Below, in pieces: positions 1 to 64,000 of a stretch of 64,000 nt of DNA. Position numbers and translations under genes: made by a program. Origin of the DNA: Comamonas sp. B21-038 (GTDB lineage Bacteria; Pseudomonadota; Gammaproteobacteria; Burkholderiales; Burkholderiaceae_C). Numbering within the stretch: position 1 is the first letter of the stretch; each line of letters opens with the position of its first letter. Location of the stretch: assembly GCF_022387135.1 (NCBI RefSeq), contig NZ_CP092462.1:682001-746000 (forward strand), written 5' to 3'. A model generated the notes under the pieces. It was not told the origin of the DNA, searched no databases, and saw nothing but the letters and a program-made list of their open reading frames with translations.

Positions 1-78
1 TGGAGAAAGCTGCGTTTTTTCACGGGATGGTCTCGTCAGGTGGTGGGGGGCAATGGGGTAAAGGTGGCTTGGGATGGC

Positions 79-1104
79 TTACTTTTTGGGGAGCACATCG
101 AGCACGTTGGCGGGCGGCAGAAAGCTGCCGTTCCAGACGTCTTCGGCCTTGACGCGGGTCTTCGTGCCATAGGCGTCCGAGACCTGGGCGGCCATCAGGC
201 TCAGGCGGCTGCTGTCCAGGCGGCCAAAGCCTTCCTTGCGGGCATCGGCGCTGTTGATGACGGTGTCGATCGCCAGCTGCAGGCGGCGCGTCTCCAGCGC
301 CACATTGGCAATGCCATCACGCGCCTTGACGGACTGGATCGCCTGGGCCGGGTTGGCGATCACGCCCTTGGCGCCCTGGGCAAAGGCGGTCAGGAACTTC
401 TTGATCGCCTCGGGCCGCTCCTGGATCATCTTGGGGCTGGCGATGATCACGTTGCCGTAGAGCTTGACGCCATAGTCGGCGTACTGCATCACCACCACAT
501 CGCTGGCCTTGGCGCCGCGCGCCTCCAGGTTCAGCAGGCTGGTAAAGGTAAAGCCGGTGATGGCATCGACATCGCCGCGCACCAGCATGGTCTCGCGCAG
601 GGGCGGGTCCATCGCCGTCCAGGTGACGGTGCTGACGCCATTGGCCTTCTCAAAAATCGGGAAGGCTTTGCGGCCGGCATCGAACACCGGCGCGCCCAGC
701 TTCTTGCCGCTCAGATCGGCGGGGGTCTTGATGCCCGACTTCTTGAGCGCCATCACCGAGGCCGGCGTGTTGTTGTAGACCACCATGACGGCGACCGGCT
801 TGTTGGGCGCGTCGGGGTTGTTGGCATGGAACTCCATCACCGAGGCCAGGTCGGCAAAACCCATGTCGTAGGTGCCCGATGCCACGCGCTGCACCGCACC
901 GCCCGAGCCATTGCCGGCATCCACCGTGACATCCAGCCCCTGGGTCTTGAACAGGCCTTGTGCGACCGGCTGCAGGAAGAAAGCGGCTGGCCCCTCAAAG
1001 CGCCAATCGAGCTGGAACTTGATGGGCGTATCTGCCGCCTGGGCCGCACCCCAGGACAGCGCCAAGGCGGCGACGGTGGTCTTCAGAAAACTGCGCTTGT
1101 GCAT
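79..1104 (-). CDS. ABC transporter substrate-binding protein, NMT1/THI5-like
   Basis: Periplasmic binding protein of the NMT1/SsuA-like group (nitrate, sulfonate, taurine or pyrimidine-precursor uptake), 341 aa. Residues 1-23 form a signal peptide (basic MHKR, hydrophobic stretch, cleavage after AQA). The mature start has the family's KFQLDWRFEGPAAFF motif, followed by a two-lobed NMT1 domain to about residue 300. The ATG at 1104 is preferred because GGAGGA lies just upstream; an upstream in-frame ATG (MQHRRTP...) has none. The gene reads leftwards, so its permease and ATPase may lie beyond position 1. Substrate unknown. Family is clear, specificity is not. Confidence 0.88.
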   Translation of the reverse strand: MHKRSFLKTTVAALALSWGAAQAADTPIKFQLDWRFEGPAAFFLQPVAQGLFKTQGLDVTVDAGNGSGGAVQRVASGTYDMGFADLASVMEFHANNPDAPNKPVAVMVVYNNTPASVMALKKSGIKTPADLSGKKLGAPVFDAGRKAFPIFEKANGVSTVTWTAMDPPLRETMLVRGDVDAITGFTFTSLLNLEARGAKASDVVVMQYADYGVKLYGNVIIASPKMIQERPEAIKKFLTAFAQGAKGVIANPAQAIQSVKARDGIANVALETRRLQLAIDTVINSADARKEGFGRLDSSRLSLMAAQVSDAYGTKTRVKAEDVWNGSFLPPANVLDVLPKK

Positions 1105-1357
1105 GGGGGTCCTCCGATGTTGCATACAAGGTCGTTTGCAAGATCGGTGCCAGTTTGTAAGCTCCTGTAGGCGGGCTTTTTTGCACCAGGCTGGTGCAAA
1201 TGCAGGGTGGTGAATGGATCCGCGTGCACGCGCCGATGCATGGCCGCGCATCCGCTTGGTGCAGCTTGTATACATGCTTGATCGGCTACTGGCGCGCGGG
1301 CGGCCCGGCATGGCAATTGCAAGCAAAATGCGCCATCCAGACGATGAGAAAACGACC

Positions 1358-2011
1358 ATGACCGAGATCGACTTTGCCCAGCTGGGCACTTACGAACGCT
1401 ACAAGCTGATGGCCAGCCTGATCGTGCCGCGCCCGATTGCGTTGGTAACGACCCTGGGCGCAGACGGCACCGTCAATGCGGCCCCTTTCAGCATGTTCAA
1501 CATGATGGGCGAGGACCCGCCGGTGGTGATGCTGAGCGTGAACAAGCTGCAGGACACCGCGCAGAAAGACACTGCCACCAACATCCTGCGCGACAAGGAG
1601 TTTGTGGTGCACATCGCCGACGAAGCGATGGCCGCCGCCATGCACCGCTGCGGCGACCGCCTGGCCCCGCACGAGAGCGAACTGGATCACACGGGCCTGA
1701 CTGCCACCCCCTCCCAAAGCGTGCACCCCCCACGCATCGTGCAAGCCCCCGTCGCCTTCGAATGCGTGCTGCACGAAACGCTGGAAACCCCCAGCCGCTA
1801 CGTCTTCATCGGCCGGGTGCAATGGCTGGCCGTGCGCGACGGCCTGGTCGACACCGAAAAATGGCGGGTACGCCTGCAGGCGTTCTTCCCGGTCGGGCGC
1901 TTTGGCGCGAGCTTTTACATCAACTGCCGCGAGCGCTTTGCGATTGAGGCGGGGGAAGGATTGGCAGCCGCGCAGAGCGGGGTGGGGAGTACGGCGATTG
2001 ATGAGATGTGA
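1358..2011 (+). CDS. flavin reductase-like domain protein (DIM6/NTAB family)
   Basis: About 217 aa with a split-barrel FMN-binding fold. The motif IVPRPIALVTT, then GTVNAAPFSMFN and DPPVVMLSV, is typical of the flavin reductase-like/DIM6-NTAB family that binds FMN and works either as NAD(P)H:flavin reductase or as an FMN oxidoreductase. The C-terminal part (about residues 120-190) carries the family-typical HPPRI and RYVFIGRV segments. Start taken at MTEIDF; an ATG ten codons upstream (1328) is possible and neither has a strong ribosome site. Divergent from the NMT1 binding protein, which may point to oxidation of the imported compound, but this is inference. Confidence 0.85.
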   Translation: MTEIDFAQLGTYERYKLMASLIVPRPIALVTTLGADGTVNAAPFSMFNMMGEDPPVVMLSVNKLQDTAQKDTATNILRDKEFVVHIADEAMAAAMHRCGDRLAPHESELDHTGLTATPSQSVHPPRIVQAPVAFECVLHETLETPSRYVFIGRVQWLAVRDGLVDTEKWRVRLQAFFPVGRFGASFYINCRERFAIEAGEGLAAAQSGVGSTAIDEM

Positions 2012-2399
2012 GGGGGAGCGATCAGGTGGCTCGTAACAGGCTGCCCGGCGACTACGACACCAGCGCCATGGTGGTTGCCGCCGCGCGCAGACTGCGCGCA
2101 ACCCCCGGGGGCGGGCGGTGTGTGCGTTTCATGACAGCGCAATTTTCGGCGCGCGGTGACAATGAGCGGCGGATGACCCTCTGCGCTGCATAAGAGGGTT
2201 GGCCTTTGCCGCTGTGCCGAGCCCATGCCTGCCCTTTGGATGGGTTCTGCAACGCCCAGAGGGCTCTCCGAAAAGACATGTTCCACGTTGGCGAGGCGGC
2301 TGAGGATGGCCCTCATCGATTGAAATTCCTTCGGCCTGCCCGTATGACCAAGTCCTTGACGGCGTGCCCTGCAGCCCCTTTGCACAAGCAGGTCCCCTG
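2012..2399. other. intergenic, no gene recognised
   Basis: 388 bases between the flavin reductase gene and the histidine kinase. Open frames here are short and look like noise. No clear sigma-70 promoter, terminator or RNA fold was recognised. The kinase promoter must lie in this stretch or further upstream. Confidence 0.5.
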
Positions 2400-4061
2400 A
2401 TGAATCTGAATCTCCCCACGGCAGCAATCTTTTGCGCCCTCGTCAATCTGGCGCTCGGCATCGGCATGTGGCTGCTGTGGAACCGGGAAAGATTGCGGTA
2501 TCTGCTGTTTTGGAGTGCCGGTTTTTTTGCGTTCGGTACGGGCGCGTTGCTGTTGACGTCGCAGAAGCTCATCCCGGATTTCTTTGCGATCTCGATCGGG
2601 AATCTCTGTACCACGCTCAGCACTTTTCTGTTTCACATCGGTATATGCCTGTTTTTCGACAGGCGCCGTTTGTGGCAGACCTGGATGCTGCTGGTGCTGG
2701 CGGTCGAAACTGTCCTGATTCTGTATTTTTCTCAAATTGACTACAGCACGTCCGCACGTGTCTACGTGTATAGCGCAGCCCAGGCGCTGTTGGTGTCGGC
2801 AACGCTCCTGGTGCTGATGGAGGTCCGCCGAGAGCGAGGCGCGGGCGTCAACCCCGAGGTGCTGGTGATCACGGTGCTGTCCCTGCTGTTTCACAGTGCA
2901 CGCATCATCTTCACGCCCTTTTTCCCGATGCCGAAAATCTTTATGGACTCGGGAAATGTCCAGACCTTGCTCGCTTTTGGGATGATTGTGATTCACACCA
3001 GTTACGCGCTGGCGTTCAGCAACATGCACGCATCGGCGCTGAATGCCAGCTTGAATGCTGCCCTGCAAGACGCCAAAAACAACGAGCGCCAAAAAGTCGA
3101 AGTGCTGGGCTATGTCAGCCATGATCTGCGCGCTCCCCTTGCGACCATCGATGGCTATTCAGCCGTCTTGCTGGCGCAGGCGTCGGAGGACCAAAAAAAG
3201 CTGATTCAAACCATTCAGCGCAGCGTCAAATACCAGCTCTCGCTGATCGATGAGCTACTGGAATATGCAAAGGCTGAACTCCAGCCCTTGACCATTCACC
3301 CTGACACGACCGATCTCCCCTTGCTGCTGGACAACGTGCATGAATACGCCACTGCGTTGTGCCTGCAGCAGAACAATGCCTTTCACTACCACGCGCCTGA
3401 CCGCATACCGCCACTTGCCACGCTGGACGGCAGGCGTCTGCAGCAAGTGCTGCTGAACCTGCTGGCCAATGCTGCCAAGTTCACGCGCGACGGCTCAGTG
3501 ACCCTGGATGTGAAGGCCAAGGCGAATGGCGATGTGTGCGAGTTGCATTTTGCGGTCATCGACACCGGCATGGGTATGGATCTCGACCAGGGGACGGACA
3601 TCTTTGCTGCATTCCAGCAGCTACAGGCCACCAGCGGTAGCACCGGTCTGGGTTTGTTCATCGCACAGCGTATTCTCGTGGCGATGAACAGCAGCCTGAG
3701 CGTTGCCAGCACCCCGGGCAAAGGGTCTCGCTTTTCCTTTGTGCTGGCGGTGCGCGCGATCCCTGCATCCGAGGCGGACTGGACGGTGTCCCGGCCAAGC
3801 AGGGTGGCGCTTCGAGAGCAGACACTGCAGTCGGTTCTGGCTGGCCAGACGGAGCTCGATGACCGTGCGCTGAGTGAGTTGGCCGACTTGGCACTGCACG
3901 GGCGCCTCAGCGATATTGGCGATTGGCTTGAACGCCACGCCGAGGGCACCCCCGAAAATGTGTTTGCGACCGAGGTAAAAAATCTGCTGGAGTGCTTTGA
4001 CTTTCCAGGCATTCGCAGCCTGGCGATGTGCACCCTCGAGCGCAGACAGTTCTCGCACTGA
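2400..4061 (+). CDS. orphan membrane sensor histidine kinase
   Basis: About 553 aa. Residues 1-215 are strongly hydrophobic with several membrane helices, so the sensor is in the membrane with no large periplasmic domain. HisKA domain: VSHDLRAPLATIDGYS, with phospho-acceptor His near residue 241. HATPase domain: N box LLNLLANAAKF, G1 box DTGMGMD, G2 box GSTGLGLFIAQRI. A tail of roughly 90-100 residues follows the kinase core with no receiver motif; its last part (DDRALSELADLALHGRLSDIGDWLERH) looks helical. No response regulator lies next to it. Start: ATG at 2400; a GTG at 2364 would add 12 residues. The DNA looks less GC-rich than its neighbours, judged by eye only. Confidence 0.88.
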   Translation: MNLNLPTAAIFCALVNLALGIGMWLLWNRERLRYLLFWSAGFFAFGTGALLLTSQKLIPDFFAISIGNLCTTLSTFLFHIGICLFFDRRRLWQTWMLLVLAVETVLILYFSQIDYSTSARVYVYSAAQALLVSATLLVLMEVRRERGAGVNPEVLVITVLSLLFHSARIIFTPFFPMPKIFMDSGNVQTLLAFGMIVIHTSYALAFSNMHASALNASLNAALQDAKNNERQKVEVLGYVSHDLRAPLATIDGYSAVLLAQASEDQKKLIQTIQRSVKYQLSLIDELLEYAKAELQPLTIHPDTTDLPLLLDNVHEYATALCLQQNNAFHYHAPDRIPPLATLDGRRLQQVLLNLLANAAKFTRDGSVTLDVKAKANGDVCELHFAVIDTGMGMDLDQGTDIFAAFQQLQATSGSTGLGLFIAQRILVAMNSSLSVASTPGKGSRFSFVLAVRAIPASEADWTVSRPSRVALREQTLQSVLAGQTELDDRALSELADLALHGRLSDIGDWLERHAEGTPENVFATEVKNLLECFDFPGIRSLAMCTLERRQFSH

Positions 4062-4423
4062 AGACCTGCACACGGGTCCGGGGGCTTTGGGCCGGGTGCG
4101 ACAGGCATCCTACCATCGGGGCACGCCCTCACCAGAGAGGGTGGCTGCGCTCAGTGTCCACCGCCGCCATCGTTACGGCCTTCAACCGGGTGTGTTCTGC
4201 CCGTCCCCTTCCCGCAATGCGCAGACCGGCTGCATCAACGCAGCTTCCTTCAAAGCCCATCTACTGACATAGCACCGAGCCTGCGGTGTGCCGCGCAGAG
4301 CATCTGCGGGGGGCGGCGATGCACGCCTCGGCATGGCGGCGCCCGCATGTTCTCTGCATGGAACGCGCAGATCTTTCGGACCCCGGTGCAAGTGCCATTT
4401 CCCGGAATAAAGGCTCGTCAAAA

Positions 4424-4463
4424 AAGTTGATGATATCCAGCATCTAGTTTCATTTATCAACTT
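4424..4463. promoter_or_regulatory. inverted repeat AAGTTGAT / ATCAACTT
   Basis: Perfect 8-base arms at 4424-4431 and 4456-4463 with a 24-base spacer, about 125 bases upstream of the first gene of the catabolic operon. It could be a regulator site or part of a looped operator with the stronger repeat at 4540-4568. Only the symmetry is seen; function is inferred. Confidence 0.4.
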
Positions 4464-4539
4464 GTTGAGTGTTTTTCATTGGAGAGAAGTCGGAGAATTT
4501 TTTCAGATCGATTGTTGGAAAGGGTCTTGTAGCCTGCAT

Positions 4540-4568
4540 AAAAGTAGTTTAAAGTTTCAACTACTTTT
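4540..4568. promoter_or_regulatory. candidate MarR operator upstream of catabolic operon
   Basis: Perfect 10-base arms AAAAGTAGTT (4540-4549) and AACTACTTTT (4559-4568) with a 9-base spacer, 18 bases before the ATG of the first operon gene. An AT-rich palindrome at a promoter is what MarR-family proteins bind, and the operon ends in a MarR gene (12448-12996). It could also fold as an RNA hairpin, but no T-run follows. The pairing with this MarR protein is inference. Confidence 0.6.
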
Positions 4569-4586
4569 GAATTTCACGGAGTTCTC

Positions 4587-5573
4587 ATGGCGAATCGGAT
4601 CACCCGCCTGCTGGGTATACGGCATCCCATCTTGCAGGCGGGCATGAGCTGGGCTTCATCGAATGCGGCACTGCCTGCGGCGGTCTCCAACGCGGGGGGG
4701 CTGGGGGTGCTGGCGGCAGGCCCGCTGCGCCTGGAGGACTTCATCCGCATCCTCGATGCGCTGGCGGGCGCGACCGACAAGCCCTATGCGGTGAACATTC
4801 CGTTGTACCGGCCCCAGGCGGCAGAGATTCTGGATGTGATGGTGGCACGCCAGGTGCCGGTGGTGATTGCCTCGCAAGGGGGTCCCAAGGCGCAGCTGCC
4901 GCGTTTTCGGGACTATGGCGCTGTGTGGATCCAGGTGGTATCGACCTTGGAGCACGCCAGGAAGGCCGAGGCTGCAGGTGTGGACGCGCTGGTGGTGGTG
5001 GGCGCTGAAGCCGGTGGCCATCCGCCTGCCAATGAGGTGAGCACGCTGGTGACGGTACGCCGTGTGCTGCAGGAGGTGTCGATTCCGGTGATTGCCGGTG
5101 GCGGGGTGGCCGATGGTTGGGGCATTGCTGCCTTGCTCGCGCTGGGTGCCGATGCGGTGCAGTTGGGTACACGCTTTTTGCTGACGGACGAAGCGGCCGT
5201 GCATGACCACTACAAGGCGGCGGTGCTGGCAGCCGATGTGCACGACACGGCCTTGATCGGACGCAGAAGCCTTCCGGTGCGGGGCTTGCGCAATGCCTTT
5301 GCCCAGGCCATTTTTAATGCCGAGCGCGACCAGATCGCGCAGGACGATTACGACGCCTTGTTCAAGAAGAGCTCGCTCAAGCAAGCAGCGCTGGACGGGG
5401 ATATTGAATGGGGCAAGGTCGAGCTGGGGCAGTCGGCTGGCCTGGTCTCGCAGATCCAACCCGCTGCGCAGGTGATGGCGCAACTGGTGCAGGAATTGGC
5501 GCAGGCCAGCACGCGCCTGGCGGGCATGGAACTGGCCGCCCCCCACAACCACTTTGACAACCAACCGCTCTGA
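4587..5573 (+). CDS. nitronate monooxygenase family FMN protein
   Basis: 328 aa TIM-barrel FMN protein of the nitronate monooxygenase/2-nitropropane dioxygenase family, which also includes FabK-like enoyl reductases. Visible motifs: the HPILQAGMSWASS start (flavin site), VVVGAEAGGHPP with the catalytic-type His at residue 145, IPVIAGGGVADGWGI and GADAVQLGTRFLLTDEAAVHDHYKAAV (phosphate binding). First gene of a compact operon and six bases from the next start. In such acyl-CoA operons these proteins may act as flavin oxidoreductases on CoA thioesters rather than on nitroalkanes; that is inference. Confidence 0.88.
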   Translation: MANRITRLLGIRHPILQAGMSWASSNAALPAAVSNAGGLGVLAAGPLRLEDFIRILDALAGATDKPYAVNIPLYRPQAAEILDVMVARQVPVVIASQGGPKAQLPRFRDYGAVWIQVVSTLEHARKAEAAGVDALVVVGAEAGGHPPANEVSTLVTVRRVLQEVSIPVIAGGGVADGWGIAALLALGADAVQLGTRFLLTDEAAVHDHYKAAVLAADVHDTALIGRRSLPVRGLRNAFAQAIFNAERDQIAQDDYDALFKKSSLKQAALDGDIEWGKVELGQSAGLVSQIQPAAQVMAQLVQELAQASTRLAGMELAAPHNHFDNQPL

Positions 5574-5579
5574 TCCGCT

Positions 5580-6314
5580 ATGCAACATCTCTTGATGGAA
5601 GACCGTGGTGCCGTTCGCATCCTCAAGTTGAACCGCCCTGAAAAGCACAATGCGCTCAACACCGTGCTGACCCAGGAACTGCTCGATGGCCTGCGCGCGG
5701 CAGACCGTGATCCTGCTATCCATGCCGTGGTGCTCACCGGGGCGGGCAAGTCGTTTTGCGCAGGGGCCGACACGACCGAGTTTTCTGCACTCACCCCCGA
5801 AGACCCGCAGGCGGTGACCGCCCGGGCAGATCTGACGACGGCCTTGCATCTGGTGTTCTCGCAGATGAACAAGCCGGTGATCTCGGCCGTGCGGGGCAAT
5901 GCGCTGGGCGGCGGGGCCGGGCTGGCGATTGCCTGCGATCTGGCGGTGATGTCGGAGACGGTGCGCTTTGGGTATCCGGAGCTCAAGCACGGCATCGTTG
6001 CGGCGGTGGTGATGGCCAATCTGGTGCGCCAGGTGGGGCGTAAGCAGGCTTTTGAGCTGGTGGCGCTGGCCGAGCCGCTGGATGGCCAGGGGGCCAAGGC
6101 CATGGGCTTGTGCAACCGCGTGGTGCCGGATGCGCAGGTGTTGGACACGGCCTTGCAGATGGCGCACACCATGGCAGGCTGGAGCCCGGTGGCCATGGCC
6201 ACGACCAAGCGCAGCTTTCACCGGGCCGCCGATCTGGCTCTGGGGCCCGCATTGGAAGTGGGGCGTGACGCCAATGTGATGATGCGCGGCTTTCGCAAAG
6301 CGAAGGAGGCCTGA
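5580..6314 (+). CDS. enoyl-CoA hydratase/isomerase family protein
   Basis: 244 aa crotonase-fold protein acting on a CoA thioester. Oxyanion-hole segments are visible: FCAGADTTEF (about residues 59-68) and RGNALGGGAGLAIACD (about 103-118). The first catalytic Glu of true enoyl-CoA hydratases (in GGGCE) is replaced here by Ala-Gly. The second region reads FGYPELKHGIVAA and keeps a Glu. This suggests an isomerase, hydrolase or another crotonase reaction rather than classical hydration. Two bases separate it from the downstream CoA-transferase, so the two are translated together. Confidence 0.88.
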   Translation: MQHLLMEDRGAVRILKLNRPEKHNALNTVLTQELLDGLRAADRDPAIHAVVLTGAGKSFCAGADTTEFSALTPEDPQAVTARADLTTALHLVFSQMNKPVISAVRGNALGGGAGLAIACDLAVMSETVRFGYPELKHGIVAAVVMANLVRQVGRKQAFELVALAEPLDGQGAKAMGLCNRVVPDAQVLDTALQMAHTMAGWSPVAMATTKRSFHRAADLALGPALEVGRDANVMMRGFRKAKEA

Positions 6315-6316
6315 AC

Positions 6317-7513
6317 ATGCGTCCGTTGGAAGGCATCACCATTCTGGATCTGTCGCGGGTGCTCGCCTGCCCCTTCGCGTCGATGATTCTGGCGGAGCTG
6401 GGGGCGGAGGTCATCAAGATCGAGCAGCCCGTCGCCGGGGACGAAACCCGCTCCTTCGAGCCCAAGGTTGCCGGGGAGGGCGGCGAGGTCTCTGCCTACT
6501 ACCTGGCCTTCAACCGCAGCAAGCGGTCAGTGACGGTGAACCTGCGCTCCGAGCAGGGGCAGGCGGTGGTGCGCCAGCTGGCCGCACAGGCCGATGTGGT
6601 GCTGGAGAACTTTCCGGTCGGCAATCTGCGCAAGTATGGCCTGGACTACCCCGCGCTGCGCGCCGTCAACGACCAGCTGGTTTACGTGAGCTGCACCGGT
6701 TTTGGCATGACGGGGCCCTATGCCCAGCGAAAGGGCTATGACACGGTGTTCCAGGCCATGGCCGGCATCATGAGCCTGACCGGGGAGCGCGGTGGCGGCC
6801 CCGTCAAACCCGGTTTGCCGGTGGCCGACCTGAGTTCCGGGCTGTGGGTGGCGATTGCGGTGCTGTCGGCGCTGACGGGCCGCGCCAAGTCGGGCAAGGG
6901 CAGCCATGTGGACTTTTCGATGTTTGACGGCCAGGTGGGCTTGCTGTCGCTGGCCGCTGCTCGCTGGTTTGCGCTGGGCGAGGTGCCCGAGCGGCTGGGC
7001 ACGGAGCACCCGGGGCGCATCCCTTCTGCGGCCTTTGTCTGCGCCGACGGCAAGTGGGTGCAGATTACCGGCAGCGACCAGCACTGGGCGCCGCTGTGCA
7101 ACCTGCTGGGCCTGGAAGCCTGGGCCGCCGATGCCGCACTTGCCAGGAATGCGGAGCGCCTGGCGCGCCGCGAAGAGGTGATGGCGGGGCTGCAGGCGGC
7201 CATTGCGCAGCTTGACCGCGATGAGCTGTGCCGCCGCTGCGATGCGGTGGGGGTGCCCGCCGGCCCCATCTTGCAAGTCGATGAGGTGCTGGGCAATGCG
7301 CATGTTGCCGCACGCGGCATGGTGGTGGAGTACCCGCATCCGCAGATTGGCAGCTTCCGTGGCCTGCGCATTCCATTCCGCTTTGACGGCTTGGACGACC
7401 CCGAGGTTCAGCGCCCGCCGCTGCTGGGTGAGCACACCGAGGAGGTGCTGCGCGAGCGCTTGGCGATGGGTGCGGACGAGATTGAGCGATTGCGTGCAGA
7501 CGGCGCGATCTGA
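6317..7513 (+). CDS. CaiB/BaiF class III CoA-transferase
   Basis: 398 aa. Class III CoA-transferases move CoA between two carboxylic acids by ping-pong chemistry on an active-site Asp. The family start GITILDLSRVLACPFASMILAELGAE is present. The Asp at residue 171 in PVADLSSG matches the catalytic position. GKGSHVDFSMFDGQVGLL and the C-terminal PHPQIGSFRGLRIPFRF stretch are also typical. It could activate the free acid brought in by the downstream Bug protein, using succinyl-CoA or acetyl-CoA as donor; the acid is unknown. Confidence 0.92.
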   Translation: MRPLEGITILDLSRVLACPFASMILAELGAEVIKIEQPVAGDETRSFEPKVAGEGGEVSAYYLAFNRSKRSVTVNLRSEQGQAVVRQLAAQADVVLENFPVGNLRKYGLDYPALRAVNDQLVYVSCTGFGMTGPYAQRKGYDTVFQAMAGIMSLTGERGGGPVKPGLPVADLSSGLWVAIAVLSALTGRAKSGKGSHVDFSMFDGQVGLLSLAAARWFALGEVPERLGTEHPGRIPSAAFVCADGKWVQITGSDQHWAPLCNLLGLEAWAADAALARNAERLARREEVMAGLQAAIAQLDRDELCRRCDAVGVPAGPILQVDEVLGNAHVAARGMVVEYPHPQIGSFRGLRIPFRFDGLDDPEVQRPPLLGEHTEEVLRERLAMGADEIERLRADGAI

Positions 7514-7560
7514 GACTCAGCCAGGTAACTAGGTGACATCAAAAAATCAAGGAGACAAGC

Positions 7561-8544
7561 ATGTTGAAATTTCGTCGTGCGCTGATCGGGGTGGCGGTGC
7601 TTGCCGCTGCCGGCCTGGCGGCACCGGGGGCGATGGCCCAGGGCGACTACCCGTCGCGCCCCATCGTCCTGGTCAACCCCTATGCCGTGGGCGGCTCTGC
7701 CGACCTGTTGGGGCGGGCGCTGGCCAAGGAACTGGGCGATCTGCTGGGCCAGTCGGTGGTTGTGGAGAACAAGGCGGGCGGAGGTGCATCGATCGGGGCG
7801 GCCTTTGTGGCCAAGGCGGCGCCGGATGGCTACACCTTGCTGCTGGGCACGGCGGCGGCGCATACCGTGACCCCGCTCGCGACCAAGGTGGCCTACCACG
7901 GCGTCGACGATTTTGAGTTCATCGGCATGGTGGCGAATGTGCCCAATGTGCTGACGGTGCATCCTTCGGTGCCGGTCAAGACGCTCAAGGAGTTCATTGC
8001 GCTGGCCAAGTCCGAGCCGGGCAAGCTGAGCTATGCGTCTGCCGGCATGGGCTCGTCGCCCCACATCGGTGCGGAAACCTTCAAGCATGCAGCCGGGGTG
8101 GAACTGCTGCATGTGCCGTACAAGGGCGCAGCCCCGGCGGTGAACGACATGGTGGCGGGCGTGGCCCAGGTCGGGTTTCTGAACATCTCGGCGGTGCTCC
8201 CCTTTGTCAAATCCAACCGCTTGCGCGCCCTGGCCTATGGCGGCAGCAAGCGCTCCCCGGACATGCCGGATGTGCCGACTTTTGCAGAGGCAGGTGTTGC
8301 CAACAGCGAAATGGGCAGCTGGTATTCGCTCGCCGCGCCGGCCAAGACGCCAGCGGCGGTGGTGGACAAGCTGGCAGCCGCGTTGCAGACGGTGCAGTCC
8401 AAGCCAGAGTTCAAGAAGCTGCTGCTGGCCCAGAACGCGGAGCCCATGCCGCAAATGAAGGCGCAGGCGGCCGAGTTCATCCGGGTGGACGGAAAACGCC
8501 TGGCCGAGCTGGTGCAGGCCACCGGCATGAAATTGCAAAACTGA
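7561..8544 (+). CDS. Bug-family (TctC-like) substrate-binding protein
   Basis: 327 aa periplasmic tripartite-tricarboxylate-type receptor. Signal peptide about 1-26 ending GAMA. The mature part starts YPSRPIVLVNPYAVGGSADLLGR, with VVVENKAGGGASIGAAFVAKAAPDGYTLL, both diagnostic of Bug proteins, which bind carboxylates. A strong ribosome site AAGGAGACAAGC ends at the ATG; the same leader precedes two other binding-protein genes here. No TctA/TctB membrane subunits lie nearby, so it must share transport subunits encoded elsewhere. Lies 47 bases after the CoA-transferase. Confidence 0.92.
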   Translation: MLKFRRALIGVAVLAAAGLAAPGAMAQGDYPSRPIVLVNPYAVGGSADLLGRALAKELGDLLGQSVVVENKAGGGASIGAAFVAKAAPDGYTLLLGTAAAHTVTPLATKVAYHGVDDFEFIGMVANVPNVLTVHPSVPVKTLKEFIALAKSEPGKLSYASAGMGSSPHIGAETFKHAAGVELLHVPYKGAAPAVNDMVAGVAQVGFLNISAVLPFVKSNRLRALAYGGSKRSPDMPDVPTFAEAGVANSEMGSWYSLAAPAKTPAAVVDKLAAALQTVQSKPEFKKLLLAQNAEPMPQMKAQAAEFIRVDGKRLAELVQATGMKLQN

Positions 8545-8561
8545 GACCGAGGTTGTTGAGT

Positions 8562-9344
8562 ATGCAGACATTTCCTGAGTTCAGCACCCTGCGCATAGAC
8601 GTGGATGCTGCGGTTGCCACCCTCTGGTTGGCCCGGCCTGAAAGCCGCAATGCGTTGAATGTGGCCATGTGCCAGGAGCTGGTCGAGGCCTGCGATGCCC
8701 TGGAGCAGGCCGATACGGTGCGCGTCATCGTGGTGCGCGGTGAAGGCGTCGCGTTCTGCGCGGGGGCCGACCTCAAAGAGCGGCAGGGCATGAGCCCCGC
8801 AGAGATCATCGCGCGCCGGGTCAATGGATTCACCGCCTATGCGGCGATCGAAGCGCTGTCCAAACCCGTCATTGCCGCCATCCAGGGACCGGCCTATGGC
8901 TCGGGCTGCGAGATTGCGGCGGCCTGCGACTTTGTGCTGGCCGATACTTCTGCCGCCTTCAAGTACCCGGAAGTGGGCTGGGGCACGGTGGGTGCGACCC
9001 AGCGCCTGCCGCGCATGGTGGGGCGGCGCATGGCCAAGGAATTGCTGTTCACCGGTCGCGTGGTCGGCGCCCAGGAGGCCTTGCAACTGGGCATGGTGAA
9101 CCATGTGTTCAGCAGCGATGCGTTCGACGCGCAGGTCAAGGCAATGGCGCTGCAGATCGCGGCCGCCCATCCGCTCACCGTGGCGCTGACCAAGCACAGC
9201 ATTGATGCCGGCTTGGACACCACCCGCGAAGGGGCGATGGCGGTGGAGCTGCTCGCCATCCAGAAGAATCTGCGCCGCAGCGACTGGAAGAAGGCCATCG
9301 CAGGCTTTGGCAAGAAAGGAGATGGCGATGCAGCTGCTCAATGA
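8562..9344 (+). CDS. enoyl-CoA hydratase
   Basis: 260 aa crotonase. Unlike the crotonase at 5580, both catalytic glutamates are in place: Glu117 in GSGCEIAAACD and Glu137 in KYPEVGWGTVGATQRLP. The oxyanion segment FCAGADLKERQGMS is present. Likely hydrates a 2-enoyl-CoA to a 3-hydroxyacyl-CoA, in keeping with a downstream HMG-CoA-lyase-like enzyme that cleaves a 3-hydroxy-3-methyl-type acyl-CoA. Start taken at the ATG behind GAGG; a TTG nine bases upstream is less likely. Overlaps the next gene by 17 bases. Confidence 0.9.
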   Translation: MQTFPEFSTLRIDVDAAVATLWLARPESRNALNVAMCQELVEACDALEQADTVRVIVVRGEGVAFCAGADLKERQGMSPAEIIARRVNGFTAYAAIEALSKPVIAAIQGPAYGSGCEIAAACDFVLADTSAAFKYPEVGWGTVGATQRLPRMVGRRMAKELLFTGRVVGAQEALQLGMVNHVFSSDAFDAQVKAMALQIAAAHPLTVALTKHSIDAGLDTTREGAMAVELLAIQKNLRRSDWKKAIAGFGKKGDGDAAAQ

Positions 9345-10989
9345 CGCGCTGGTGCCGGTACCCGTCACCCTGGCACAGGTGTTGAATGCGCTGTGCCAGC
9401 AGCGCGGCCAGGCACAGGCCTATGGGGGGCCGGGCGAATGCTGGAGCTGGGCGCAGATCAGCGCACAGAGCCGGCGCATCGCAGCCGGCTTGCATGCTGC
9501 CGGCATTGGCAAGGGTGACCATGTGGGCCTGATGCTGGGAAACTCCGGCGAGTGGATCGCTGCCTTTTTTGCCTGTGCCACGGTGGGGGCGGTGACGGTG
9601 CCGGTCAATACCCGCTTCAAGGCTGATGAGCTCCAGTTCTGTCTGAAGCAGGCCGATGTCCGGCTCCTGGTCCATGCGGACAGCTTTCTGGGCATCGACT
9701 TCACGGGCCTGCTGCGCCAGGTGGAGCCCGCCATCGATACGCAGTTGCCCGGTGCGGCGCTGCCCCAGCTGCGCCAGGTGGTGTGCATCGGCGGCAATGG
9801 CCATGCTGCGGGGGTGACCTCGTATGAGGCATTTCTGGCAGCCGGCGCACCGGTGGGCGGTGCGGCGCTGGACGCGCTGGCAGCGCAGGTGCAGCCGGAC
9901 GACATTCTGCTGATCCAGTACACCTCGGGGACCACCTCGTTCCCGAAGGGCGTGATGCTGACCCATGCCAACATGCTGGGCGACGCGGCCTGCGTGGCCC
10001 GGCGCATGGGTGTGACGGCCGATGACCGCTACTTCAGCATCCGGCCGTTTTTCCATGTGGCGGGCAGCACCTTGTCGGTGCTGGTGTCGCTGGTGTCGGG
10101 CTGCTGCCTGCTCAGCTTGCCCAAGTTTGATGTGGCACAGGCGCTGGAGGTGCTGGAGCGCGAGCGTTGCACGCTGACATCGGGCAACGACACGATCTTT
10201 CTGATGCCGATGGGGCATGCGGCGTTCGATGCCTCACGCCTGCATCTGAGAGGCGGCTGGGCGGCGGCGGGGCCGGAGGTGATGCAGAAGATCCGCGATG
10301 TGATGGCGGTGCCGCATGTCTGCAATGCCTATGGCCAGTCGGAGGCTTCGCCCAACGTGCTGCTGAGCGACCACGACGATGCGTTTGAGCTGCGCCGGGA
10401 TGGCTTCATGCTGCCCCACCCGGGGGTGGAAGTTCGGATTGCCGATGCGCAAACGGGCGCGCTGGTGGCGCCTGGCCAGGGGCAGGGCGAGATCCAGGTG
10501 CGCGGCTGGAACGTGATGCGTGGCTACTACAACATGCCCGAGGCCACCGCCAAGGCGATGACCGGGGACGGCTGGCTGCGCACCGGCGATATGGGGGAGC
10601 AGCGTGCCGATGGCCGCTTTCGCATGGTCGGGCGGCTCAAGGACATGTACCGCGTGGGCGGCGAGAACGTGGCACCGGCCGAGGTCGAAGAGGTGCTGCA
10701 CGCCCACCCTGCGGTGCAGCAGGCGCAGGTCATTGGTGTGCCCGATGCCCGCCTGGGGGAAGTGACCGGTGCCTTTGTGCTGCTCAAACCCGGCCAGCAG
10801 GCCAGTGGCGATGAGCTCATCGCCTGGTGCAAGGCGCGCTGTGCGAATTTCAAGGTGCCTCGTTACCTGGAGCTGGTCGACAGCTTCGAGCACATCGGCA
10901 TGACGGGCAGCAGCAAGGTGCAGAAGAACAAGCTGCGCGCGCACGCACTGCAGCTGTGGAAGATCCAAGCCGACACGGTGGCCGCATGA
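9328..10989 (+). CDS. AMP-dependent acyl-CoA synthetase
   Basis: About 553 aa ANL-superfamily ligase that forms an acyl-AMP and then acyl-CoA. Adenylation P-loop YTSGTTSFPKGVM (about residues 198-210), then YGQSEASPN, WLRTGDMG and the hinge GRLKDMYRVGGENVAPAEVEE. A C-terminal Lys region (SSKVQKNKLR) fits the catalytic lysine. The ATG at 9328 is chosen because AAGGAG sits seven bases upstream; ATG 9322 is too close to it. Overlaps the preceding gene and, by four bases, the next one, which argues for translational coupling. Substrate unknown. Confidence 0.9.
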   Translation: MQLLNDALVPVPVTLAQVLNALCQQRGQAQAYGGPGECWSWAQISAQSRRIAAGLHAAGIGKGDHVGLMLGNSGEWIAAFFACATVGAVTVPVNTRFKADELQFCLKQADVRLLVHADSFLGIDFTGLLRQVEPAIDTQLPGAALPQLRQVVCIGGNGHAAGVTSYEAFLAAGAPVGGAALDALAAQVQPDDILLIQYTSGTTSFPKGVMLTHANMLGDAACVARRMGVTADDRYFSIRPFFHVAGSTLSVLVSLVSGCCLLSLPKFDVAQALEVLERERCTLTSGNDTIFLMPMGHAAFDASRLHLRGGWAAAGPEVMQKIRDVMAVPHVCNAYGQSEASPNVLLSDHDDAFELRRDGFMLPHPGVEVRIADAQTGALVAPGQGQGEIQVRGWNVMRGYYNMPEATAKAMTGDGWLRTGDMGEQRADGRFRMVGRLKDMYRVGGENVAPAEVEEVLHAHPAVQQAQVIGVPDARLGEVTGAFVLLKPGQQASGDELIAWCKARCANFKVPRYLELVDSFEHIGMTGSSKVQKNKLRAHALQLWKIQADTVAA

Positions 10990-11954
10990 CGCTGAACGCT
11001 TCTATCCCCCGCGAAGACGATGGGCGCGATGTGGTCCTGTGCGAATGCTTTGCACGCGATGGCCTGCAGCATGAGGCGGCGATGCTGTCCACCGCCACCA
11101 AGGTGGACCTGATCCGGCGCTTTGCCGACCTCGGGTTCGCGCGCATCGAGGCGACCTCGTATTCCAACCCCAAGGTGATTCCCCAGTTTGCCGATGCCAG
11201 CGAGCTGCTGCAGGCGCTGCCGCGTGCGGCGGGTACGTTCTACAAGGCGACCTGTGCCAATCTGCGCGCGGTGGAGCGGGCACTGGCCGACCGCGAGGCC
11301 GGCCATGGCGCCAACGAGATCAGCCTGCTGGTATCGGCCACCGACACGCATTCGTTGAAGAACCTGGCCCGCAGCCGGGCCGACCAATGGCAGAACATTG
11401 CGCAGATGGCCGCAGCCGCTGGAGGGCAGTTCCGGCTGATCGGGACGATCTCGATGGCCTTTGGCTGCCCTTTCGAAGGCGGGGTCGACCCGGACAGTGT
11501 GCTGGCGGATGTGGGGCGCTTCCGGGATGCCGGGGTGCGCCATGTGACCCTGGGCGACACGACCGGCACGGCCACGCCGCGTATGACGGCAGAGCTGTTC
11601 CGGCGCATGCGCGTAGCCTACCCCGATGTGACGCCGGTTGCGCATTTCCATGACACGCGGGGCACCGGCCTGGTGAACTACGTGGCTGCGCTGGATGCCG
11701 GTGTGCGGCACTTTGACTGCGCGATGGGCGGTGTGGGGGGCCATCCTGCCAAGGTGAAATACGGCGGCGGCCACACGGGCAATGTCAGCAGCGAGGACCT
11801 GATCGACCTGTTCGAAAACATGGGAGTCAAGACCGGCATCGACATGCAGGCCTTGCTGGAGACCGCCGAGCGGTGCGAAGCGGTACTGGGGCGGGAGCTG
11901 CATGCCCGCGTCGTGCGCAGCGGCTTGAACCCTTTGCGCAGTGCAGTGCGATGA
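10986..11954 (+). CDS. HMG-CoA lyase-like DRE-TIM metallolyase
   Basis: 322 aa DRE-TIM barrel of the HMG-CoA lyase group. Seen: FARDGLQHE (Arg24, Asp25), EATSYSNPKVIPQ, TLGDTTGTATP and metal-binding HFHDTRG (His220, His222). The lyase signature loop normally reads GGCP with an active-site Cys; here it reads GGVGGHPAKVKYGGGHTGNVSSED with His253 in that position. Canonical HMG-CoA lyases need that Cys, so a related but different 3-hydroxyacyl-CoA may be cleaved. Family knowledge: products would be a short acyl-CoA plus a keto acid. Start ATGA overlaps the synthetase stop. Confidence 0.87.
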   Translation: MTLNASIPREDDGRDVVLCECFARDGLQHEAAMLSTATKVDLIRRFADLGFARIEATSYSNPKVIPQFADASELLQALPRAAGTFYKATCANLRAVERALADREAGHGANEISLLVSATDTHSLKNLARSRADQWQNIAQMAAAAGGQFRLIGTISMAFGCPFEGGVDPDSVLADVGRFRDAGVRHVTLGDTTGTATPRMTAELFRRMRVAYPDVTPVAHFHDTRGTGLVNYVAALDAGVRHFDCAMGGVGGHPAKVKYGGGHTGNVSSEDLIDLFENMGVKTGIDMQALLETAERCEAVLGRELHARVVRSGLNPLRSAVR

Positions 11955-11980
11955 GTAGCGCAGGTATTTTTGGAGGACCG

Positions 11981-12430
11981 ATGCCGCCCCAGTCCACGGG
12001 TATGACTGCTGCCGACCCTGTGCCAGCGCCCACCGCCTTGCCGGACGTGGCGCCGTTTGCCCAATGGTTAGGGTTGGAGACCGAGACGGCCGCCGAAGGG
12101 CGCGCCCTGCTCCGGCTTGCGCCGCACAAGGAGCTGCTCAACCGGCGGGGCGCCATCCATGGCGGGGTGCTCGCCAGCATGCTTGACAGTGCCATGGCAC
12201 GTGCCAGCCGCACGCTGGACGGGGTGGAGGAGCTGGGGGGCACGACTGACCTGCATGTGCAGTACATGCAGCCGGCAGAAGGCGAGCTCAAGGTCAGCGC
12301 CTGGGTGGCGCATGCGGCCCAAACCCTGGTGTTTTGCCGGGCCGAGATCCGCGATGCGGCCGACCGCCTGGTGGCTTCAGGCACCGCGTCGCTCAGAATT
12401 CGCCGAAAACGGGGCCAATGGTCTCCGTGA
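11981..12430 (+). CDS. PaaI-type hotdog thioesterase
   Basis: About 149 aa hotdog-fold protein. The PaaI/4HBT motif GAIHGGVLASMLDSAMARAS is clear, followed by GTTDLHVQYMQPAEGELKVSAW, with the strand order of acyl-CoA thioesterases. It likely releases free CoA from aromatic or branched acyl-CoA dead ends of the operon's pathway. Start is uncertain: GGAGGA (11972-11977) favours ATG 11981, while ATG 11951 would overlap the lyase stop as ATGA and add ten residues. Confidence 0.82.
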   Translation: MPPQSTGMTAADPVPAPTALPDVAPFAQWLGLETETAAEGRALLRLAPHKELLNRRGAIHGGVLASMLDSAMARASRTLDGVEELGGTTDLHVQYMQPAEGELKVSAWVAHAAQTLVFCRAEIRDAADRLVASGTASLRIRRKRGQWSP

Positions 12431-12447
12431 TTTTCTATACTTCAGGA

Positions 12448-12996
12448 ATGCCCAAAACAGACCGCATGCCTTCCGCAGAGGCTCAGGAGCCCAGGACCGC
12501 CAGCCATTTCAAGGAGCTGGTGTCGTTCCGCCTGAACATGCTTGCCAGCCATTGGAGCCGCCTGGCTGCAGAGTCGAACCAACGTGATTTCGAGCTGGAC
12601 CCCCGGGAATGGCGGATTCTGGGCATGCTGGGGGCGAATGCGCCGATGTCGCTGCAAGGCCTGGCGCGGGAGGTGAATATCGACAAGAGCCTGGCCAGCC
12701 GTGCGGTGTCTTTGATGATTGACCGGGGCCTGCTGCAGCGCGGCGCGGACCTGTCGGACGGACGGGGCGTGCAGTTGAGCCTCACGGCCAAGGGCAAGCA
12801 GCTCTACCGCAAGGTGTTCCCGAAGGCCGTCAAGCGCAATGAGGAACTGCTCTCGGTGCTCAGCAGCGAGGAGCGCGAGGTCTTCGACCGGGCGCTGGAC
12901 CTGCTGACGGCGCATGCGCACGAGACCTTGGCCCGCGAGCGCGCGAAGGCGGCCAGACCCAAACGTAAAACGGGCGCGGTCATCGCCGCCGATTGA
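12448..12996 (+). CDS. MarR family transcriptional regulator
   Basis: 182 aa winged-helix dimer. The core is LDPREWRILGMLGANAPMSLQGLAREVNIDKSLASRAVSLMIDRGLLQR followed by the wing SDGRGVQLSLTAKGKQLYRKVF. The C-terminal tail is rich in Lys and Arg. It lies 17 bases after the thioesterase as the last operon gene, which fits autoregulation of the whole unit. MarR regulators of CoA-catabolic operons commonly answer to an acyl-CoA intermediate. The palindrome at 4540-4568 is the best candidate target. Confidence 0.9.
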   Translation: MPKTDRMPSAEAQEPRTASHFKELVSFRLNMLASHWSRLAAESNQRDFELDPREWRILGMLGANAPMSLQGLAREVNIDKSLASRAVSLMIDRGLLQRGADLSDGRGVQLSLTAKGKQLYRKVFPKAVKRNEELLSVLSSEEREVFDRALDLLTAHAHETLARERAKAARPKRKTGAVIAAD

Positions 12997-13018
12997 GGGG
13001 CAGGGCCAGGCCCCTCAA
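12993..13018. terminator. hairpin between convergent genes
   Basis: TTGAGGGGC (12993-13001) pairs with GCCCCTCAA (13010-13018), a 9-bp stem that spans both stop codons of the convergent marR and lacI genes. No T-run follows on either strand, so intrinsic termination is weakly supported. Confidence 0.4.
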
Positions 13019-14070
13019 GGCAAATTCTCCCGAAAGATGACCTGGCTGCGCACGATGTCCACCGCCGTCATCGTGTCGAGCTGGTCGCGCAGATTGCTGA
13101 ACATGCGGATGCAGCTCATGATGATGCCCAGGTGGCTTTGGGTGATGACGGCGTCCATCGTGCCGTTGATCAGCAGCGCGCGGGTGTCGGGGGTGAGGCC
13201 GTGGCCGATGAGGACGACCTGGTGCTCGCGGCCGGCTTCCTGCAGCGCGCGGCCTACTCCATCCGATGACCCCCCGATGTTGTAGATGCCGGCGATATGC
13301 GGGTGGCGCTGCAGCAGCTCCTTGGTCTGCTGGTAGTTGCGGGACGAGTCGTCGTAACTCTCGCGCAGGCCCAGGATCTGCATGTCGGGGAACTGCTCGG
13401 CATGCAGTTGCAGAAAGCCGCCTTCGCGCTCTTCATGCGCCAGGTAGCTGCGCGATCCTGCAATCAGCGCGATTTGCGCATCGCGGCGCTGGCTGCCGAT
13501 AAAGCGGGCCAGCAGGTAGGCGGCGGTGCGGCCGGCGGCCCGGTTGTCCAGTCCCACATAGGCGATGCGGGCGCTGTTGTCCAGGTCGGAGATAACGGTC
13601 AACGTCGGCACGCCCCGCTCGGCGAGTTGCTGCACCGCTTCGCGCACTGCGGGGTGCTCGATGGCCATAAAGGCGATGCCCTGCACCCGTTTGCCCAGGC
13701 GCAGCAAGGTGGCGGCCAGCGCTTCGGGGTTGAAGCTCTCCACATATTCCACCTGGCATTTGACGTTGAAGGGCGCCTGGTGGCTTTCGGAAAAACCAAT
13801 GGTGTCGCCCAGCATGCGCAGGTAGGGGTTCTGGCCTTGGGGCAGCACAAAGGCCAGCTTCCAGGGCGCGGACTGCGGCGCGGCATCGGCCAGCGCATCG
13901 GGCAGGTAGCCCAGCGCCTGGGCGGCCTGGTGCACCTTCTGCACGGTGATGGGGCGTACGCCGGGGCGCTGGTTCAGCACCCGGTCCGCGGTGGCGGTAG
14001 AGACGCCCGCCAGGGCGGCCACGGTCTTGAGCGTGAGGCGCTGCGTCGGCGCTGCGGGGCTATGAGGCAT
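13015..14070 (-). CDS. LacI family transcriptional regulator
   Basis: 351 aa. N-terminal LacI helix-turn-helix: LTLKTVAALAGVSTATADRV, then the hinge and a periplasmic-binding-protein-like sugar domain (about residues 70-340) with IAYVGLDNRAAGRTAAYLLARF and GIYNIGGSSDGVGRALQE. Divergent from the TRAP transporter gene and probably its regulator. The ligand is likely a sugar, acid sugar or derivative. A candidate operator is GCAAGCCGTTTGC at 14112-14124. Confidence 0.92.
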   Translation of the reverse strand: MPHSPAAPTQRLTLKTVAALAGVSTATADRVLNQRPGVRPITVQKVHQAAQALGYLPDALADAAPQSAPWKLAFVLPQGQNPYLRMLGDTIGFSESHQAPFNVKCQVEYVESFNPEALAATLLRLGKRVQGIAFMAIEHPAVREAVQQLAERGVPTLTVISDLDNSARIAYVGLDNRAAGRTAAYLLARFIGSQRRDAQIALIAGSRSYLAHEEREGGFLQLHAEQFPDMQILGLRESYDDSSRNYQQTKELLQRHPHIAGIYNIGGSSDGVGRALQEAGREHQVVLIGHGLTPDTRALLINGTMDAVITQSHLGIIMSCIRMFSNLRDQLDTMTAVDIVRSQVIFRENLP

Positions 14071-14111
14071 CAGAAAACATCAAATTCAATCATTTTGTGC
14101 GTTTGACTATA

Positions 14112-14124
14112 GCAAGCCGTTTGC
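14112..14124. promoter_or_regulatory. possible LacI-type operator
   Basis: GCAAGCCGTTTGC lies in the 116-base divergent region between the LacI gene and dctP. LacI-family operators are short palindromes with a central CG; this one has only 4-bp arms, so it is weak. Confidence 0.3.
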
Positions 14125-14186
14125 CTATCTTCCAGTATGAGATCTGTGCCATTGCATCAATTCAAATCAAATATTAGGAGACAAGC

Positions 14187-15206
14187 ATGAACGAACTCAG
14201 CCGCCGTTCCCTCATCAAGGGACTGACCGCCTTGCCTGCCGCAGGCATGGTGTCGGGCTTTCCATTGGTTGCGCGTGCCGCCGAGTTCTCGCTCAAATAC
14301 GGCAACAACCTGCCGCTGAGCCACCCGCTCAACATCCGCGCGAAAGAGGCGGCGGACCGCATCCGCAAGGAAAGCAATGGCCGCGTCGAGCTGGCCATCT
14401 ACCCCAACAACCAGCTGGGCGGCGATACAGACATGCTGGCGCAGGTGCGCTCGGGCGGTATCGATTTCTTCACGCCATCGGCGCTGGTGATTGCGACCCT
14501 GGTGCCGGCTGCGGCCATCAATGCAGTGGGTTTTGCGTTTACCAACTACGACCAGGTCTGGAAGGCGATGGATGGCCCGCTGGGCGCGATGGTGCGGGCC
14601 GAGATTGCCAAGCGCAAGCTCTATGCGTTCGAGAAGATGTGGGACAACGGTTTCCGCCAGACCACCAGCAGCAAGGGTGCGGTGCACAGCGCCAAGGATA
14701 TGGATGGCCTCAAGATCCGCGTGCCGGTGAGCCCGATGCCGATTGCGATGTTCAAGGGCCTGGGCGCTGCACCGGCCAGCCTGCAGTTCTCCGAGGTGTA
14801 CTCGTCGCTGCAGACCCGGATTGTGGATGCGCAGGAGAACCCGCTGCCCATCATCCAGGTGGCCAAGCTCTACGAGGTGCAGAAGTTCTGCTCGCTGACC
14901 AACCATATCTGGGATGGCTACTGGTTCATCGCCAACGGCCGCATGTGGGAGAGCCTGCCGGCCGATCTGAAGAAGATCGTGGCCACGGCGATCAACGATG
15001 CCGGCATGGCGCAGCGGGCGGATATCAGCCAGCTCAATGCCTCGGTACAGGCCGATCTGGCGAGCAAGGGCCTGCAGTTCAACCAGCCCGATGCGGAGAG
15101 CTTTCGCGCCGCGCTGCGCAGCTCGGGCTTTTACAAGGACTGGCAAGGCCGCTTTGGCAAGGACGTGTGGAGCCTGCTCGAAGGCGCCGTTGGCAAGCTC
15201 GCTTGA
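14187..15206 (+). CDS. TRAP transporter substrate-binding protein (DctP)
   Basis: 339 aa periplasmic TRAP receptor. A Tat-like leader (SRRSLIKG followed by a hydrophobic stretch to about residue 31, LVARA) precedes FSLKYGNNLPLSHPLN. The later segments GGDTDMLAQVRSGGIDFFTPS and SLQTRIVDAQENPLPIIQ, the latter with the conserved carboxylate-binding Arg region, are typical of DctP proteins. Strong ribosome site TTAGGAGACAAGC. The context (RuBisCO-like protein, acid-sugar kinase) suggests an acid-sugar ligand rather than a C4-dicarboxylate. Inference from neighbours. Confidence 0.92.
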   Translation: MNELSRRSLIKGLTALPAAGMVSGFPLVARAAEFSLKYGNNLPLSHPLNIRAKEAADRIRKESNGRVELAIYPNNQLGGDTDMLAQVRSGGIDFFTPSALVIATLVPAAAINAVGFAFTNYDQVWKAMDGPLGAMVRAEIAKRKLYAFEKMWDNGFRQTTSSKGAVHSAKDMDGLKIRVPVSPMPIAMFKGLGAAPASLQFSEVYSSLQTRIVDAQENPLPIIQVAKLYEVQKFCSLTNHIWDGYWFIANGRMWESLPADLKKIVATAINDAGMAQRADISQLNASVQADLASKGLQFNQPDAESFRAALRSSGFYKDWQGRFGKDVWSLLEGAVGKLA

Positions 15207-15242
15207 GCGATGCACTGATTCACGCCCTGAAAGAGCATTGCC

Positions 15243-17129
15243 ATGTCCCACCCTGCAACCCCCGCGCTGGCGGGGCTCTCTGCTGCGCCGCCCGACAACG
15301 CCTTGGCCTCGCTGGCCCATAGAGTTGACCATGGCCTGGGCGCCATCGTCGAGACGGCAGCCGCCGCCCTGGTGCTGGCCGAAATCATCGTGCTGTTTGC
15401 CGGCGTGGTGGCGCGCTATGTGTTCCACCAGCCGCTGGTCTGGTCCGATGAGCTGGCCTCGCTGATGTTTCTGTGGCTGTCCATGCTGGGTGCCGTGGTG
15501 GCGCTGCGCCGGGGCGAGCACATGCGCATGACGGCATTCATCAACAACGTGCGGCCGGGCCTGCGCGCAGCGCTGGAAGCTTTTGCGCTGGCCGCATCGC
15601 TGGCCTTTTTGCTGATGGTGCTGGGCCCCGCCTACGAATATGCGGAGGAAGAGGCCTTTATCACCACCCCGGCGATGGAGCTGAGCAATGCCTGGCGGGC
15701 TGCTGCGCTGCCGGCGGGTATGGGCCTGATGGCCGTGGTGGCCCTGCTGCGGCTGCTGACGCAGAGCAGCTGGCAAAAGGCGTTGGCTGCGGTGGCGCTG
15801 GTGGCCGCGCTGGTGCTGCTGTTCTGGCTGTGCCAGCCGCTGTTCAAGAGCCTGGGCAAGTTCAACCTGGTGATCTTCTTTGTGCTGGTGGTGGCGGGCA
15901 CGGTGTTTGCGGGTGTGCCGATTGCGTTCTCGTTTGCGCTGGCCACCTTTGGCTACCTGGCGCTGACCACACGCACGCCGCTGGTGGTGATGGTGGGGCG
16001 GCTCGATGAGGGTATGTCGCACCTGATCATGCTGGCGGTGCCGATGTTCATTTTTCTAGGCTCGCTGATCGAGATGACCGGCATGGCCAAGGCGATGATC
16101 CAGTTTCTGGCCAGTTTGCTGGGCCGCGTGCGCGGGGGCCTGTCATATGTGCTGATTGGCGCGATGTACCTGGTCTCGGGCATCTCGGGATCGAAGGTGG
16201 CCGACATGGCCGCGATTGCGCCGGTGCTGTTCCCCGAGATGAAAAAGCGCGGCGCCAAGGAGGGCGATCTGGTCGCGCTGCTGTCTGCTACCGGCGCGCA
16301 GACGGAGACCATTCCGCCGTCCATCGTGCTGATCACCATCGGCTCGGTCACCGGCATATCGATTGCCGCGCTGTTTACCGGCGGCATGCTGCCGGCGGTG
16401 GTGCTGGGCGCTGCGCTGTGCTGCGTCGTGTGGTGGCGCTACCGCAAAGAGGATCTGGGTGGTGTGGAGCGCTTCAGCGGCAAGCAGATTGGCCGCCTGC
16501 TGGTGATTGCGTTGCCGGCGCTGGCCTTGCCCTTTGTGATCCGCGCCGCGGTGGTGGAGGGGATCGCGACGGCGACCGAGGTCTCCACCATCGGCGTGGT
16601 CTATTCGGTGCTGGTGGGCCTGTTCATCTACCGCTGCTTTGACTGGCGGCGCCTCAAACCCATGCTGGTGGAGACTGCTTCGCTGTCGGGCGCGATCATG
16701 CTGATTGTGGGCTGCGCCACCGGCATGGCCTGGGGGCTGACGCAGTCGGGCTTCTCGGCCGACCTGGCCAAGGCGATGACCAGCATGCCCGGCGGCAGCT
16801 GGGGCTTTCTGGCGATCTCCATCGTCTGCTTCATCGTGCTGGGCAGTGTGCTCGAAGGCATCCCCGCCATCGTGCTGTTTGGCCCGCTGCTGTTCCCCAT
16901 CGCCAAAGCGGTGGGCGTGCACGAGGTGCATTACGCGATGGTCGTTATTTTTTCGATGGGCATCGGCCTGTTTGCGCCGCCCTTTGGCGTGGGCTACTAC
17001 GGCGCCTGCGCGATCAGCAAGGTCAACCCCAACGAGGGCATTCGGCCCATCGGCGGCTACATGCTGGCGCTGTTCGTCGGGCTGCTCTTTGTCGCGGCCA
17101 TTCCCTGGATTTCCACCGGATTTTTATAA
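15243..17129 (+). CDS. TRAP transporter fused small and large membrane subunits (DctQM)
   Basis: 628 aa. The N-terminal about 180 residues are the four-helix DctQ subunit (MFLWLSMLGAVVALRRGEHMRM motif). From about residue 200 the DctM large permease follows, with FAGVPIAFSFALATFGYLAL, SGSKVADMAAIAPVL and FAPPFGVGYYGACAISKV. Fusion of both subunits in one chain is a known TRAP variant. Together with the preceding DctP this makes a complete sodium- or proton-coupled importer. 36 bases after dctP. Confidence 0.93.
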   Translation: MSHPATPALAGLSAAPPDNALASLAHRVDHGLGAIVETAAAALVLAEIIVLFAGVVARYVFHQPLVWSDELASLMFLWLSMLGAVVALRRGEHMRMTAFINNVRPGLRAALEAFALAASLAFLLMVLGPAYEYAEEEAFITTPAMELSNAWRAAALPAGMGLMAVVALLRLLTQSSWQKALAAVALVAALVLLFWLCQPLFKSLGKFNLVIFFVLVVAGTVFAGVPIAFSFALATFGYLALTTRTPLVVMVGRLDEGMSHLIMLAVPMFIFLGSLIEMTGMAKAMIQFLASLLGRVRGGLSYVLIGAMYLVSGISGSKVADMAAIAPVLFPEMKKRGAKEGDLVALLSATGAQTETIPPSIVLITIGSVTGISIAALFTGGMLPAVVLGAALCCVVWWRYRKEDLGGVERFSGKQIGRLLVIALPALALPFVIRAAVVEGIATATEVSTIGVVYSVLVGLFIYRCFDWRRLKPMLVETASLSGAIMLIVGCATGMAWGLTQSGFSADLAKAMTSMPGGSWGFLAISIVCFIVLGSVLEGIPAIVLFGPLLFPIAKAVGVHEVHYAMVVIFSMGIGLFAPPFGVGYYGACAISKVNPNEGIRPIGGYMLALFVGLLFVAAIPWISTGFL

Positions 17130-17248
17130 GCGGGCGGCAGCCCTGCGGCCTGCTTCCCGGTCTGGGTCTGCATCGCGTGCGCGCCACGTGAGGCAGCGCC
17201 TATGCCACCAACGCAACAACCAACCCTACAACAAACGAAAGACAAGCT

Positions 17249-17788
17249 ATGAGTCGCTTTTTAGGAGAAATCCGCCAGCTGGGCTATGTGGTCAACGATA
17301 TCGAGGCCGCGATGAAGTACTGGAGTGAGACCTTGGGCGTGGGCCCCTGGTTCTACAACCCGAAGGTGCCGATCGAGAACTACCAGTACGCGGGTGAAAG
17401 CTACCAACCGCACAACTCGGTGGCGCTGGCCAACTCGGGCTTTGTGCAGGTGGAGCTGATCCAGGTGCGCAACGATGTGCCGTCGATGTACCGCGACTTT
17501 CTGCGCGCCGGCCGCACGGGCCTGCAGCATGTGGCGTACTGGACCACCGACTACGACGCCGATCTGCAGCGCTTGCTGGCGCAGGGCTTCAAGCCGCAGA
17601 TGAGTGGCGAGGTGGGCAAGAACGGCCGCTTTATCTACTTTGACACTGAGTACCACCCGGGCACGGTGATCGAGCTGTCCGAGGTGATGGGCCCCAAGGG
17701 CAAGATGTTTGACCTGATCCGCGCGGCCTCCCAGGACTGGGATGGCCAGAACCCCGTGCGCCCATTCCCTGACCTCAACACCCTGTGA
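17249..17788 (+). CDS. VOC family (glyoxalase-like) protein
   Basis: 179 aa vicinal-oxygen-chelate fold protein. The first half opens RQLGYVVNDIEAAMKYWSETLGVGPWF, the second has GLQHVAYWTTDYDADLQRLL and ends FDTEYHPGTVIELSEVMG. His in LQHVAYW and Glu in VIELSE fit VOC metal ligands. VOC enzymes isomerise, epimerise or cleave small metal-chelated substrates. Between a TRAP importer and a RuBisCO-like protein it may isomerise or epimerise the imported acid; this is inference. Preceded by AAAGACAAGCT, similar to but weaker than the binding-protein leaders. Confidence 0.85.
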   Translation: MSRFLGEIRQLGYVVNDIEAAMKYWSETLGVGPWFYNPKVPIENYQYAGESYQPHNSVALANSGFVQVELIQVRNDVPSMYRDFLRAGRTGLQHVAYWTTDYDADLQRLLAQGFKPQMSGEVGKNGRFIYFDTEYHPGTVIELSEVMGPKGKMFDLIRAASQDWDGQNPVRPFPDLNTL

Positions 17789-17818
17789 AGGCCGGCCCGC
17801 GCTGGGCCTGGACATGCG

Positions 17819-19096
17819 ATGACATCTACCCATTTTGAAGCCAGCTACCTGATCGAGACCCCACTGGCGCCCGAGGCCGTAGCCGAGGTAATGGCCGGTG
17901 AGCAATCCTGCGGCACCTTTGCCCGCGTGGCGGGCGAGACCGATGACCTGCGGGCACGCGCGCGTGCCCAGGTGCTGCAGGTGCAGCCGCTGGGCACGGT
18001 GGACCGGCCCAGCCTGCCCAATGCCTGGCTGGCGCGCCAAGGCTATGGCGCGGGCGCCCACTGGCAGCGTGCCCGTGTGCGCATTGCCTTCCCCATTGCC
18101 AATGTGGGTGCCAACCTGCCCACCTTGGCGGCCACCGTCAGCGGCAATCTGTATGACCTGGGAGAGGTATCGGGCCTGCGGCTGGAGAGCTTGGACCTGC
18201 CACCGGACTACCGCGACCAGTTCGATCTGCCGACCCTGGGCGTGGCTGGCACGCGGCGCAGCATTGGGGCCAGCGCGGGCGCGATGGTGGGCACCATCAT
18301 CAAGCCGAATGTGGGCCTGTCTGCCCAGCAAACGGCTGACCTGGTGCGGCAGCTCTGCGATGCGGGCGTGGACTTTATCAAGGACGATGAGGTATCGGCC
18401 AACCCCGCGCATGCACCGCTGCGGGAGCGTATTCCGGCGGTGATGCGCGTGGTCCGCGAGCACCGGGAGCGCACCGGCAAATGGGTGATGGTGGCCTTCA
18501 ACATCAGCGATGAAACCAGCGCCATGCTGCGCCACGCCGATCTGGTGCAGCAGGAGGGCGGCAACTGCGTGATGGCCAGCATCAACTGGTGCGGGCTGTC
18601 TGGCATCCAGAGCCTGCGGCGCCACACCCCGCTAGCGCTGCATGCGCACCGCAATGGCTATGGCGCGCTGTCGCGCGACCCGATGCTGGGCATGGGCTAC
18701 CAAGCCTACCAGACCCTGTGGCGCCTGGCCGGTGTGGACCATGTGCATGTGCATGGGCTGCAGGGCAAGTTTGCCCAGCCCGATGCCGAGGTGGTGGAGT
18801 CCGCGCAGGACTGCCAGCGGCACCTGTCTGCCGTGCAGGACGACCGGGTGCTGCCGGCCTTCTCATCGGGCCAGTGGGCGGGTACGGTGCCTGCCACCTG
18901 GGCGGCGTTGCAGAGCGATGACCTGCTGTTCATGGCGGGCGGCGGCATTCTGGCGCACCCCGATGGCCCGGCTGCTGGCGTGCTGAGCATTCGCCAGGCC
19001 TGGGCTGCCGTGCGCGCTGGCAGCAGCCTGGACGACTATGCCGGGCATGCGCCGGAGCTGGCGCGCGCGCTGCAGTTTTTTGGCAAGCGCGGATAG
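17819..19096 (+). CDS. RuBisCO-like protein (form IV), candidate acid-sugar phosphate enzyme
   Basis: 425 aa RuBisCO large-chain homologue. Conserved: Lys162 in GTIIKPNVGLS (catalytic Lys region), Lys188-Asp-Asp-Glu191 in VDFIKDDE (carbamylated lysine and Mg ligands), HAHRNGYGALSRDP (His275, Arg278), Lys317 in QGKFAQPDAE (loop 6 position) and GGGILAHPDGPAAG (phosphate site). Many form IV proteins lose several of these, so this one looks chemically competent. The DUF1537 kinase five bases downstream resembles the OiaK-OiaX/OiaC pairing of isoapionate catabolism, where a RuBisCO-like enzyme acts on 3-oxo-isoapionate 4-phosphate. True carboxylase activity is unlikely: no small subunit or phosphoribulokinase is present. 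Confidence 0.85.
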   Translation: MTSTHFEASYLIETPLAPEAVAEVMAGEQSCGTFARVAGETDDLRARARAQVLQVQPLGTVDRPSLPNAWLARQGYGAGAHWQRARVRIAFPIANVGANLPTLAATVSGNLYDLGEVSGLRLESLDLPPDYRDQFDLPTLGVAGTRRSIGASAGAMVGTIIKPNVGLSAQQTADLVRQLCDAGVDFIKDDEVSANPAHAPLRERIPAVMRVVREHRERTGKWVMVAFNISDETSAMLRHADLVQQEGGNCVMASINWCGLSGIQSLRRHTPLALHAHRNGYGALSRDPMLGMGYQAYQTLWRLAGVDHVHVHGLQGKFAQPDAEVVESAQDCQRHLSAVQDDRVLPAFSSGQWAGTVPATWAALQSDDLLFMAGGGILAHPDGPAAGVLSIRQAWAAVRAGSSLDDYAGHAPELARALQFFGKRG

Positions 19097-19101
19097 GCGC
19101 C

Positions 19102-20457
19102 ATGCTGGACACCTTGCTGCGCGGCAAACCCGCCGTCGTCTGGTATGGCGATGACTTTACCGGTGCGACCGACACCCTGGCCACGGTGGCGCAGGCGGGC
19201 CTGCGTTCTCTGCTTTTTCTGGATGTGCCGACCGGGGCGCAGCGGGCCAAGGCCGGGCCCTTGCAGGCCATGGGCATCGCCGGTGCGGCCCGCAGTCTGA
19301 GCCCCAACGCAATGGCCGAGGTGCTGGCGCCGGTGGCGCAGTTCATGGCCGCCAGCGGCGCGCCGCTGCTGCACTACAAATGCTGCTCCACCTTTGACAG
19401 CGCCCCGTATGTGGGCAGCATTGGCGCGGCGGTGGCGACATTGCGCAAGGTGGCTCCCGCATCGCCAGCGGTCATCGTGGGCGGGCAGCCCAATATCGGG
19501 CGCTTTTGTGCCTTTGGCAACCTGTTTGCGCAGGCCGGGCCGGGCGGCGCGGTGCAGCGCCTTGACCGCCACCCCACGATGCGGCAGCACCCCGTCACCC
19601 CGATGGACGAGGCCGATCTGCGCCTGCACCTGGCCAAACAGGGGCTGGCCGATATTCGGTTGCTGAGCACGCGGCAGCTGGAGCTGGCGGGCAGCGATAC
19701 CGAGGTGCTGCTGCGCTGGATGCAAGTACAAGAGGGAGAACGCCTCTTGCCAGATGCCTTGCTGATCGACCTGGTGCACGAAGCCCAGCTGCCGCAGATT
19801 GGCGCGCTGCTGTGGGCGCGTGCGCAGCAAGCGCCGTTGCTGGCCGTGGGGCCCAGCGGCGTGGAGCAGTGCTTGATAGCAGGCTGGCGCCAACTGGGAT
19901 GGTTGGGCGATGTGCCAGCGGCTGAACCGCTGGCGCCCGCGCAGGGCCCGGTGCTGGTGCTGGTCGGCAGCTTGTCGCCGGTCTCCCGCCAGCAGATCGC
20001 GGCCAGCCAGCAGTTTGACAAGCGGGAGGTGGAGGTGGGCCGGCTGCTGGCCGAGGAGGGCTATCTGAGCAATTGCGCGGCTCAGCTGGCCCAGGGCCTG
20101 CACGAGGGGCGCCCTATGCTGGCGCACACCAGCCGGCCCAGCCAAGCGGTGGACGCGGCCACGACGGCAGCAGTGGCACAGCGCAGCGCGCAGCTGGTGG
20201 CAGAGACCTTGCGCCTGCTGGCCGCACAGGGCCAGCCCTTGCGGCGCCTGGGCATTGCAGGCGGCGATACCTCCAGCCTGGCAACGCAGGCGTTGGGGCT
20301 GTGGGGGCTGGCCTTCCACAGCACCTTGGCGCCTGGCGTGACCATGAGTGTGGCACGCAGCGATGATGCGCGCATCGATGGGCTGGAGCTGATGCTCAAA
20401 GGGGGGCAGATGGGCGATGCGCAGCTGTTTGACCGGCTGGTGACGGGGGCGTGCTGA
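19102..20457 (+). CDS. DUF1537 four-carbon acid sugar kinase
   Basis: 451 aa. N-terminal substrate domain with WYGDDFTGATDTLATVAQAGLRSLLFLD. C-terminal nucleotide domain with LGIAGGDTSSLATQALG, where GGDTS is the ATP-site motif of the family. Members (DtnK, OtnK, OiaK) phosphorylate acid sugars such as threonate, erythronate or 3-oxo-isoapionate. Located directly after the RuBisCO-like gene, so it probably makes that enzyme's phosphorylated substrate. Exact sugar acid unknown. Last gene of the cluster; a terminator follows. Confidence 0.9.
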   Translation: MLDTLLRGKPAVVWYGDDFTGATDTLATVAQAGLRSLLFLDVPTGAQRAKAGPLQAMGIAGAARSLSPNAMAEVLAPVAQFMAASGAPLLHYKCCSTFDSAPYVGSIGAAVATLRKVAPASPAVIVGGQPNIGRFCAFGNLFAQAGPGGAVQRLDRHPTMRQHPVTPMDEADLRLHLAKQGLADIRLLSTRQLELAGSDTEVLLRWMQVQEGERLLPDALLIDLVHEAQLPQIGALLWARAQQAPLLAVGPSGVEQCLIAGWRQLGWLGDVPAAEPLAPAQGPVLVLVGSLSPVSRQQIAASQQFDKREVEVGRLLAEEGYLSNCAAQLAQGLHEGRPMLAHTSRPSQAVDAATTAAVAQRSAQLVAETLRLLAAQGQPLRRLGIAGGDTSSLATQALGLWGLAFHSTLAPGVTMSVARSDDARIDGLELMLKGGQMGDAQLFDRLVTGAC

Positions 20458-20484
20458 AAGCCGCCGTGGCTGAGTGGCAGACGT

Positions 20485-20514
20485 AAAAAAGCCCCAGGCG
20501 CTGTGCCTGGGGCT
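20485..20514 (-). terminator. intrinsic terminator (maeB side, probably bidirectional)
   Basis: AGCCCCAGGC (20490-20499) pairs with GCCTGGGGCT (20505-20514) around a 5-base loop. On the minus strand a run of T follows, so it ends maeB; on the plus strand ATCTTT follows, so it may also stop the kinase transcript. Confidence 0.85.
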
Positions 20515-20570
20515 ATCTTTGGGCTATCCGTGCAAACCAAACCAAGGCGCGGCGGGTGCCGCGCCCGGGC

Positions 20571-22874
20571 TTACTTGCCTTCCTTGCGGGCCTGGGCCTG
20601 GGCGGCGACCAGGGCCGTCATGTTGACCACGCGGCGCACGGTGGACGAGGGGGTCAGCACATGGGCGGGTGCCTCGCTACCCAGCAGGATCGGGCCGATG
20701 GTGGTGCCGTGCGATGCCGTGGTCTTGAGCACATTGAACAGAATGTTCGCTGCGTCCAGGTTCGGGCAGATCAGCACATTGGCTTCACCGGTCAGGCTCG
20801 ACTCGATGAGGGTGCGCTCGCGCACGTGTTCGTCCAGCGCGGCGTCGCCATGCATCTCGCCATCGCATTCGATGTCGGGATTGGCGGCGGCAAACAGGTC
20901 GCGGGCAGCGCGCATCTTGAGCGCCGACTTGCGGGTGGACGAGCCGTAGTTGCTGTGCGACAGGAAGGCCACCTTGGGTGGCAGACCAAAGCGCTGCACC
21001 TCTTGCGCGGCAAGCTTGGCAATCTGGGCCAGCTCTTCGGCGGTCGGGTCTTCGTTGATGTAGGTGTCGGCGATGAACAGCGTGCGGTTTTCCAGCATCA
21101 GCGCGTTCACGGTGGCCAGGCGGTTGGCATCGGTCTGGTGGCCCAGCACGTCTTCGATATGGCCCAGGTGCTTGTCGAAGCGGCCCATCACGCCACACAG
21201 CATCGCGTCGGCATCGCCCAGGTGCACCATCAGCGCGGCGATCACGGTGTTGGAGCGGCGCACGGCAGACTTGGCGACCTCGGGGGTCACGCCATTGCGG
21301 CCCATCAGGGCGTGGTAGGCCTCCCAGTACTGGCGGAAGCGGGGGTCATCTTCCGGATCGACGATGTCCACATCCTTGCCCAGTTGCAGGCGCAGACCGG
21401 CCTTGGCGATGCGGGCTTCGATGACGGCAGGGCGGCCGATCAGGATCGGCTTGGCCAGGCCGTCGTCCACGGCGACCTGCACGGCGCGCAGCACGCGCTC
21501 GTCTTCGCCTTCGGCGTAGGCCACGCGTTGCACATGGCTCTTGGCCGCAGCAAACACCGGGCGCATGAACATGCTGGTCTGGTAGACGAAGCGGGTGAGG
21601 TTCTCACGGTAGGCGTCGATGTCTTCGATCGGGCGTGCAGCCACGCCGGATTCTTGCGCAGCCTTGGCCACGGCGGGCGCAATGCGCAGAATCAGGCGGG
21701 TGTCGAACGGGGTGGGGATCAGGTAGTCGGGGCCGAACTTCAGCTCCTTACCCTGGTAGGCGGCAGCCACTTCGTCGCTGACGTCCTGCTTGGCCAGCGC
21801 GGCGATTTCGCGCACGCAGGCCAGCTTCATCGCCTCGGTGATCTTGCTGGCGCCGCAATCGAGCGCGCCACGGAAGATGTAGGGGAAGCACAGCACGTTG
21901 TTCACCTGGTTCGGGTAGTCCGAACGGCCGGTGGCGATGATGCAATCAGGGCGAACGGCCTTGGCCAGCTCGGGGCGGATTTCTGGCTCGGGGTTGGCCA
22001 GCGCCAGGATGATGGGCTTGTCGGCCATGGTCTTGACCATGTCGGCCGTCAGCACGCCAGGGGCGGAGCAACCCAGGAACACGTCAGCGCCGTTGACCAC
22101 ATCGGCCAGGGTACGGGCTTCGGTCTTTTGCGCGTAGCGCGCCTTGGAGGCATCGAGGTTGCCAGGGCGGCCTTCGTAGATCACGCCCTTGGAATCCACC
22201 ATGAAGATGTTCTCGCGCTTGACGCCGAGGCCCACCATCACATCGACGCAGGCAATGGCTGCAGCGCCCGCGCCGGAGACGGCGATCTTCACGTTGCCGA
22301 TTTGCTTGTCGACCAGTTCCAGGCCGTTGAGCAGCGCAGCGCTGGAGATGATGGCCGTGCCGTGCTGGTCGTCATGGAACACCGGAATGTTCATGCGCTT
22401 GGACAGCTCTTGCTCGATGTAGAAGCACTCGGGTGCCTTGATGTCTTCGAGGTTGATGCCGCCCAGCGTGGGCTCGAGGCTGGCGATGATGTCGATCAGC
22501 TTGTCTGGATCGCGCTCGGCCAGCTCGATGTCGAACACATCGACGCCGGCGAACTTCTTGAACAGGCAGCCCTTGCCTTCCATCACCGGCTTGCTGGCCA
22601 GCGGGCCGATATCGCCCAGGCCCAGCACGGCGGTGCCGTTGGTGATCACACCGACCAGGTTGCCGCGCGAGGTGTAGTCGGCTGCCAGGCTGGGATCGGC
22701 TTCGATGTCCAGGCAAGGGTAGGCCACGCCTGGCGAATAGGCCAGCGACAGGTCACGCTGGTTGGACAGCGGCTTGGTGGGGGTGACGGAGATCTTGCCC
22801 TTGCTGGGGCTGCGATGGTATTCGAGTGCGGCTTCGCGCAGTGCCTGTTCGGCGGCGGACAGTTGTTGTGCCAT
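20571..22874 (-). CDS. maeB: NADP-dependent malic enzyme with phosphotransacetylase-like domain
   Basis: 767 aa. Malate + NADP to pyruvate + CO2 + NADPH. The malic enzyme domain covers about residues 1-430: [49 protein letters not shown] and the nucleotide segment [15 protein letters not shown]. The C-terminal part (about 440-767) is homologous to phosphotransacetylase and is usually regulatory (acetyl-CoA responsive) in MaeB proteins. Single gene with its own terminator. It supplies NADPH and pyruvate from the C4 pool that the neighbouring catabolic units feed. Confidence 0.95.
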
Positions 22875-22977
22875 AAGAGTGAATCAATCCAGTGTGAACC
22901 CAGCTGATGATAAAGGCGCAGGCCCACCCCTATGGGGCAGTGGGCCTAAGTTTCGATGCTGCACCGCAGCAATCTTG

Positions 22978-24474
22978 TCAGTGGGCATCTGCTTGCTGCG
23001 CAGCCTTGATGATCTGGGCCTGGTCAAGTTTGGCGCCGTTGAAAAACAGGTTCAACGCCACCGCACAGATGGAGGCCAGCAGGATGCCCGATTCGATCAG
23101 CGGGTGGATGGCGTGGGGCATCCACTGGCGGAATTGCGGTGCAATCAGCGGAATCATGCCGACGCCGATGGACACTGCCACCACCATGGCGTTGTAGCGG
23201 TTATGGCGGAAGTCCACGTTCGACAGGATGCGGATGCCGGTGGCAGCGACCATGCCGAACATGACCAGCCCCGCACCGCCGAGCACCATCGTCGGCAGCG
23301 ATTCGACCAGCGCGCCCAGCTTGGGAAGTACGCCCAGAATGATCAGGATGAAGCCGCCGGCCACGCAGACAAAGCGGCTCTGGATGCCGGTGACGGCGAC
23401 CAGGCCCACGTTTTGCGAGAAGCTGGTGTAGGGGAAGGTGTTGAAGATGCCGCCCAGCAAGGTGCCCAGGCCATCGGTGCGCAGGCCCCGGGTCAGGTCG
23501 GCCGGGGTGACCTCCTTGTTGGTCATATCGCCCAGCGCCAGGAACATGCCGACCGATTCGATCATCACGACGATCATCACCAGGGTCATCGTCAGGATCA
23601 GGATGGGGTCGAACACCGGCATCGCAATCTCGAACGGCATCACAAAATCAAACCATTCGGCATGCGCCACTTTTTCATAGGTCATCAGGCCCATCGCCGA
23701 GGCGACGATGGCGCCAATGACAATGCCGGCCAGCACCGCGATATTGGCCATGAAGCCCTTGGCGAACTTGGTGATCAGCAGGATGGAGACCAGCACCAAC
23801 GCAGAGATGCCCACGCCGCTCAGGTCCGCATAGCGGGGGTTGGGGACCGACGGCAGAATCGCCAGCCCATGGGGGATGGGGGGCAGCGCCGAGCCGGGCG
23901 CGCCAGCGGCCACCTGCGCACTCTGCAGCCATTTGACATGCTCGGGATTGGGCACCGAAGGCGCGGTGGGGCCGGCGGGGTTGCCAAAGATCCAGTTGAT
24001 GCCCACGCGCATCAGGCTGATGCCGATGACGGTGATGATGGTGCCGGTGACGACCGGCGGGAAGAACCGCAGCATGCGGCTGACCAGCGGCGAGATCAGT
24101 ATCGAGATGACCCCCGCCCCGATGACCGAGCCAAAGATCAGGCCTGCGCCATAGACGCCGCCATTGGTCTGCGCCATCGAGATCATCGGCGCCACGCTGG
24201 CAAAGGTCACGCCCATCATCACCGGCAGCTTGATGCCAAACCAGCGGGTCGCGCCCCAGGCCTGTATCAGGGTAACCAGACCGCAGACGAAGAGATCAGC
24301 GGAGATCAGCTTGGCTATCTGGTGGGAATCGAGGTTGAGCGCGCGGCCCACGATCAGCGGCACCGCCACGGCCCCCGCGTACATGACCAGTACATGCTGC
24401 AAGCCCAAGGTGGTGAGGCGCCCCAGGGGCAGCACCTGGTCAACGGGGTGTTTGTCAGATTGCATCTTTATCAC
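22978..24474 (-). CDS. NCS2 nucleobase:cation symporter (xanthine/uric acid permease type)
   Basis: 498 aa polytopic membrane protein. NCS2 start LGLQHVLVMYAGAVAVPLIVG; the nucleobase-ascorbate signature appears as FSQNVGLVAVTGIQSRFVC. HHR-like and acidic transmembrane motifs fit purine transporters (xanthine, urate). Its position beside the urate/allantoin genes and the shared GTGTATACAC operator 63 bases upstream of its start make urate or xanthine the likely cargo. Faces the same way as the puuE operon but has its own promoter region after a terminator. Confidence 0.92.
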   Translation of the reverse strand: MIKMQSDKHPVDQVLPLGRLTTLGLQHVLVMYAGAVAVPLIVGRALNLDSHQIAKLISADLFVCGLVTLIQAWGATRWFGIKLPVMMGVTFASVAPMISMAQTNGGVYGAGLIFGSVIGAGVISILISPLVSRMLRFFPPVVTGTIITVIGISLMRVGINWIFGNPAGPTAPSVPNPEHVKWLQSAQVAAGAPGSALPPIPHGLAILPSVPNPRYADLSGVGISALVLVSILLITKFAKGFMANIAVLAGIVIGAIVASAMGLMTYEKVAHAEWFDFVMPFEIAMPVFDPILILTMTLVMIVVMIESVGMFLALGDMTNKEVTPADLTRGLRTDGLGTLLGGIFNTFPYTSFSQNVGLVAVTGIQSRFVCVAGGFILIILGVLPKLGALVESLPTMVLGGAGLVMFGMVAATGIRILSNVDFRHNRYNAMVVAVSIGVGMIPLIAPQFRQWMPHAIHPLIESGILLASICAVALNLFFNGAKLDQAQIIKAAQQADAH

Positions 24475-24532
24475 TCCTCATGCGGGGGAATTTGACTGAA
24501 TAAGCCAGTGTTATTGCTTAGGAATCCATACA

Positions 24533-24550
24533 AAAAGTGTATACACATGC
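24533..24550. promoter_or_regulatory. GntR operator copy upstream of the purine permease
   Basis: Centred on perfect GTGTATACAC at 24537-24546, matching 15 of 18 positions of the fully symmetric site at 29496-29513. Lies about 60 bases before the permease start, so the same GntR regulator probably controls import. Confidence 0.7.
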
Positions 24551-24654
24551 ACTGCAACAGCACCCCCCTGATTACCCTCAAGCAGCGCCGTTGCTGCGGC
24601 TTCAAACCCCGTGGCCGATGAGCGGCCCGCCCCCCCGCAAAGCTTGCAGACACA

Positions 24655-24692
24655 AGCAAAACTGCCCCCGGGCGCCGGGCCAGGGGGCAGTT
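24655..24692 (-). terminator. terminator of the puuE-allC-M20 operon
   Basis: On the minus strand AACTGCCCCC pairs with GGGGGCAGTT (plus-strand arms 24659-24669 and 24683-24692), then TTTTGC. It lies 45 bases past the M20 gene stop and separates that operon from the permease. Confidence 0.7.
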
Positions 24693-24736
24693 GGTAAAAG
24701 GATGTTTTCGGCGGCGTGCTGGAGCGCCGCGTTGGA

Positions 24737-26008
24737 TCAGGCCAACAGATCGACCAGCGAGCGGGCGATGACCTTGGTGGCGCGGCGCAGGTCTTCCAGG
24801 TCGAGGCGCTCGTCGGCGCGCTTGGCATGGCTTTCCAGCACGGTGCGGGGGCCTGCGCCGTAGATGACGCCGGGAATGCCGCGCTCGACATACAGGCGCA
24901 CATCGGTGTATAGCGGCGTGCCGACGGCCGGAGGCTTCTCGCCAAACAGCGCTTCGCCATGGGTCTGGATGGCATCGACCAGCGGCTGGTTGCCGGCCAG
25001 CGGCGTCATTGCATTGGCCAGCAGCAGGCGCTTGATGTCGATGCGCACGGCGTCTTCGCCCTGGTAGCCGCGCTCGCTGTTAAAGCGCTCCACCGCGTTG
25101 GCAATCACCTGGCGGATATGGGCCTCGACCTCGACCGGGTTTTCCTCGGGGATCATGCGGCGGTCGATCTTGAGCAGCACCTTGCCGGGGATCACATTGG
25201 TGTTGGTGCCGCCTTCGATGCGGCCAATGTTCAGGTAGGGGTGCTTGATGCCTGCAACTTTAGAGCAGACCTTTTGGTAGGCGGTGTTTTCCGCATACAG
25301 GTCGTTCATGATTGCAACGGTGGCCTGCAGCGCATCCACACCGGTGTGGGGCACGGCGGCATGGGCCATCTTGCCGTGCACGGTGATCTCCATCTGCAGG
25401 CAGCCATTGTGGGCGACGACCACTTCATAGCTGAATCCAGCGGCGACCATCAGGTCGGGCTTGGTCAGGCCTTTTTCCAGCAGCCAGCCGGGCCCCAGCA
25501 GGCCGCCAAACTCTTCGTCATAGGTAAAGTGCAGCTCGACCGCGCCCTTGCTGGGCTTGGCCACGGCCTCCAGTGCGCGCAGCGCGTAGGTGAAGGTGGA
25601 GAAATCGCACTTGCTCACGGCGGCAGCCCGGCCGTAGAGCTTGCCGTCGACAATGCGGGCGCCATAGGGGTCATGGCTCCAGCCCTCGCCAGGCGGCACC
25701 ACATCGCCATGGGCATTGAGTGCAATGGTGCGGCCCGAGCCGGCTGCGCCAAAGGGGCGGCGCACGATCAGGTTGGTGATCGAGGTCATGCCATAGGCTT
25801 CTACATCGGCCTGGGGTACCTCATGCTTTTCAGCGGTGTAGCCCATGGCCTGCAGCAGCTCGGCAGTGCGCTCGGCATGCGGCGTGTTGTCGCCCGGCGG
25901 CGTGTCCGTGGGGACTTGCACCAGCTTCTGGAAGAACTGCACCTGCTCGTCAAAGTGCTGGTCGATCCACTGGTCCAGGGCGGCGTAGGTGGCGTTGTTC
26001 GTGGTCAT
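24737..26008 (-). CDS. M20 family metallohydrolase (ArgE/DapE-like)
   Basis: 423 aa zinc amidohydrolase. Metal-site motifs: ALNAHGDVVPPGEGWSHDPYGA (His, Asp), HFTYDEEFGGLLGPGW (catalytic Glu) and the lid domain with HGKMAHAAVPHTGVDALQA. M20 enzymes hydrolyse N-acyl or N-carbamoyl amino acids and dipeptides. Its start overlaps the stop of the UraD-AllC gene by four bases, so it belongs to the purine operon, yet no standard urate-pathway step needs it. It might act on a ureido or N-formyl breakdown product. Function inferred only from context. Confidence 0.85.
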   Translation of the reverse strand: MTTNNATYAALDQWIDQHFDEQVQFFQKLVQVPTDTPPGDNTPHAERTAELLQAMGYTAEKHEVPQADVEAYGMTSITNLIVRRPFGAAGSGRTIALNAHGDVVPPGEGWSHDPYGARIVDGKLYGRAAAVSKCDFSTFTYALRALEAVAKPSKGAVELHFTYDEEFGGLLGPGWLLEKGLTKPDLMVAAGFSYEVVVAHNGCLQMEITVHGKMAHAAVPHTGVDALQATVAIMNDLYAENTAYQKVCSKVAGIKHPYLNIGRIEGGTNTNVIPGKVLLKIDRRMIPEENPVEVEAHIRQVIANAVERFNSERGYQGEDAVRIDIKRLLLANAMTPLAGNQPLVDAIQTHGEALFGEKPPAVGTPLYTDVRLYVERGIPGVIYGAGPRTVLESHAKRADERLDLEDLRRATKVIARSLVDLLA

Positions 26009-27780
26009 ACGGTTTCGTTTTCTAGTTGTTGAAGGACGTGGCTGAAGCTGTCGATCGCCAGTTGCATGTCATCGGCGGTCGAGGATTCCAGCGGGTTGTG
26101 GCTGATACCACTGTTGATGCCGCGCACAAAGAGCATGGCCTGGGGCATGATCTCGTGCAGCTTCATCGCATCATGGCCGGCGCCGCTGGGCATGCGGAAC
26201 AAGGGCACGCCCTGGGCGGCCACGGCCTTTTCCCAGCGCTGCTGCCAGGCCGGAGCGCTGGGGGCCGCTGCGGCCTGCATGGTTTGCTCGGCGCGGTAGC
26301 GCAGGCCACGCTTTTGCGCAATCGCCTCCAACTGGCCCATCACGTCGCGCACCAGCGCATCGCGCTGCGGATCGGTGGGGGCGCGCATGTCGATGCTGAA
26401 CTTGCACAGGCCGGGTACGACGTTGATCGAGCCGCTGGGCACCTCCAGCATGCCGACGGTGGCGACCGAGTCGCCATCCTGCGCGGCGCGCTGCTCGGCG
26501 TACAGCATCAGCTCGGCCACGCCGCAGGCGGCATCGCGGCGGCGGTCCATCGGCGTGGTGCCGGCATGGCTGGCCATGCCCTGCATCTCGCAGACAAAGC
26601 GCGAGCTGCCATTGATCGAGGTGACGATGCCCAGCGGAATATCCAGCTCGGTCAGTACCGGGCCCTGCTCGATGTGCACCTCGATAAAGCCCAGGTACTG
26701 CGAGGCATCGCGCTGGATCTTGGGGATGTCGTCAATGCACAGGCCGGCGTGCTGCATGGCCTCGCGCATCGTGATGCCGGCGGCGTCCGCCTGGTCCAGC
26801 CACTGCGGGTTGAAGTGGCCGATCAGCGCGCCCGAGCCCAGGAAGGTGGCCTTGTAGCGCTGGCCTTCCTCCTCGGCAAAGGCCACCACCTCGATGCCGA
26901 AGGGCAGGCGTTTGCCGGCGCGGTGCAGCTCGCGCACACAGGCCATCGGCACAAAGATGCCCAGGCGCCCGTCGTACTTGCCACCGTTGCGCACGGTGTC
27001 GTAATGGCTGCCGGTCAGCAGGTACTTGCCGCCTTCTTGCGCAGGGCGGTAGCGGCCCACGACATTGCCGACCGCATCGATTTCGACCTCGTCAAAGCCG
27101 CTGTCGCGCATCCAGTGGCTGATGCGCTGGGCGCAGGCGCGGTGGGCATCGGTCAGGTAGGTGACGGTAAGCTGGCCTTTTTCGGCAAAGCCCTCGTCGC
27201 TGTGCTGGGCCAGGCGCTCTTGCCAGTCCCAGACGTCGTTGCCCAGCACCGGCTCGTAGCCGAACTTGTCGTTCAGGCGGATCTCGGCGATGCGGTGGAT
27301 GTTGCGCAGCGCCTCCTCGCGCTCGAAATCGGGGTGGTGGTTCAGGCGCCGCGCAAAGGTGGCGATGATCTCCTGCTTGGGCAGGCCCAGGCCCCGGGGC
27401 CCGCGCACCGCCAGGATGAACGGAAAGCCAAAGCGCGCGTTGTAGTCCGCATTGAGCTGCTGGATCTGCGCAAACTCCTTGGGCGTGCACTGGGTGAGAC
27501 CCGCGCGGTTTTGCTCCGAGGTGGACTCTGCCGTCAAGGTGTTGGCCACCATGGCCTTGCCCGCCAACTCGGGGTGGGCGCGGATCAGCGCGAGCTGCGC
27601 ATCGACCGGGGCCTGCGCCAGTACGCGCACCATCGCGTGCTTGAGCTGGGCGAGCGAGGCAAAGGGCCGCTGGGCCAGCGCGGCCTGGGCAATCCAGGGC
27701 GAGTGCTCGTACAGCCCATCGAGCATGGCCAGTGCCGCATCGGGCGTGGCTTGGTTGAGTTGTTCCAGGGTCAGGGCCAT
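26005..27780 (-). CDS. fused OHCU decarboxylase (UraD) and allantoate amidohydrolase (AllC)
   Basis: 591 aa two-domain protein. Residues about 1-165 are UraD, which decarboxylates 2-oxo-4-hydroxy-4-carboxy-5-ureidoimidazoline to S-allantoin: RAHPELAGK with His69, STSEQ with Glu89 and FGFPFILAV. From about residue 175 to the end is a zinc-dependent carbamoylase/allantoate amidohydrolase: LLTGSHYDTVRNGGKYDGRLG, AEEEGQRYKATFLGSGAL and MASHAGTTPMDRRRDA. One chain thus carries the steps before and after allantoinase, which is encoded 57 bases upstream (puuE). Confidence 0.93.
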   Translation of the reverse strand: MALTLEQLNQATPDAALAMLDGLYEHSPWIAQAALAQRPFASLAQLKHAMVRVLAQAPVDAQLALIRAHPELAGKAMVANTLTAESTSEQNRAGLTQCTPKEFAQIQQLNADYNARFGFPFILAVRGPRGLGLPKQEIIATFARRLNHHPDFEREEALRNIHRIAEIRLNDKFGYEPVLGNDVWDWQERLAQHSDEGFAEKGQLTVTYLTDAHRACAQRISHWMRDSGFDEVEIDAVGNVVGRYRPAQEGGKYLLTGSHYDTVRNGGKYDGRLGIFVPMACVRELHRAGKRLPFGIEVVAFAEEEGQRYKATFLGSGALIGHFNPQWLDQADAAGITMREAMQHAGLCIDDIPKIQRDASQYLGFIEVHIEQGPVLTELDIPLGIVTSINGSSRFVCEMQGMASHAGTTPMDRRRDAACGVAELMLYAEQRAAQDGDSVATVGMLEVPSGSINVVPGLCKFSIDMRAPTDPQRDALVRDVMGQLEAIAQKRGLRYRAEQTMQAAAAPSAPAWQQRWEKAVAAQGVPLFRMPSGAGHDAMKLHEIMPQAMLFVRGINSGISHNPLESSTADDMQLAIDSFSHVLQQLENETV

Positions 27781-27837
27781 GTGTTTCCTATCGAATGGAT
27801 GGGTGCCGTTTGCGCACGCGCGCGGTGGTGTCGTCTT

Positions 27838-28797
27838 TCAGAGCGTGGGCGCGGGAAAGCGCTCGGCCCAGTGGCGGGCGATGTCGATGCGGCGGCAGAC
27901 CCAGACGTTCTGGTGCTGCTGGATATGGTCCAGAAAGCGCTGCAGTGCGGTGATGCGGCCCGGGCGGCCCAGCAGGCGGCAGTGCATGCCGATGCTCATC
28001 ATCTTGGGGCGGTTCTCACCGGCGGGATCGCCTTCGGCGTACAGCACATCGAAGCTGTCCTTGAGGTACTGGAAGAAGGGATCGGCATGCGAATAGCCCT
28101 GGGGCAGCGCAAAGCGCATATCGTTGCAGTCCAGCGTGTAGGGCAGGATCAGCTGGTGGGCGGCGCTGCCATCGCTCTTGCCGACCTTCATCCAGAACGG
28201 CAGGTCGTCGCCGTAGTAGTCGCTGTCATAGGCGAAGCCGCCAAAATCGGCGACCAGGCGGTGGGTGTTGGGGCTGTCGCGGCCGGTGTACCAGCCCAGG
28301 CCGTGGGTGCTGCGGCTGCCGTAGAGGCTGTGGAAGATGTCCATCGCCTGCTGCATGTGGGCGCGCTCCACGTCTTCGGGCGTGTTCTGGTAGTGCACCC
28401 ATTTGAGGCCGTGGCAGGCCACCTCATGGCCCAGATCGGAAAACGCCTGGGCCAGTTCGCGGTGGCGTTGCAGTGCCGAGGCCACGCCAAACACCGTCAG
28501 CGGCAGACTGCGCTTCTCAAACTCGCGCAGCAGGCGCCATACGCCGGCGCGCGAGCCGTATTCATAGATGCCATCCATGCTCATGTGGCGGTCCGGGTAC
28601 GAGGCCGGGTTGAACATTTCCGACAGGAACTGCTCGCTGCCCGGGTCACCGTGCAGCACATGGTTTTCGCCGCCTTCCTCGTAGTTCAGCACAAACTGCA
28701 CGGCAATGCGCGCGCCCTGGGGCCACTGGGCGTGGGGCACATCGCGGCCGTAGCCGATGAGGTCGCGGGGGTAGGGGGTGGTAGCGTCGTAGGTCAT
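27838..28797 (-). CDS. puuE: allantoinase, polysaccharide-deacetylase family (PuuE)
   Basis: 319 aa NodB-fold enzyme that opens the allantoin ring to allantoate. Seen: YDATTPYPRDLIGYGRDVPHAQWPQGARIAVQFVLNYEEGGE, typical for PuuE, then YEYGSRAGVWRLL, GHEVACHGLKWVHYQ and a C-terminal MSIGMHCRLLGRPGR. This metal-light family is unrelated to the amidohydrolase-type allantoinases. Start overlaps the GntR stop as ATGA, so the two are co-translated. Followed by the UraD-AllC fusion. Confidence 0.94.
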   Translation of the reverse strand: MTYDATTPYPRDLIGYGRDVPHAQWPQGARIAVQFVLNYEEGGENHVLHGDPGSEQFLSEMFNPASYPDRHMSMDGIYEYGSRAGVWRLLREFEKRSLPLTVFGVASALQRHRELAQAFSDLGHEVACHGLKWVHYQNTPEDVERAHMQQAMDIFHSLYGSRSTHGLGWYTGRDSPNTHRLVADFGGFAYDSDYYGDDLPFWMKVGKSDGSAAHQLILPYTLDCNDMRFALPQGYSHADPFFQYLKDSFDVLYAEGDPAGENRPKMMSIGMHCRLLGRPGRITALQRFLDHIQQHQNVWVCRRIDIARHWAERFPAPTL

Positions 28798-29471
28798 AGC
28801 GTGATCGAGGACAGAGCCATGGATAAATCGTTGCTGGGAATCTCGCGTTCGAACTGCAGGCCTTGCTCGACATGCTCCAGGTGCGCGATCATCAGCCGCA
28901 CAGCGCCTTCTGCATCCTTGCGGGCGAGGGCCTGCACGATCTCTTCGTGCTCCTCGTGCGAATGGGCGGCAGCGCTGGCCGACTGGTACATCAGGGTGAT
29001 CAGCGCGCAGCGTGAGATCAGGTCGCCCAGCAGCTGGGCCAGCACATCGTTGCCCATCAGCTCGGCCATGCGCACATGGAAGTCGCCCAGCAGCTCGGTG
29101 CGCTCGGTGACATCGGCGCGGTGCACGGCGGCGGCCTCTTGCCGCACATGCTCACGCAAGACCTTGATCTGCTTGGGCGTGACGGTCTCGACAAAGCTGC
29201 GGGTCATCTGCGCTTCGAGCATCTTGCGCACGGCAAAGACCTGGCGCGCTTCGGTGACGGACGGGGTCGACACAAAGGCGCCGCGTGCCGGCTCCAGCGT
29301 GACCAGGTGGTTCTGCGAGAGCTGGAACAGCGCCTGGCGCACCAGGGTGCGCGACACGCCAAAGTGGTCCGCGAGTTTCTGCTCGGCCAGCTTGGTGCCC
29401 GGCAGCAACCGGTGCTCGACGATGGCACGGGTCAGGGATTGGGCAATGGTGGACGTTGAGGTGGTTTCCAT
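28794..29471 (-). CDS. GntR/FCD family regulator of purine catabolism
   Basis: About 225 aa. Winged helix: LTRAIVEHRLLPGTKLAEQKLADHFGVSRTLVRQALFQL; then an FCD ligand domain (about residues 95-215) with the HVRMAELMGNDVLAQLLGDL helix. First gene of the puuE operon. Start at METTSTS (29471): the longer open frame would run through the operator at 29496-29513, which makes it unlikely. Three related operator copies (here, before the permease, before puuD) suggest it controls the whole urate pathway. Ligand perhaps urate, allantoin or xanthine. Confidence 0.9.
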   Translation of the reverse strand: METTSTSTIAQSLTRAIVEHRLLPGTKLAEQKLADHFGVSRTLVRQALFQLSQNHLVTLEPARGAFVSTPSVTEARQVFAVRKMLEAQMTRSFVETVTPKQIKVLREHVRQEAAAVHRADVTERTELLGDFHVRMAELMGNDVLAQLLGDLISRCALITLMYQSASAAAHSHEEHEEIVQALARKDAEGAVRLMIAHLEHVEQGLQFEREIPSNDLSMALSSITL

Positions 29472-29495
29472 GTCAGGATAGTAGGCCGAATGACA

Positions 29496-29513
29496 AAAAG
29501 TGTATACACTTTT
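29496..29513. promoter_or_regulatory. symmetric GntR operator between gntR and uraH
   Basis: Perfect 18-bp palindrome AAAAGTGTATACACTTTT in the divergent promoter between the GntR gene and uraH. GTnTAnAC-like cores are usual for FadR/GntR proteins. Repressing both directions from this site, including its own gene, is the simplest reading. Confidence 0.8.
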
Positions 29514-29563
29514 AGTGCACATCACCAGTCCGATCTTACCCAGAATCATCAGGAGATTTACCT

Positions 29564-29914
29564 ATGGGCCTGAGCACCCACGTTCTCGATACGATGCACG
29601 GCTGCCCCGCAGCGGGCATGGACATTGCACTGTATGCCACCGATGGCGGCGAGCTGCGCCTGATCCGGCGTGACACGCTGAACCACGACGGACGCACCCA
29701 GACCCCGTTGTTTGACAATGCATCGCTGCGCCCCGGCACCTACCGCCTGAGCTTTGAGGTGGCGGCCTACTTTGCCGCCAAGGGCGTGGAGCTGCCCAGC
29801 CCCAACTTTCTGAACCAGGTGAACCTGGACTTTGGCGTCGCCCATGCCGACCAGCATTACCACGTGCCGCTGCTGGTCAGCCCCTGGAGCTATTCGACCT
29901 ACCGGGGGTCGTGA
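29564..29914 (+). CDS. uraH: 5-hydroxyisourate hydrolase (transthyretin-like)
   Basis: 116 aa, the usual size. HIUase motifs: LSTHVLDTMHGCPAAGM (N-terminal His), RTQTPLFD with the Arg, and the C-terminal YHVPLLVSPWSYSTYRGS, where the final YRGS tetrapeptide is the family signature. Hydrolyses 5-hydroxyisourate, the product of urate oxidation, to OHCU, the substrate of UraD. Ribosome site AGGAG lies before the ATG. Divergent from the GntR operon over the palindromic operator. Confidence 0.96.
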   Translation: MGLSTHVLDTMHGCPAAGMDIALYATDGGELRLIRRDTLNHDGRTQTPLFDNASLRPGTYRLSFEVAAYFAAKGVELPSPNFLNQVNLDFGVAHADQHYHVPLLVSPWSYSTYRGS

Positions 29915-30108
29915 GGCGGGGCGCATGCACGCGGCCGCGTTTGACCTGTCTCAGGCACGCATCACCCAGCCTGTAGGCCGACGCCGCAAGTTGTATCTGC
30001 AGGCTTCCAGCGTCACGGGGTGTGGCTACCATTCTCTCCTAGGGGTACCGCCGAATAGACGGCGGTGCAGACCTGATTGCCATAACAGCAAATTTCAAAG
30101 GAGTAGGT

Positions 30109-30693
30109 ATGCAACGTTTTTCCATGCGCACCCTGGGTGTTGCGGCGGCCGTGGTTGCCGGCGCTCTGTCGATGGCGGCCTGCACGGTCACCAAGCCTGA
30201 GACCAGCAATGCGCCGCGCGCAGACGAAACATCCGTCGATGCCCGCGCCAACGCTGCGCTGGAGCGCCTGTACCAGACCGCTCCTGGCTCCAAGGACCTG
30301 GTCGCGCGCTCCAAGGGCGTGCTGGTGTTCCCATCCGTCATTGGCGGCAGCTTTGTGATCGGTGTGGAGCATGGCCGTGGCGTGCTGCGCGTGGGTAACC
30401 GCAGCGACAGCTACTACAGCACCACCGGCGCGTCGATCGGCTGGCAGGCCGGTGGCCAGTCCAAGGCCGTCATCTATGTGTTCAACACGCCTGAAGCGCT
30501 GGCGAAGTTCCGCGACAGCAATGGCTGGTCGGTAGGTGCAGACGCCACCGTGGCCGCCGGCCGCATCGGCGCCAACGGCAGCATCGACACCACCTCGGCC
30601 CAGGCCCCTGTGACCAGCTTTGTGCTGAACAACGCAGGCCTGGAAGCGGGCGTGTCGCTGCAAGGCGCCAAGATCACCAAGATCAAGGAATAA
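30109..30693 (+). CDS. SYLF/YSC84-domain lipoprotein
   Basis: 194 aa. Lipoprotein signal: MQRFSMRTLGVAAAVVAG with lipobox LSMAAC, Cys25. The mature part contains the SYLF (YSC84, lipid-binding) domain: ARSKGVLVFPSVIGGSFVIGVEHGRGVLRVGNRSDSYYSTTGASIGWQAGGQSKAVIY. Close relatives are abundant envelope proteins in betaproteobacteria. Not obviously tied to purine breakdown; it has its own AAGGAG ribosome site and a strong terminator. Confidence 0.92.
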   Translation: MQRFSMRTLGVAAAVVAGALSMAACTVTKPETSNAPRADETSVDARANAALERLYQTAPGSKDLVARSKGVLVFPSVIGGSFVIGVEHGRGVLRVGNRSDSYYSTTGASIGWQAGGQSKAVIYVFNTPEALAKFRDSNGWSVGADATVAAGRIGANGSIDTTSAQAPVTSFVLNNAGLEAGVSLQGAKITKIKE

Positions 30694-30721
30694 AGCAGCG
30701 CCCACAGCGGCTGCTCAGCAG

Positions 30722-30753
30722 AAACCGGCCAGCTTTAACTGGCCGGTTTTTTT
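30722..30753 (+). terminator. intrinsic terminator after SYLF lipoprotein
   Basis: AAACCGGCCAG (30722-30732) pairs with CTGGCCGGTTT (30739-30749) and runs into a T-tract. Confidence 0.93.
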
Positions 30754-30777
30754 GCGCCTGCGCCTTGTGCGAGCGGC

Positions 30778-31356
30778 TTATTGCTGGCCTTCGCTCAAGG
30801 TGTGCAGCTGGAACTTGCCGGAGGCATCCCAGAGCCAGGTCTCGGTATAGGAGACCATGACCTCGCCATGGCGTAAATGCTGCGGGGCAGGGAAGGGGGC
30901 AGCGGCCTGCACCAGCGCCTCGATCTGTGGCGGCACCTCCTGGGCCTGCGCGGGCTCGCGCATCCAGTTCATGTCCTGGATATGGCCGTCTTCATCCAGC
31001 AGCAGCTCCAGCACGCCGATGGCGTAGAGCATGGGCGGCAGCATGCCGGGGTAGATGCGCTCGGCATAGCGGTCATACAGGTGCTGTGCGCAGCGCTTGC
31101 GGTAGGCCTCATCGGCAACCGGGTTGAGCACCGAGTCCTGGCCATCGGCTTGCGGGGACCAGGCGGGCATGCGCATGCCTGGCAATTCAGTGAGCACCGA
31201 GAGGTAGCTGTCCTGGTCGTCATCCTGCTCGGCGGGGCGGGCTGCGTTCGTATCCCGGCCCGCCGCTGCATTGGTCGGCGCTGGCGCCTTGCGCGGTATA
31301 CGAAAAAGCGTATGCCAAAGTCGTGACAGCAGGGAGGGAGAGGGTCGATCACTCAT
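30778..31356 (-). CDS. hypothetical protein, Pro/Ala-rich N-terminus
   Basis: About 192 aa, not recognised. Residues 1-25 (MSDRPSPSLLSRLWHTLFRIPRK) are amphipathic or hydrophobic but basic. Residues 25-60 are a low-complexity Ala/Pro/Asp linker. The rest is a folded-looking domain: LYDRYAERIYPGMLPPMLYAIGVLELLLDEDGHIQDMNWMREPAQ, somewhat like the C-terminal pattern of TonB-type or secretin-associated domains, but not enough to assign. ATG 31356 chosen over a 27-codon-longer start. Divergent from xdhC. Confidence 0.7.
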   Translation of the reverse strand: MSDRPSPSLLSRLWHTLFRIPRKAPAPTNAAAGRDTNAARPAEQDDDQDSYLSVLTELPGMRMPAWSPQADGQDSVLNPVADEAYRKRCAQHLYDRYAERIYPGMLPPMLYAIGVLELLLDEDGHIQDMNWMREPAQAQEVPPQIEALVQAAAPFPAPQHLRHGEVMVSYTETWLWDASGKFQLHTLSEGQQ

Positions 31357-31407
31357 GGTACAAATCCGTCTACAGCGGCCCTGCAGTATCGCAGGCCGCT
31401 TTTCATC

Positions 31408-32235
31408 ATGGAACAAGGCATGCCCGTACTGCAGCAATTATTGGCTCGCCTGGCGACGCAGGATGCCTGTCTGGTTCAGGTGGAGTCTACACAGGGATCG
31501 GCGCCGCGCGATACCGGGGCCTGGATGGCCGTGTTTGCCCAGGACCAGCTCGGTACGATTGGCGGCGGCCACCTGGAGTGGCAGGCTGCCAGCAAGGCGC
31601 GCGATCTGCTGGCCCGTGGCGGCGCGCCGTTGAGTGAGCGTTTTGCGCTCGGCCCGCGCCTCGGCCAGTGCTGCGGCGGCGTGGTGCAGCTGCGTTTTGA
31701 GCGGATTGCCCAGGCCGACAGCGCACGGCTGGCGCAGTCCCTGGCCCCGGTGTGCAGCCCGGTAGCGGTGTTTGGTGCCGGTCATGTGGGCGCAGCCCTG
31801 GTGCAGCTGCTGGGCACGCTGCCGCTGCACATCACCTGGGTCGACAGCCGCGAGCAGCTGTTTCCGCCCGGGCTGCCGGCCCAGGTGCAGACCGAGTATT
31901 CCGACCCGATCGAGATGGCGGTGGCAGACCTGCCGCCGGGCAGCAGTGTGTTCATCCTCACCCACGACCACCAGCAGGACCTGCAGATCACCCAGGCCTG
32001 CCTGCAGCGCCAGCGCCAGCACGGCGATCTGGACCTGATCGGCTTGATTGGCAGCGCCACCAAGCGTGCCAGTTTTGCGCACCGGCTGGCCGAGCGGGGT
32101 TTTGCCGATGCGGAGTTTGCCCGCATCACCTGCCCGATCGGGCTGCCGGGCATCCATGGCAAGGAGCCCGAGGTGATTGCGATTGCGGTGGCCGCGCAGC
32201 TGCTGCAGCACCTGCAACGCGCGCAGCATGCCTGA
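31408..32235 (+). CDS. xdhC: xanthine dehydrogenase accessory protein XdhC
   Basis: 275 aa. XdhC binds the molybdenum cofactor, supports its sulfuration and inserts it into xanthine dehydrogenase. N-terminal XdhC/CoxI domain: VQVESTQGSAPRDTGAWMAV and GTIGGGHLEWQA, then GQCCGGVVQLRFE. The C-terminal Rossmann part: SPVAVFGAGHVGAALVQLL, ending SATKRASF and PIGLPGIHGKEPEVIAIAVAAQLL. The structural genes xdhA/xdhB are not in this window. Precedes puuD, so xanthine to urate to allantoin can be handled as one regulated set. Confidence 0.94.
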   Translation: MEQGMPVLQQLLARLATQDACLVQVESTQGSAPRDTGAWMAVFAQDQLGTIGGGHLEWQAASKARDLLARGGAPLSERFALGPRLGQCCGGVVQLRFERIAQADSARLAQSLAPVCSPVAVFGAGHVGAALVQLLGTLPLHITWVDSREQLFPPGLPAQVQTEYSDPIEMAVADLPPGSSVFILTHDHQQDLQITQACLQRQRQHGDLDLIGLIGSATKRASFAHRLAERGFADAEFARITCPIGLPGIHGKEPEVIAIAVAAQLLQHLQRAQHA

Positions 32236-32576
32236 TGCGTTTTTCACAGCGGGCAGGCACGGCGCAGGCGGTGCGGAGGCGGCCTGCAGCGGTTTTGCTG
32301 CGTTGCATCAGGGTTTTATCTAGGGGCTGTGCAGCTTTTTGCCGACCTTTGGGCGGCAGAAATTGCATACACTTTAAGTCTACAAAAGGTCGCAGCGGTG
32401 CCCCGGTCATGTCGATGATGGCTGTGGATTGCGGCCTGTCTGCTGCTCAGATCGCCCGCCGTGGTGAGCAGGTTCAACAAGTGGCCGGTGCTTCCACACT
32501 GGCGGCTTGAGGAGGAGAGCGGGGCATCACCCCTCCCTCGCACTGGCAGCCCCCTACGCTGCCAAGGATGAGAGCA
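32236..32576. other. intergenic region upstream of puuD
   Basis: 341 bases without a supported gene. It contains the third, weaker copy of the purine GntR operator (32359-32376) and presumably the puuD promoter. Confidence 0.6.
32359..32376. promoter_or_regulatory. degenerate GntR operator copy upstream of puuD
   Basis: GAAATTGCATACACTTTA matches 14 of 18 positions of the symmetric site at 29496-29513; the right half is nearly intact. About 200 bases before puuD. Confidence 0.5.
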
Positions 32577-33808
32577 ATGGAAGGCTATATCCTCGATTGG
32601 GCGAACCTGTTGTTGCGCTGGCTGCATGTGATCACGGCCATTGCCTGGGTGGGTTCCTCGTTCTATTTTGTGTTTCTCGACAGCAGTCTGACCCCGCCGG
32701 AGGACGAAGACCTGAAAAAGCAGGGCGTCAGCGGCGAGCTGTGGGCCGTGCATGGCGGCGGCTTCTACCACCCGGTCAAGTTCAATGTCTCGCCGCCCAA
32801 GCTGCCGGACCACCTGCATTGGTTCTACTGGGAGAGCTACACCACCTGGCTGTCGGGCTTTGCGCTGCTGACGGTGTCCTACCTGTGGAACGCCAATATC
32901 TACCTGGTCAACCCGGCCGATCCCAACGCGATGAGCGCCCCGCTGGCGGTGTTCACGGCGCTGAGCTTTCTGGCGGTGTTCTGGCTGCTGTACGACGGCA
33001 TCTGCCGCGTGTTCGGCTTCAAAAAGCATGGCGATGCGATCGTGGGCGCGATGGTGCTGGTGCTGGTCTGCATCGCCGCCTACCTGGCCTGCCATATCTT
33101 CCCCGGCCAGGCGGCCTTCTTGCTGATGGGGGCGATGCTGGCCACGTCGATGAGCGCCAACGTGTTCTTCTGGATCATTCCTGGCCAGCGCACCGTGGTG
33201 CGGGCCTTGAAGAATGGTGACCCGGTGGACCCCGTCTACGGCAAGCGCGGCAAGCAGCGCAGCGTGCACAACACCTATTTCACGTTGCCGGTGCTGTTTG
33301 CGATGCTGTCCAACCACTACGGCTGGCTCTACAACCAGAAGTACAACTGGCTGGTGCTCATCGGCATGATGTTTGCCGGCGCGGCCATTCGCCAGTTCTT
33401 TGTGCTGCGCCATGGCCACAAGCTGGGCCGCAACAAGCACCCCTGGCCTTATGCGCTGATCGGTGTGCTGGTGATTCTGGGCGTGATTGCCTGGCTGCGC
33501 CCCGGCCCCCAGCCTGCGGTGGCGGCAACACCTGCCCCTGCCAGCCAGCCCGCTGCCGGCGCCGTACCGTACGGCGAAGTAGCCAAGGTGTTTGCCCAGC
33601 ATTGCGTGCTGTGCCACAGCGCCACCGGCCTGGCGCAAAAGAATGTGAAGCTCGACAGCCCGCAAGAGGTGGCCCAGCACACGCAGCAGATCTACCAGCA
33701 GGTCGTCGTGCTGCGCAAGATGCCCTTTGGCAACCCCGAGGGGCTGAGCGCCGACGAGCGCGATCTGGTCAAGCGCTGGTTCGAGTCCGGGCATCGACGG
33801 CGCCTTGA
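32577..33808 (+). CDS. puuD: cytochrome-linked urate oxidase PuuD, apparent frameshift near 3' end
   Basis: Membrane urate hydroxylase: about eight hydrophobic helices (LLRWLHVITAIAWVGSSFYF; HLHWFYWESYTTWLSGFALL; SVHNTYFTLPVLFAMLSNHY) and a C-terminal cytochrome c domain with the haem motif CVLCH. It oxidises urate to 5-hydroxyisourate and passes electrons to the respiratory chain, replacing uricase. Reading is normal up to LVKRWFESG. The literal frame then has no stop until 34892, running across gntP. With one more G in the GGG at 33789-33791 the protein ends FESGASTAP, stop 33808, a plausible PuuD end of about 410 aa. Coordinates given assume that shift. Start at ATG 32577 behind AAGGATGAG. 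Confidence 0.85.
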
Positions 33809-33966
33809 TGGCCAGCGCCGGCGGGCTGGGCTGGCGCCCGGCCCGGAGAAATCCGACTACAGCCTGGGGTGGCTGATCGGCGTAGGATGGGAAGGTTGGG
33901 GCATGCCCAAGCCCCTGCTTGCGGTGGGCGGCTGGGGATGCGTGTCACAAATCCACATCTTCTCGC

Positions 33967-35355
33967 ATGTCAAATTTCGATATCCAATTGCTGCTGACCG
34001 CCTTGGTGAGTGTGCTGGTGCTGGTGGCGCTGATTGTTTCGCGCATCCGCATGCACCCGTTGCTGGCCCTGCTGATCGTCTGTATCGGCGTGGGTTTTGC
34101 CACCGGCATGGCGCCCGGCGACATTGCCAAGAACATCACCAACGGCGCAGGCAAGACCCTGGGTGCCGTCGGCGTGGTGATAGCGCTGGGTGCGATGCTC
34201 GGCAAGATCCTGGCCGATTCGGGCACCACCGAGCGCCTGGCCAGCGCCATTCTGCGCCATACCTCGGACCGCATGATTCCCTGGGCGATGACCCTGGTGG
34301 CGTTCATCATCGGGATTCCGATGTTCTTCGAGGTGGGTCTGGTGGTGATGCTGCCGCTGATCTTCAGCGTCGCGCGCAAGCTCGAAAGCCGCGAGAACTT
34401 CAAGGGCTCGGCCTATGTCTATGTCGGCGTGCCGGTGATTGCGGCGCTTGCGGCGATGCATGGCATGGTGCCGCCCCATCCGGGCCCGCTGACCGCCATT
34501 GCGACCTTGAAGACCACCGTCGGCCCGACAATGCTCTACGGCTTCCTGGCTGCGTTGCCCGCGATGGTGCTGGGCGGTCCGTTGTACGGCGCTTTCATCA
34601 CCCCGCGCATGACGACCCGGCCCGAACAGGCGCTGCTGGACCAACTTACCGAGACCAAGACCGACAGCGGCAAGAACCAGCCCGGCATTGCCATGGGCGT
34701 GCTGTCGGCCTTGCTGCCCGCGCTGCTGATGCTGGCCCATGCGCTGGCCGAGATGGCCTTGCCCAAGGGTTCGGCGCTGCTGCAGGTCGCCAGCTTCCTG
34801 GGCAACCCGCTGATTGCGATGCTGCTGGGTGTGCTGTTTGCGGCCTTCACGATGGTCTACCTGCGTGGCGGCGATGCCGAAAAGCTGCGTGACACCCTGG
34901 GTGCCAGCCTCAAGCCGATTGCCGGCATCATCATGATCATTGCCGGCGGTGGCGCTTTCCAGCAGGTGCTGACCAGCGCCAAGGTGGGCGATGCCATCGT
35001 GCACCTGACGCACCAGTTTGCGTTCCCGCCGCTGGTGCTGGGCTGGCTCATTGCGATGCTGCTGTCGGTGTCGACCGGTTCGGCCACCGTGGGCATTGTG
35101 GGCGCAGCCGGCTTGCTGGCCCCGCTCGCCGCTGCCGACCCCAGCCTGAACCTGCCTTTGCTGGCGCTGTCGATTGGTTGCGGCTCGCTGTTCTTCAACT
35201 ATGCCAACCATGCCGGCTTCTGGATGGTCAAGGAGTCCTTTGGCATGACGATGGGCGAGGCGACCCGCACCATTACCGTGGTGCAGTCCATCGTCTCGTT
35301 CGTGGGTCTGTTGATGGTGCTGCTGTTCAACACCTTGCCGGCGCTGGGCGGATAG
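33967..35355 (+). CDS. GntP family permease (gluconate/organic acid:H+ symporter)
   Basis: 462 aa with about 12 to 14 membrane helices. Family patterns: RIRMHPLLALLIVCIGVGFATGM, GAMLGKILADSGTTERLASAIL, MHGMVPPHPGPLTAIATL and VLSVSTGSATVGIVGAAGLLAPL, the latter two strong GntP signatures. Substrates in this family are gluconate, glycerate and related hydroxy acids. It sits 158 bases after puuD and may import glyoxylate-pathway acids such as glycerate; this is inference. Start at MSNFDIQ without a clear ribosome site. Confidence 0.92.
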   Translation: MSNFDIQLLLTALVSVLVLVALIVSRIRMHPLLALLIVCIGVGFATGMAPGDIAKNITNGAGKTLGAVGVVIALGAMLGKILADSGTTERLASAILRHTSDRMIPWAMTLVAFIIGIPMFFEVGLVVMLPLIFSVARKLESRENFKGSAYVYVGVPVIAALAAMHGMVPPHPGPLTAIATLKTTVGPTMLYGFLAALPAMVLGGPLYGAFITPRMTTRPEQALLDQLTETKTDSGKNQPGIAMGVLSALLPALLMLAHALAEMALPKGSALLQVASFLGNPLIAMLLGVLFAAFTMVYLRGGDAEKLRDTLGASLKPIAGIIMIIAGGGAFQQVLTSAKVGDAIVHLTHQFAFPPLVLGWLIAMLLSVSTGSATVGIVGAAGLLAPLAAADPSLNLPLLALSIGCGSLFFNYANHAGFWMVKESFGMTMGEATRTITVVQSIVSFVGLLMVLLFNTLPALGG

Positions 35356-35376
35356 CAGCGCTCCAGAAATGCAAAT

Positions 35377-35412
35377 GGGCCGCAGCAGCAATGCTGGCGG
35401 CCCGTTTTTTTT
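35377..35412 (+). terminator. intrinsic terminator after gntP
   Basis: GGGCCGC (35377-35383) pairs with GCGGCCC (35397-35403) with an inner AGC/GCT stem, followed by T8 (35405-35412). Confidence 0.9.
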
Positions 35413-35433
35413 GCCGTTGAAGGCGCGCCGTGC

Positions 35434-35643
35434 TCAGTCGGCAGACTTGGCTTGGTCGGCTGCTGCGTCGCCTGCGTCAGCGCTGTTGTCTGCATCTGGC
35501 TGCGAGGGCGCGCCGTCTTCGGTGTGGTCGGGGGTGTCGGACGCAGAGTGTCCGCTGGCCTTGCGCTGGGCTTTTTCTTCCTTTTTCTTCTTCTTTTCCA
35601 GCTCGCGCTGGCGCTTCTCGTACTGGTAATTCGGCTTGGCCAT
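35434..35643 (-). CDS. small highly charged hypothetical protein
   Basis: 69 aa. The N-terminal half is Lys/Glu-rich (YQYEKRQRELEKKKKKEEKAQRKASG), probably helical or coiled. The C-terminal half is acidic and disordered (SDTPDHTEDGAPSQPDADNSADAGDAA). Small proteins with a MAKPNYQ(Y/F)EKRQRELEKK start are widespread in Burkholderiales, as I recall; function unknown. Convergent with the gntP terminator and 173 bases before the fumarase stop. Confidence 0.7.
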   Translation of the reverse strand: MAKPNYQYEKRQRELEKKKKKEEKAQRKASGHSASDTPDHTEDGAPSQPDADNSADAGDAAADQAKSAD

Positions 35644-35816
35644 GTTTTTGTTCCTTAGCGGTGTTCAGCCTCCACGATACAGCATGCGCCGTACCTGGGG
35701 GCCAAGCATAGTCATGTTTGAGGGCTGGGAAGGGTAAAGCTGGCCTCCAGCGCAGCAAAAAACCGCCCGGAGGCGGTTTCGTGGGTCGCTCGCCCCGGGG
35801 CAGGGCGGGGAGCAAA

Positions 35817-37370
35817 TCAGGCGCCTGCGACTTCAATGCCCTTGAATTGGCCGGTGGCGATCTTTTCCTTCCAGATCGCGGGGCCGGTGATGTGGGCGCT
35901 GGTGCCGCCGGCATCCACGGCCACGGTCACGGGCATGTCGACCACATCGAATTCATAGATGGCTTCCATGCCCAGATCGGCAAAACCGACCACCTTGGCA
36001 TGCTTGATGGCCTTGGAGACCAGATACGCGGCGCCGCCCACGGCCATCAGGTAGGCCGATTTGTGGTTCTTGATGGCTTCGATGGCGACCGGGCCGCGCT
36101 CGGACTTGCCGATCATCGCGATCAGGCCGGTCTGCGACAGCATCATGTCGGTGAACTTGTCCATGCGGGTGGCGGTGGTCGGGCCGGCAGGGCCTACGAC
36201 TTCGTCACGCACCGGGTCCACCGGGCCCACGTAGTAGATCACGCGGTTGGTGAAGTCGACGGGCAGGGGCTCGCCCTTGGCCAGCATGTCCTGGATGCGC
36301 TTGTGCGCAGCATCGCGGCCGGTCAGCATCTTGCCGTTGAGCAATATCGTGTCGCCGGGCTTCCAGCTGGCCACTTCTTCCTTGGTCAGGGTGTTCAGGT
36401 CCACGCGCTTGGACTTGTTGTAGTCGGGAGCCCAGTCGATCTTGGGCCAGGTGTCCAGCGATGGCGGGTCCAGGTACACGGGGCCGGAGCCGTCCATCAC
36501 GAAATGGGCGTGGCGGGTGGCGGCGCAGTTGGGGATCATCGCCACAGGCTTGGAGGCCGCGTGCGTGGGGTACATGTTGATCTTCACGTCCAGCACGGTG
36601 GTCAAGCCACCCAGGCCCTGGGCGCCGATGCCCAGCGCATTGACCTTCTCGAACAGCTCCAGGCGCAGCTTTTCCACCTCATCGAGCTCGGCACCGCTGG
36701 CAGCCTTTTGCTGCAGCTCGTACATGTCGAGGTCCTCCATCAGGCTTTCCTTGGCCAGCAGCACGGCTTTTTCAGCGGTGCCGCCAATGCCGATGCCCAG
36801 CATGCCCGGTGGGCACCAGCCCGCCCCCATGGTCGGCACGGTCTTGAGCACCCAGTCGACGATGTTGTCGCTGGGGTTCATCATGATCATCTTGGACTTG
36901 TTCTCCGAGCCGCCGCCCTTGGCCGCCACGGTCACATCCAGCTTGTCGCCCGGCACGATCTGCACATTGATGACGGCAGGCGTGTTGTCCTTGGTGTTCT
37001 TGCGGGCGAACTGAGGGTCGGCCACCACCGAGGCACGCAAGGTGTTGTCGGGGTGGTTGTAGCCACGGCGCACGCCTTCGTTGATGGCGTCTTCCAGGCC
37101 CATCGTGAAGTCTTCCCACTTCACATCCATGCCCACCTTCAGGAACACGTTGACGATGCCGGTGTCCTGGCAGATGGGACGCTGGCCGGTCGCGCTCATC
37201 TTGGAGTTGGTCAGGATCTGGGCCATCGCATCCTTGGCCGCCGGGCTTTGCTCGCGCTCGTAGGCCCGTGCCAGGTGCTGGATGAAATCCGGTGTGTGGT
37301 AGTAGCTGATGTACTGCAGGGCGCCCGCGATCGAGTCGATCAGGTCCTGCTGACGGATGGAGGTGGTCAT
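35817..37370 (-). CDS. class I fumarate hydratase, [4Fe-4S] dependent
   Basis: 517 aa single-chain class I fumarase joining fumarate and malate. Cluster ligands are visible: Cys67 in RPICQDTGIVN, Cys186 in GWCPPGMLGIGIGG and Cys282 in PNCAATRHAHFVMDGSGP. The C-terminal beta domain (about residues 340-515) has KMLTGRDAAHKRI, GPTTATRMDKF and GKSERG. Start at MTTSIRQQDL; a longer frame exists upstream but adds unrelated residues. Oxygen- and iron-sensitive, and divergent from the iron-free fumC, so the cell keeps both forms side by side. Confidence 0.95.
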   Translation of the reverse strand: MTTSIRQQDLIDSIAGALQYISYYHTPDFIQHLARAYEREQSPAAKDAMAQILTNSKMSATGQRPICQDTGIVNVFLKVGMDVKWEDFTMGLEDAINEGVRRGYNHPDNTLRASVVADPQFARKNTKDNTPAVINVQIVPGDKLDVTVAAKGGGSENKSKMIMMNPSDNIVDWVLKTVPTMGAGWCPPGMLGIGIGGTAEKAVLLAKESLMEDLDMYELQQKAASGAELDEVEKLRLELFEKVNALGIGAQGLGGLTTVLDVKINMYPTHAASKPVAMIPNCAATRHAHFVMDGSGPVYLDPPSLDTWPKIDWAPDYNKSKRVDLNTLTKEEVASWKPGDTILLNGKMLTGRDAAHKRIQDMLAKGEPLPVDFTNRVIYYVGPVDPVRDEVVGPAGPTTATRMDKFTDMMLSQTGLIAMIGKSERGPVAIEAIKNHKSAYLMAVGGAAYLVSKAIKHAKVVGFADLGMEAIYEFDVVDMPVTVAVDAGGTSAHITGPAIWKEKIATGQFKGIEVAGA

Positions 37371-37722
37371 CGTGCTTGTGGGGTGGGTTTTGGATTGCGC
37401 AAGGCTATGGTGCCGTTGGCGCTCGGTATCACGGCAGCGATTATCGGCCTTTCGCCAGGCCGGTGGTGGCAAATGCCTGATAAGTCTTCTAGAAGACTCA
37501 GGTGTCGCTCAGGTGTCGGTCTGCGCTATGAGCATGCGCGCAGCATGGCTGCTCGGCGCAGATGAGAACGGCTGTCATTGACTGCGTTAGGATGCGGTGC
37601 CGCGCCCGCTTTGCCGCAAGGCGGGCGGCGCCCTATTGACGAATCCTGCGGCCCACCAGCCAAACGCTTACCAGCCAGACGAGCCGCGTTGCAATTGTTG
37701 AGATACAAGGAGTGATCCAGAC
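37371..37722. other. divergent promoter region between the two fumarase genes
   Basis: 352 bases with no supported gene. It holds the perfect 16-bp palindrome at 37483-37498 and must contain promoters for both fumarases. Confidence 0.7.
37483..37498. promoter_or_regulatory. palindrome AGTCTTCTAGAAGACT in fumarase promoter region
   Basis: Perfect 16-bp palindrome, 113 bases upstream of the class I fumarase and 225 upstream of fumC. It has the length and symmetry of a dimeric repressor site. The regulator is unknown; a GntR-type TCA-cycle regulator is possible. Confidence 0.6.
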
Positions 37723-39114
37723 ATGACAGCTACCCGCCAGGAAAAAGACACCTTCGGCCTGATCGATGTGCCCGCCGACAAACTCTGGGGTGCCCAGACG
37801 CAGCGCTCGCTGCAGAACTTCGACATCAGTGGCGAGAAGCAGCCCGGCGAGATCATCCATGCGCTGGCGCAGGTGAAAAAGGCCAGTGCCACCGTCAACA
37901 ACGCGCTGGGCCTGCTCGACGAGAAGAAGGCCAAGGCCATCAATGCGGCCGCCGACGAGGTGATTGCCGGCCAGCACCCCGATGAGTTCCCGCTGGTGGT
38001 CTGGCAGACCGGCTCGGGCACGCAGACCAACATGAACGTCAATGAAGTGCTGGCCAACCGCGCTAGCGAGCTGCTGGGCGGCGAGCGCGGCGAGTCGCGC
38101 CTGGTGCATCCCAATGACGACGTGAACAAAAGCCAGTCCAGCAACGACGTCTACCCCACCGCCATGCATGTGGCGGCGGTCACCGCCATCGAGCGCAAGC
38201 TGCTGCCCGCGCTGGAAAAGCTGCGCCGCACCTTGCAGACCAAGAGCGAGGCCTTCAACGACATCGTCAAGATCGGCCGCACCCACCTGCAGGATGCCAC
38301 GCCGCTGACGCTGGGCCAGGAGATCTCCGGCTGGGTGGCCCAGCTGGAGCATGGCGCCAAGCACCTCAAGTCGGCACTGCCCCATCTGTATGAGCTGGCG
38401 CTGGGCGGCACCGCCGTGGGCACGGGCCTGAACGCGCCCAAGGGCTACGCCGAAGGTGTGGCGCAAGAGCTGGCCAAGCTGACCGGCTACCCCTTTGTGA
38501 CCTCGCCCAACAAGTTCGAATCGCTGGGCTCCTGCGATGCGCTGGTGTTCGGTCATGGCGCCCTCAAGACCCTGGCCGCCAGCCTGATGAAGATCGCCAA
38601 CGATGTGCGCTGGCTGGCGTCGGGCCCGCGCAGCGGTCTGGGCGAGATCTCCATCCCTGAGAACGAGCCGGGCTCGTCGATCATGCCGGGCAAGGTCAAC
38701 CCCACGCAGTGCGAAGCGATGACCATGCTTTGCGCCCAGGTGTTCGGCAATGATGCTGCGATCAACGTGGGTGGCGCCTCCGGCAACTTCGAGCTGAATG
38801 TGTTCCGCCCGATGGTGGCGCACAACTTCCTGCAGAGCGTGCGCCTGCTGGCCGATGGCATGGTGAGCTTCAACGACCTCTGCGCCGTGGGCATCGAGCC
38901 CAACCGCGAGCGCATCACCGAGCTGGTGAGCCGCTCGCTGATGCTGGTGACCGCCCTGAACACCCATATCGGCTACGACAAGGCGGCCTATATCGCCAAG
39001 AAGGCGCACAAGGAAGGCAGCAGCCTGCGCGATGCCGCTGTGGCCAGCGGCCATGTGACCGCCGAGCAGTTTGACCAGTGGGTGGTGCCCGAGCACATGG
39101 TGGGCAATCTGTAA
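37723..39114 (+). CDS. fumC: class II fumarate hydratase
   Basis: 463 aa, the usual length. Fumarase/aspartase superfamily signature [11 protein letters not shown] at residues 317-327, with the catalytic Ser in the SS loop. Also [33 protein letters not shown] and [16 protein letters not shown]. Iron-independent and stable to oxygen. Divergent from the class I enzyme. Ends just before a strong hairpin at 39140. Confidence 0.96.
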
Positions 39115-39139
39115 GCGCCAACCCGACGCTTGCCTGTTG

Positions 39140-39165
39140 CAGAGCCCGCAGTGATGCGGGCTCTG
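39140..39165 (+). terminator. hairpin after fumC
   Basis: CAGAGCCCGCA (39140-39150) pairs with TGCGGGCTCTG (39155-39165), an 11-bp perfect stem with a 4-base loop but no T-run. Probably a terminator or a 3'-end stabiliser. Confidence 0.6.
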
Positions 39166-39207
39166 TGCATCTACACTGGCTGTTTATGCCTTTTCGTGGG
39201 GATAGCT

Positions 39208-40050
39208 ATGCCATCAGAGCCCATGCAGTCGTTGACCGCCAAGTCCCAGCCAGGCGAAGGCTTTGTGGCCGGTGGTCTGGATATCCACGTGCTGGCGCAG
39301 GCGCTGGGCGTACCGGTGTTCGAGACGCCCTGGCACATGCCCCAATACCAGCTGGGCGAGCAGGGCGCCTGGCGGCTGCTGCGCGGCGGTATGGGACTGG
39401 ACAGGGGCTATTACAGCGGTGCCTGTATCTATGGCGGCACAACCGCGCTGTTGCGCAAGAACGCCGAAGGCGGATGGGACACCTGGATGTCGCTGTCGCC
39501 TTTCGAGATCGAGAGCCAGGAGCTGGCCTGCCGACATGCGCTGGGGCACACGGTGGTCATGGGCCTGGGGATGGGCTGGGCGACGGCCAATATGGCCTTG
39601 AACCCGGCCGTGGAGCGGGTCACCGTCGTCGAGCGGGATCCGCAAGTGATCGCGCTGTTCCAGCACATGCAGGTGCTGGAGGGCTTGCCGGCAGAGGCGG
39701 CGGCCAAGATCCAGATCGTGCAAGCCGATGCGTTGCAGTGGCGCCCTGCGCCGCAGCAGCCGGTGGACTTTCTGTATTCCGATATCTGGCTGCAGCTGGC
39801 CGAGCCCCAGGCGCTGGCCGAGGTGCAGCAGATGCAGGCGCATGTGCATGCGGCGCAACTGTACTTTTGGGGCCAGGAGTGGGTGCTGGCTGCGCCTTTG
39901 CAGGCAGGGTGGGGTAGCCCAGGTTGGGCCGCAGCATTGGCAGATGCCGTGACCGCCACAAGCCTGCCCTTGCTGACAGCAGTGGATGGCGGATTTGCGC
40001 CCTGGGTGGAGCGCATCTGGCGCGAGCGGCTGGCCCGCAAGCCTGCTTGA
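39208..40050 (+). CDS. spermidine synthase-like SAM-binding protein
   Basis: 280 aa class I methyltransferase fold. Motif I-like TVVMGLGMGWATANMAL, then VERVTVVERDPQVIALFQHMQ, the acidic residue that holds SAM or decarboxylated SAM. PVDFLYSDIWLQLAEPQ follows in the place of the polyamine-synthase Asp motif. The N-terminal 100 residues carry GLDRGYYSGACIYGGTTALL. No partner gene for spermidine synthesis is near, so a true polyamine role is not shown. Start at MPSEPMQ behind GGGGA. Confidence 0.72.
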   Translation: MPSEPMQSLTAKSQPGEGFVAGGLDIHVLAQALGVPVFETPWHMPQYQLGEQGAWRLLRGGMGLDRGYYSGACIYGGTTALLRKNAEGGWDTWMSLSPFEIESQELACRHALGHTVVMGLGMGWATANMALNPAVERVTVVERDPQVIALFQHMQVLEGLPAEAAAKIQIVQADALQWRPAPQQPVDFLYSDIWLQLAEPQALAEVQQMQAHVHAAQLYFWGQEWVLAAPLQAGWGSPGWAAALADAVTATSLPLLTAVDGGFAPWVERIWRERLARKPA

Positions 40051-40063
40051 AGCACTCTGTGAT

Positions 40064-41248
40064 TCAGGCTTGCGCGCGCGCCGCCCAGGCCGCGCGGCCG
40101 CCTTGCCAGGCCAGCAGTGCCAGGGTCAATAGCATTGCCACATTCACCGCCTGCCAACCCAGGGTCTGGATCAGTACGCCGCAGCTCAGCGACATCAGCG
40201 CGGCGCTGCCGTTGTTGGTCCACTCCATCATCGGCTGGGCCTGGGGGCGTTCCTCCGGGGTGCTGGCCTGGTTCAGCAGGCTGGTGCCTGCCAGGATCAT
40301 CAGGTTCCAGCCGGCGCCCAGCAGCAAGGAGCTGATCAAGAAGGGCAGGAACTGCGGGCCGCTCAGCGCCACCGCCGCGCTGGCGGCCAGCAGGGCGGCA
40401 CCCAGCCAGGCCAGGCGCCGCGCGCCAAAACGGTCTACCGCGCGGCCCGCAAACAGCGAGGGCGCAAACATGCCCAGCACATGCCACTGGATGACCTGGG
40501 TGGAGCTGGCCAGCGAGTGGCCCGCACCATGCATGGCCAGCGGGGTGGCATTCATCACCAGCACCATCAAGCCATGGCCGCAGGCGCTCAGCATGATCGC
40601 CTGGCGCAGCGCGGGACGCTGCCAAAGCTGGCGCCGCGATACCACCGGCGGGGCGGCTGACCTGGCCTGCATCGGCAGGTGCAGGCGCGCTGGCAGGCAT
40701 TGCAGCAGCGCGCAGGCCAGCAAGGCCAGCACGGCAATCGCCAGGTAGGCGCCTGCCAGCGGTGTGGTCAGGGCGCTGGCCGCATGGATGGCCAGGCTGG
40801 GCGCGAGCAGGGCCGCGGCGATGCCACCGGCCAGCACCCAGGCTGCGGCACGGCCACTGTGCTCGGCCGGCATGCCATCCAGCGCGGTAAAGCGGTAAAA
40901 ACCGGCCGATGCCTGGTAGCCGCCCAGCAGCAGCATCGCCAGGCAGAACAAGCCAAAGCTGGCCTGCACCACCGCCCAGGCGGCCAGCAGGCCGGCGGCT
41001 ACCCCCAGCAGCGCGCCGCATTGCAGGCCCCGGGCGCGGCCATGCTGCTGCATCCAGCGGGCCAGGGGGCCAATCGACAGCAGGTTGCCTGCCACCAGCA
41101 AGGTCAGCGGCACGGTGGCGAGCACCGGCCAGGGCGCCAGTTGCCGGCCCACCAGGCCGGTGAGGGCGATGCCGATGATGGAGCAGGACCAGTACAGCGC
41201 CTGCGCGATGCTGAGGGTGAGCAGTTGGGGGTGGTTTTGTAGCAGCAT
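40064..41248 (-). CDS. MFS transporter
   Basis: 394 aa with about 12 membrane helices. The N-terminal half has the drug/sugar-exporter pattern (LLTLSIAQALYWSCSIIGIALTGLVGRQLAP). The motif FAGRAVDRFGARRLAWLGAALL is the classical D-x-R-x-G MFS loop. No signal for substrate. Convergent with the spermidine-synthase-like gene and 112 bases downstream of the GlxA-type regulator on the same strand, so it may be controlled by it. Confidence 0.9.
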   Translation of the reverse strand: MLLQNHPQLLTLSIAQALYWSCSIIGIALTGLVGRQLAPWPVLATVPLTLLVAGNLLSIGPLARWMQQHGRARGLQCGALLGVAAGLLAAWAVVQASFGLFCLAMLLLGGYQASAGFYRFTALDGMPAEHSGRAAAWVLAGGIAAALLAPSLAIHAASALTTPLAGAYLAIAVLALLACALLQCLPARLHLPMQARSAAPPVVSRRQLWQRPALRQAIMLSACGHGLMVLVMNATPLAMHGAGHSLASSTQVIQWHVLGMFAPSLFAGRAVDRFGARRLAWLGAALLAASAAVALSGPQFLPFLISSLLLGAGWNLMILAGTSLLNQASTPEERPQAQPMMEWTNNGSAALMSLSCGVLIQTLGWQAVNVAMLLTLALLAWQGGRAAWAARAQA

Positions 41249-41360
41249 GGGCGGGGATCAGGGAATGGTGGGACGTGTGGGTGCCGCCGGGCAGCACAGG
41301 CTGTCCGGATCGCGTGGGGTATCTGGTTGAGCGGGTCAGCCTCTGTGCGGCTGGCCTTCG

Positions 41361-42392
41361 CTATCCGGCGCCAAAGCGCTCGGCAAAGGCCTGCGGGCTG
41401 ATGGACAAGGTCTTGTGAAAGCTGCGGCGCAGGTTTTCCGGGTGGCCAAAGCCGCACAGCCGTGCCACGGTGGAGACAGAGGCCTGGCGCTGGCTCAGCA
41501 AGGTGGTGGCGGCCTGCAGCCGCACGCGCTCCACATAGCGGCCCGGCGTGGTGCCCAGCTCCTGCTGGAACACGCGCGCCAGGGTGCGCGGCGGCAGGCA
41601 GGCCTGCGCTGCGAGTTGCTCCACACTGAGGCGTTCGCCCAGGTGGCCGGGAATCCATTCCAGCAGCCCGGCCAGGCGTGGCGCCTGCGTGGTCTCTGCG
41701 GCCAGCAGCGGGCTGAACTGCGCCTGGCCGCCGGGCCGGCGCACAAACATCACCAGGTGCCGGGCGACGGCCAGCGCCATGCTGCGGCCCAGGTCGGCCT
41801 CGATCAAACTCAGCGCCAGGTCGATGCCCGAGGTCACCCCGGCGGATGTGAAGATATGGCGCTGCTGCGGATGGCTGGCATCAAAGGTGTGCAGCCGGTC
41901 GCCATCGACCTGGATGGGGCGCTCCATACCCGCCAGTTCGGCCAGGCGGCACCAGTGGGTGGTGGCAGGCAGGCCGTCGAGCAGGCCGGCGCGTGCCAGG
42001 ATCAGCGCACCCGAGCAGACCGAGCCCAGGCGCAACACCTTGGGCGCCGTGCGCTGCAGCCACTGGCGCAGGCCGCTGTGGTGCTGCACCTCGACCACGC
42101 CGTCGCCGCCGGGTACCAGCACGGTGCTGTTGGGGGGCGGGCGCAGCTGGGCCAAACCCTGGGTGGCCACCTTCTGCAGTCCGCAGGACAAGTCCACCGG
42201 CCCGGCTTCCAGCCCGGCGAAGACCAGCTGGTAGAAGGCGGGCAGGCCCTGGCGCTCGCGCACATCGTTGGCCGTGGCAAACACCTGCATGGGCCCGGTG
42301 ATGTCCAGGCTCATTGCACGCGGGTAGGCAATGCAGATGACACGGTGGCCGGGCTGGGCGCTGTGGGCGGCGGTGGTGCGGGATGGAGGCAT
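41361..42392 (-). CDS. GlxA-type AraC family regulator with DJ-1/PfpI domain
   Basis: About 343 aa. N-terminal DJ-1/PfpI amidotransferase-like domain: ICIAYPRAMSLDITGPMQVFATANDV, LVPGGDG and the nucleophile-elbow-like SVCSGALILARAGLLDG. The C-terminal AraC domain (last 95 residues): LSVEQLAAQACLPPRTLARVFQQELGTTPGRYVERVRLQAATTLL and VSTVARLCGFGHPENLRRSFHKTLSISPQAFAERF. ATG 42392 chosen since the longer frame adds 68 residues without domain sense. Divergent from the Dyp peroxidase gene. GlxA relatives sense amino compounds (carnitine, arginine). Confidence 0.9.
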   Translation of the reverse strand: MPPSRTTAAHSAQPGHRVICIAYPRAMSLDITGPMQVFATANDVRERQGLPAFYQLVFAGLEAGPVDLSCGLQKVATQGLAQLRPPPNSTVLVPGGDGVVEVQHHSGLRQWLQRTAPKVLRLGSVCSGALILARAGLLDGLPATTHWCRLAELAGMERPIQVDGDRLHTFDASHPQQRHIFTSAGVTSGIDLALSLIEADLGRSMALAVARHLVMFVRRPGGQAQFSPLLAAETTQAPRLAGLLEWIPGHLGERLSVEQLAAQACLPPRTLARVFQQELGTTPGRYVERVRLQAATTLLSQRQASVSTVARLCGFGHPENLRRSFHKTLSISPQAFAERFGAG

Positions 42393-42597
42393 GCGCCCAG
42401 TGTGCACGCACGGCAATCTGGCAGCAATGACATTGATCGCACAGATTCTGCCAAGCTGCAGTGAAAGCGCAACACCTATGGCCATGATTGGGGAATGCGA
42501 ATGGCCAAGGACTTTGTTTGTAGGACAGCTGCGCGACAATAGCTGATTGCAATCCAACAGCCAAGACGCAGCGGCACAGCTGCGCGTCCCGAACACG

Positions 42598-43515
42598 ATG
42601 ACCGCTTTGAACCAACCAGGAATCCTGCTGGCGCTACCCGCCGCCAGCCGCTACCAACTGTGGAAACTCGCAGGCGATGCACCGGCCGTGCGCGCCGCGC
42701 TGGCGCGCTTGCAGCAATGGGCCGATGGCGAGCAGGTGGTCGTCTGCATCGGCCAGCCGGTGGCCGATCTGCTGGGCGTGCAGGTGCCGGGTCTGCGCAA
42801 CTTTCCGGCCATCACCGGCCCACAGGGGCCGCTGGCGCTGACGCCCCATGCGCTGTGCCTGTGGCTGCGCGGCAATGACCGGGGCGATGTGCTGCGCCTG
42901 TCGCGCGAGGCCGCAGCGCTGCTGGCGCCGGCCTTCAGCCGCGAGAAGGTGGTGGACTGCTTCCGCCACGGCTGGAACGGCAAGGATGCGGTGCGCGATC
43001 TGACCGGCTACGAAGACGGCACCGAAAACCCCAAGGACGACGACGCGGTGCATGCCGCCATTGCCGACGGCATGGGCGCGGGGCTGGACGGCGGCAGCTA
43101 CTTTGCCGTGCAGCAGTGGCAGCATGACATGGATGCCTTTGCCCGCATGAGCGCCATGCAGAAGGACCACATGATTGGCCGGCGCCTGAGCGACAACGAA
43201 GAGCTGGACGATGCGCCTGCGTCGGCCCACGTCAAGCGCACCGCGCAGGAGAGCTTCAGCCCCGAAGCCTTTATCCTGCGCCGCAATATGCCCTGGTGGA
43301 AGGTGCAGCCCGATGGCAGCGACGCCGTGGGCGCCATCTTTGCCGGTTTTGGCCGCAGCTTTGACGCCTTTGAAGCGCAGATGCGCCGCATGGCGGGCGA
43401 GGAAGACGGCATTGCCGATGGCCTGTTCCAGATGTCCAACCCCGTTACCAACGCCTACTACTGGTGCCCGCCGATGCTGAACGGCCGTGTTGACCTGCGC
43501 GCATTGGGTTTGTAA
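42598..43515 (+). CDS. Dyp-type haem peroxidase
   Basis: 305 aa. The dye-decolourising peroxidase signature GXXDG is GYEDG with Asp140, which replaces the distal His of plant peroxidases. The proximal haem His fits His211 in AHVKRTAQESFSPEAFILRRNMPW. Also NAVNP-like terminal motif PVTNAYYWCPP. No Tat or Sec signal, so it is cytoplasmic; no encapsulin gene is nearby and no obvious encapsulin-targeting tail is seen. Start at MTALNQP. Confidence 0.93.
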   Translation: MTALNQPGILLALPAASRYQLWKLAGDAPAVRAALARLQQWADGEQVVVCIGQPVADLLGVQVPGLRNFPAITGPQGPLALTPHALCLWLRGNDRGDVLRLSREAAALLAPAFSREKVVDCFRHGWNGKDAVRDLTGYEDGTENPKDDDAVHAAIADGMGAGLDGGSYFAVQQWQHDMDAFARMSAMQKDHMIGRRLSDNEELDDAPASAHVKRTAQESFSPEAFILRRNMPWWKVQPDGSDAVGAIFAGFGRSFDAFEAQMRRMAGEEDGIADGLFQMSNPVTNAYYWCPPMLNGRVDLRALGL

Positions 43516-43519
43516 AACA

Positions 43520-43999
43520 CTAGTTCCAAAGTGAGGGCTTGTTGACCATCAGGTAGTACACGCCCAGCATCGCCACAAAGGCCGGGTAGCCCAGTGCCTC
43601 CCAGCGCCCGGCCAGGCGCCGGTAGGCGTCGGGCAGCGGTTGGCCCTGGGCATCGGCCTGGGCGGCCATGTGGGCCATGCGGATTTGCATGGCGACCACC
43701 GGCAACCAGCACAGGCCCGCCAGCACATACAGCGCCATTGACAGCAGCAGCCACGGCGTATGCCAGGGCCAGCCCGCCATTGTCATCAGGGCCCAGCCGC
43801 TCAGCGGCTGGATGATGACCGCCGGCGTCGTGAACCACCAGTCAGCCCGCACCACCAGGCGGCTGACCACCGCCTGTGCCGCCACATTGCCGCTGCGGTT
43901 GGCAAAGAACATATAGAACGCCGAGCCAAAGCCGGTGCCGACCATCAGCACGCTCGACAGGATGTGCAGGGTTTTGAGCAGCAGATAGGTGTTCATCAT
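43520..43999 (-). CDS. DUF2269 family integral membrane protein
   Basis: 159 aa with four hydrophobic helices. Opens MMNTYLLLKTLHILSSVLMVGTGFGSAFYMFF, then RLVVRADWWFTTPAVIIQPLSGWALM, the DUF2269 pattern, and ends GYPAFVAMLGVYYLMVNKP. Function unknown. Its start overlaps the stop of the DoxX-like gene (ATGATGA), so it is the last gene of the operon that starts at 45863. A His-containing first helix and Trp-rich second helix hint at haem or quinone contact, which is speculation. Confidence 0.85.
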   Translation of the reverse strand: MMNTYLLLKTLHILSSVLMVGTGFGSAFYMFFANRSGNVAAQAVVSRLVVRADWWFTTPAVIIQPLSGWALMTMAGWPWHTPWLLLSMALYVLAGLCWLPVVAMQIRMAHMAAQADAQGQPLPDAYRRLAGRWEALGYPAFVAMLGVYYLMVNKPSLWN

Positions 44000-44403
44000 C
44001 CACTCCGTCCGTCGCGGGTACTGCTGTGCCACAGCAGCCACAGGGCAGCAGCAATCGGCAGGTTTTTGGACAAGGGGCCCAGCGGGTGCAGCCACAGGCC
44101 AGGCAGCAAGGCGGTGGCGGCCAGGGTCATCACCAGCATGGCGGCCAACGACGCGCCATAGGCCGCGCGCCCGGGCCGGCACAGCAGCCACAGGCCCAGC
44201 AGCAGATCCAGCGCCGCGCCGCCGCCTATCAGCCAGGCGTGAATGCCGGGTGTCTGAATGCCGCCCGCCACCAGCAACGCAGTGCTTTCGCGCTGCCAGT
44301 GCAGCAGGCTGGCGATGCCGGTCCACAACCAGACGGCAACCAGGCTCAGCCGCAGCAGCTGCAAAGGCTGCTGCGTGGACTGTGCGCGTGGCGTGGTACT
44401 CAT
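43996..44403 (-). CDS. DoxX-like membrane protein
   Basis: 135 aa, four hydrophobic segments: RLSLVAVWLWTGIASLLHW, GGAALDLLLGLWLLC, ASLAAMLVMTLAATALL and NLPIAAALWLLWH. This matches the DoxX/DoxD-like membrane family linked to thiol and sulfur redox. The C-terminal LGPLSKNLPI is a frequent feature of these proteins. Overlaps both neighbours by four bases. Next to a DCC-family protein, a common pairing. Confidence 0.8.
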   Translation of the reverse strand: MSTTPRAQSTQQPLQLLRLSLVAVWLWTGIASLLHWQRESTALLVAGGIQTPGIHAWLIGGGAALDLLLGLWLLCRPGRAAYGASLAAMLVMTLAATALLPGLWLHPLGPLSKNLPIAAALWLLWHSSTRDGRSG

Positions 44404-45329
44404 GCGCGGCTTTCGGGCGAGGGGGGAGCTGCCGGGTTGCGGATCAGCGCCAGCATCTGCCCAGGGTCGGTGGGCGCACGGCCCAACCACTGCGCCATCG
44501 GCGCCGGATCGCAGCAGTTGTCCAGCGATGCCAGCTGCAACGAGGCGCTGCACCAGGGGCTGCTGGGCACCGCATCGCCCAGCCGCGCGCTGGCCTGGGT
44601 GGCCCAGCCGGGCAGGCGCAGCTGCAGGGCCCTGCTGCGGCCGGCCTGCTGGCGCAGGCTCAGAATCATCTGTGCCATGCTGAGGCGCCGCGGCCCGCCG
44701 AGCGGCACGATGCCGGTGGTGGGGGACTGCAGCAGCCGCACCATCACCTCGGCCAGTTCGTCGACCGCGACCGGCTGAATCAGGCGCTGCTGCATCACCG
44801 CCGGCAGCACCAGCACCGGCAGCAGTGCCAGGCGCATGAACAGCTGGGTGCTGGCGCCCTGTGCGCCAATGACAATGCTGGGCCGCACGACGATGCCGTC
44901 GAGCTGGCCTTGCGCAGTCAATGCCAGCAAACGGGCATCTGCTGTGCGCTTGGTGCGCGCATAGGCGGTGTCGTTGTCGTCCACCCCCAGGGCCGAGAGC
45001 TGCATCACGCGCCGCACACCCGCCTGGGCGCAGGCCTCGAACAGTGCTTGCGGGCTGGTCTGGTGCAGAGCCTCCAGGCTGGCACCATTGGGCCCCGGCT
45101 GGTCGCGCAGGCTGCCCACGGCATTGATGACCAGGTCCACGCCTTGCAGATGGGGCAGCCAGTCGGCGGGCTGCTGCATTCTGGCAAATTGCAGTGGCGG
45201 CTGCGAGCGCCTGCTGGCCGCTATCACGCGCATGCCCTGGGCACGCAACTGGCGCGCCAGCGCCTGGCCGATAAAGCCCTGGCCGCCGCAGAGCAAGACG
45301 GTGGGTTGGGGAGCGTTGGTGTTGTGCAT
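44400..45329 (-). CDS. NAD(P)-binding epimerase-like protein
   Basis: 309 aa extended SDR/NmrA-like fold. N-terminal nucleotide motif LLCGGQGFIGQALARQLRAQGMRV; then GVDLVINAVGSLRDQPGPN and VRRVMQLSALGVDDNDTAYARTKRTADARLLA, where the Tyr-x3-Lys pair fits the SDR catalytic pair. The C-terminal part resembles complex-I-assembly or NDUFA9-like relatives. Second gene of the operon, 42 bases after the DCC protein; overlaps the DoxX-like gene. Substrate unknown. Confidence 0.86.
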   Translation of the reverse strand: MHNTNAPQPTVLLCGGQGFIGQALARQLRAQGMRVIAASRRSQPPLQFARMQQPADWLPHLQGVDLVINAVGSLRDQPGPNGASLEALHQTSPQALFEACAQAGVRRVMQLSALGVDDNDTAYARTKRTADARLLALTAQGQLDGIVVRPSIVIGAQGASTQLFMRLALLPVLVLPAVMQQRLIQPVAVDELAEVMVRLLQSPTTGIVPLGGPRRLSMAQMILSLRQQAGRSRALQLRLPGWATQASARLGDAVPSSPWCSASLQLASLDNCCDPAPMAQWLGRAPTDPGQMLALIRNPAAPPSPESRA

Positions 45330-45371
45330 GGTCTCTCCTGGTAGGCAAGGGCCTGGGTGCTTGCAGCGCTT

Positions 45372-45863
45372 TCAGCGCGGGTGGTCGATGTCGCAGGCAT
45401 CGCTGCCGCGTGCGCAGGCCGCACTGCGCGCTGCAGCCTGCCGCGCCTGGCGCCGTACCGTGCATTGCAGGCCTTGCTCCAGCACCCAGGCCATCGGGGC
45501 CAGGGGCAGGCGGTAGCGGTTGCGGGCCAGCAGCGGGTAGAGCTTGTCGAGTGCATCCGCCACCAGCGGCAGCCCGGCCAGCCGGGGCACCCAGGCCCAG
45601 CCCACGCCCAGGTAGGCGCGTGTCAGGCAGTCGACCCCGGTGTAGACCTTGCCATCGGCGTCCACGCCGTGGATGGCCTGCATCAGCGCGGCCTTGTCGG
45701 CCGGGGCCTCGCTCAGGTCGGCGGTGCTGGCGTCAATAAAGATCAGCTTGCCCGCCTGGTTGCGCAGCATCAGGTGGCGCATCTCGGCGTTGCACATGCG
45801 GCAGCTGGCGTCGTAGTAAATGGTCAGCGGGAAGCGGGTATCGGCAGTGTCACGGCTCAGCAT
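45372..45863 (-). CDS. DCC family thiol-disulfide oxidoreductase-like protein (DUF393)
   Basis: 163 aa. The DCC signature: LTIYYDASCRMCNAEMRHLMLRN, with the CRMC redox pair, then IDASTADLS and DGKVYTGVDCLTRAYLGVGWAW. Thioredoxin-like small proteins, role mostly unknown. Start at MLSRDTA: AAAGGA sits six bases before it, while the ATG two codons earlier abuts that site. First gene of the operon, with an operator 18 bases upstream of its start. Confidence 0.88.
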   Translation of the reverse strand: MLSRDTADTRFPLTIYYDASCRMCNAEMRHLMLRNQAGKLIFIDASTADLSEAPADKAALMQAIHGVDADGKVYTGVDCLTRAYLGVGWAWVPRLAGLPLVADALDKLYPLLARNRYRLPLAPMAWVLEQGLQCTVRRQARQAAARSAACARGSDACDIDHPR

Positions 45864-45880
45864 ATGCATTCCTTTCGATG

Positions 45881-45901
45881 TTTCTGTCACAACAGAAATA
45901 A
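45881..45901. promoter_or_regulatory. operator copy in front of the DCC operon
   Basis: TTTCTGT (45881-45887) and ACAGAAA (45892-45898) with a 4-base spacer, followed by TAA. It differs at only two of 21 positions from the site before the GbsR/MarR gene at 46536-46556. The regulator encoded just upstream is the obvious candidate to bind both. Confidence 0.75.
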
Positions 45902-45949
45902 TGGTGCCCAAAAAAGGCCGTTCTCGTTCAGAGTACAGCCGCTGTGTTC

Positions 45950-46510
45950 TCAGGACTTGTGCAGCGCTTCGGGCTCGTGCGCCGCAGGGCTGCCGCGCAC
46001 AAAACGCTGCACGGTGGCGCCCAGGGTCAAAATCTTGTCCAGCGTCGCAGGTGAGAGGCGCAGCATTTCGTCGCTCCAGGCGCCCAGCTTTTGCATCAGC
46101 TCCAGGGTTGCCATGATGCGGTCCTGGCCATCGGCGCTCTCGCGGGCAAAGTCGGGGCTGTTGACGAGGGACTGCAGCAGGCGGGTGGTAGGGTCGAACT
46201 CCCGCTCCTTGCGCTCCCGCACGATGGTGCGGAACAGCTCCCAGACATCGACACTGGTTTCGAAATAATCGCGCCGGTCGCCCAGCACATGCGTGACCCG
46301 CACCAGCTGCCAGGATTGCAGCTCCTTCAAGCTGTTGCTGACGTTGGAGCGCGCCACGTTCAAGGTCTCGCTCAGCTGCTCGGCATTGAGCGGCTTGCCC
46401 AGCACAAACAGCAGCGCATGGATCTGCGACACCGTGCGGTTGACGCCCCACATCGATCCCATCTCGCCCCAGTGCAGCACAAATTGTTGTTGGATGTCGG
46501 TCATTTGCAT
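45950..46510 (-). CDS. GbsR/MarR family transcriptional regulator
   Basis: 186 aa. GbsR-type winged helix: MGSMWGVNRTVSQIHALLFVLGKPLNAEQLSETLNVARSNVSNSLKELQSWQLVRVTHVLGDRRDYFET, then VDVWELFRTIVRERKEREFDPTTRLL. This group includes regulators of betaine and other stress genes. Lies 86 bases upstream of and in line with the DCC operon; near-identical palindromes lie before both, pointing to autoregulation plus control of the operon. The signal is unknown. Start may also be ATG 46504. Confidence 0.9.
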   Translation of the reverse strand: MQMTDIQQQFVLHWGEMGSMWGVNRTVSQIHALLFVLGKPLNAEQLSETLNVARSNVSNSLKELQSWQLVRVTHVLGDRRDYFETSVDVWELFRTIVRERKEREFDPTTRLLQSLVNSPDFARESADGQDRIMATLELMQKLGAWSDEMLRLSPATLDKILTLGATVQRFVRGSPAAHEPEALHKS

Positions 46511-47169
46511 GGTGTGGATTCTAGGGTTTCATTTATTTCTGTCAAGACAGAAATAAACAGGCCATGAAAAAGGCCATCGCGGTGGGATGGCCTTGGTCGG
46601 GGTGCTTGGCTGGCGGGTTGGGCGCAGGTGGAGCCAGCGCCGTCGTCAGTGCAGCAGGTTGTTGCCGGGGCCTGGGGCTGCACGCGGAAGAAGCCGGTGC
46701 CGCAGGTGCCTGTGCCAATCTCTTCTTCCGTCGCCTCGCGCACACCGGCCACCTGGATGTCCAGGCGAATGGCGATGCCGGCCAGCGGATGGTTGCCGTC
46801 CAGCACCACATGCTCGGGGTAGAGCTCGGTGACGGTGTAGATCATGTCGCGCGGAGCATCAGGGTTGGTGCCCTGGGGCAGCGCATGGCCTTCGATGGTC
46901 ATGCCTTCTTCCAGATCCGGCGGGAACAGCGAGCGCGATTCGAGGAAGACCTTTTCCTCGTCGTAGTCGCCAAAGGCGTCTTCGGGCTCCAGGTGCAGCT
47001 GCACGCGGCTACCGACGGTATGGCCTTGCAGTGCCTGCTCCACGCGGGCCAGCAAATCCTGGCCTCCGACGAGGAACTCCACGGGCTCGTCGAGCACGTC
47101 CAGGGTTTCGCCCAAGGTGTCTTTCAGCGTCCAGGTCAGTGCGACCACGCATTGATCAGTGATTTCCAT
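46501..47169 (-). CDS. SlyD-like FKBP peptidyl-prolyl isomerase with unusual tail
   Basis: 222 aa. Residues 1-150 are SlyD-type FKBP: VVALTWTLKDTLGETLDVLDEPVEFLVGGQDLLARVEQALQG, the insert-in-flap domain with EPEDAFGDYDEEKVF, and VLDGNHPLAGIAIRLDIQVAGVREATEEEI. The tail has a few metal-ligand Cys (CGTG, TTCCTDDGAGSTC) as in SlyD. The last 40 or so residues (PRPRPSHRDGLFHGLFISVLTEINET...) are encoded across a hairpin and the GbsR operator and overlap the next gene by ten bases, which is odd for a true coding end. The real 3' end may be earlier through a frameshift. Confidence 0.85.
   Translation of the reverse strand: MEITDQCVVALTWTLKDTLGETLDVLDEPVEFLVGGQDLLARVEQALQGHTVGSRVQLHLEPEDAFGDYDEEKVFLESRSLFPPDLEEGMTIEGHALPQGTNPDAPRDMIYTVTELYPEHVVLDGNHPLAGIAIRLDIQVAGVREATEEEIGTGTCGTGFFRVQPQAPATTCCTDDGAGSTCAQPASQAPRPRPSHRDGLFHGLFISVLTEINETLESTPCK
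46532..46557. promoter_or_regulatory. operator in front of the GbsR/MarR gene
   Basis: Perfect 12-bp arms TTTATTTCTGTC (46532-46543) and GACAGAAATAAA (46546-46557) around AA, 22 bases before the regulator start. Also lies within the 3' end of the open slyD-like frame. Confidence 0.8.
46566..46594 (-). terminator. terminator-like hairpin inside the 3' end of the slyD-like frame
   Basis: On the minus strand AAGGCCATC pairs with GATGGCCTT (plus-strand arms 46570-46578 and 46586-46594), followed by TTTTT. It looks like the end of the slyD transcript but sits about 65 bases before the frame's stop. Confidence 0.55.
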
Positions 47170-47222
47170 AGGACAATTGTCGCAGTTTGGGCCCGGGTGC
47201 CCAGAGGATCACCGAGAAAGCC

Positions 47223-48374
47223 ATGCAAATCGAACAAGCACTGCCTCTGCTGGGGGGCATCTCTCCGGCCCAGTTCATGCGCCGTTACTGGCAGAAAAAG
47301 CCGCTGCTGGTGCGCGGTGCCGTCAGCGACTGGAAAGACCTGCAGTTGCCGCTGCCGCGCGCCCAGCTGTTTGAGCTGGCCGGCGAGGAGGGTGTGGAGT
47401 CGCGCCTGATCCAGCACAAGGCGGGCGCCTGGAGTGTCAAGCACGGCCCGTTCAGCCGCCGCGCCATCCCCTCGCTCAAGACGCCGGAGTGGACCTTGCT
47501 GCTGCAAGGCCTCGATTTGCACAGCGACGCCGCCCATGCGCTGCTGCAGCGTTTTGCCTTTGTGCCGGCCGCACGCCTGGACGACTTGATGGTGAGCTAT
47601 GCCAGCGATGGCGGCGGCGTGGGCCCGCATTTCGACAGCTATGACGTATTCCTGCTGCAGGCCCATGGCAAGCGCCGCTGGCGCATCGGCAAGCAAAAGA
47701 ACCTGGCGCTCAAGGAAGGCATACCGCTCAAGATCCTGGCCGAGTTCGAAGCCCAGGAGGAGTATGTGCTTGAGCCCGGCGACATGCTTTACCTGCCGCC
47801 GCGCTACGCGCATGACGGCGTGGCCGAAGGCGAGTGCATGACCTACTCGATCGGCTTTCGCTCCCCGGCGCAGCAGGAGCTGGCCGGCGAGCTGCTGATG
47901 CGCATGTCCGAGGGTGACGAGATGGATGGCGAGGTCAATGCCAAGGCCGCCTCGCCGATCTACCAGGATCCCAAGCAGACGGCGGTGCAGGCACCGGGCG
48001 CCATTCCGCCAGCAATGCTGGACTTTGCCCGCGCGGCCATCGAAAAGCGCCTGGCCGAGCCGCTGGCGCTGGCCCGCGCGCTGGGCGAGTCACTGACCGA
48101 GCCCAAGGCCAACGTCTGGTTCGAGCCCGAGGACTCGCCGGCGATGCTCGAAGCCGTGGCCCTGGACCGCAAGACCCGCATGATGTACGACGAGCACCAT
48201 GTGTTCATCAATGGCGAAAGCTACCGCGCCGCTGGCCGTGACTTCAGCCTGATGAAGAAGCTGGCCGATGGCCGCCACCTGGACCGCCGCGATATCAGCG
48301 GTGCCAGTGACGATGCCTTGCAGCTGCTGTCGCAATGGTGCGAGGACGGCTGGGCCCACGCGGTGCCGCAGTGA
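47223..48374 (+). CDS. JmjC-type ribosomal oxygenase (RoxA/YcfD family)
   Basis: 383 aa Fe(II)/2-oxoglutarate cupin oxygenase; the family hydroxylates an Arg of ribosomal protein L16. Iron facial triad: His136 and Asp138 in GPHFDSYDVFLLQ, His197 in LPPRYAHDG. N-terminal GISPAQFMRRYWQKKPLLVRGAV is typical of this family. The C-terminal dimerisation/winged region runs from about residue 260. Start at MQIEQAL. Overlaps the next gene by one base. Confidence 0.92.
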   Translation: MQIEQALPLLGGISPAQFMRRYWQKKPLLVRGAVSDWKDLQLPLPRAQLFELAGEEGVESRLIQHKAGAWSVKHGPFSRRAIPSLKTPEWTLLLQGLDLHSDAAHALLQRFAFVPAARLDDLMVSYASDGGGVGPHFDSYDVFLLQAHGKRRWRIGKQKNLALKEGIPLKILAEFEAQEEYVLEPGDMLYLPPRYAHDGVAEGECMTYSIGFRSPAQQELAGELLMRMSEGDEMDGEVNAKAASPIYQDPKQTAVQAPGAIPPAMLDFARAAIEKRLAEPLALARALGESLTEPKANVWFEPEDSPAMLEAVALDRKTRMMYDEHHVFINGESYRAAGRDFSLMKKLADGRHLDRRDISGASDDALQLLSQWCEDGWAHAVPQ

Positions 48375-48898
48375 TGGGCAGCGGCGTCCCTGCACCTGCG
48401 GCGTGGCAGCCCGCCGAAGGCCTGAGCGGCCGCTTTGAGGGCCGGGCAGCCTTTGATGCGCAGCTGCAGTACTTTCTGCAGAATGCGGCCGCGCAGGGCT
48501 GGCGCCAGATCATCGTGGCCGATGCGGATTTTGCCGACTGGGCCTGGGGCAGCGCCGATGCAGTGGAGCTGCTGCACCAGTGGGCACGGCAGGGCGGGCA
48601 GATGACGGTGCTGGCCCACCGCTTTGACCGGCTGGTGCAGCGCCACCCGCGCTGGGTGCAATGGCGCAAGACCTGGGACCACCGCCTGCAGTGCCGGCGG
48701 CTGCTGAGCCGCGATGTGGCGCAAGTCCCCAGTGCGCTGTGGTCGCCGCAGTGGGCGGTGCAGCGCCTGGATGTGGCGCGCTGTGTGGGTGTGGCCAGCG
48801 CCGAGCGCAGTGCCATCGTGCCGGTGGGCGAGCGTTTGCAGGAGTGGATTCGCTCCGCCAGCACGCCGGATTTTGCGGCGACCGTACTGGGTTTGTAG
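48374..48898 (+). CDS. DUF7931-type hypothetical protein
   Basis: 174 aa, function unknown. It resembles the small protein commonly found after the RoxA-type oxygenase gene in Burkholderiales and reported as DUF7931. Features: FEGRAAFDAQLQYFLQNAAAQGWRQIIVADADFADW, LLHQWARQGGQMTVLAHRFDRLVQRHPRWVQWRKTWDHRL, weakly reminiscent of phospholipase-D-like or nuclease-fold pieces but without HKD motifs. Start ATG shares a base with the preceding stop (TGATG), so the pair is translationally coupled. Confidence 0.82.
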   Translation: MGSGVPAPAAWQPAEGLSGRFEGRAAFDAQLQYFLQNAAAQGWRQIIVADADFADWAWGSADAVELLHQWARQGGQMTVLAHRFDRLVQRHPRWVQWRKTWDHRLQCRRLLSRDVAQVPSALWSPQWAVQRLDVARCVGVASAERSAIVPVGERLQEWIRSASTPDFAATVLGL

Positions 48899-49033
48899 GC
48901 CATTGTTGACAACCGTGTCTTTCGTTGCTGGCCGGCAACGTTGCAGGGGCTGTTAGCATAGGCATGCGGCCCGGGTAATCCCTATAATTCATTCCAGACG
49001 CTGAGGCGTTATTACTTTGTGCTACGCACCCTT

Positions 49034-49060
49034 GGCCGGAGCGCTTTGCTTGCTCCGGCC
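49034..49060 (+). promoter_or_regulatory. 5' leader hairpin of Ala-rich lipoprotein gene
   Basis: GGCCGGAGC (49034-49042) pairs with GCTCCGGCC (49052-49060) over a 9-base loop, about 40 bases before the ATG and downstream of a TATAAT-like -10 at 48983-48988. No T-run, so an mRNA leader structure is more likely than a terminator. Confidence 0.5.
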
Positions 49061-49097
49061 CGTTCCACAAGAATCCACCGTCGTTAGGAATACCGAA

Positions 49098-49493
49098 ATG
49101 AAGAAATCCCTTGTTATCGCATCGTTGATGGCTGCTGTTGCTCTGGCTGCTTGCGGCAAGAAGGAAGAAGCTGCTGTGCCAGCACCAGCACCTGCGCCCG
49201 TGGAAGCGCCAGCACCGGCACCTGCCCCCGCTGTTGAAGCTGCCAAGGACGCCGCCAACGCTGCTGCTGACGCTGCCAAGGATGCTGCTGCCGATGCCAG
49301 CGCTGCTGCTTCGAAGGCCGCAGATGCCACCAAGGAAGCCGCCGGCAATGCTGCTGATGCGACCAAGGACGCTGCCCACAACGCAGCTGACGCTGCCAAG
49401 GATGCGGGCGCTGCCGCTGCGGATGCTGCCAAGGCCGCTGCCGATGCTGCTTCCAACGCTGCTACCGCTGCCAAGGAATCGGTGAGCAAGTAA
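49098..49493 (+). CDS. Ala/Lys-rich repeat lipoprotein
   Basis: 131 aa. Lipoprotein signal MKKSLVIASLMAAVALAAC with lipobox ALAAC, Cys19. A Pro-Ala stretch (residues 28-50) follows, then 80 residues of repeated AADAAKDAA-type units (AAD, AAK, ATKEAA) with regular Asp and Lys spacing. The repeat should form one long amphipathic helix, like LEA-type or Lpp-like helical proteins. Probably an envelope spacer or desiccation-type protein; role not known. Ribosome site TTAGGA; strong terminator after it. Confidence 0.85.
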   Translation: MKKSLVIASLMAAVALAACGKKEEAAVPAPAPAPVEAPAPAPAPAVEAAKDAANAAADAAKDAAADASAAASKAADATKEAAGNAADATKDAAHNAADAAKDAGAAAADAAKAAADAASNAATAAKESVSK

Positions 49494-49551
49494 GCGCTGA
49501 GCCGCTGGCCTGGGGTGACCACCGGGCCGGCGCTGCTGATCCGCCTGAACG

Positions 49552-49577
49552 AGCCCGTGCTTTGCACGGGCTTTTTT
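49552..49577 (+). terminator. intrinsic terminator after lipoprotein
   Basis: AGCCCGTGC (49552-49560), loop TTT, GCACGGGCT (49564-49572), then a T-run. Confidence 0.93.
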
Positions 49578-49638
49578 GTGGGGGCGCGGGGCTGGGGGGC
49601 CTGCTGCTAAGGCCCTTCAGCGGCCGCCGGCGCCGATG

Positions 49639-49666
49639 AAAAAAGCCACTGCGCATGCGCAGTGGC
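49639..49666 (-). terminator. intrinsic terminator of dapA-bamC
   Basis: GCCACTGCGC (49645-49654) pairs with GCGCAGTGGC (49657-49666); on the minus strand T6 follows. 40 bases past the bamC stop. Confidence 0.9.
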
Positions 49667-49705
49667 CTCGGAGGCTGTACACGGCCCAACGGGCCGGGCA
49701 GGGCA

Positions 49706-50818
49706 TCACTTCATGTCGTCTGCCAGTACCTTGAGAATGCGCTGTGCATTCGCCGAGGTATCTGCCTTGCCGCTCTCGTTGAGCACGGTGACGTTGCTGG
49801 TATTGGCCTCGCTCTTGACCTGGATGCGGTACTTGATCGGGTCCGGTGCATCCGGGTTGCGGTTGAAAATCTTGGCAAAGAAACCGTCGGGCTTCTTGTT
49901 CAGATCGGTCGGGTCGATGTAGCGCACGAAGTACACGCCTTGGCTGCGGTCGCGGTCCTCGACGGTGAAGCCGGTGCGGTCCAGCGCCAGGCCCACGCGG
50001 CGCCAGGTGCGGTCAAACGGATCGCTGACCTGCAGCAGTGGCGAGCCGTCGGCTGCGGTGGCGATCTTGGAGGTGCTGACAGGGGCCAGCGGCGCAGCAG
50101 CAATCGCCTTGGACTGCTCTTCGCTCACGCCCAGCTTGACCATGATGCGGCGCAGGAATTCGGTCTCCAGCTCGGGATCGGCCTTGCGGGGCTGCCAGAT
50201 GGTGCTGTCCTTTTCCTTGTTGGAGTAGACCTCTTCCATGCCGCGGTGGCTGACATAGACTTCGGTCTTGCCATCAGGGCGGCGCTCGATACGGGTGCGG
50301 AACTTGTCCTGCTCGCCGGTCGAGTAGATCGAGTCGAACACCTTGCCAATGGAGCGGCGGATGAAATCCTGCGGCAGCTTGGCGCGGTTTTCGGCCCAGT
50401 CGGTTTCCATGATGCCGATATCGGGGCGCTCAATGGTCAGTGCAAAGCCATTTTCCTGCCAGAAATCCTTGACCGGCTCCCAGATCTTGTCTGCGGGGCG
50501 GTCGATCACCAGCCAGCGCTGGTTGCCATCGCGCTCGATCTGCACGTCGCCAATCTGCGAGGCAGCCGTGTTGGCCGTGCCCTTGGGTGCAGCATCCTTT
50601 TGCACCTGGTAGGCCGCAGCCGAAACGGTGCCGCCAGGCACGACATAGCGCGAGTCCTTGGACAGCTGGGTGAGGTCCGGAGGGACTTCCAGCGTTGGTC
50701 CTTTGGAGGCGCTCTTGTAGTCGATCTTGTCGCCTTCGAGAATATTGCCGGTACCGCAAGCGGCCAAAGTGACAGACAGGCTCAGCACGCTGAGTTTTGC
50801 GAGGGAATTCACGTTCAA
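49706..50818 (-). CDS. bamC: outer membrane assembly lipoprotein BamC
   Basis: 370 aa. Lipoprotein signal MNVNSLAKLSVLSLSVTLAAC with lipobox TLAAC (Cys21). The unstructured N-terminal segment LEGDKIDYKSASKGPTLEVPPDLTQLSKDSRY is the BamC signature that contacts BamD. Two helix-grip domains follow (about residues 95-190 and 250-365). Part of the BAM complex that inserts outer-membrane beta-barrels. It follows dapA by 33 bases; this dapA-bamC order is conserved across beta- and gammaproteobacteria. Confidence 0.96.
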   Translation of the reverse strand: MNVNSLAKLSVLSLSVTLAACGTGNILEGDKIDYKSASKGPTLEVPPDLTQLSKDSRYVVPGGTVSAAAYQVQKDAAPKGTANTAASQIGDVQIERDGNQRWLVIDRPADKIWEPVKDFWQENGFALTIERPDIGIMETDWAENRAKLPQDFIRRSIGKVFDSIYSTGEQDKFRTRIERRPDGKTEVYVSHRGMEEVYSNKEKDSTIWQPRKADPELETEFLRRIMVKLGVSEEQSKAIAAAPLAPVSTSKIATAADGSPLLQVSDPFDRTWRRVGLALDRTGFTVEDRDRSQGVYFVRYIDPTDLNKKPDGFFAKIFNRNPDAPDPIKYRIQVKSEANTSNVTVLNESGKADTSANAQRILKVLADDMK

Positions 50819-50851
50819 ATCCTTAACAGAGGCAACGCGCGGATGATTGCT

Positions 50852-51748
50852 TTAGAGCAAGGAGGCTCCGCGCATGGCAGCTTCCACCGTGCCATGCAGA
50901 CCGGCGGAAAGCTCGGTCATCGGCAGGCGCAGGGTTGGGCCACACAGGCCCATCTTGTTGGCCGCCCACTTTACCGGAATGGGGTTGGCCTCCAAGAAGA
51001 GGGCTTTATGCAGCGGCAGCAGTTTATTCTGAATTTCCATAGCCCGACCAACATCCTTGGCAATTGCTGCCTGGCATAGCTGGCTCATCAGGCGCGGCGC
51101 GATGTTGGCGGTAACGCTGACGTTGCCGTGTCCGCCGCACAGCATCAGCGCCACTGCGGTGGGGTCATCGCCCGAGTAGATGCCAAAGCCAGCTGGTGCA
51201 TCCTTGATCAGCCACTGGGCGCGCTCGATGTTGCCGGTGGCTTCCTTGATGCCGACGATGCCGGGCACTTCGGCCAGACGCAGGACGGTGTCGTGCTGCA
51301 TGTCGGCCACGCTGCGGCCGGGCACGTTGTAGAGGAAGATAGGCAGGTCGCCCACCGCTTCGGCAATCGCCTTGAAGTGCTGGAACTGGCCTTCCTGGGT
51401 TGGCTTGTTGTAGTAGGGCACGACCTGCAACTGGCTGTCGGCACCCACGCTCCTGGCGTACTTGGCCAGGGTGATGGCCTCGTGGGTGGAGTTGGCACCA
51501 CAGCCAGCCATGATGGGCACGCGCTTGTTGGCCTGTTCGACGGCAACACGGATGATCTCCATGTGTTCTTCGACGGTGACTGTGGGCGACTCGCCGGTGG
51601 TGCCCACCACGCCGATGCAGTTGGTGCCCTCGGCGATATGCCAGTCGATCAGTTTTCGCAGGCTTGCATAGTCCACGCTGCCATCGGCATGCAAGGGGGT
51701 GATCAGGGCAACAATACTACCGGTCAATGGAACACTGGTGGAAGTCAT
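50852..51748 (-). CDS. dapA: 4-hydroxy-tetrahydrodipicolinate synthase
   Basis: 298 aa. First step of lysine/diaminopimelate synthesis: pyruvate plus aspartate semialdehyde. The TIM-barrel motifs are [38 protein letters not shown] with the catalytic Tyr, and [11 protein letters not shown] with the Schiff-base Lys168. Start at MTSTSVPL; a frame extending to 51841 adds 31 residues without family support. First gene of the dapA-bamC operon, divergent from lgt over an AT-rich promoter region. Confidence 0.97.
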
Positions 51749-52031
51749 AGCGTGGATTGAAAGCTGGATGGAAGATTCTAGCGGTGGCTGGACTGCTGCC
51801 GCCGCTGGCAGTATAGCGTGACCCAAGGCGATTGCTGTCATATTGATCGCAAATTCCTTTTTGCTTTGGTCATATTGAATGTTTTGTCTTGGTTATTTGG
51901 TTAATTCGACGTAAATTTTTGTTGAACGCGATGATATCGATTGTGTAATCGAATGCGCATGGGCGCGGGTAAGTCCTGTGCCACCACCCGGGTTGGCGCT
52001 GCCCGCTGCGAACTGCGGCACAATGCCTGCC

Positions 52032-52853
52032 ATGCTGATGTATCCCCAATTTGACCCGATTGCCATCAAGCTCGGCCCGCTGGCCGTGCACTGGTATGGA
52101 CTGACCTATCTGGTCGCCTTTGGCCTGTTTCTGTTCCTGGGCATTCGCCGCCTCAAGGACCAGCCTTTTGCCTCGGTTACCACGCCCACCCGCTGGCAAC
52201 GCAAGGATGTCGAGGACATTCTGTTCTACGGCGTGCTCGGAGTCATCGTCGGTGGCCGTCTGGGCTACTGCCTGTTTTACAAACCCGGGTACTACCTCAG
52301 CCATCCGCTGGAGATCCTGGCGGTCTGGCAAGGCGGCATGAGCTTCCATGGTGGTCTGGTCGGGGTGATCCTGTCGATGGTGCTGTTTGCCAGGTTGAAG
52401 GGCCGGCCCTGGCTGCAGGTGGCCGACTTCGTCGCGCCCTGCATTCCGCTGGGCCTGGCATCGGGGCGCGTGGGCAACTTCATCAATGGCGAGCTCTGGG
52501 GCCGCTTCTCCAGCCCCGACCTGCCCTGGGGCATGGTGTTTCCGCAAAGCGGCTCGATGCTGCCGCGCCACCCCTCGCAGATCTACCAGTTCCTGCTCGA
52601 AGGCGTGCTGCTCTTTGTCATCATGTGGCTGTACTCGCGCAAGCAGCGTGGTGAGGGCCAGGTGGCCGGCGTCTTCCTGATCGGATACGGCTTGCTGCGC
52701 TTCATTGCCGAGTACTTCCGCGAGCCCGATGACTTCTTGGGCCTGCTGTCGCTGAACCTCAGCATGGGCCAGTGGCTCAGCCTGCCGATGGTGCTGCTGG
52801 GTATCTACCTGTGGAACCGGGGCCGCAGCCAACCGGTGCTGGCCACGCCGTAA
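52032..52853 (+). CDS. lgt: prolipoprotein diacylglyceryl transferase
   Basis: About 273 aa inner-membrane enzyme that moves diacylglycerol from phosphatidylglycerol to the lipobox Cys. Lgt motifs: [31 protein letters not shown] with the essential His, and the signature [14 protein letters not shown]. About seven helices. Start among three close ATGs (52023, 52032, 52038); 52032 chosen by comparison with family starts. Several predicted substrates are in this window (BamC, the Ala-rich and the SYLF lipoproteins). Confidence 0.95.
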
Positions 52854-52956
52854 ACCGCTTATATCCCTGGTTTTATAGGGCTATACTGATCAGCCGCTGT
52901 GCCGGGTTCGTCTGGCCCAGCGGCTTTGTTTTTTGCCTGAGCGGAGATAGGACGAT

Positions 52957-53745
52957 ATGACAAGAAAATGGGTGCTGGGCCTGGTGGCCGGTGTGTGCAT
53001 GCTGGGCGGTGCGGCGGTGTCCGCGCAGCAGGCCTTGCCCGATCTGAAAGTGGCCGTGGACCTGAGCTATGAGCCCTTTACCTACAAGCTGCCTACAGGC
53101 CAGCCTGCCGGGTTCGACGTGGATATCGCCAATGCGCTGTGCGCCGAGATCAAGCGCAAGTGCGTCTTCGTCGAGCAGGTCTGGGACGGCATGATCCCCG
53201 GTCTGCAGGCCAAGAAATACGACGTCATCATCAGCTCGATGGCCAAGAACGAGGACCGCGCCCGTGTCGTGGACTTCACGAACAAGTACTACCACACCGG
53301 TGCGCGCATCGTGATGCCCAAAGGCTTCAAATACACCGGTCCCGAATCGCTGAAGGGCAAGAAAATCGGCGTGCTCAAGGCCAGCATCCAGGAAAAATGG
53401 GCGCTGACCTACCTCAAGCCTGCCGGCGTCGATGTGGTGTCCTACCCGGGCCGTGACCCGGTGTACCTGGATATCAACTCCGGCCGTCTCGATGGCTCGG
53501 TGGCTGACAGCGTCGAGATTGCCTATGGCTTTTTGAAGAAGCCCGAAGGCCAGAACTTTGAATTTGTCAGCGACACCCTGGTGGACAAGAAGATCTTTGG
53601 CGAAGGCGCCAGCATTGCGATGCGCAAGGGCCAGCCTGAGCTGAAGAAGTCGCTCAATGATGCGATTGCCGCCATCCGCGCTGATGGCCGCTACAAGAAG
53701 ATTGCCGACAAGTACTTTGACTTTGACCCCTACGGCAAGGACTGA
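52957..53745 (+). CDS. amino acid ABC transporter substrate-binding protein
   Basis: 262 aa, SBP family 3. Signal peptide about 1-24 (cleavage after VSA). The mature part opens LPDLKVAVDLSYEPFTYKLPTGQPAGFDVDIANALCAEIKRKCVFV, with the Cys pair found in lysine/arginine/ornithine binders; then DVIISSMAKNEDRARVVDFTNKYY, which holds the amino-acid carboxylate. DGSVADSVEIAYGFL and a GRYKKIADKYFDFDPYG end follow. Basic amino acid binding is likely. No permease or ATPase gene nearby. Ribosome site GGAGATAGG. Confidence 0.93.
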   Translation: MTRKWVLGLVAGVCMLGGAAVSAQQALPDLKVAVDLSYEPFTYKLPTGQPAGFDVDIANALCAEIKRKCVFVEQVWDGMIPGLQAKKYDVIISSMAKNEDRARVVDFTNKYYHTGARIVMPKGFKYTGPESLKGKKIGVLKASIQEKWALTYLKPAGVDVVSYPGRDPVYLDINSGRLDGSVADSVEIAYGFLKKPEGQNFEFVSDTLVDKKIFGEGASIAMRKGQPELKKSLNDAIAAIRADGRYKKIADKYFDFDPYGKD

Positions 53746-53791
53746 GAACCTCGCCAGATGCTGCGGGCCCATGGCCTCAGCGCAAGAGCAG

Positions 53792-53826
53792 GCAGGCTCG
53801 GTGGAACCGGTGCCTGCTTTTTTTTT
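53792..53826 (+). terminator. intrinsic terminator after amino acid binding protein
   Basis: GCAGGC (53792-53797) pairs with GCCTGC (53812-53817), with inner CGGT/ACCG pairing, then nine T. Confidence 0.9.
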
Positions 53827-53997
53827 ACCCAAGATGCCTGAGGTGAGCGTTTGCACCGGTAACAGTGATTGCGGACTACGAACCGGGTATTAACACGGGT
53901 GCCAAAATGCGCTGTAATTTCTCATAATTACAGGCACGCACTGCAGATGGGGCTGCTGGCCCGCGCAGAACGATGGCCTTTACAAAGGAGCAAGCGG

Positions 53998-54666
53998 ATG
54001 GCAGTTGCCGGACAGCCTTTGCACGACACGGTGGCGATCCAGGTACGGGATCTGATCTTTGCCGGCACGTTGGCGGCGGGCGAACTGCTGGACGAAAAGG
54101 CGCTGTGCGACCAGCTCTGCGTGTCGCGCACGCCGTTGCGCGAAGCCCTGAAGTTGCTGGTCTCCGAAGGCCTGCTGCGCCATGAGCCCCGGCGCGGCTG
54201 CTTCGTCGAGACCGTGACCGAGCGTGACCTGGACGATATCTTTCCGGTCATCGCCTTGCTGGAGGGGCGTGCCGCCTACGAGGCCACCAAAAAACTCAGC
54301 AGCGCCGACCGTGCGGTGCTCGATGTGATGCACGAGCAGCTGGTCGATTACGCCGAGGCGGGCGACATTGCCGCCTACTACCGCATGAACCACCAGATCC
54401 ACGAGGCCTTCATTACCTTGGCCGACAACCGCTGGCTGGCCCAGGCGATTGCCGATCTGCGCCGCATTCTGCGCCTGGCGCGGCTGCACCAGTTGCGCGC
54501 GCCGGGCCGCCTGCAGGCCAGCTTGCAGGAGCACCTGGATATCTACGCCGTGATGCTGACCGGCGACGCCGATGCCGCCGAGCAGACCATGCGCAACCAT
54601 TTGCTGCAGCAGCGCAAGGCGCTGCTGCGCACCACTCCACTATCACCGTCGAGGATTGCTTTATGA
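53998..54666 (+). CDS. GntR/FCD regulator of malonate operon
   Basis: 222 aa. Winged helix QPLHDTVAIQVRDLIFAGTLAAGELLDEKALCDQLCVSRTPLREALKLLVSEGLL; FCD domain with RMNHQIHEAFITLADNRWLAQAI. It lies directly upstream of and overlaps malonyl-CoA decarboxylase by four bases, matching the MatR-MatA arrangement of malonate operons, so it probably senses malonate or a malonyl derivative. AAAGGAG seven bases before the ATG. Function by position. Confidence 0.9.
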   Translation: MAVAGQPLHDTVAIQVRDLIFAGTLAAGELLDEKALCDQLCVSRTPLREALKLLVSEGLLRHEPRRGCFVETVTERDLDDIFPVIALLEGRAAYEATKKLSSADRAVLDVMHEQLVDYAEAGDIAAYYRMNHQIHEAFITLADNRWLAQAIADLRRILRLARLHQLRAPGRLQASLQEHLDIYAVMLTGDADAAEQTMRNHLLQQRKALLRTTPLSPSRIAL

Positions 54667-56141
54667 CCACCGCTACTGAAACTTCGCCCGCTGCCGGGGT
54701 GGACAGCGCTGCCAACAGCTGGCTGCAAAAAAGTGCGGCCTGGCTGCGCTCGGTCGGCATTCCTACCGAGCTGGGCAGCAGCAGCGCTGCCGATGGCGAG
54801 CGTGACACGACCGAGCGCCTGAAGGCGACCCTGCGCCGCGGCAATGAAGCGCTGTCGCCGCGCGAGTTGCGCCGCCTGCTGGCCGACCTGCAGGCGGTGG
54901 CGGCCAGTGAAGTGAGCGATGCCGAAGGCGGGCGCCTGGCCGAGCCGGTGATGCAGTGGTATGCCGCTGCCCAGCCCGAGCAGCGCCTGGACTGCTGGCG
55001 CCTGCTGTGCGAGCAGTTTGTGCCCGACGTGGCCAAGATCGGCCAGGCCCGCCAGCGCTATGAAGACGCCATCGGCACTGCAAGCATGGCCGCTGCCGAG
55101 CGCCAGTTGCGCAAGGCCTTGCAGACGCCGCGCATGCGGCTGTTCCAGCGTTTTGCGGTGCCGGCGCAGGGCATGCGCTTTTTGCTGGATCTGCGTGCGC
55201 AGATGCTGCCGCAGATCAAAAGCCATGAATGGCTGGTCGCGGTCGATGCCGATCTGGAGTACCTGTTCTCCACCTGGTTCGATATCGCCTTCCTGGAGCT
55301 GCGCAGCCTCAGCTGGGATTCGCCCGCATCCCTGCTGGAAAAACTCATCAAGTACGAGGCGGTGCATGACATCCGCAGCTGGACCGACCTGAAAAACCGC
55401 CTCGACAGCGACCGCCGCTGCTACGGCTTCTTCCACCCGCGCCTGCCCAATGAGCCGCTGATCTTTGTCGAGGTGGCGCTGGTCGACAAGATGTCGGACA
55501 GTATTGCGCCGCTGCTGGACGAGGCCGCTGCCGCAGCCGACGTGAACAAGGCCAGTACGGCCATCTTCTACTCGATCAGCAACACCCAGACCGGCTTGCG
55601 CGGCGTGAGCTTTGGCGATTCGCTGATCAAGACCGTGGTGGAGCAGCTGCTGCAGGAGTTTCCGAAGCTGCGCCAGTTTGCCACGCTGTCGCCGATCCCT
55701 GGCTTTCGCAGCTGGCTGGGCAAGAACGCAGCCGATGTCTGGGAGAGCGCCGACAAGCGCCTGCGCGCCGAGCTGGGCAAGGCGCTGGACAAGGCCGACC
55801 CCACGGCGGACGACTGGATCGCAGCGCTGGAGCAACCCGGTCAATGGCAGCCGGGCGACCCGGCTGCCAAGCTGCTGATGCATGCCGCTGCCCGCTACCT
55901 GGGCAAGAGCCTGGTCAAGGACAAGCCGGTGGATCCGGTCGCGCGTTTTCACCTGGGCAATGGCTCGCGGGTCGAGCGCCTGAACTGGGCGGGGGACACC
56001 TCGACCAAGGGCATCAAGCAGTCCTACGGCCTGATGGTGAACTACCTGTACGACCTCAAACGACTGGACAAGCACCGCAACCTGCTGGCACAGGGCAAGA
56101 TTCCGGTGTCTTCGGGCATCGAGGCGCTGGCCAAGGTCTGA
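54663..56141 (+). CDS. malonyl-CoA decarboxylase
   Basis: 492 aa, the usual size for bacterial MatA. The N-terminal helical domain (about residues 1-180) is followed by the GNAT-like catalytic domain: FHPRLPNEPLIFVEVALVDKMSDSI, ETAIFYSIS-like ASTAIFYSISNTQTGLRGVSFGDSLIK, LSPIPGFRSWL, and RFHLGNGSRVERLNWAGDTS with His430. Converts malonyl-CoA to acetyl-CoA and CO2. Start overlaps the GntR stop. Second gene of the malonate operon. Confidence 0.95.
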   Translation: MTTATETSPAAGVDSAANSWLQKSAAWLRSVGIPTELGSSSAADGERDTTERLKATLRRGNEALSPRELRRLLADLQAVAASEVSDAEGGRLAEPVMQWYAAAQPEQRLDCWRLLCEQFVPDVAKIGQARQRYEDAIGTASMAAAERQLRKALQTPRMRLFQRFAVPAQGMRFLLDLRAQMLPQIKSHEWLVAVDADLEYLFSTWFDIAFLELRSLSWDSPASLLEKLIKYEAVHDIRSWTDLKNRLDSDRRCYGFFHPRLPNEPLIFVEVALVDKMSDSIAPLLDEAAAAADVNKASTAIFYSISNTQTGLRGVSFGDSLIKTVVEQLLQEFPKLRQFATLSPIPGFRSWLGKNAADVWESADKRLRAELGKALDKADPTADDWIAALEQPGQWQPGDPAAKLLMHAAARYLGKSLVKDKPVDPVARFHLGNGSRVERLNWAGDTSTKGIKQSYGLMVNYLYDLKRLDKHRNLLAQGKIPVSSGIEALAKV

Positions 56142-56335
56142 ACCTGTTTTGATGGATGGCAGGCCAGCATGGCGCCCCCGGGTGCTGCGCTGGCCTGGAG
56201 AGAACTGCAGGCTCCCATAAGGGCCGCAGCCTGGGTGGTGGGCAGGCTTTGCTGACCATTCAGGGCCCGCGCGTTGCTGTCGGCGCGCGCAGGCGGGTGT
56301 GCGTGGATCTTAAAAAACAAACGTTAGGAGACAAG

Positions 56336-57352
56336 ATGACCAAGAGCAAAACACCTTCGCCGTCCAGAAGACGAACCTTGCTGGGCCTGGCTGCCGGCAT
56401 GGCGGGCACGGCGCTGCCCGCCTGGAGCTGGGCCAGTGCAGCTGCGGCACGCGACTGGCCGGCCAAGCCGGTAACCTGGGTCGTGCCTTTTCCTGCGGGG
56501 GGCGGCACCGATGCCTTCGCGCGGCCGCTGTCCTCGCAATTCTCGAAGTTGTCGGGCAAGACGCTGGTGATCGACAACAAAGGCGGCGCCGGCGGCACCC
56601 TGGGGGCCAGCTTTGCGGCGCGCCAGCCCGCCGATGGCTACCACTTCTTCATGGGCGGCACCCACCATGTGATTGCGCCCTCGGTCTATCCCAAGCTGGA
56701 TTACGACATCCAGAAGGACCTGGTGCCGCTGGCCTTGCTGGCCACGGTGCCGCAGGTGCTGGTCGTCAACCCCAAGCGGGTGACGGCGGCCAATATGCAG
56801 CAGCTGCTGGCCCAGCTCAAGGCCAACCCCGGCAAGATGAGCTTTGCCTCGGCCGGCGCCGGCACCAGCCACCACCTGGCCGGCGAGCTGTTCAAGATCC
56901 AGAGCCAGACCGACATCCTGCATGTGCCCTACAAGGGCGCCGGCCCGGCGCTGCAGGACCTGATTGCCGGCAATGTGGACATGCTGTTCGATGGCCTCGG
57001 CTCGTCCGCCGCGCATATTGCCGCCGGGCGCATCAAGTGCCTGATGGTCTCGGGCAGCCAGCGCAACCCCTCGTTGCCCGATGTGCCCTGCGCCGCGGAG
57101 GTGGGCTTGCCCGATTACAACGTGACCACCTGGTACGGCCTCTGGGCCATCAAGGGCACGTCGCCCGAGCTGCAGGCGCGCATGTTCGAAGAGGTCAAGC
57201 GCATGGGCACCTCGGAAGAGATCAAGGCCATCTGGGCCAAGAACGGCGCGGAATATGGCAGCATGACGCAGCCGCAGTTTGCGGCCTTTGTGGCCGATGA
57301 GGTCAAGCGCTGGGCCGAGGTGGTCAAGGTCTCGGGCGCGAAGATTGAATGA
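56336..57352 (+). CDS. Bug-family (TctC-like) binding protein, malonate operon
   Basis: 338 aa. Tat-type leader SRRRTLLGLAAGMAGTALPAWSWASAAAA, then WPAKPVTWVVPFPAGGGTDAFARPL and VIDNKGGAGGTLGASFAARQPADGYHFFMGG. Leader TTAGGAGACAAG, the same as before two other binding proteins here. Enclosed by malonyl-CoA decarboxylase and synthetase, so it probably binds malonate or a related dicarboxylate. MatC-type carriers are replaced by such Bug proteins in several betaproteobacteria. Confidence 0.92.
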   Translation: MTKSKTPSPSRRRTLLGLAAGMAGTALPAWSWASAAAARDWPAKPVTWVVPFPAGGGTDAFARPLSSQFSKLSGKTLVIDNKGGAGGTLGASFAARQPADGYHFFMGGTHHVIAPSVYPKLDYDIQKDLVPLALLATVPQVLVVNPKRVTAANMQQLLAQLKANPGKMSFASAGAGTSHHLAGELFKIQSQTDILHVPYKGAGPALQDLIAGNVDMLFDGLGSSAAHIAAGRIKCLMVSGSQRNPSLPDVPCAAEVGLPDYNVTTWYGLWAIKGTSPELQARMFEEVKRMGTSEEIKAIWAKNGAEYGSMTQPQFAAFVADEVKRWAEVVKVSGAKIE

Positions 57353-57368
57353 CAGCAGGAGCGATGTG

Positions 57369-58160
57369 ATGGCGGGGCAGGTTCGTTTGGAATCGTGGAC
57401 GGCGGGCGAGGACGCAGCCAACGCACAGGCGGTGCGCGTGGTGCTGGCCCATCCGGGCAAGCGCAATGCCATGTCGCGGGCGATGTGGCGGCAGCTGCGC
57501 AGCGTGTTCGAGGACTTGCAGCACCGGCCAGGCCTGCGCTGCATCGTGCTCCAGGGCGAGGGCGAGGCCTTTTGCGCTGGCGGCGATATCTCGGAATACG
57601 CGGACTTTCGCTTTCACCCCGAGAGCCTGGCCGCCTTTCATGAAGGCGAGGTATGGCCTGCACTGCATGCCATGCTGCAATGCGATGTGCCCCTGGTCGC
57701 CGCCATTGAAGGGGCCTGCATGGGCGCGGGCGTGGAGCTGGCCAGCTGCTGCGACAGCCGCCTGGCGGCAGACACGGCCCAGTTTGGCGCGCCCATTGCC
57801 AAGCTCGGCTTTCCGATGGCGCCCAGGGAGGCGGCGCTGGTGCTGAGCGAGGTGGGGCCTGCGAAGACGCGGCAGATGCTGCTGGAGGCGGCGGTCTTTG
57901 GTGCCGACCAGATGCAGGCCTCGGGCTTTTTGAGCCAGGTCCTCCCGGCCGCCCAGCTGCAGGCCGAGCTGGCGCGCACGGTTGCCCGCATCTGTGGCCT
58001 GGCCCCCCAGGCCGCCCGCATGACCAAGCAACTGCTGCGTGCGCTGGCCGACGGCGATGCCCAGGCGCGGGTGCTGCAGCAGCCCTATGCCTATGCCGAT
58101 TCTGCAGAGCACCGCGAAGGCATTGCCGCCTTTGTAGCCAAGAGAAGTCCCCAGTTTTGA
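57369..58160 (+). CDS. enoyl-CoA hydratase/isomerase family protein, malonate operon
   Basis: 263 aa crotonase. Motifs: VVLAHPGKRNAMSRAMW, FCAGGDISEYADF (oxyanion hole) and EGACMGAGVELASCCDSRLAADTAQFGAP, with one Glu (GVE) kept. The second catalytic region reads APIAKLGFPMAPREAAL and lacks the usual Glu after Pro. So plain hydration is doubtful; decarboxylase or hydrolase chemistry on a malonyl- or methylmalonyl-like CoA is possible (methylmalonyl-CoA decarboxylases are crotonases). AGGAG lies before the ATG; 17 bases after the Bug gene. Confidence 0.87.
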   Translation: MAGQVRLESWTAGEDAANAQAVRVVLAHPGKRNAMSRAMWRQLRSVFEDLQHRPGLRCIVLQGEGEAFCAGGDISEYADFRFHPESLAAFHEGEVWPALHAMLQCDVPLVAAIEGACMGAGVELASCCDSRLAADTAQFGAPIAKLGFPMAPREAALVLSEVGPAKTRQMLLEAAVFGADQMQASGFLSQVLPAAQLQAELARTVARICGLAPQAARMTKQLLRALADGDAQARVLQQPYAYADSAEHREGIAAFVAKRSPQF

Positions 58161-58226
58161 CGCTGCCTGCGCGGGCCAGCGGCCCGGCTGCAGGCGCCAA
58201 GGAAACCACCAACCACGTAGACCAAC

Positions 58227-59783
58227 ATGACCAACGACAACCTGTTCTGCGCGCTGCGCGCAGCCTTTCCTGACGACCTCGATGCCATCGCGGTGGAGAC
58301 CACCTCGGCCAGCGGCGCGCCGCTGCACTACAGCTGGCGTGACCTCGATCGCATGAGTGCGCGCATCGCCAACCTGCTCGATTCGCTGAACATTCCTTCC
58401 GGCAGCCGGGTCGCGGTGCAGGTGGAAAAATCGGTCGAGGCGATGGCGCTGTACCTGGCCACCTTGCGCGCAGGCCATGTCTTTTTGCCGCTGAACACCG
58501 CCTACCAAAGTGCCGAGATCGAGTACTTCATCACCAATGCGGAACCAGCAGTCGTGGTCTGCTCGCCCGCCAACTTTGGCTGGGTCTCCAAGATCGCCTT
58601 CCAGTGCGGCACGCAAAGCGTGTTCACCTTGGGTGATGACCGCAGCGGTACCTTGCTGGAGCGCGCGGTGCACTGTGCCGATACCCACACGCCGGCGCAG
58701 AAATCCGCCGGCGACATGGCCGCCATCCTCTACACCAGCGGCACCACGGGCCGCAGCAAGGGCGCGATGCTGAGCCACGGCAACCTGCTGAGCAATGCGG
58801 TGATGCTCAAGGACTACTGGGGCTGGAAGAAGGGCGATGTGCTGATCCATGCGCTGCCGATCTTCCATGTGCACGGCCTGTTTGTCGCGATCCATGCGGC
58901 GCTGCTCAACGGCAGCAAGATGATCTGGTTTGCCAAGTTCGAGCCCAAGGCGGTGATTGCCGCGATGGCACGGGCAACGGTCTTCATGGGCGTGCCGACC
59001 CTGTATGTGCGCCTGCTGGCCGAGCCCGGCCTGACCAAGGAGGCCACCCGGCACATGCGCCTGTTCATCTCGGGGTCGGCGCCGTTGCTGATCGAGACCT
59101 TCCGCGAATGGCAGACCCGCACCGGCCACACCATCCTGGAGCGTTATGGCATGAGTGAGACCATCATGCTGGTCTCCAACCCCTACCAGGCCGATGCCCG
59201 CCATGGCGGCCAGGATGAGCGCCGGGGCGGCACGGTGGGCTTTGCGCTGCCGGGTGTGGGCGTGCGGGTGCAGGGCGATGATGGCCAGGCACTGGGCGCC
59301 GACGAGATCGGCCATATCCAGGTGCAAGGCCCCAATGTGTTCAGCGGTTACTGGCGCATGCCCGAGAAAACCGCCCAGGAGTTCACCGCTGATGGTTGGT
59401 TCAAGACCGGCGATGTCGGCAAGATCGATGCGCGTGGCTACGTGACCATTGTGGGCCGCAGCAAGGATTTGATCATCTCCGGCGGCTACAACGTCTACCC
59501 GGCCGAGATCGAAGGCTTCATCAACGAGCTGCCGGGCGTTGCCGAAAGCGCGCTGGTGGGGGTGCCACACCCGGATTTTGGCGAGGTCGGTGTGGCGGTG
59601 GTCATAGCCAAGGCAGGCCAGCAACTGGACGCCGAAGCCATCATTGCGACCCTCAAGAAGCAGCTGGCCAACTTCAAGATACCCAAGCGCTGCTTTGTCG
59701 TGGCCGAGCTGCCCCGCAACACCATGGGCAAGGTGCAGAAGAACCTGTTGCGCGACCAGTACCAGGGCCTGTTCAAGGGCTGA
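58227..59783 (+). CDS. malonyl-CoA synthetase
   Basis: 518 aa MatB-like AMP-forming ligase, malonate + CoA + ATP to malonyl-CoA. P-loop YTSGTTGRSKGAM (about residues 169-181), RYGMSETIMLVSNPY, WFKTGDVGKID, hinge GRSKDLIISGGYNVYPAEIEGFINELPGV and a C-terminal NTMGKVQKNLL lysine. Starts with the short N-terminal region typical of MatB. With MatA-like decarboxylase it turns malonate into acetyl-CoA. Followed by a strong bidirectional terminator. Confidence 0.93.
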   Translation: MTNDNLFCALRAAFPDDLDAIAVETTSASGAPLHYSWRDLDRMSARIANLLDSLNIPSGSRVAVQVEKSVEAMALYLATLRAGHVFLPLNTAYQSAEIEYFITNAEPAVVVCSPANFGWVSKIAFQCGTQSVFTLGDDRSGTLLERAVHCADTHTPAQKSAGDMAAILYTSGTTGRSKGAMLSHGNLLSNAVMLKDYWGWKKGDVLIHALPIFHVHGLFVAIHAALLNGSKMIWFAKFEPKAVIAAMARATVFMGVPTLYVRLLAEPGLTKEATRHMRLFISGSAPLLIETFREWQTRTGHTILERYGMSETIMLVSNPYQADARHGGQDERRGGTVGFALPGVGVRVQGDDGQALGADEIGHIQVQGPNVFSGYWRMPEKTAQEFTADGWFKTGDVGKIDARGYVTIVGRSKDLIISGGYNVYPAEIEGFINELPGVAESALVGVPHPDFGEVGVAVVIAKAGQQLDAEAIIATLKKQLANFKIPKRCFVVAELPRNTMGKVQKNLLRDQYQGLFKG

Positions 59784-59820
59784 TACTCTGCAGTGGCGGT
59801 TTGGAGCCGCCATGACAAAA

Positions 59821-59866
59821 CCCTCGCTTGTTGCAGCGCATCCGCTGCCGCAAGCGAGGGTTTTTT
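59821..59866 (+). terminator. bidirectional terminator between malonyl-CoA synthetase and universal stress genes
   Basis: CCCTCGCTTG (59821-59830) pairs with CAAGCGAGGG (59851-59860), then T6; on the minus strand T4 follows. Serves the convergent operons. Confidence 0.92.
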
Positions 59867-59890
59867 ATCGGGGTTGAAGTTATGCGGCGG

Positions 59891-60334
59891 TCAGCGCAGC
59901 ACCAGCACCGGTATCGTCGCATGGGTCAGCACATGCTGGGTTTCGCTGCCCAGCAGCAAACGCTTCAGGCCCCGGTAGCCGTGCGAGGCCATCACAATCA
60001 GGTCGCAGTTTTCCTTCTTGGCCGTCTCCAGCAAGGCTTCGGCAATCAGGTCGGACTTGATCACCAAGGTCTTGATCGGCACGCCCGTTGCGGCCCCTTC
60101 GGCCACGACCTTGTCCACCACGCTCTGCGCAGCGCGCTGCCAGCCTTCTTCGATGCGTGCGATGTCATCGGGGTTCTGCATCGTGCTGCCTTCGAAGTAG
60201 CTGCGCGGGTAGTTCGGCGAGATATTGACGGCGGTGACGGTGGCGTGGCTCAGCTTGGCCAGCGCCAGCGCATGGCGGACCGCTTTCTCGGACAGCTCAG
60301 AGCCATCGGTGGCAAGCAGGATATGTTGGTACAT
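59891..60334 (-). CDS. universal stress protein (UspA family)
   Basis: 147 aa. YQHILLATDGSELSEKAVRHALALAK opens the domain; the ATP-binding loop at the end reads ASHGYRGLKRLLLGSETQHVLTHATIPVLVLR, with G-x9-G-S kept. The family responds to starvation or low oxygen. AAAGGAG seven bases before the start. Beside fnr, so it may belong to the oxygen-limitation response, as many FNR-neighbouring usp genes do. Confidence 0.93.
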   Translation of the reverse strand: MYQHILLATDGSELSEKAVRHALALAKLSHATVTAVNISPNYPRSYFEGSTMQNPDDIARIEEGWQRAAQSVVDKVVAEGAATGVPIKTLVIKSDLIAEALLETAKKENCDLIVMASHGYRGLKRLLLGSETQHVLTHATIPVLVLR

Positions 60335-60470
60335 GACAGGCTCCTTTCGGGTCAGACTCCGGACAGGGCCACAGGCTGCTGCCTTGCCCTGGTTTCATCT
60401 CCAAGCATCGCCGCTTATCGCGCGGAACGATGTCGGATCAGGCCGCGTTCGTGTCTCTGGCCTGCACTTT

Positions 60471-61193
60471 TCAGGCCGAGCAGGCCTGGGTGTTGATCAG
60501 ACCCTGGAGCTTGTCGGTGTCGAGAATGCGCACATGGCGCTGCTTGACCTCGATGATGTTCTCCTCGGCAAACTTGGAGAAGGTGCGGCTCACCGTTTCG
60601 AGTTTCAGGCCCAGGTAGCTGCCGATTTCCTCGCGGGTCATGCGCAGGATCAGTTCATGCTGCGAAAAGCCCCGGGCGTGCAGCCGCTGCACCAGGTTCA
60701 GCAGGAAGGCGGCCAGACGCTCTTCGGCACGCATGCTGCCCAGCAGAAGCATCACGCCATGCTCGCGCACGATCTCGCGGCTCATGACCTTGTGCACATG
60801 GTGCTGCAAGGCGGTCACTTCGCGCGACAGGTCCTCGAGTGTCGAGTAGGGCATCACGCAGACCTCGGCATCTTCCAGCGCAATCGCGTCGCAGGAGTGG
60901 CGGTCATTGACGATGCCGTCCAGGCCGATGATCTCACCGGCCATCTGAAAACCGGTGACCTGGTCACGCCCGTCTTCTGTGGCGATGCTGGTCTTGAAGA
61001 AGCCGGTGCGAATCGCATACAGCGAGGTGAACGTCTCGCCATTGCGGAACAGCGCACTGCCGCGCTTGATCTTGCGACGGGTGGCAACGATCTCGTCAAT
61101 ACGCTCCATTTGTTCGGCCGACAGACCCACGGGCATGCACAGCTCGCGCAGATTGCAGTTGGAGCACGCCACTTTGATGGAGTTGGATGTCAT
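60471..61193 (-). CDS. fnr: FNR-type oxygen-sensing regulator
   Basis: 240 aa Crp/Fnr protein. Iron-sulfur ligands: Cys10, Cys13, Cys19 in ACSNCNLRELC and Cys101 in DRHSCDAIAL, so a [4Fe-4S] oxygen sensor like FNR. Cyclic-nucleotide-type roll GETFTSLYAIRTGFFKTSI, dimer helix and helix-turn-helix TREEIGSYLGLKLETVSRTFSKF, where ETVSR matches the FNR recognition helix that reads TTGAT. Activates anaerobic genes. A consensus FNR box lies in the divergent region with hemN. Confidence 0.95.
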   Translation of the reverse strand: MTSNSIKVACSNCNLRELCMPVGLSAEQMERIDEIVATRRKIKRGSALFRNGETFTSLYAIRTGFFKTSIATEDGRDQVTGFQMAGEIIGLDGIVNDRHSCDAIALEDAEVCVMPYSTLEDLSREVTALQHHVHKVMSREIVREHGVMLLLGSMRAEERLAAFLLNLVQRLHARGFSQHELILRMTREEIGSYLGLKLETVSRTFSKFAEENIIEVKQRHVRILDTDKLQGLINTQACSA

Positions 61194-61277
61194 GTATCAA
61201 TACCCGTGAACAAATATTCGTGTAGGAACGGCGTTCCTTGTATGCGCCTATTGTGCGTGCAGGCGCCAAATGGGTTC

Positions 61278-61291
61278 TTGATGTATATCAA
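61278..61291. promoter_or_regulatory. consensus FNR box upstream of hemN
   Basis: TTGATGTATATCAA matches TTGAT-N4-ATCAA exactly. Its centre is 58 bases before the hemN ATG; a start site near 61326 with a CACATT -10 (61314-61319) would place it at about -41.5, class II activation. It may also act on fnr, 85 bases away. Confidence 0.85.
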
Positions 61292-61342
61292 GGACGGGTG
61301 GCGAGCCTTGGGGCACATTGGGGGTCCGCAAGGATAAAGCCC

Positions 61343-62725
61343 ATGATTTCCCTGACCCCCGAACTGCTGCGCCGTTTTGACGTCCCCGGCCCCCGTTACA
61401 CGTCGTATCCTACCGCAGACCGATTTGTTGAAGCCTTTGCTGCGAATGAGTACAAGCAGGCGCTGGCGCAACGCGGCAGTGGCCTGGCGGCCAGGCTGGC
61501 GCCACTGTCCTTGTATGTGCATGTGCCGTTCTGTGCCTCGCTGTGCTACTACTGCGCCTGCAACAAGATCATCACCAAGCATGCCGAGCGGGCCGACGAA
61601 TACCTGGATTACCTGGAGCGCGAGCTGGATCTGCAGCTCGCCCACCTCAGCACACGCTCGACCATCAGCCAGCTGCACCTGGGCGGGGGCTCACCGACCT
61701 TCCTGAGCGATGCGGGTCTCAGCCGCCTGATGGACATGGTCAAACAGCGCTTCCATCTGCAGCCGGGCGGCGAGTACTCGATCGAGATTGACCCGCGCAC
61801 CGTGAGCCGCGAGCGCCTGCTGCACCTCTACCAACTGGGTTTTAACCGCCTGAGCTTTGGCGTGCAGGATTTCGACCCGCTGGTGCAAAAGGCCGTGCAC
61901 CGCGAGCAGCCCGCCGACCAGGTGTTTGCGCTGGTCGAGCAGGCGCGCGAAATCGGCTTTGAATCCATCAATATTGATCTGATCTATGGTTTGCCGTTGC
62001 AAACCCCGGCCAGCTTCGCCCGCACGATGGAGCAGGTCAATGCGCTGCGGCCTGACCGCATTGCGCTCTACGCCTATGCGCATCTGCCCGAGCGCTTCAA
62101 GCCCCAGCGCCGCATTCTGACGCAGGACCTGCCCAGCCCGGCGGACAAGCTTGCGATGCTGGCCCAGGCGCTGGCCGCGCTGGAGGGTGCCGGCTATGTC
62201 TACGTGGGCATGGACCATTTCGCGCTGCCCGAGGATGCGTTGGCGGTGGCCAAGCGCCAGGGCCGCCTGCACCGCAATTTTCAGGGCTATAGCACGCAGC
62301 CCGATTGCGATCTGCTGGCACTGGGCGTCTCGGCCATCGGCCGCATCGGCGCCACCTACAGCCAGAATGCCAAGACGCTGGAGGAGTATTACGACCTGAT
62401 CGACCAGGGCCAGATCCCCGTGGTGCGCGGGCTGGCGCTGACGCGCGATGACCTGCTGCGCCGCGCGGTGATCATGGGTCTGATGTGCCAGGGCAGCCTG
62501 GCGATCGAATCGCTGGAGCAGGCCTGGCTGATCGACTTTGCGCAGTATTTTGCCGCCGAGCTGGCCCAGCTGCGCGAGCTGCAGGCGCAGGGCCTGGTGG
62601 ACGTGCGAGACGATGTGATCAACGTGACCGAGCTGGGCTGGTACTTTGTGCGCGGCGTGGCCATGGTGTTCGACAAGAACCTGCAGGCCGACCGCAACCG
62701 CGCGCGCTTCTCGCGCATCATCTAG
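61343..62725 (+). CDS. hemN: oxygen-independent coproporphyrinogen III oxidase
   Basis: 460 aa radical-SAM enzyme of anaerobic haem synthesis. Cluster motif CASLCYYC, with Cys64, Cys68 and Cys71 (CX3CX2C), followed by the HemN-type extra Cys. Also YTSYPTADRFVEAF, LHLGGGSPTFLS, EIDPRTVSRERL and LIYGLPLQTPASFARTMEQV. The ATG at 61343 has AAGGA upstream; a longer frame through the FNR box is not real. Controlled by FNR box at 61278. Confidence 0.96.
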   Translation: MISLTPELLRRFDVPGPRYTSYPTADRFVEAFAANEYKQALAQRGSGLAARLAPLSLYVHVPFCASLCYYCACNKIITKHAERADEYLDYLERELDLQLAHLSTRSTISQLHLGGGSPTFLSDAGLSRLMDMVKQRFHLQPGGEYSIEIDPRTVSRERLLHLYQLGFNRLSFGVQDFDPLVQKAVHREQPADQVFALVEQAREIGFESINIDLIYGLPLQTPASFARTMEQVNALRPDRIALYAYAHLPERFKPQRRILTQDLPSPADKLAMLAQALAALEGAGYVYVGMDHFALPEDALAVAKRQGRLHRNFQGYSTQPDCDLLALGVSAIGRIGATYSQNAKTLEEYYDLIDQGQIPVVRGLALTRDDLLRRAVIMGLMCQGSLAIESLEQAWLIDFAQYFAAELAQLRELQAQGLVDVRDDVINVTELGWYFVRGVAMVFDKNLQADRNRARFSRII

Positions 62726-62741
62726 CCTGCTGTGGCCCGTC

Positions 62742-63563
62742 TCAGACCTGCCACGCTGCCAGACTCTTGTAGAGCATGTACAGCGCCAGGCACAGCAGGA
62801 TGCCGCCAAAGATCTTCTTGAGCTGTGCCACCGGCAGGCGGTGCGCGGCGCGGGCACCCAGCGGTGCGGTCAGCACGCTGCAGGTGGCGATGGCGGCCAG
62901 GCCCGGCAGCCAGATGTAGCCCAGCGAATGCGGTGGCAGGCCCTGCAGATGCAGGCCGGCCACCATGAAGCCGGCGACATTGGTGACGGCGATCGGAAAG
63001 CCCAGTGCCGAGCTGGTTGCCACCGCGTTGTGCATCGGCACGCTGCACCAGGTCATGAAGGGCACGCTGATGAAGGCGCCCCCGGCACCGACGAGACCCG
63101 AGAGGCAGCCAATCACGCCGCCGGCCGCCAGCTGCCCGGCGGTGCCCGGCATCGGGCGCGTCCCTTGGCTGTTGGGCCTGCGGAACATGCGCAGTGCCGA
63201 GTAGCCAATGAAAAGGCCGAAGAACAAGCCCAGGTAGCTGCCCTTGAGCACAGCAAAAATGCCCAGGCTGGCCAACAGGCCGCCCAGCACGATGCCAGGA
63301 GCCAGGCGTTTGACGAGATCCCAGCGCACCGCACCATGCTGGTGGTGGGCGCGGACGCTGGACATCGATGTGAACACGATGGTCGCCATCGACGTGGCGA
63401 TCGCCATCTTGATCGCCAGCTCAGGCGCCACGCCCTGGGTGCCCAGGATATAGGTGATGAAGGGCACCAGCACCATGCCGCCGCCGATGCCCAGCAGGCC
63501 TGCCAGAAAGCCGCCGATCAATCCCAGCAGCGACAGCGGCAGCAGAACGAGAGGATCAGCCAT
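62742..63563 (-). CDS. TauE/SafE family sulfite exporter-like permease
   Basis: 273 aa with about eight helices. Both family halves begin with the glycine motif: SLLGLIGGFLAGLLGIGGGMVLVP and GGVIGCLSGLVGAGGAFISVPFM. Proteins of this family export sulfite, sulfoacetate or related anions, or move sulfur amino acids. Start at MADPLVLL; no good ribosome site and a terminator hairpin lies only 10 bases upstream, so its promoter and start need care. Convergent with hemN. Confidence 0.9.
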   Translation of the reverse strand: MADPLVLLPLSLLGLIGGFLAGLLGIGGGMVLVPFITYILGTQGVAPELAIKMAIATSMATIVFTSMSSVRAHHQHGAVRWDLVKRLAPGIVLGGLLASLGIFAVLKGSYLGLFFGLFIGYSALRMFRRPNSQGTRPMPGTAGQLAAGGVIGCLSGLVGAGGAFISVPFMTWCSVPMHNAVATSSALGFPIAVTNVAGFMVAGLHLQGLPPHSLGYIWLPGLAAIATCSVLTAPLGARAAHRLPVAQLKKIFGGILLCLALYMLYKSLAAWQV

Positions 63564-63572
63564 GGTGCGCAG

Positions 63573-63600
63573 TAAAAAGGCCACCTGAAACAGGTGGCCT
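63573..63600 (-). terminator. terminator between 6S RNA and TauE gene
   Basis: On the minus strand AGGCCACCTG-TTT-CAGGTGGCCT (plus-strand 63578-63600) then TTTTT. Stem of 10 bp. It lies 58 bases past the inferred 6S RNA end and 10 bases before the TauE ATG. Confidence 0.85.
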
Positions 63601-63657
63601 GAAACCCCGCTGTCGCGGAGAGGAGAAGACAGGTTGGGCAGCCTGCCCGAAAAAATC

Positions 63658-63834
63658 AGGTGTTCGCAGCGGATCCACTGGACCGTCATCCTGAACCGGG
63701 GGTTCAGGTGGGCGAGGGCAACCTATCGTTGGGTTCATCTGACGCGAGACGATCACGCTCAATAGGTAATGTACCAAGCCCGTGCTCGTAGAGCATTGGT
63801 TCAAGGAACTATAAAGTCCAGCAGGGCTGCGAAC
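63658..63834 (-). ncRNA. ssrS: 6S RNA
   Basis: About 177 nt. The ends pair: GTTCGCAGC...CTGGAC at the 5' end with GTCCAG...GCTGCGAAC at the 3' end (plus-strand 63662-63670 and 63826-63834). The 3' side of the central bubble carries the small hairpin CCTGAACC-GGTTCAGG (63690-63697 / 63701-63708) that is typical of proteobacterial 6S RNAs. The 5' side reads CCTTGAACCAATGC. The upper arm pairs ACCTAT with ATAGGT. A TACAAT -10 precedes the inferred start. 6S RNA binds sigma-70 RNA polymerase in stationary phase. Exact ends are inferred from folding. Confidence 0.85.
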
Positions 63835-63840
63835 GCTTCC

Positions 63841-63846
63841 ATTGTA
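63841..63846 (-). promoter_or_regulatory. -10 element of 6S RNA promoter
   Basis: On the minus strand TACAAT, seven bases before the inferred +1 G at 63834. No clear -35 hexamer seen. Confidence 0.6.
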
Positions 63847-64000
63847 ATCGCTCGCACCTGCTGCACCCCCCAAAATCGCAATTCAATGTGCTGAGATTGG
63901 TCAAAAAAGATAGCGTCCTACACAGCTCGTAGAACGCATGGAACGGTATTTTTAGCCAATGCATTGCATGGCGCCAGTATTTGGTGTTAGCGGCTGCTAA
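63847..64000. other. intergenic window end
   Basis: 154 AT-richer bases upstream of the 6S RNA with no gene recognised. Probably promoter DNA for 6S RNA and for a gene beyond the window. Confidence 0.5.

Follow-up and report, generated by a model that had tools for sequence, protein, structure and literature searches.

We analysed a 64,000-nucleotide stretch of the Comamonas sp. B21-038 genome (contig NZ_CP092462.1), here called the window. It had been predicted to carry six ORFs for a LacI regulator, DctP, a fused DctQM, a VOC protein, a RuBisCO-like protein (RLP) and a DUF1537 kinase. Their positions match this prediction, and a Pfam profile search confirmed each of them, with all six proteins exceeding their gathering scores. 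The locus is organized as follows:

13015..14070, minus strand: LacI-family regulator, divergent from the operon (Pfam LacI 49.3 bits, Peripla_BP_4 131.9 bits)
14068..14092, plus strand: left operator-like repeats, CATCAGAAAACATCA at 14068 overlapping CATCAAATTCAATCA at 14078 (shared motif)
14155..14169, plus strand: right operator-like repeat, CATCAATTCAAATCA (shared motif)
14187..15206, plus strand: DctP, TRAP solute-binding protein (Pfam DctP 246.6 bits)
15243..17129, plus strand: DctQM, fused TRAP permease in a single ORF (Pfam DctQ 96.4 and DctM 344.9 bits)
17249..17788, plus strand: VOC protein, proposed metal-dependent keto-acid isomerase/epimerase (Pfam Glyoxalase_4 90.8 bits)
17819..19096, plus strand: RLP (Pfam RuBisCO_large 219.7 bits)
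19102..20457, plus strand: DUF1537 acid-sugar kinase (Pfam SBD_N 163.4 and NBD_C 96.4 bits)
20490..20514, no strand assigned: hairpin, terminator-like for the minus strand (10-pair stem, T-rich tail on the minus strand)

The hairpin separates the operon from a convergent malic-enzyme gene, and the segment 20478-20530 has a fold energy of -24.3 kcal/mol on the plus strand (z -3.7). The LacI regulator reached no NCBIfam cut-off. The stretches between LacI and DctP share an operator-like motif of direct CATCA-N5-NATCA repeats: at least two copies are present in 59 of 70 stretches and at least one in 65 of 70, versus a mean of 0.007 per shuffled stretch; the counts were made on the stretches that had also served to define the motif. 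Shared near-palindromes were found between these two genes in at most 2 of 58 stretches. In the window, the left repeats overlap the LacI start by 3 bases, and between the left and right repeats falls TTGACT (14103), the -35-like part of a sequence that resembles a promoter by consensus only (TTGACT-17-TATCTT, 14103-14131). In the 5.18 Mb genome, the pair of motifs is found at a single site.

A neighbourhood search for the VOC-RLP-kinase triple, as suggested with the original prediction, was performed on the best 80 of at least 582 confirmed RLP relatives, kept by RLP similarity, a selection that over-samples the window's own family. Each ORF took the label of its best BLAST match in a set labelled by hand, with start codons left unrefined. 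The kinase follows the RLP in all 80 loci, and the VOC gene precedes it in 79; the sole locus without it (L074) lies at the end of a contig and begins within the RLP gene. Chance co-location was therefore rejected. All locus counts are raw and include related sequences, and the totals of 107, 103 and 108 are not all independent, because some loci represent the same gene twice (e.g. L138/L149 and L114/L153). DctP in L232, L233 and L235 and the kinase in L239 were found among overlapping ORFs. The unit recurs across beta- and alphaproteobacteria, plasmids included, with flanks that differ from those in the window. Not every locus has the TRAP importer: LacI and VOC are present without a DctP/DctQM match in 8 of the 80, and in the three of these that were read the gap holds what looks by eye like a polar-amino-acid-type ABC importer. 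The LacI/TRAP/VOC/RLP/kinase set is clearly a working unit, compact and widely shared in bacteria.

Parts of this unit are exchanged in nature. Five genomes (G124, G329, G390, G332 and G343) keep LacI, DctP, DctQM and VOC (77-79% identical to the window's) together with an apionate-type RLP and kinase. ApnO had no match in these five stretches, nor in the whole genome of G124. The five swapped operons form one clade in the trees and may thus reflect one event; in G343, a stop codon lies within the VOC frame. A further arrangement, seen in three other genomes (VOC 60-64% identical) and on a plasmid of Azospirillum thermophilum (VOC 77%, LacI present), joins the VOC/TRAP module to PdxA, DeoR, a DUF1537 kinase and an aldolase that is either of the DhnA/LsrF type or labelled 'fructose-bisphosphate'. 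In none of these four cases does the stretch contain an RLP. In G097 (L240), VOC is accompanied by LacI and DctP alone. What stays constant is the TRAP/VOC front end, behind which RLP and kinase are exchanged.

The RLP contains K162, the KDDE motif (its K being residue 188) and K317 exactly as described before. Its RuBisCO large-chain domain (219.7 bits) and the K201/D203/E204 metal site, kept in 103/103 VOC-context RLPs, place it in the form IV RuBisCO superfamily, few members of which have assigned reactions. In these 103 proteins K175, K201, D203, E204, H294, R295, H327, K334, S379 and the GGG loop are invariant (spinach numbering). At three diagnostic active-site positions the clade differs: N replaces K177 in 101/103, Y or F replaces H298 in 100/103, and H is found at 329 in 101/103; apionate-context RLPs have S, W and N at positions 177, 298 and 329 in 15/15. 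The exchanges at K177 and H298 suggest that these proteins would not perform net ribulose-bisphosphate carboxylation. In a tree built, like that of the kinases, on rows of our choice, the RLP falls into a clade of its own (support 100/100) that includes the PDB structure 3NWR (646 bits). A branch with 98/97 support places the VOC clade on the OiaX side and the swapped RLPs opposite, with L151/L152 and the root. A literature search for papers naming 3NWR together with Rubisco found none. The RLP scored 425.8 bits against the OiaX model NF042437 (cut-off 700) and 127.9 and 150.8 bits against two methionine-salvage models. The OiaX cut-off was passed by none of 10 RLPs scanned, and the model had no positive control here. 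An MtnW-type function was rejected (127.9 bits versus the TIGR03332 cut-off of 513.6). The original prediction was to fall if the RLP grouped with the methionine-salvage clade; instead, OiaX-type RLPs are its nearest relatives. Judged by its sequence, the RLP is nearest to the RLPs acting on 3-oxo-isoapionate-4-phosphate, yet in a separate clade.

The kinase matches both SBD_N and NBD_C above the gathering score, which assigns it to the DUF1537 family with a predicted sugar-acid kinase activity. It reached neither the OiaK cut-off (NF042436, 296.4 versus 700 bits; positive control L151, 820.2) nor that of OtnK (NF043035, 176.0 versus 350 bits). The kinase tree places it in the VOC-operon clade (SH-aLRT 98). 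Nine other VOC-operon kinases scored 139-348 bits against OiaK, versus 447-820 for seven kinases from apionate, SDR, PdxA, swapped and OiaX operons. VOC-operon kinases are thus the least OiaK-like, and therefore their substrate may differ from 3-oxo-isoapionate. Taken together, RLP and kinase agree with the predicted acid-sugar operon, the RLP being nearest to the OiaX type, and scores so far short of the two 700-bit cut-offs (425.8 and 296.4 bits) fit a variant rather than the known pathway.

As anticipated, ApnO is missing: it had no match across the own genome. TIM, RpiB, ApnO, PdxA, OtnC, OtnI and pyk had no match in 99 VOC-RLP loci, and nine of 12 genomes with a VOC gene, among them the own one, lack the RpiB family. 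The erythrulose-phosphate route used by OiaX operons is therefore unlikely here. TIM and RpiB adjoin OiaX in L193, but not in L192, the other OiaX operon read. It is very improbable that the operon serves the ordinary D-apionate pathway, with an unlinked enzyme performing the isomerisation and VOC being a helper (e.g. for detoxification of a side product). RLP and kinase are homologous to apionate enzymes and TRAP genes also occur in some ApnO operons; however, the lack of an ApnO match in the own genome speaks against it, as does VOC being better conserved than the kinase in 79/79 loci and than the RLP in 72/79.

A separate tetronate operon is present in the own genome, with LtnD, OtnK (644.8 bits, cut-off 350) and OtnI above their cut-offs and an OtnC-like protein below its own. 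Plain L-threonate or D-erythronate is therefore an unlikely substrate, and a copy of the tetronate pathway was rejected as first choice. With ApnO and RpiB missing from the genome as well, the operon is no copy of a known pathway. A four-carbon pathway of another kind has some appeal, though we place it on the unlikely side. Here, 2-oxo-tetronate (or an erythronate/threonate epimer oxidised elsewhere) would be isomerised by VOC instead of OtnI, phosphorylated by the kinase, and then decarboxylated to DHAP and CO2 by the RLP, which would replace OtnC. The number and order of steps equal those of OtnI-OtnK-OtnC, and DHAP needs no extra enzymes, matching the absences in the 99 loci. Zhang (2016) reportedly linked four-carbon acids to neighbourhoods in which TRAP and DUF1537 genes are joined by PdxA, class II aldolase or RuBisCO, which would fit as well. 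Against this stand the tetronate genes already present in the own genome (LtnD, OtnK, OtnI and the OtnC-like one), the higher score of the window kinase with OiaK (296 bits) than with OtnK (176 bits), and the apionate-type enzymes in the swapped operons.

In the VOC protein Q10, E69, H94 and E142 are kept in 107/107 aligned homologues and in 3GM5; the alignment of VOC and DctP with these homologues left out L053, L064, L085, L087, L088, L090 and L091. The glyoxalase-I-like metal site of VOC proteins follows a Q/H-E-H-E pattern. Glyoxalase_4 (90.8 bits) and the predicted Q/E/H/E metal site place the protein in the VOC superfamily; its score against the methylmalonyl-CoA epimerase model TIGR03081 was 24.9 bits (cut-off 114.95). 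A VOC paralogue (48-54%) is present in many genomes of the G001 family; the copy in L244 adjoins an SDR, with a P450-like ORF nearby (read by eye). More distant VOC relatives on three annotated plasmids have different neighbours, which on two of the plasmids include CoA-ester and dioxygenase genes.

The best solved relative of the window DctP is 4OAN (62% identical), which reportedly holds 2-acetolactate, a 2-hydroxy-3-oxo acid. A structure prediction from the single sequence reached a pLDDT of 36, and a model built with an alignment (pLDDT 79.8) had 4OAN as its nearest fold, in agreement with the sequence. The 4OAN gene belongs to another operon, next to an ORF that by eye resembles an acyl-CoA ligase. 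A passage in a review (PMC5812351) lists 2-acetolactate among new TRAP ligands. Acetolactate as substrate on the strength of 4OAN alone was rejected, since 4OAN belongs to another operon. The presence of an SDR in related operons tracks DctP: the SDR label changes twice on the DctP tree, four times on the VOC tree and five times on the RLP tree (41 rows each, thinned at 95% identity; thinning was at 85% in another comparison). The DctPs of 15 SDR operons fall within one clade of 16 (SH-aLRT 100). The SDR is thus added only alongside one DctP clade, going with DctP rather than with the enzymes.

From the operon, its conservation, clades, active-site residues, swaps and absences we infer a substrate class, reactions and their order. 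We tentatively favour, with a confidence just short of even, a catabolic operon under LacI control that degrades a C4-C5 sugar acid. The acid would enter at the keto level through the TRAP importer. VOC would act first through an enediolate at its glyoxalase-I-like metal site, taking the place held by ApnO in apionate operons and most likely converting a 2-oxo-3-hydroxy acid to a 2-hydroxy-3-oxo acid; epimerisation is less likely. The DUF1537 kinase would then phosphorylate the terminal hydroxyl, and the Mg-dependent RLP would break a C-C bond of a molecule resembling a RuBisCO intermediate, giving a glycolytic intermediate that needs no further pathway-specific enzymes. Transcarboxylation/hydrolysis could yield 3-phosphoglycerate together with a small acid; decarboxylation could instead yield CO2 together with a ketose phosphate or DHAP. 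Since the window operon has no dehydrogenase, the keto acid must come from outside or the gene lie elsewhere; where the acid is imported in reduced form, an SDR would be added and a different DctP used.

That VOC acts before the kinase, as proposed originally, gains from the module swaps, which support an early step, but the RLP-free PdxA operons are hard to reconcile with a simple isomerisation from the 2-oxo to the 3-oxo acid. PdxA oxidises the 3-hydroxyl, and an isomerisation to the 3-oxo acid would make it needless, so these operons fit an epimerase role better. Because of the Azospirillum PdxA operon, we state the VOC step as isomerisation or epimerisation. VOC could also act last, which we consider doubtful. 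A 2-hydroxy-3-oxo acid, imported or made by SDR or PdxA, would then be converted by the kinase and RLP or PdxA to a ketose 1-phosphate and CO2, and VOC would isomerise or epimerise the ketose phosphate for central metabolism or the aldolase. Such an order explains VOC in RLP-free operons with kinase, PdxA and aldolase, and it agrees with the ligand ascribed to 4OAN, although that protein belongs to another operon. However, VOC remains beside the transporter in the operons with swapped kinase and RLP and occurs with just LacI and DctP in G097, both pointing to an early step, and PdxA in the Azospirillum operon stays unexplained if the window-type importer takes up a 3-oxo acid.

Returning to the favoured order with VOC first, a more specific and rather improbable version is that VOC is a metal-dependent ketol-acid isomerase shifting a hydroxymethyl group. 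SDR plus VOC would then be the two-enzyme equivalent of ApnO, and the window-type operon would import the 2-oxo acid, skipping the oxidation. If true, this shift would be a reaction type new to the VOC superfamily, to our knowledge, and VOC a third independent feeder, after ApnO and the lone SDR, for RLP cleavage of C-C bonds in sugar acids. A VOC sugar-acid isomerase would, as far as we know, be a new activity for this superfamily. An RLP clade without assigned reaction, with the structure 3NWR in the PDB, is now linked across beta- and alphaproteobacteria to a defined set of kinase, importer, regulator and VOC protein, and the cleavage enzymes that nature has swapped behind a single front end set testable limits on the substrate.

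As in the Rhizobium-type apiose/apionate pathway (OiaK NF042436, OiaX NF042437), the RLP adjoins a DUF1537 kinase, the enzymes are homologous, and catalytic lysines and metal ligands are kept. In contrast to that pathway, the window operon lacks ApnO, a sugar ABC importer and Gfo/Idh, its regulator differs, and its RLP and kinase score well below the OiaX/OiaK cut-offs; positions 177 and 379, which are N and S in the window clade, are A and G in the two OiaX rows. The Xanthobacter-type RLPs (L151, L152), transcarboxylase/hydrolases on 3-oxo-isoapionate-4-phosphate, share the RLP-kinase pair, S379 and the lack of a TIM/RpiB match in the stretch, but have ApnO as feeder and a LysR regulator and are 45-46% identical to the RLP of the window. 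SDR-fed RLP-kinase operons (L094, L097, L150, L154, L194) likewise contain RLP and DUF1537 kinase without an ApnO match, and TRAP in 4/5; here, an SDR replaces VOC, LysR was found in 4/5, and L094 and L097 carry pyruvate kinase. VOC-TRAP PdxA operons (L241-L243, L247) have orthologous VOC and TRAP proteins and a DUF1537 kinase, with LacI in L247, whereas PdxA and aldolase replace the RLP and DeoR is present. 3NWR, known as a structure only as far as we see, belongs to the same clade as the window RLP (100/100). Finally, two of the three enzymes of the OtnI-OtnK-OtnC pathway come from other superfamilies and its usual version is separate in the own genome, but it shares with the proposed scheme an isomerase, a DUF1537 kinase and the cleavage of a 3-oxo-acid 4-phosphate.

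We found all six genes where the original prediction had placed them, and Pfam confirmed each. The operon and the neighbouring and related features are as follows:

13015-20457, operon: LacI regulator gene on the minus strand, followed on the plus strand by the genes for DctP, DctQM, the VOC protein, the RuBisCO-like protein (RLP) and the DUF1537 kinase
20571-22874, convergent neighbour with malic-enzyme and phosphotransacetylase domains, not counted in the unit
G000:C1:655500-662000 (L112), tetronate operon of the same genome, about 20 kb before the window, holding a second DUF1537 protein

The RLP gene begins 30 bases after the end of the VOC gene, only 5 bases separate its stop from the kinase start, and a strong hairpin lies between the operon and the convergent gene. 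Comamonas koreensis KCTC 12005, the closest named genome among the matches listed (RLP 96%), carries a gene-for-gene match to the operon at 94-98%.

The VOC-RLP-kinase triple highlighted by the original prediction recurs widely. At least 582 relatives of the RLP were confirmed, and in the best 80 of these the kinase gene always follows that of the RLP (80/80). A VOC gene precedes it in 79, the one exception being a locus cut by a contig end, and LacI is present in 76, the remaining four being short loci. The unit is also carried, with differing flanks, by plasmids of Azospirillum, Roseomonas, Alloyangia, two Paracoccus, Paroceanicella, Pseudosulfitobacter and Neorhizobium. Eighteen of the 19 plasmid VOC matches of at least 65% identity are records among the best 40 of 302 RLP records; the 19th, from an Azospirillum thermophilum plasmid, has PdxA in place of the RLP. 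Operator-like CATCA-N5-NATCA repeats occur at least once in 65 and at least twice in 59 of 70 LacI-DctP stretches (taken with 30 bases of LacI), with a mean of 1.97 per stretch compared to 0.007 in mononucleotide shuffles. A genome-wide search for the paired motif returned a single place, the window operon. Taken together, the LacI-TRAP-VOC-RLP-kinase set is a real unit. In three otherwise similar operons (L011, L028, L057), an ABC importer that by eye is of the polar-amino-acid type replaces TRAP between LacI and VOC.

The RLP and the kinase had been related to OiaX and OiaK of the apionate pathway. For the RLP, the only one in the genome, this holds insofar as OiaX is the nearest NCBIfam model (425.8 bits; cut-off 700), but the protein falls into a separate clade of 21 VOC-kind rows including 3NWR (100/100) in an IQ-TREE phylogeny built from 45 rows picked by hand. 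This clade is also present in a wider quick tree (SH-aLRT 100). Since ten further RLPs, nine from VOC-free operons and one from a swapped operon (apionate-type RLP and kinase behind a LacI/DctP/DctQM/VOC front end), reach 422-473 bits, the OiaX score does not separate subfamilies at this level. A 98/97 branch places the VOC clade on the OiaX side, with the swapped RLPs opposite, together with the Xanthobacter-type loci L151 and L152 and the root. The RuBisCO catalytic set is retained in all 103 VOC-context RLPs. These differ from apionate-context RLPs at three positions, with N for K177, Y or F for H298, and H at 329 (spinach numbering); apionate-type letters occur in 2 of the 103 sequences, both from G124 (L138 and L149, one gene). 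At 177 and 379, both OiaX rows carry A and G, respectively. S379 is retained in VOC-clade and apionate-context rows, which may at most hint at retained carboxylation/hydrolysis chemistry.

The kinase likewise matched OiaK (296.4 bits; cut-off 700) better than OtnK (176.0; cut-off 350), but stayed below the OiaK cut-off, and the 17 VOC-operon kinases included in the kinase tree form one clade (SH-aLRT 98). Nine more VOC-operon kinases gave 139-348 bits for OiaK, and seven scanned kinases from apionate, SDR, PdxA, swapped and OiaX operons 447-820. The genome encodes two DUF1537 proteins. In the tetronate operon, L-threonate dehydrogenase, OtnK and OtnI each score above cut-off and an OtnC-like protein reaches 209 bits of the 250 required, alongside a GntP transporter and an RpiR-type regulator. 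Because this operon exists in the same genome, a redundant tetronate pathway in the window is unlikely; a pathway for another epimer is possible.

As predicted, ApnO, the apionate oxidoisomerase, is missing, with no match in the genome. The RpiB family is likewise absent from this genome, and was found in 3 of 12 VOC-bearing genomes. There is no dehydrogenase among the enzymes of the window operon; therefore, a keto acid must come from outside or be made by the product of an unlinked gene. Among SDRs encoded elsewhere in the genome, the best is only 47% identical and lacks the paired operator.

The VOC protein is more conserved than the kinase in 79/79 loci and than the RLP in 72/79. Its residues Q10, E69, H94 and E142 are present in all 107 aligned homologues and in 3GM5. 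This is the metal-site set of zinc glyoxalase I, an isomerase acting via an enediolate; the two histidines of VOC dioxygenases are lacking. Such chemistry would also allow an epimerase. Methylmalonyl-CoA epimerase was rejected as an assignment (24.9 vs 114.95 bits).

The nearest solved relative of DctP is 4OAN (Rhodopseudomonas palustris HaA2 RPB_2686, 62%), in which the density was reportedly modelled as 2-acetolactate. A passage of the review PMC5812351 that does not name the protein gives 2-acetolactate among the TRAP ligands from the EFI screen. The 4OAN gene (G110) lies in an operon with DctQM and, by eye, an acyl-CoA ligase-like ORF, and no RLP was seen in the 18 kb examined. The structure hints weakly at small branched 2-hydroxy-3-oxo acids as importer ligands.

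Modules of the operon are exchanged. An SDR gene lies between LacI and DctP in 15 of 108 VOC-bearing loci (some genes counted twice; 16 short stretches without labelled LacI). The DctPs of SDR operons form one clade of 16 (these 15 plus L017; SH-aLRT 100), and on matched 41-row sets the SDR label changes twice on the DctP tree, four times on the VOC tree and five times on the RLP tree. Therefore, the SDR tracks the imported compound rather than the downstream enzymes.

A VOC protein of about 60% identity or more was found in 22 of 391 genomes searched. It adjoins a VOC-type RLP in 13. Five (G124, G329, G390, G332, G343) have the swapped arrangement, as judged from position and trees; these form one clade, perhaps reflecting one event, and the VOC frame of G343 holds a stop. 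G097 combines LacI-DctP-VOC, without DctQM, RLP or kinase matches in that stretch, with an ApnO-RLP-kinase locus elsewhere. The remaining three carry an OiaK-like kinase, PdxA, a DeoR regulator and a DhnA/LsrF-type aldolase, with no RLP or LacI match in the stretch and no RLP match in the genome at E 1e-60. A fourth PdxA case is found on the Azospirillum thermophilum plasmid, where LacI, TRAP and VOC (77%) make up a typical front end. The RLP-free VOC-TRAP-kinase-PdxA-DeoR-aldolase loci are L241 (G056), L242 (G012), L243 (G040) and L247 (the plasmid). These VOC-TRAP-kinase-PdxA-aldolase operons represent a putative sister pathway. Because PdxA requires a 3-hydroxy acid phosphate, isomerisation of a 2-oxo to a 3-oxo acid explains them less well than epimerisation or a VOC step late in the pathway.

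Further RLP-DUF1537 pairs were noted on plasmids. Close to a haloarchaeal pair (L095:7614-11704, Natronosalvus rutilus) there is likewise a small VOC gene, together with SDRs and zinc-binding dehydrogenases. Another pair (L092:7187-12364, Croceibacterium) adjoins a beta-L-arabinofuranosidase-domain protein; beta-galactosidases and a fucosidase are also encoded in the vicinity, making a plant cell-wall sugar source possible. Pyruvate kinase genes accompany the SDR-fed plasmid operons L094 (Bradyrhizobium elkanii) and L097 (Azospirillum oryzae); at L093, genes for enolase, pyruvate kinase and PEP carboxylase lie in the vicinity. This gene content is a hint that the product may be 3-phosphoglycerate.

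Apionate-type RLP-kinase pairs are accompanied by ApnO, a lone SDR or VOC. ApnO would oxidise and isomerise, the SDR only oxidise and VOC only isomerise, all yielding one kind of 2-hydroxy-3-oxo acid; such a division of labour is the economical reading. Against it stand the PdxA operons, the perhaps single origin of the swapped operons, the position of the VOC clade on the OiaX side of the 98/97 branch, and the need for a keto acid from elsewhere. The window operon is a real, conserved branch of RLP-kinase sugar-acid catabolism, and the VOC protein is likely a new feeder of it. An RLP of the D-hamamelose pathway is cited in a passage of PMC8914248. Among the open-licence literature matches examined, no description of a VOC-RLP-DUF1537 operon was found by title or abstract start. 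The TRAP-DUF1537-RuBisCO combination as such is already known, since the Zhang 2016 abstract reportedly names such neighbourhoods.
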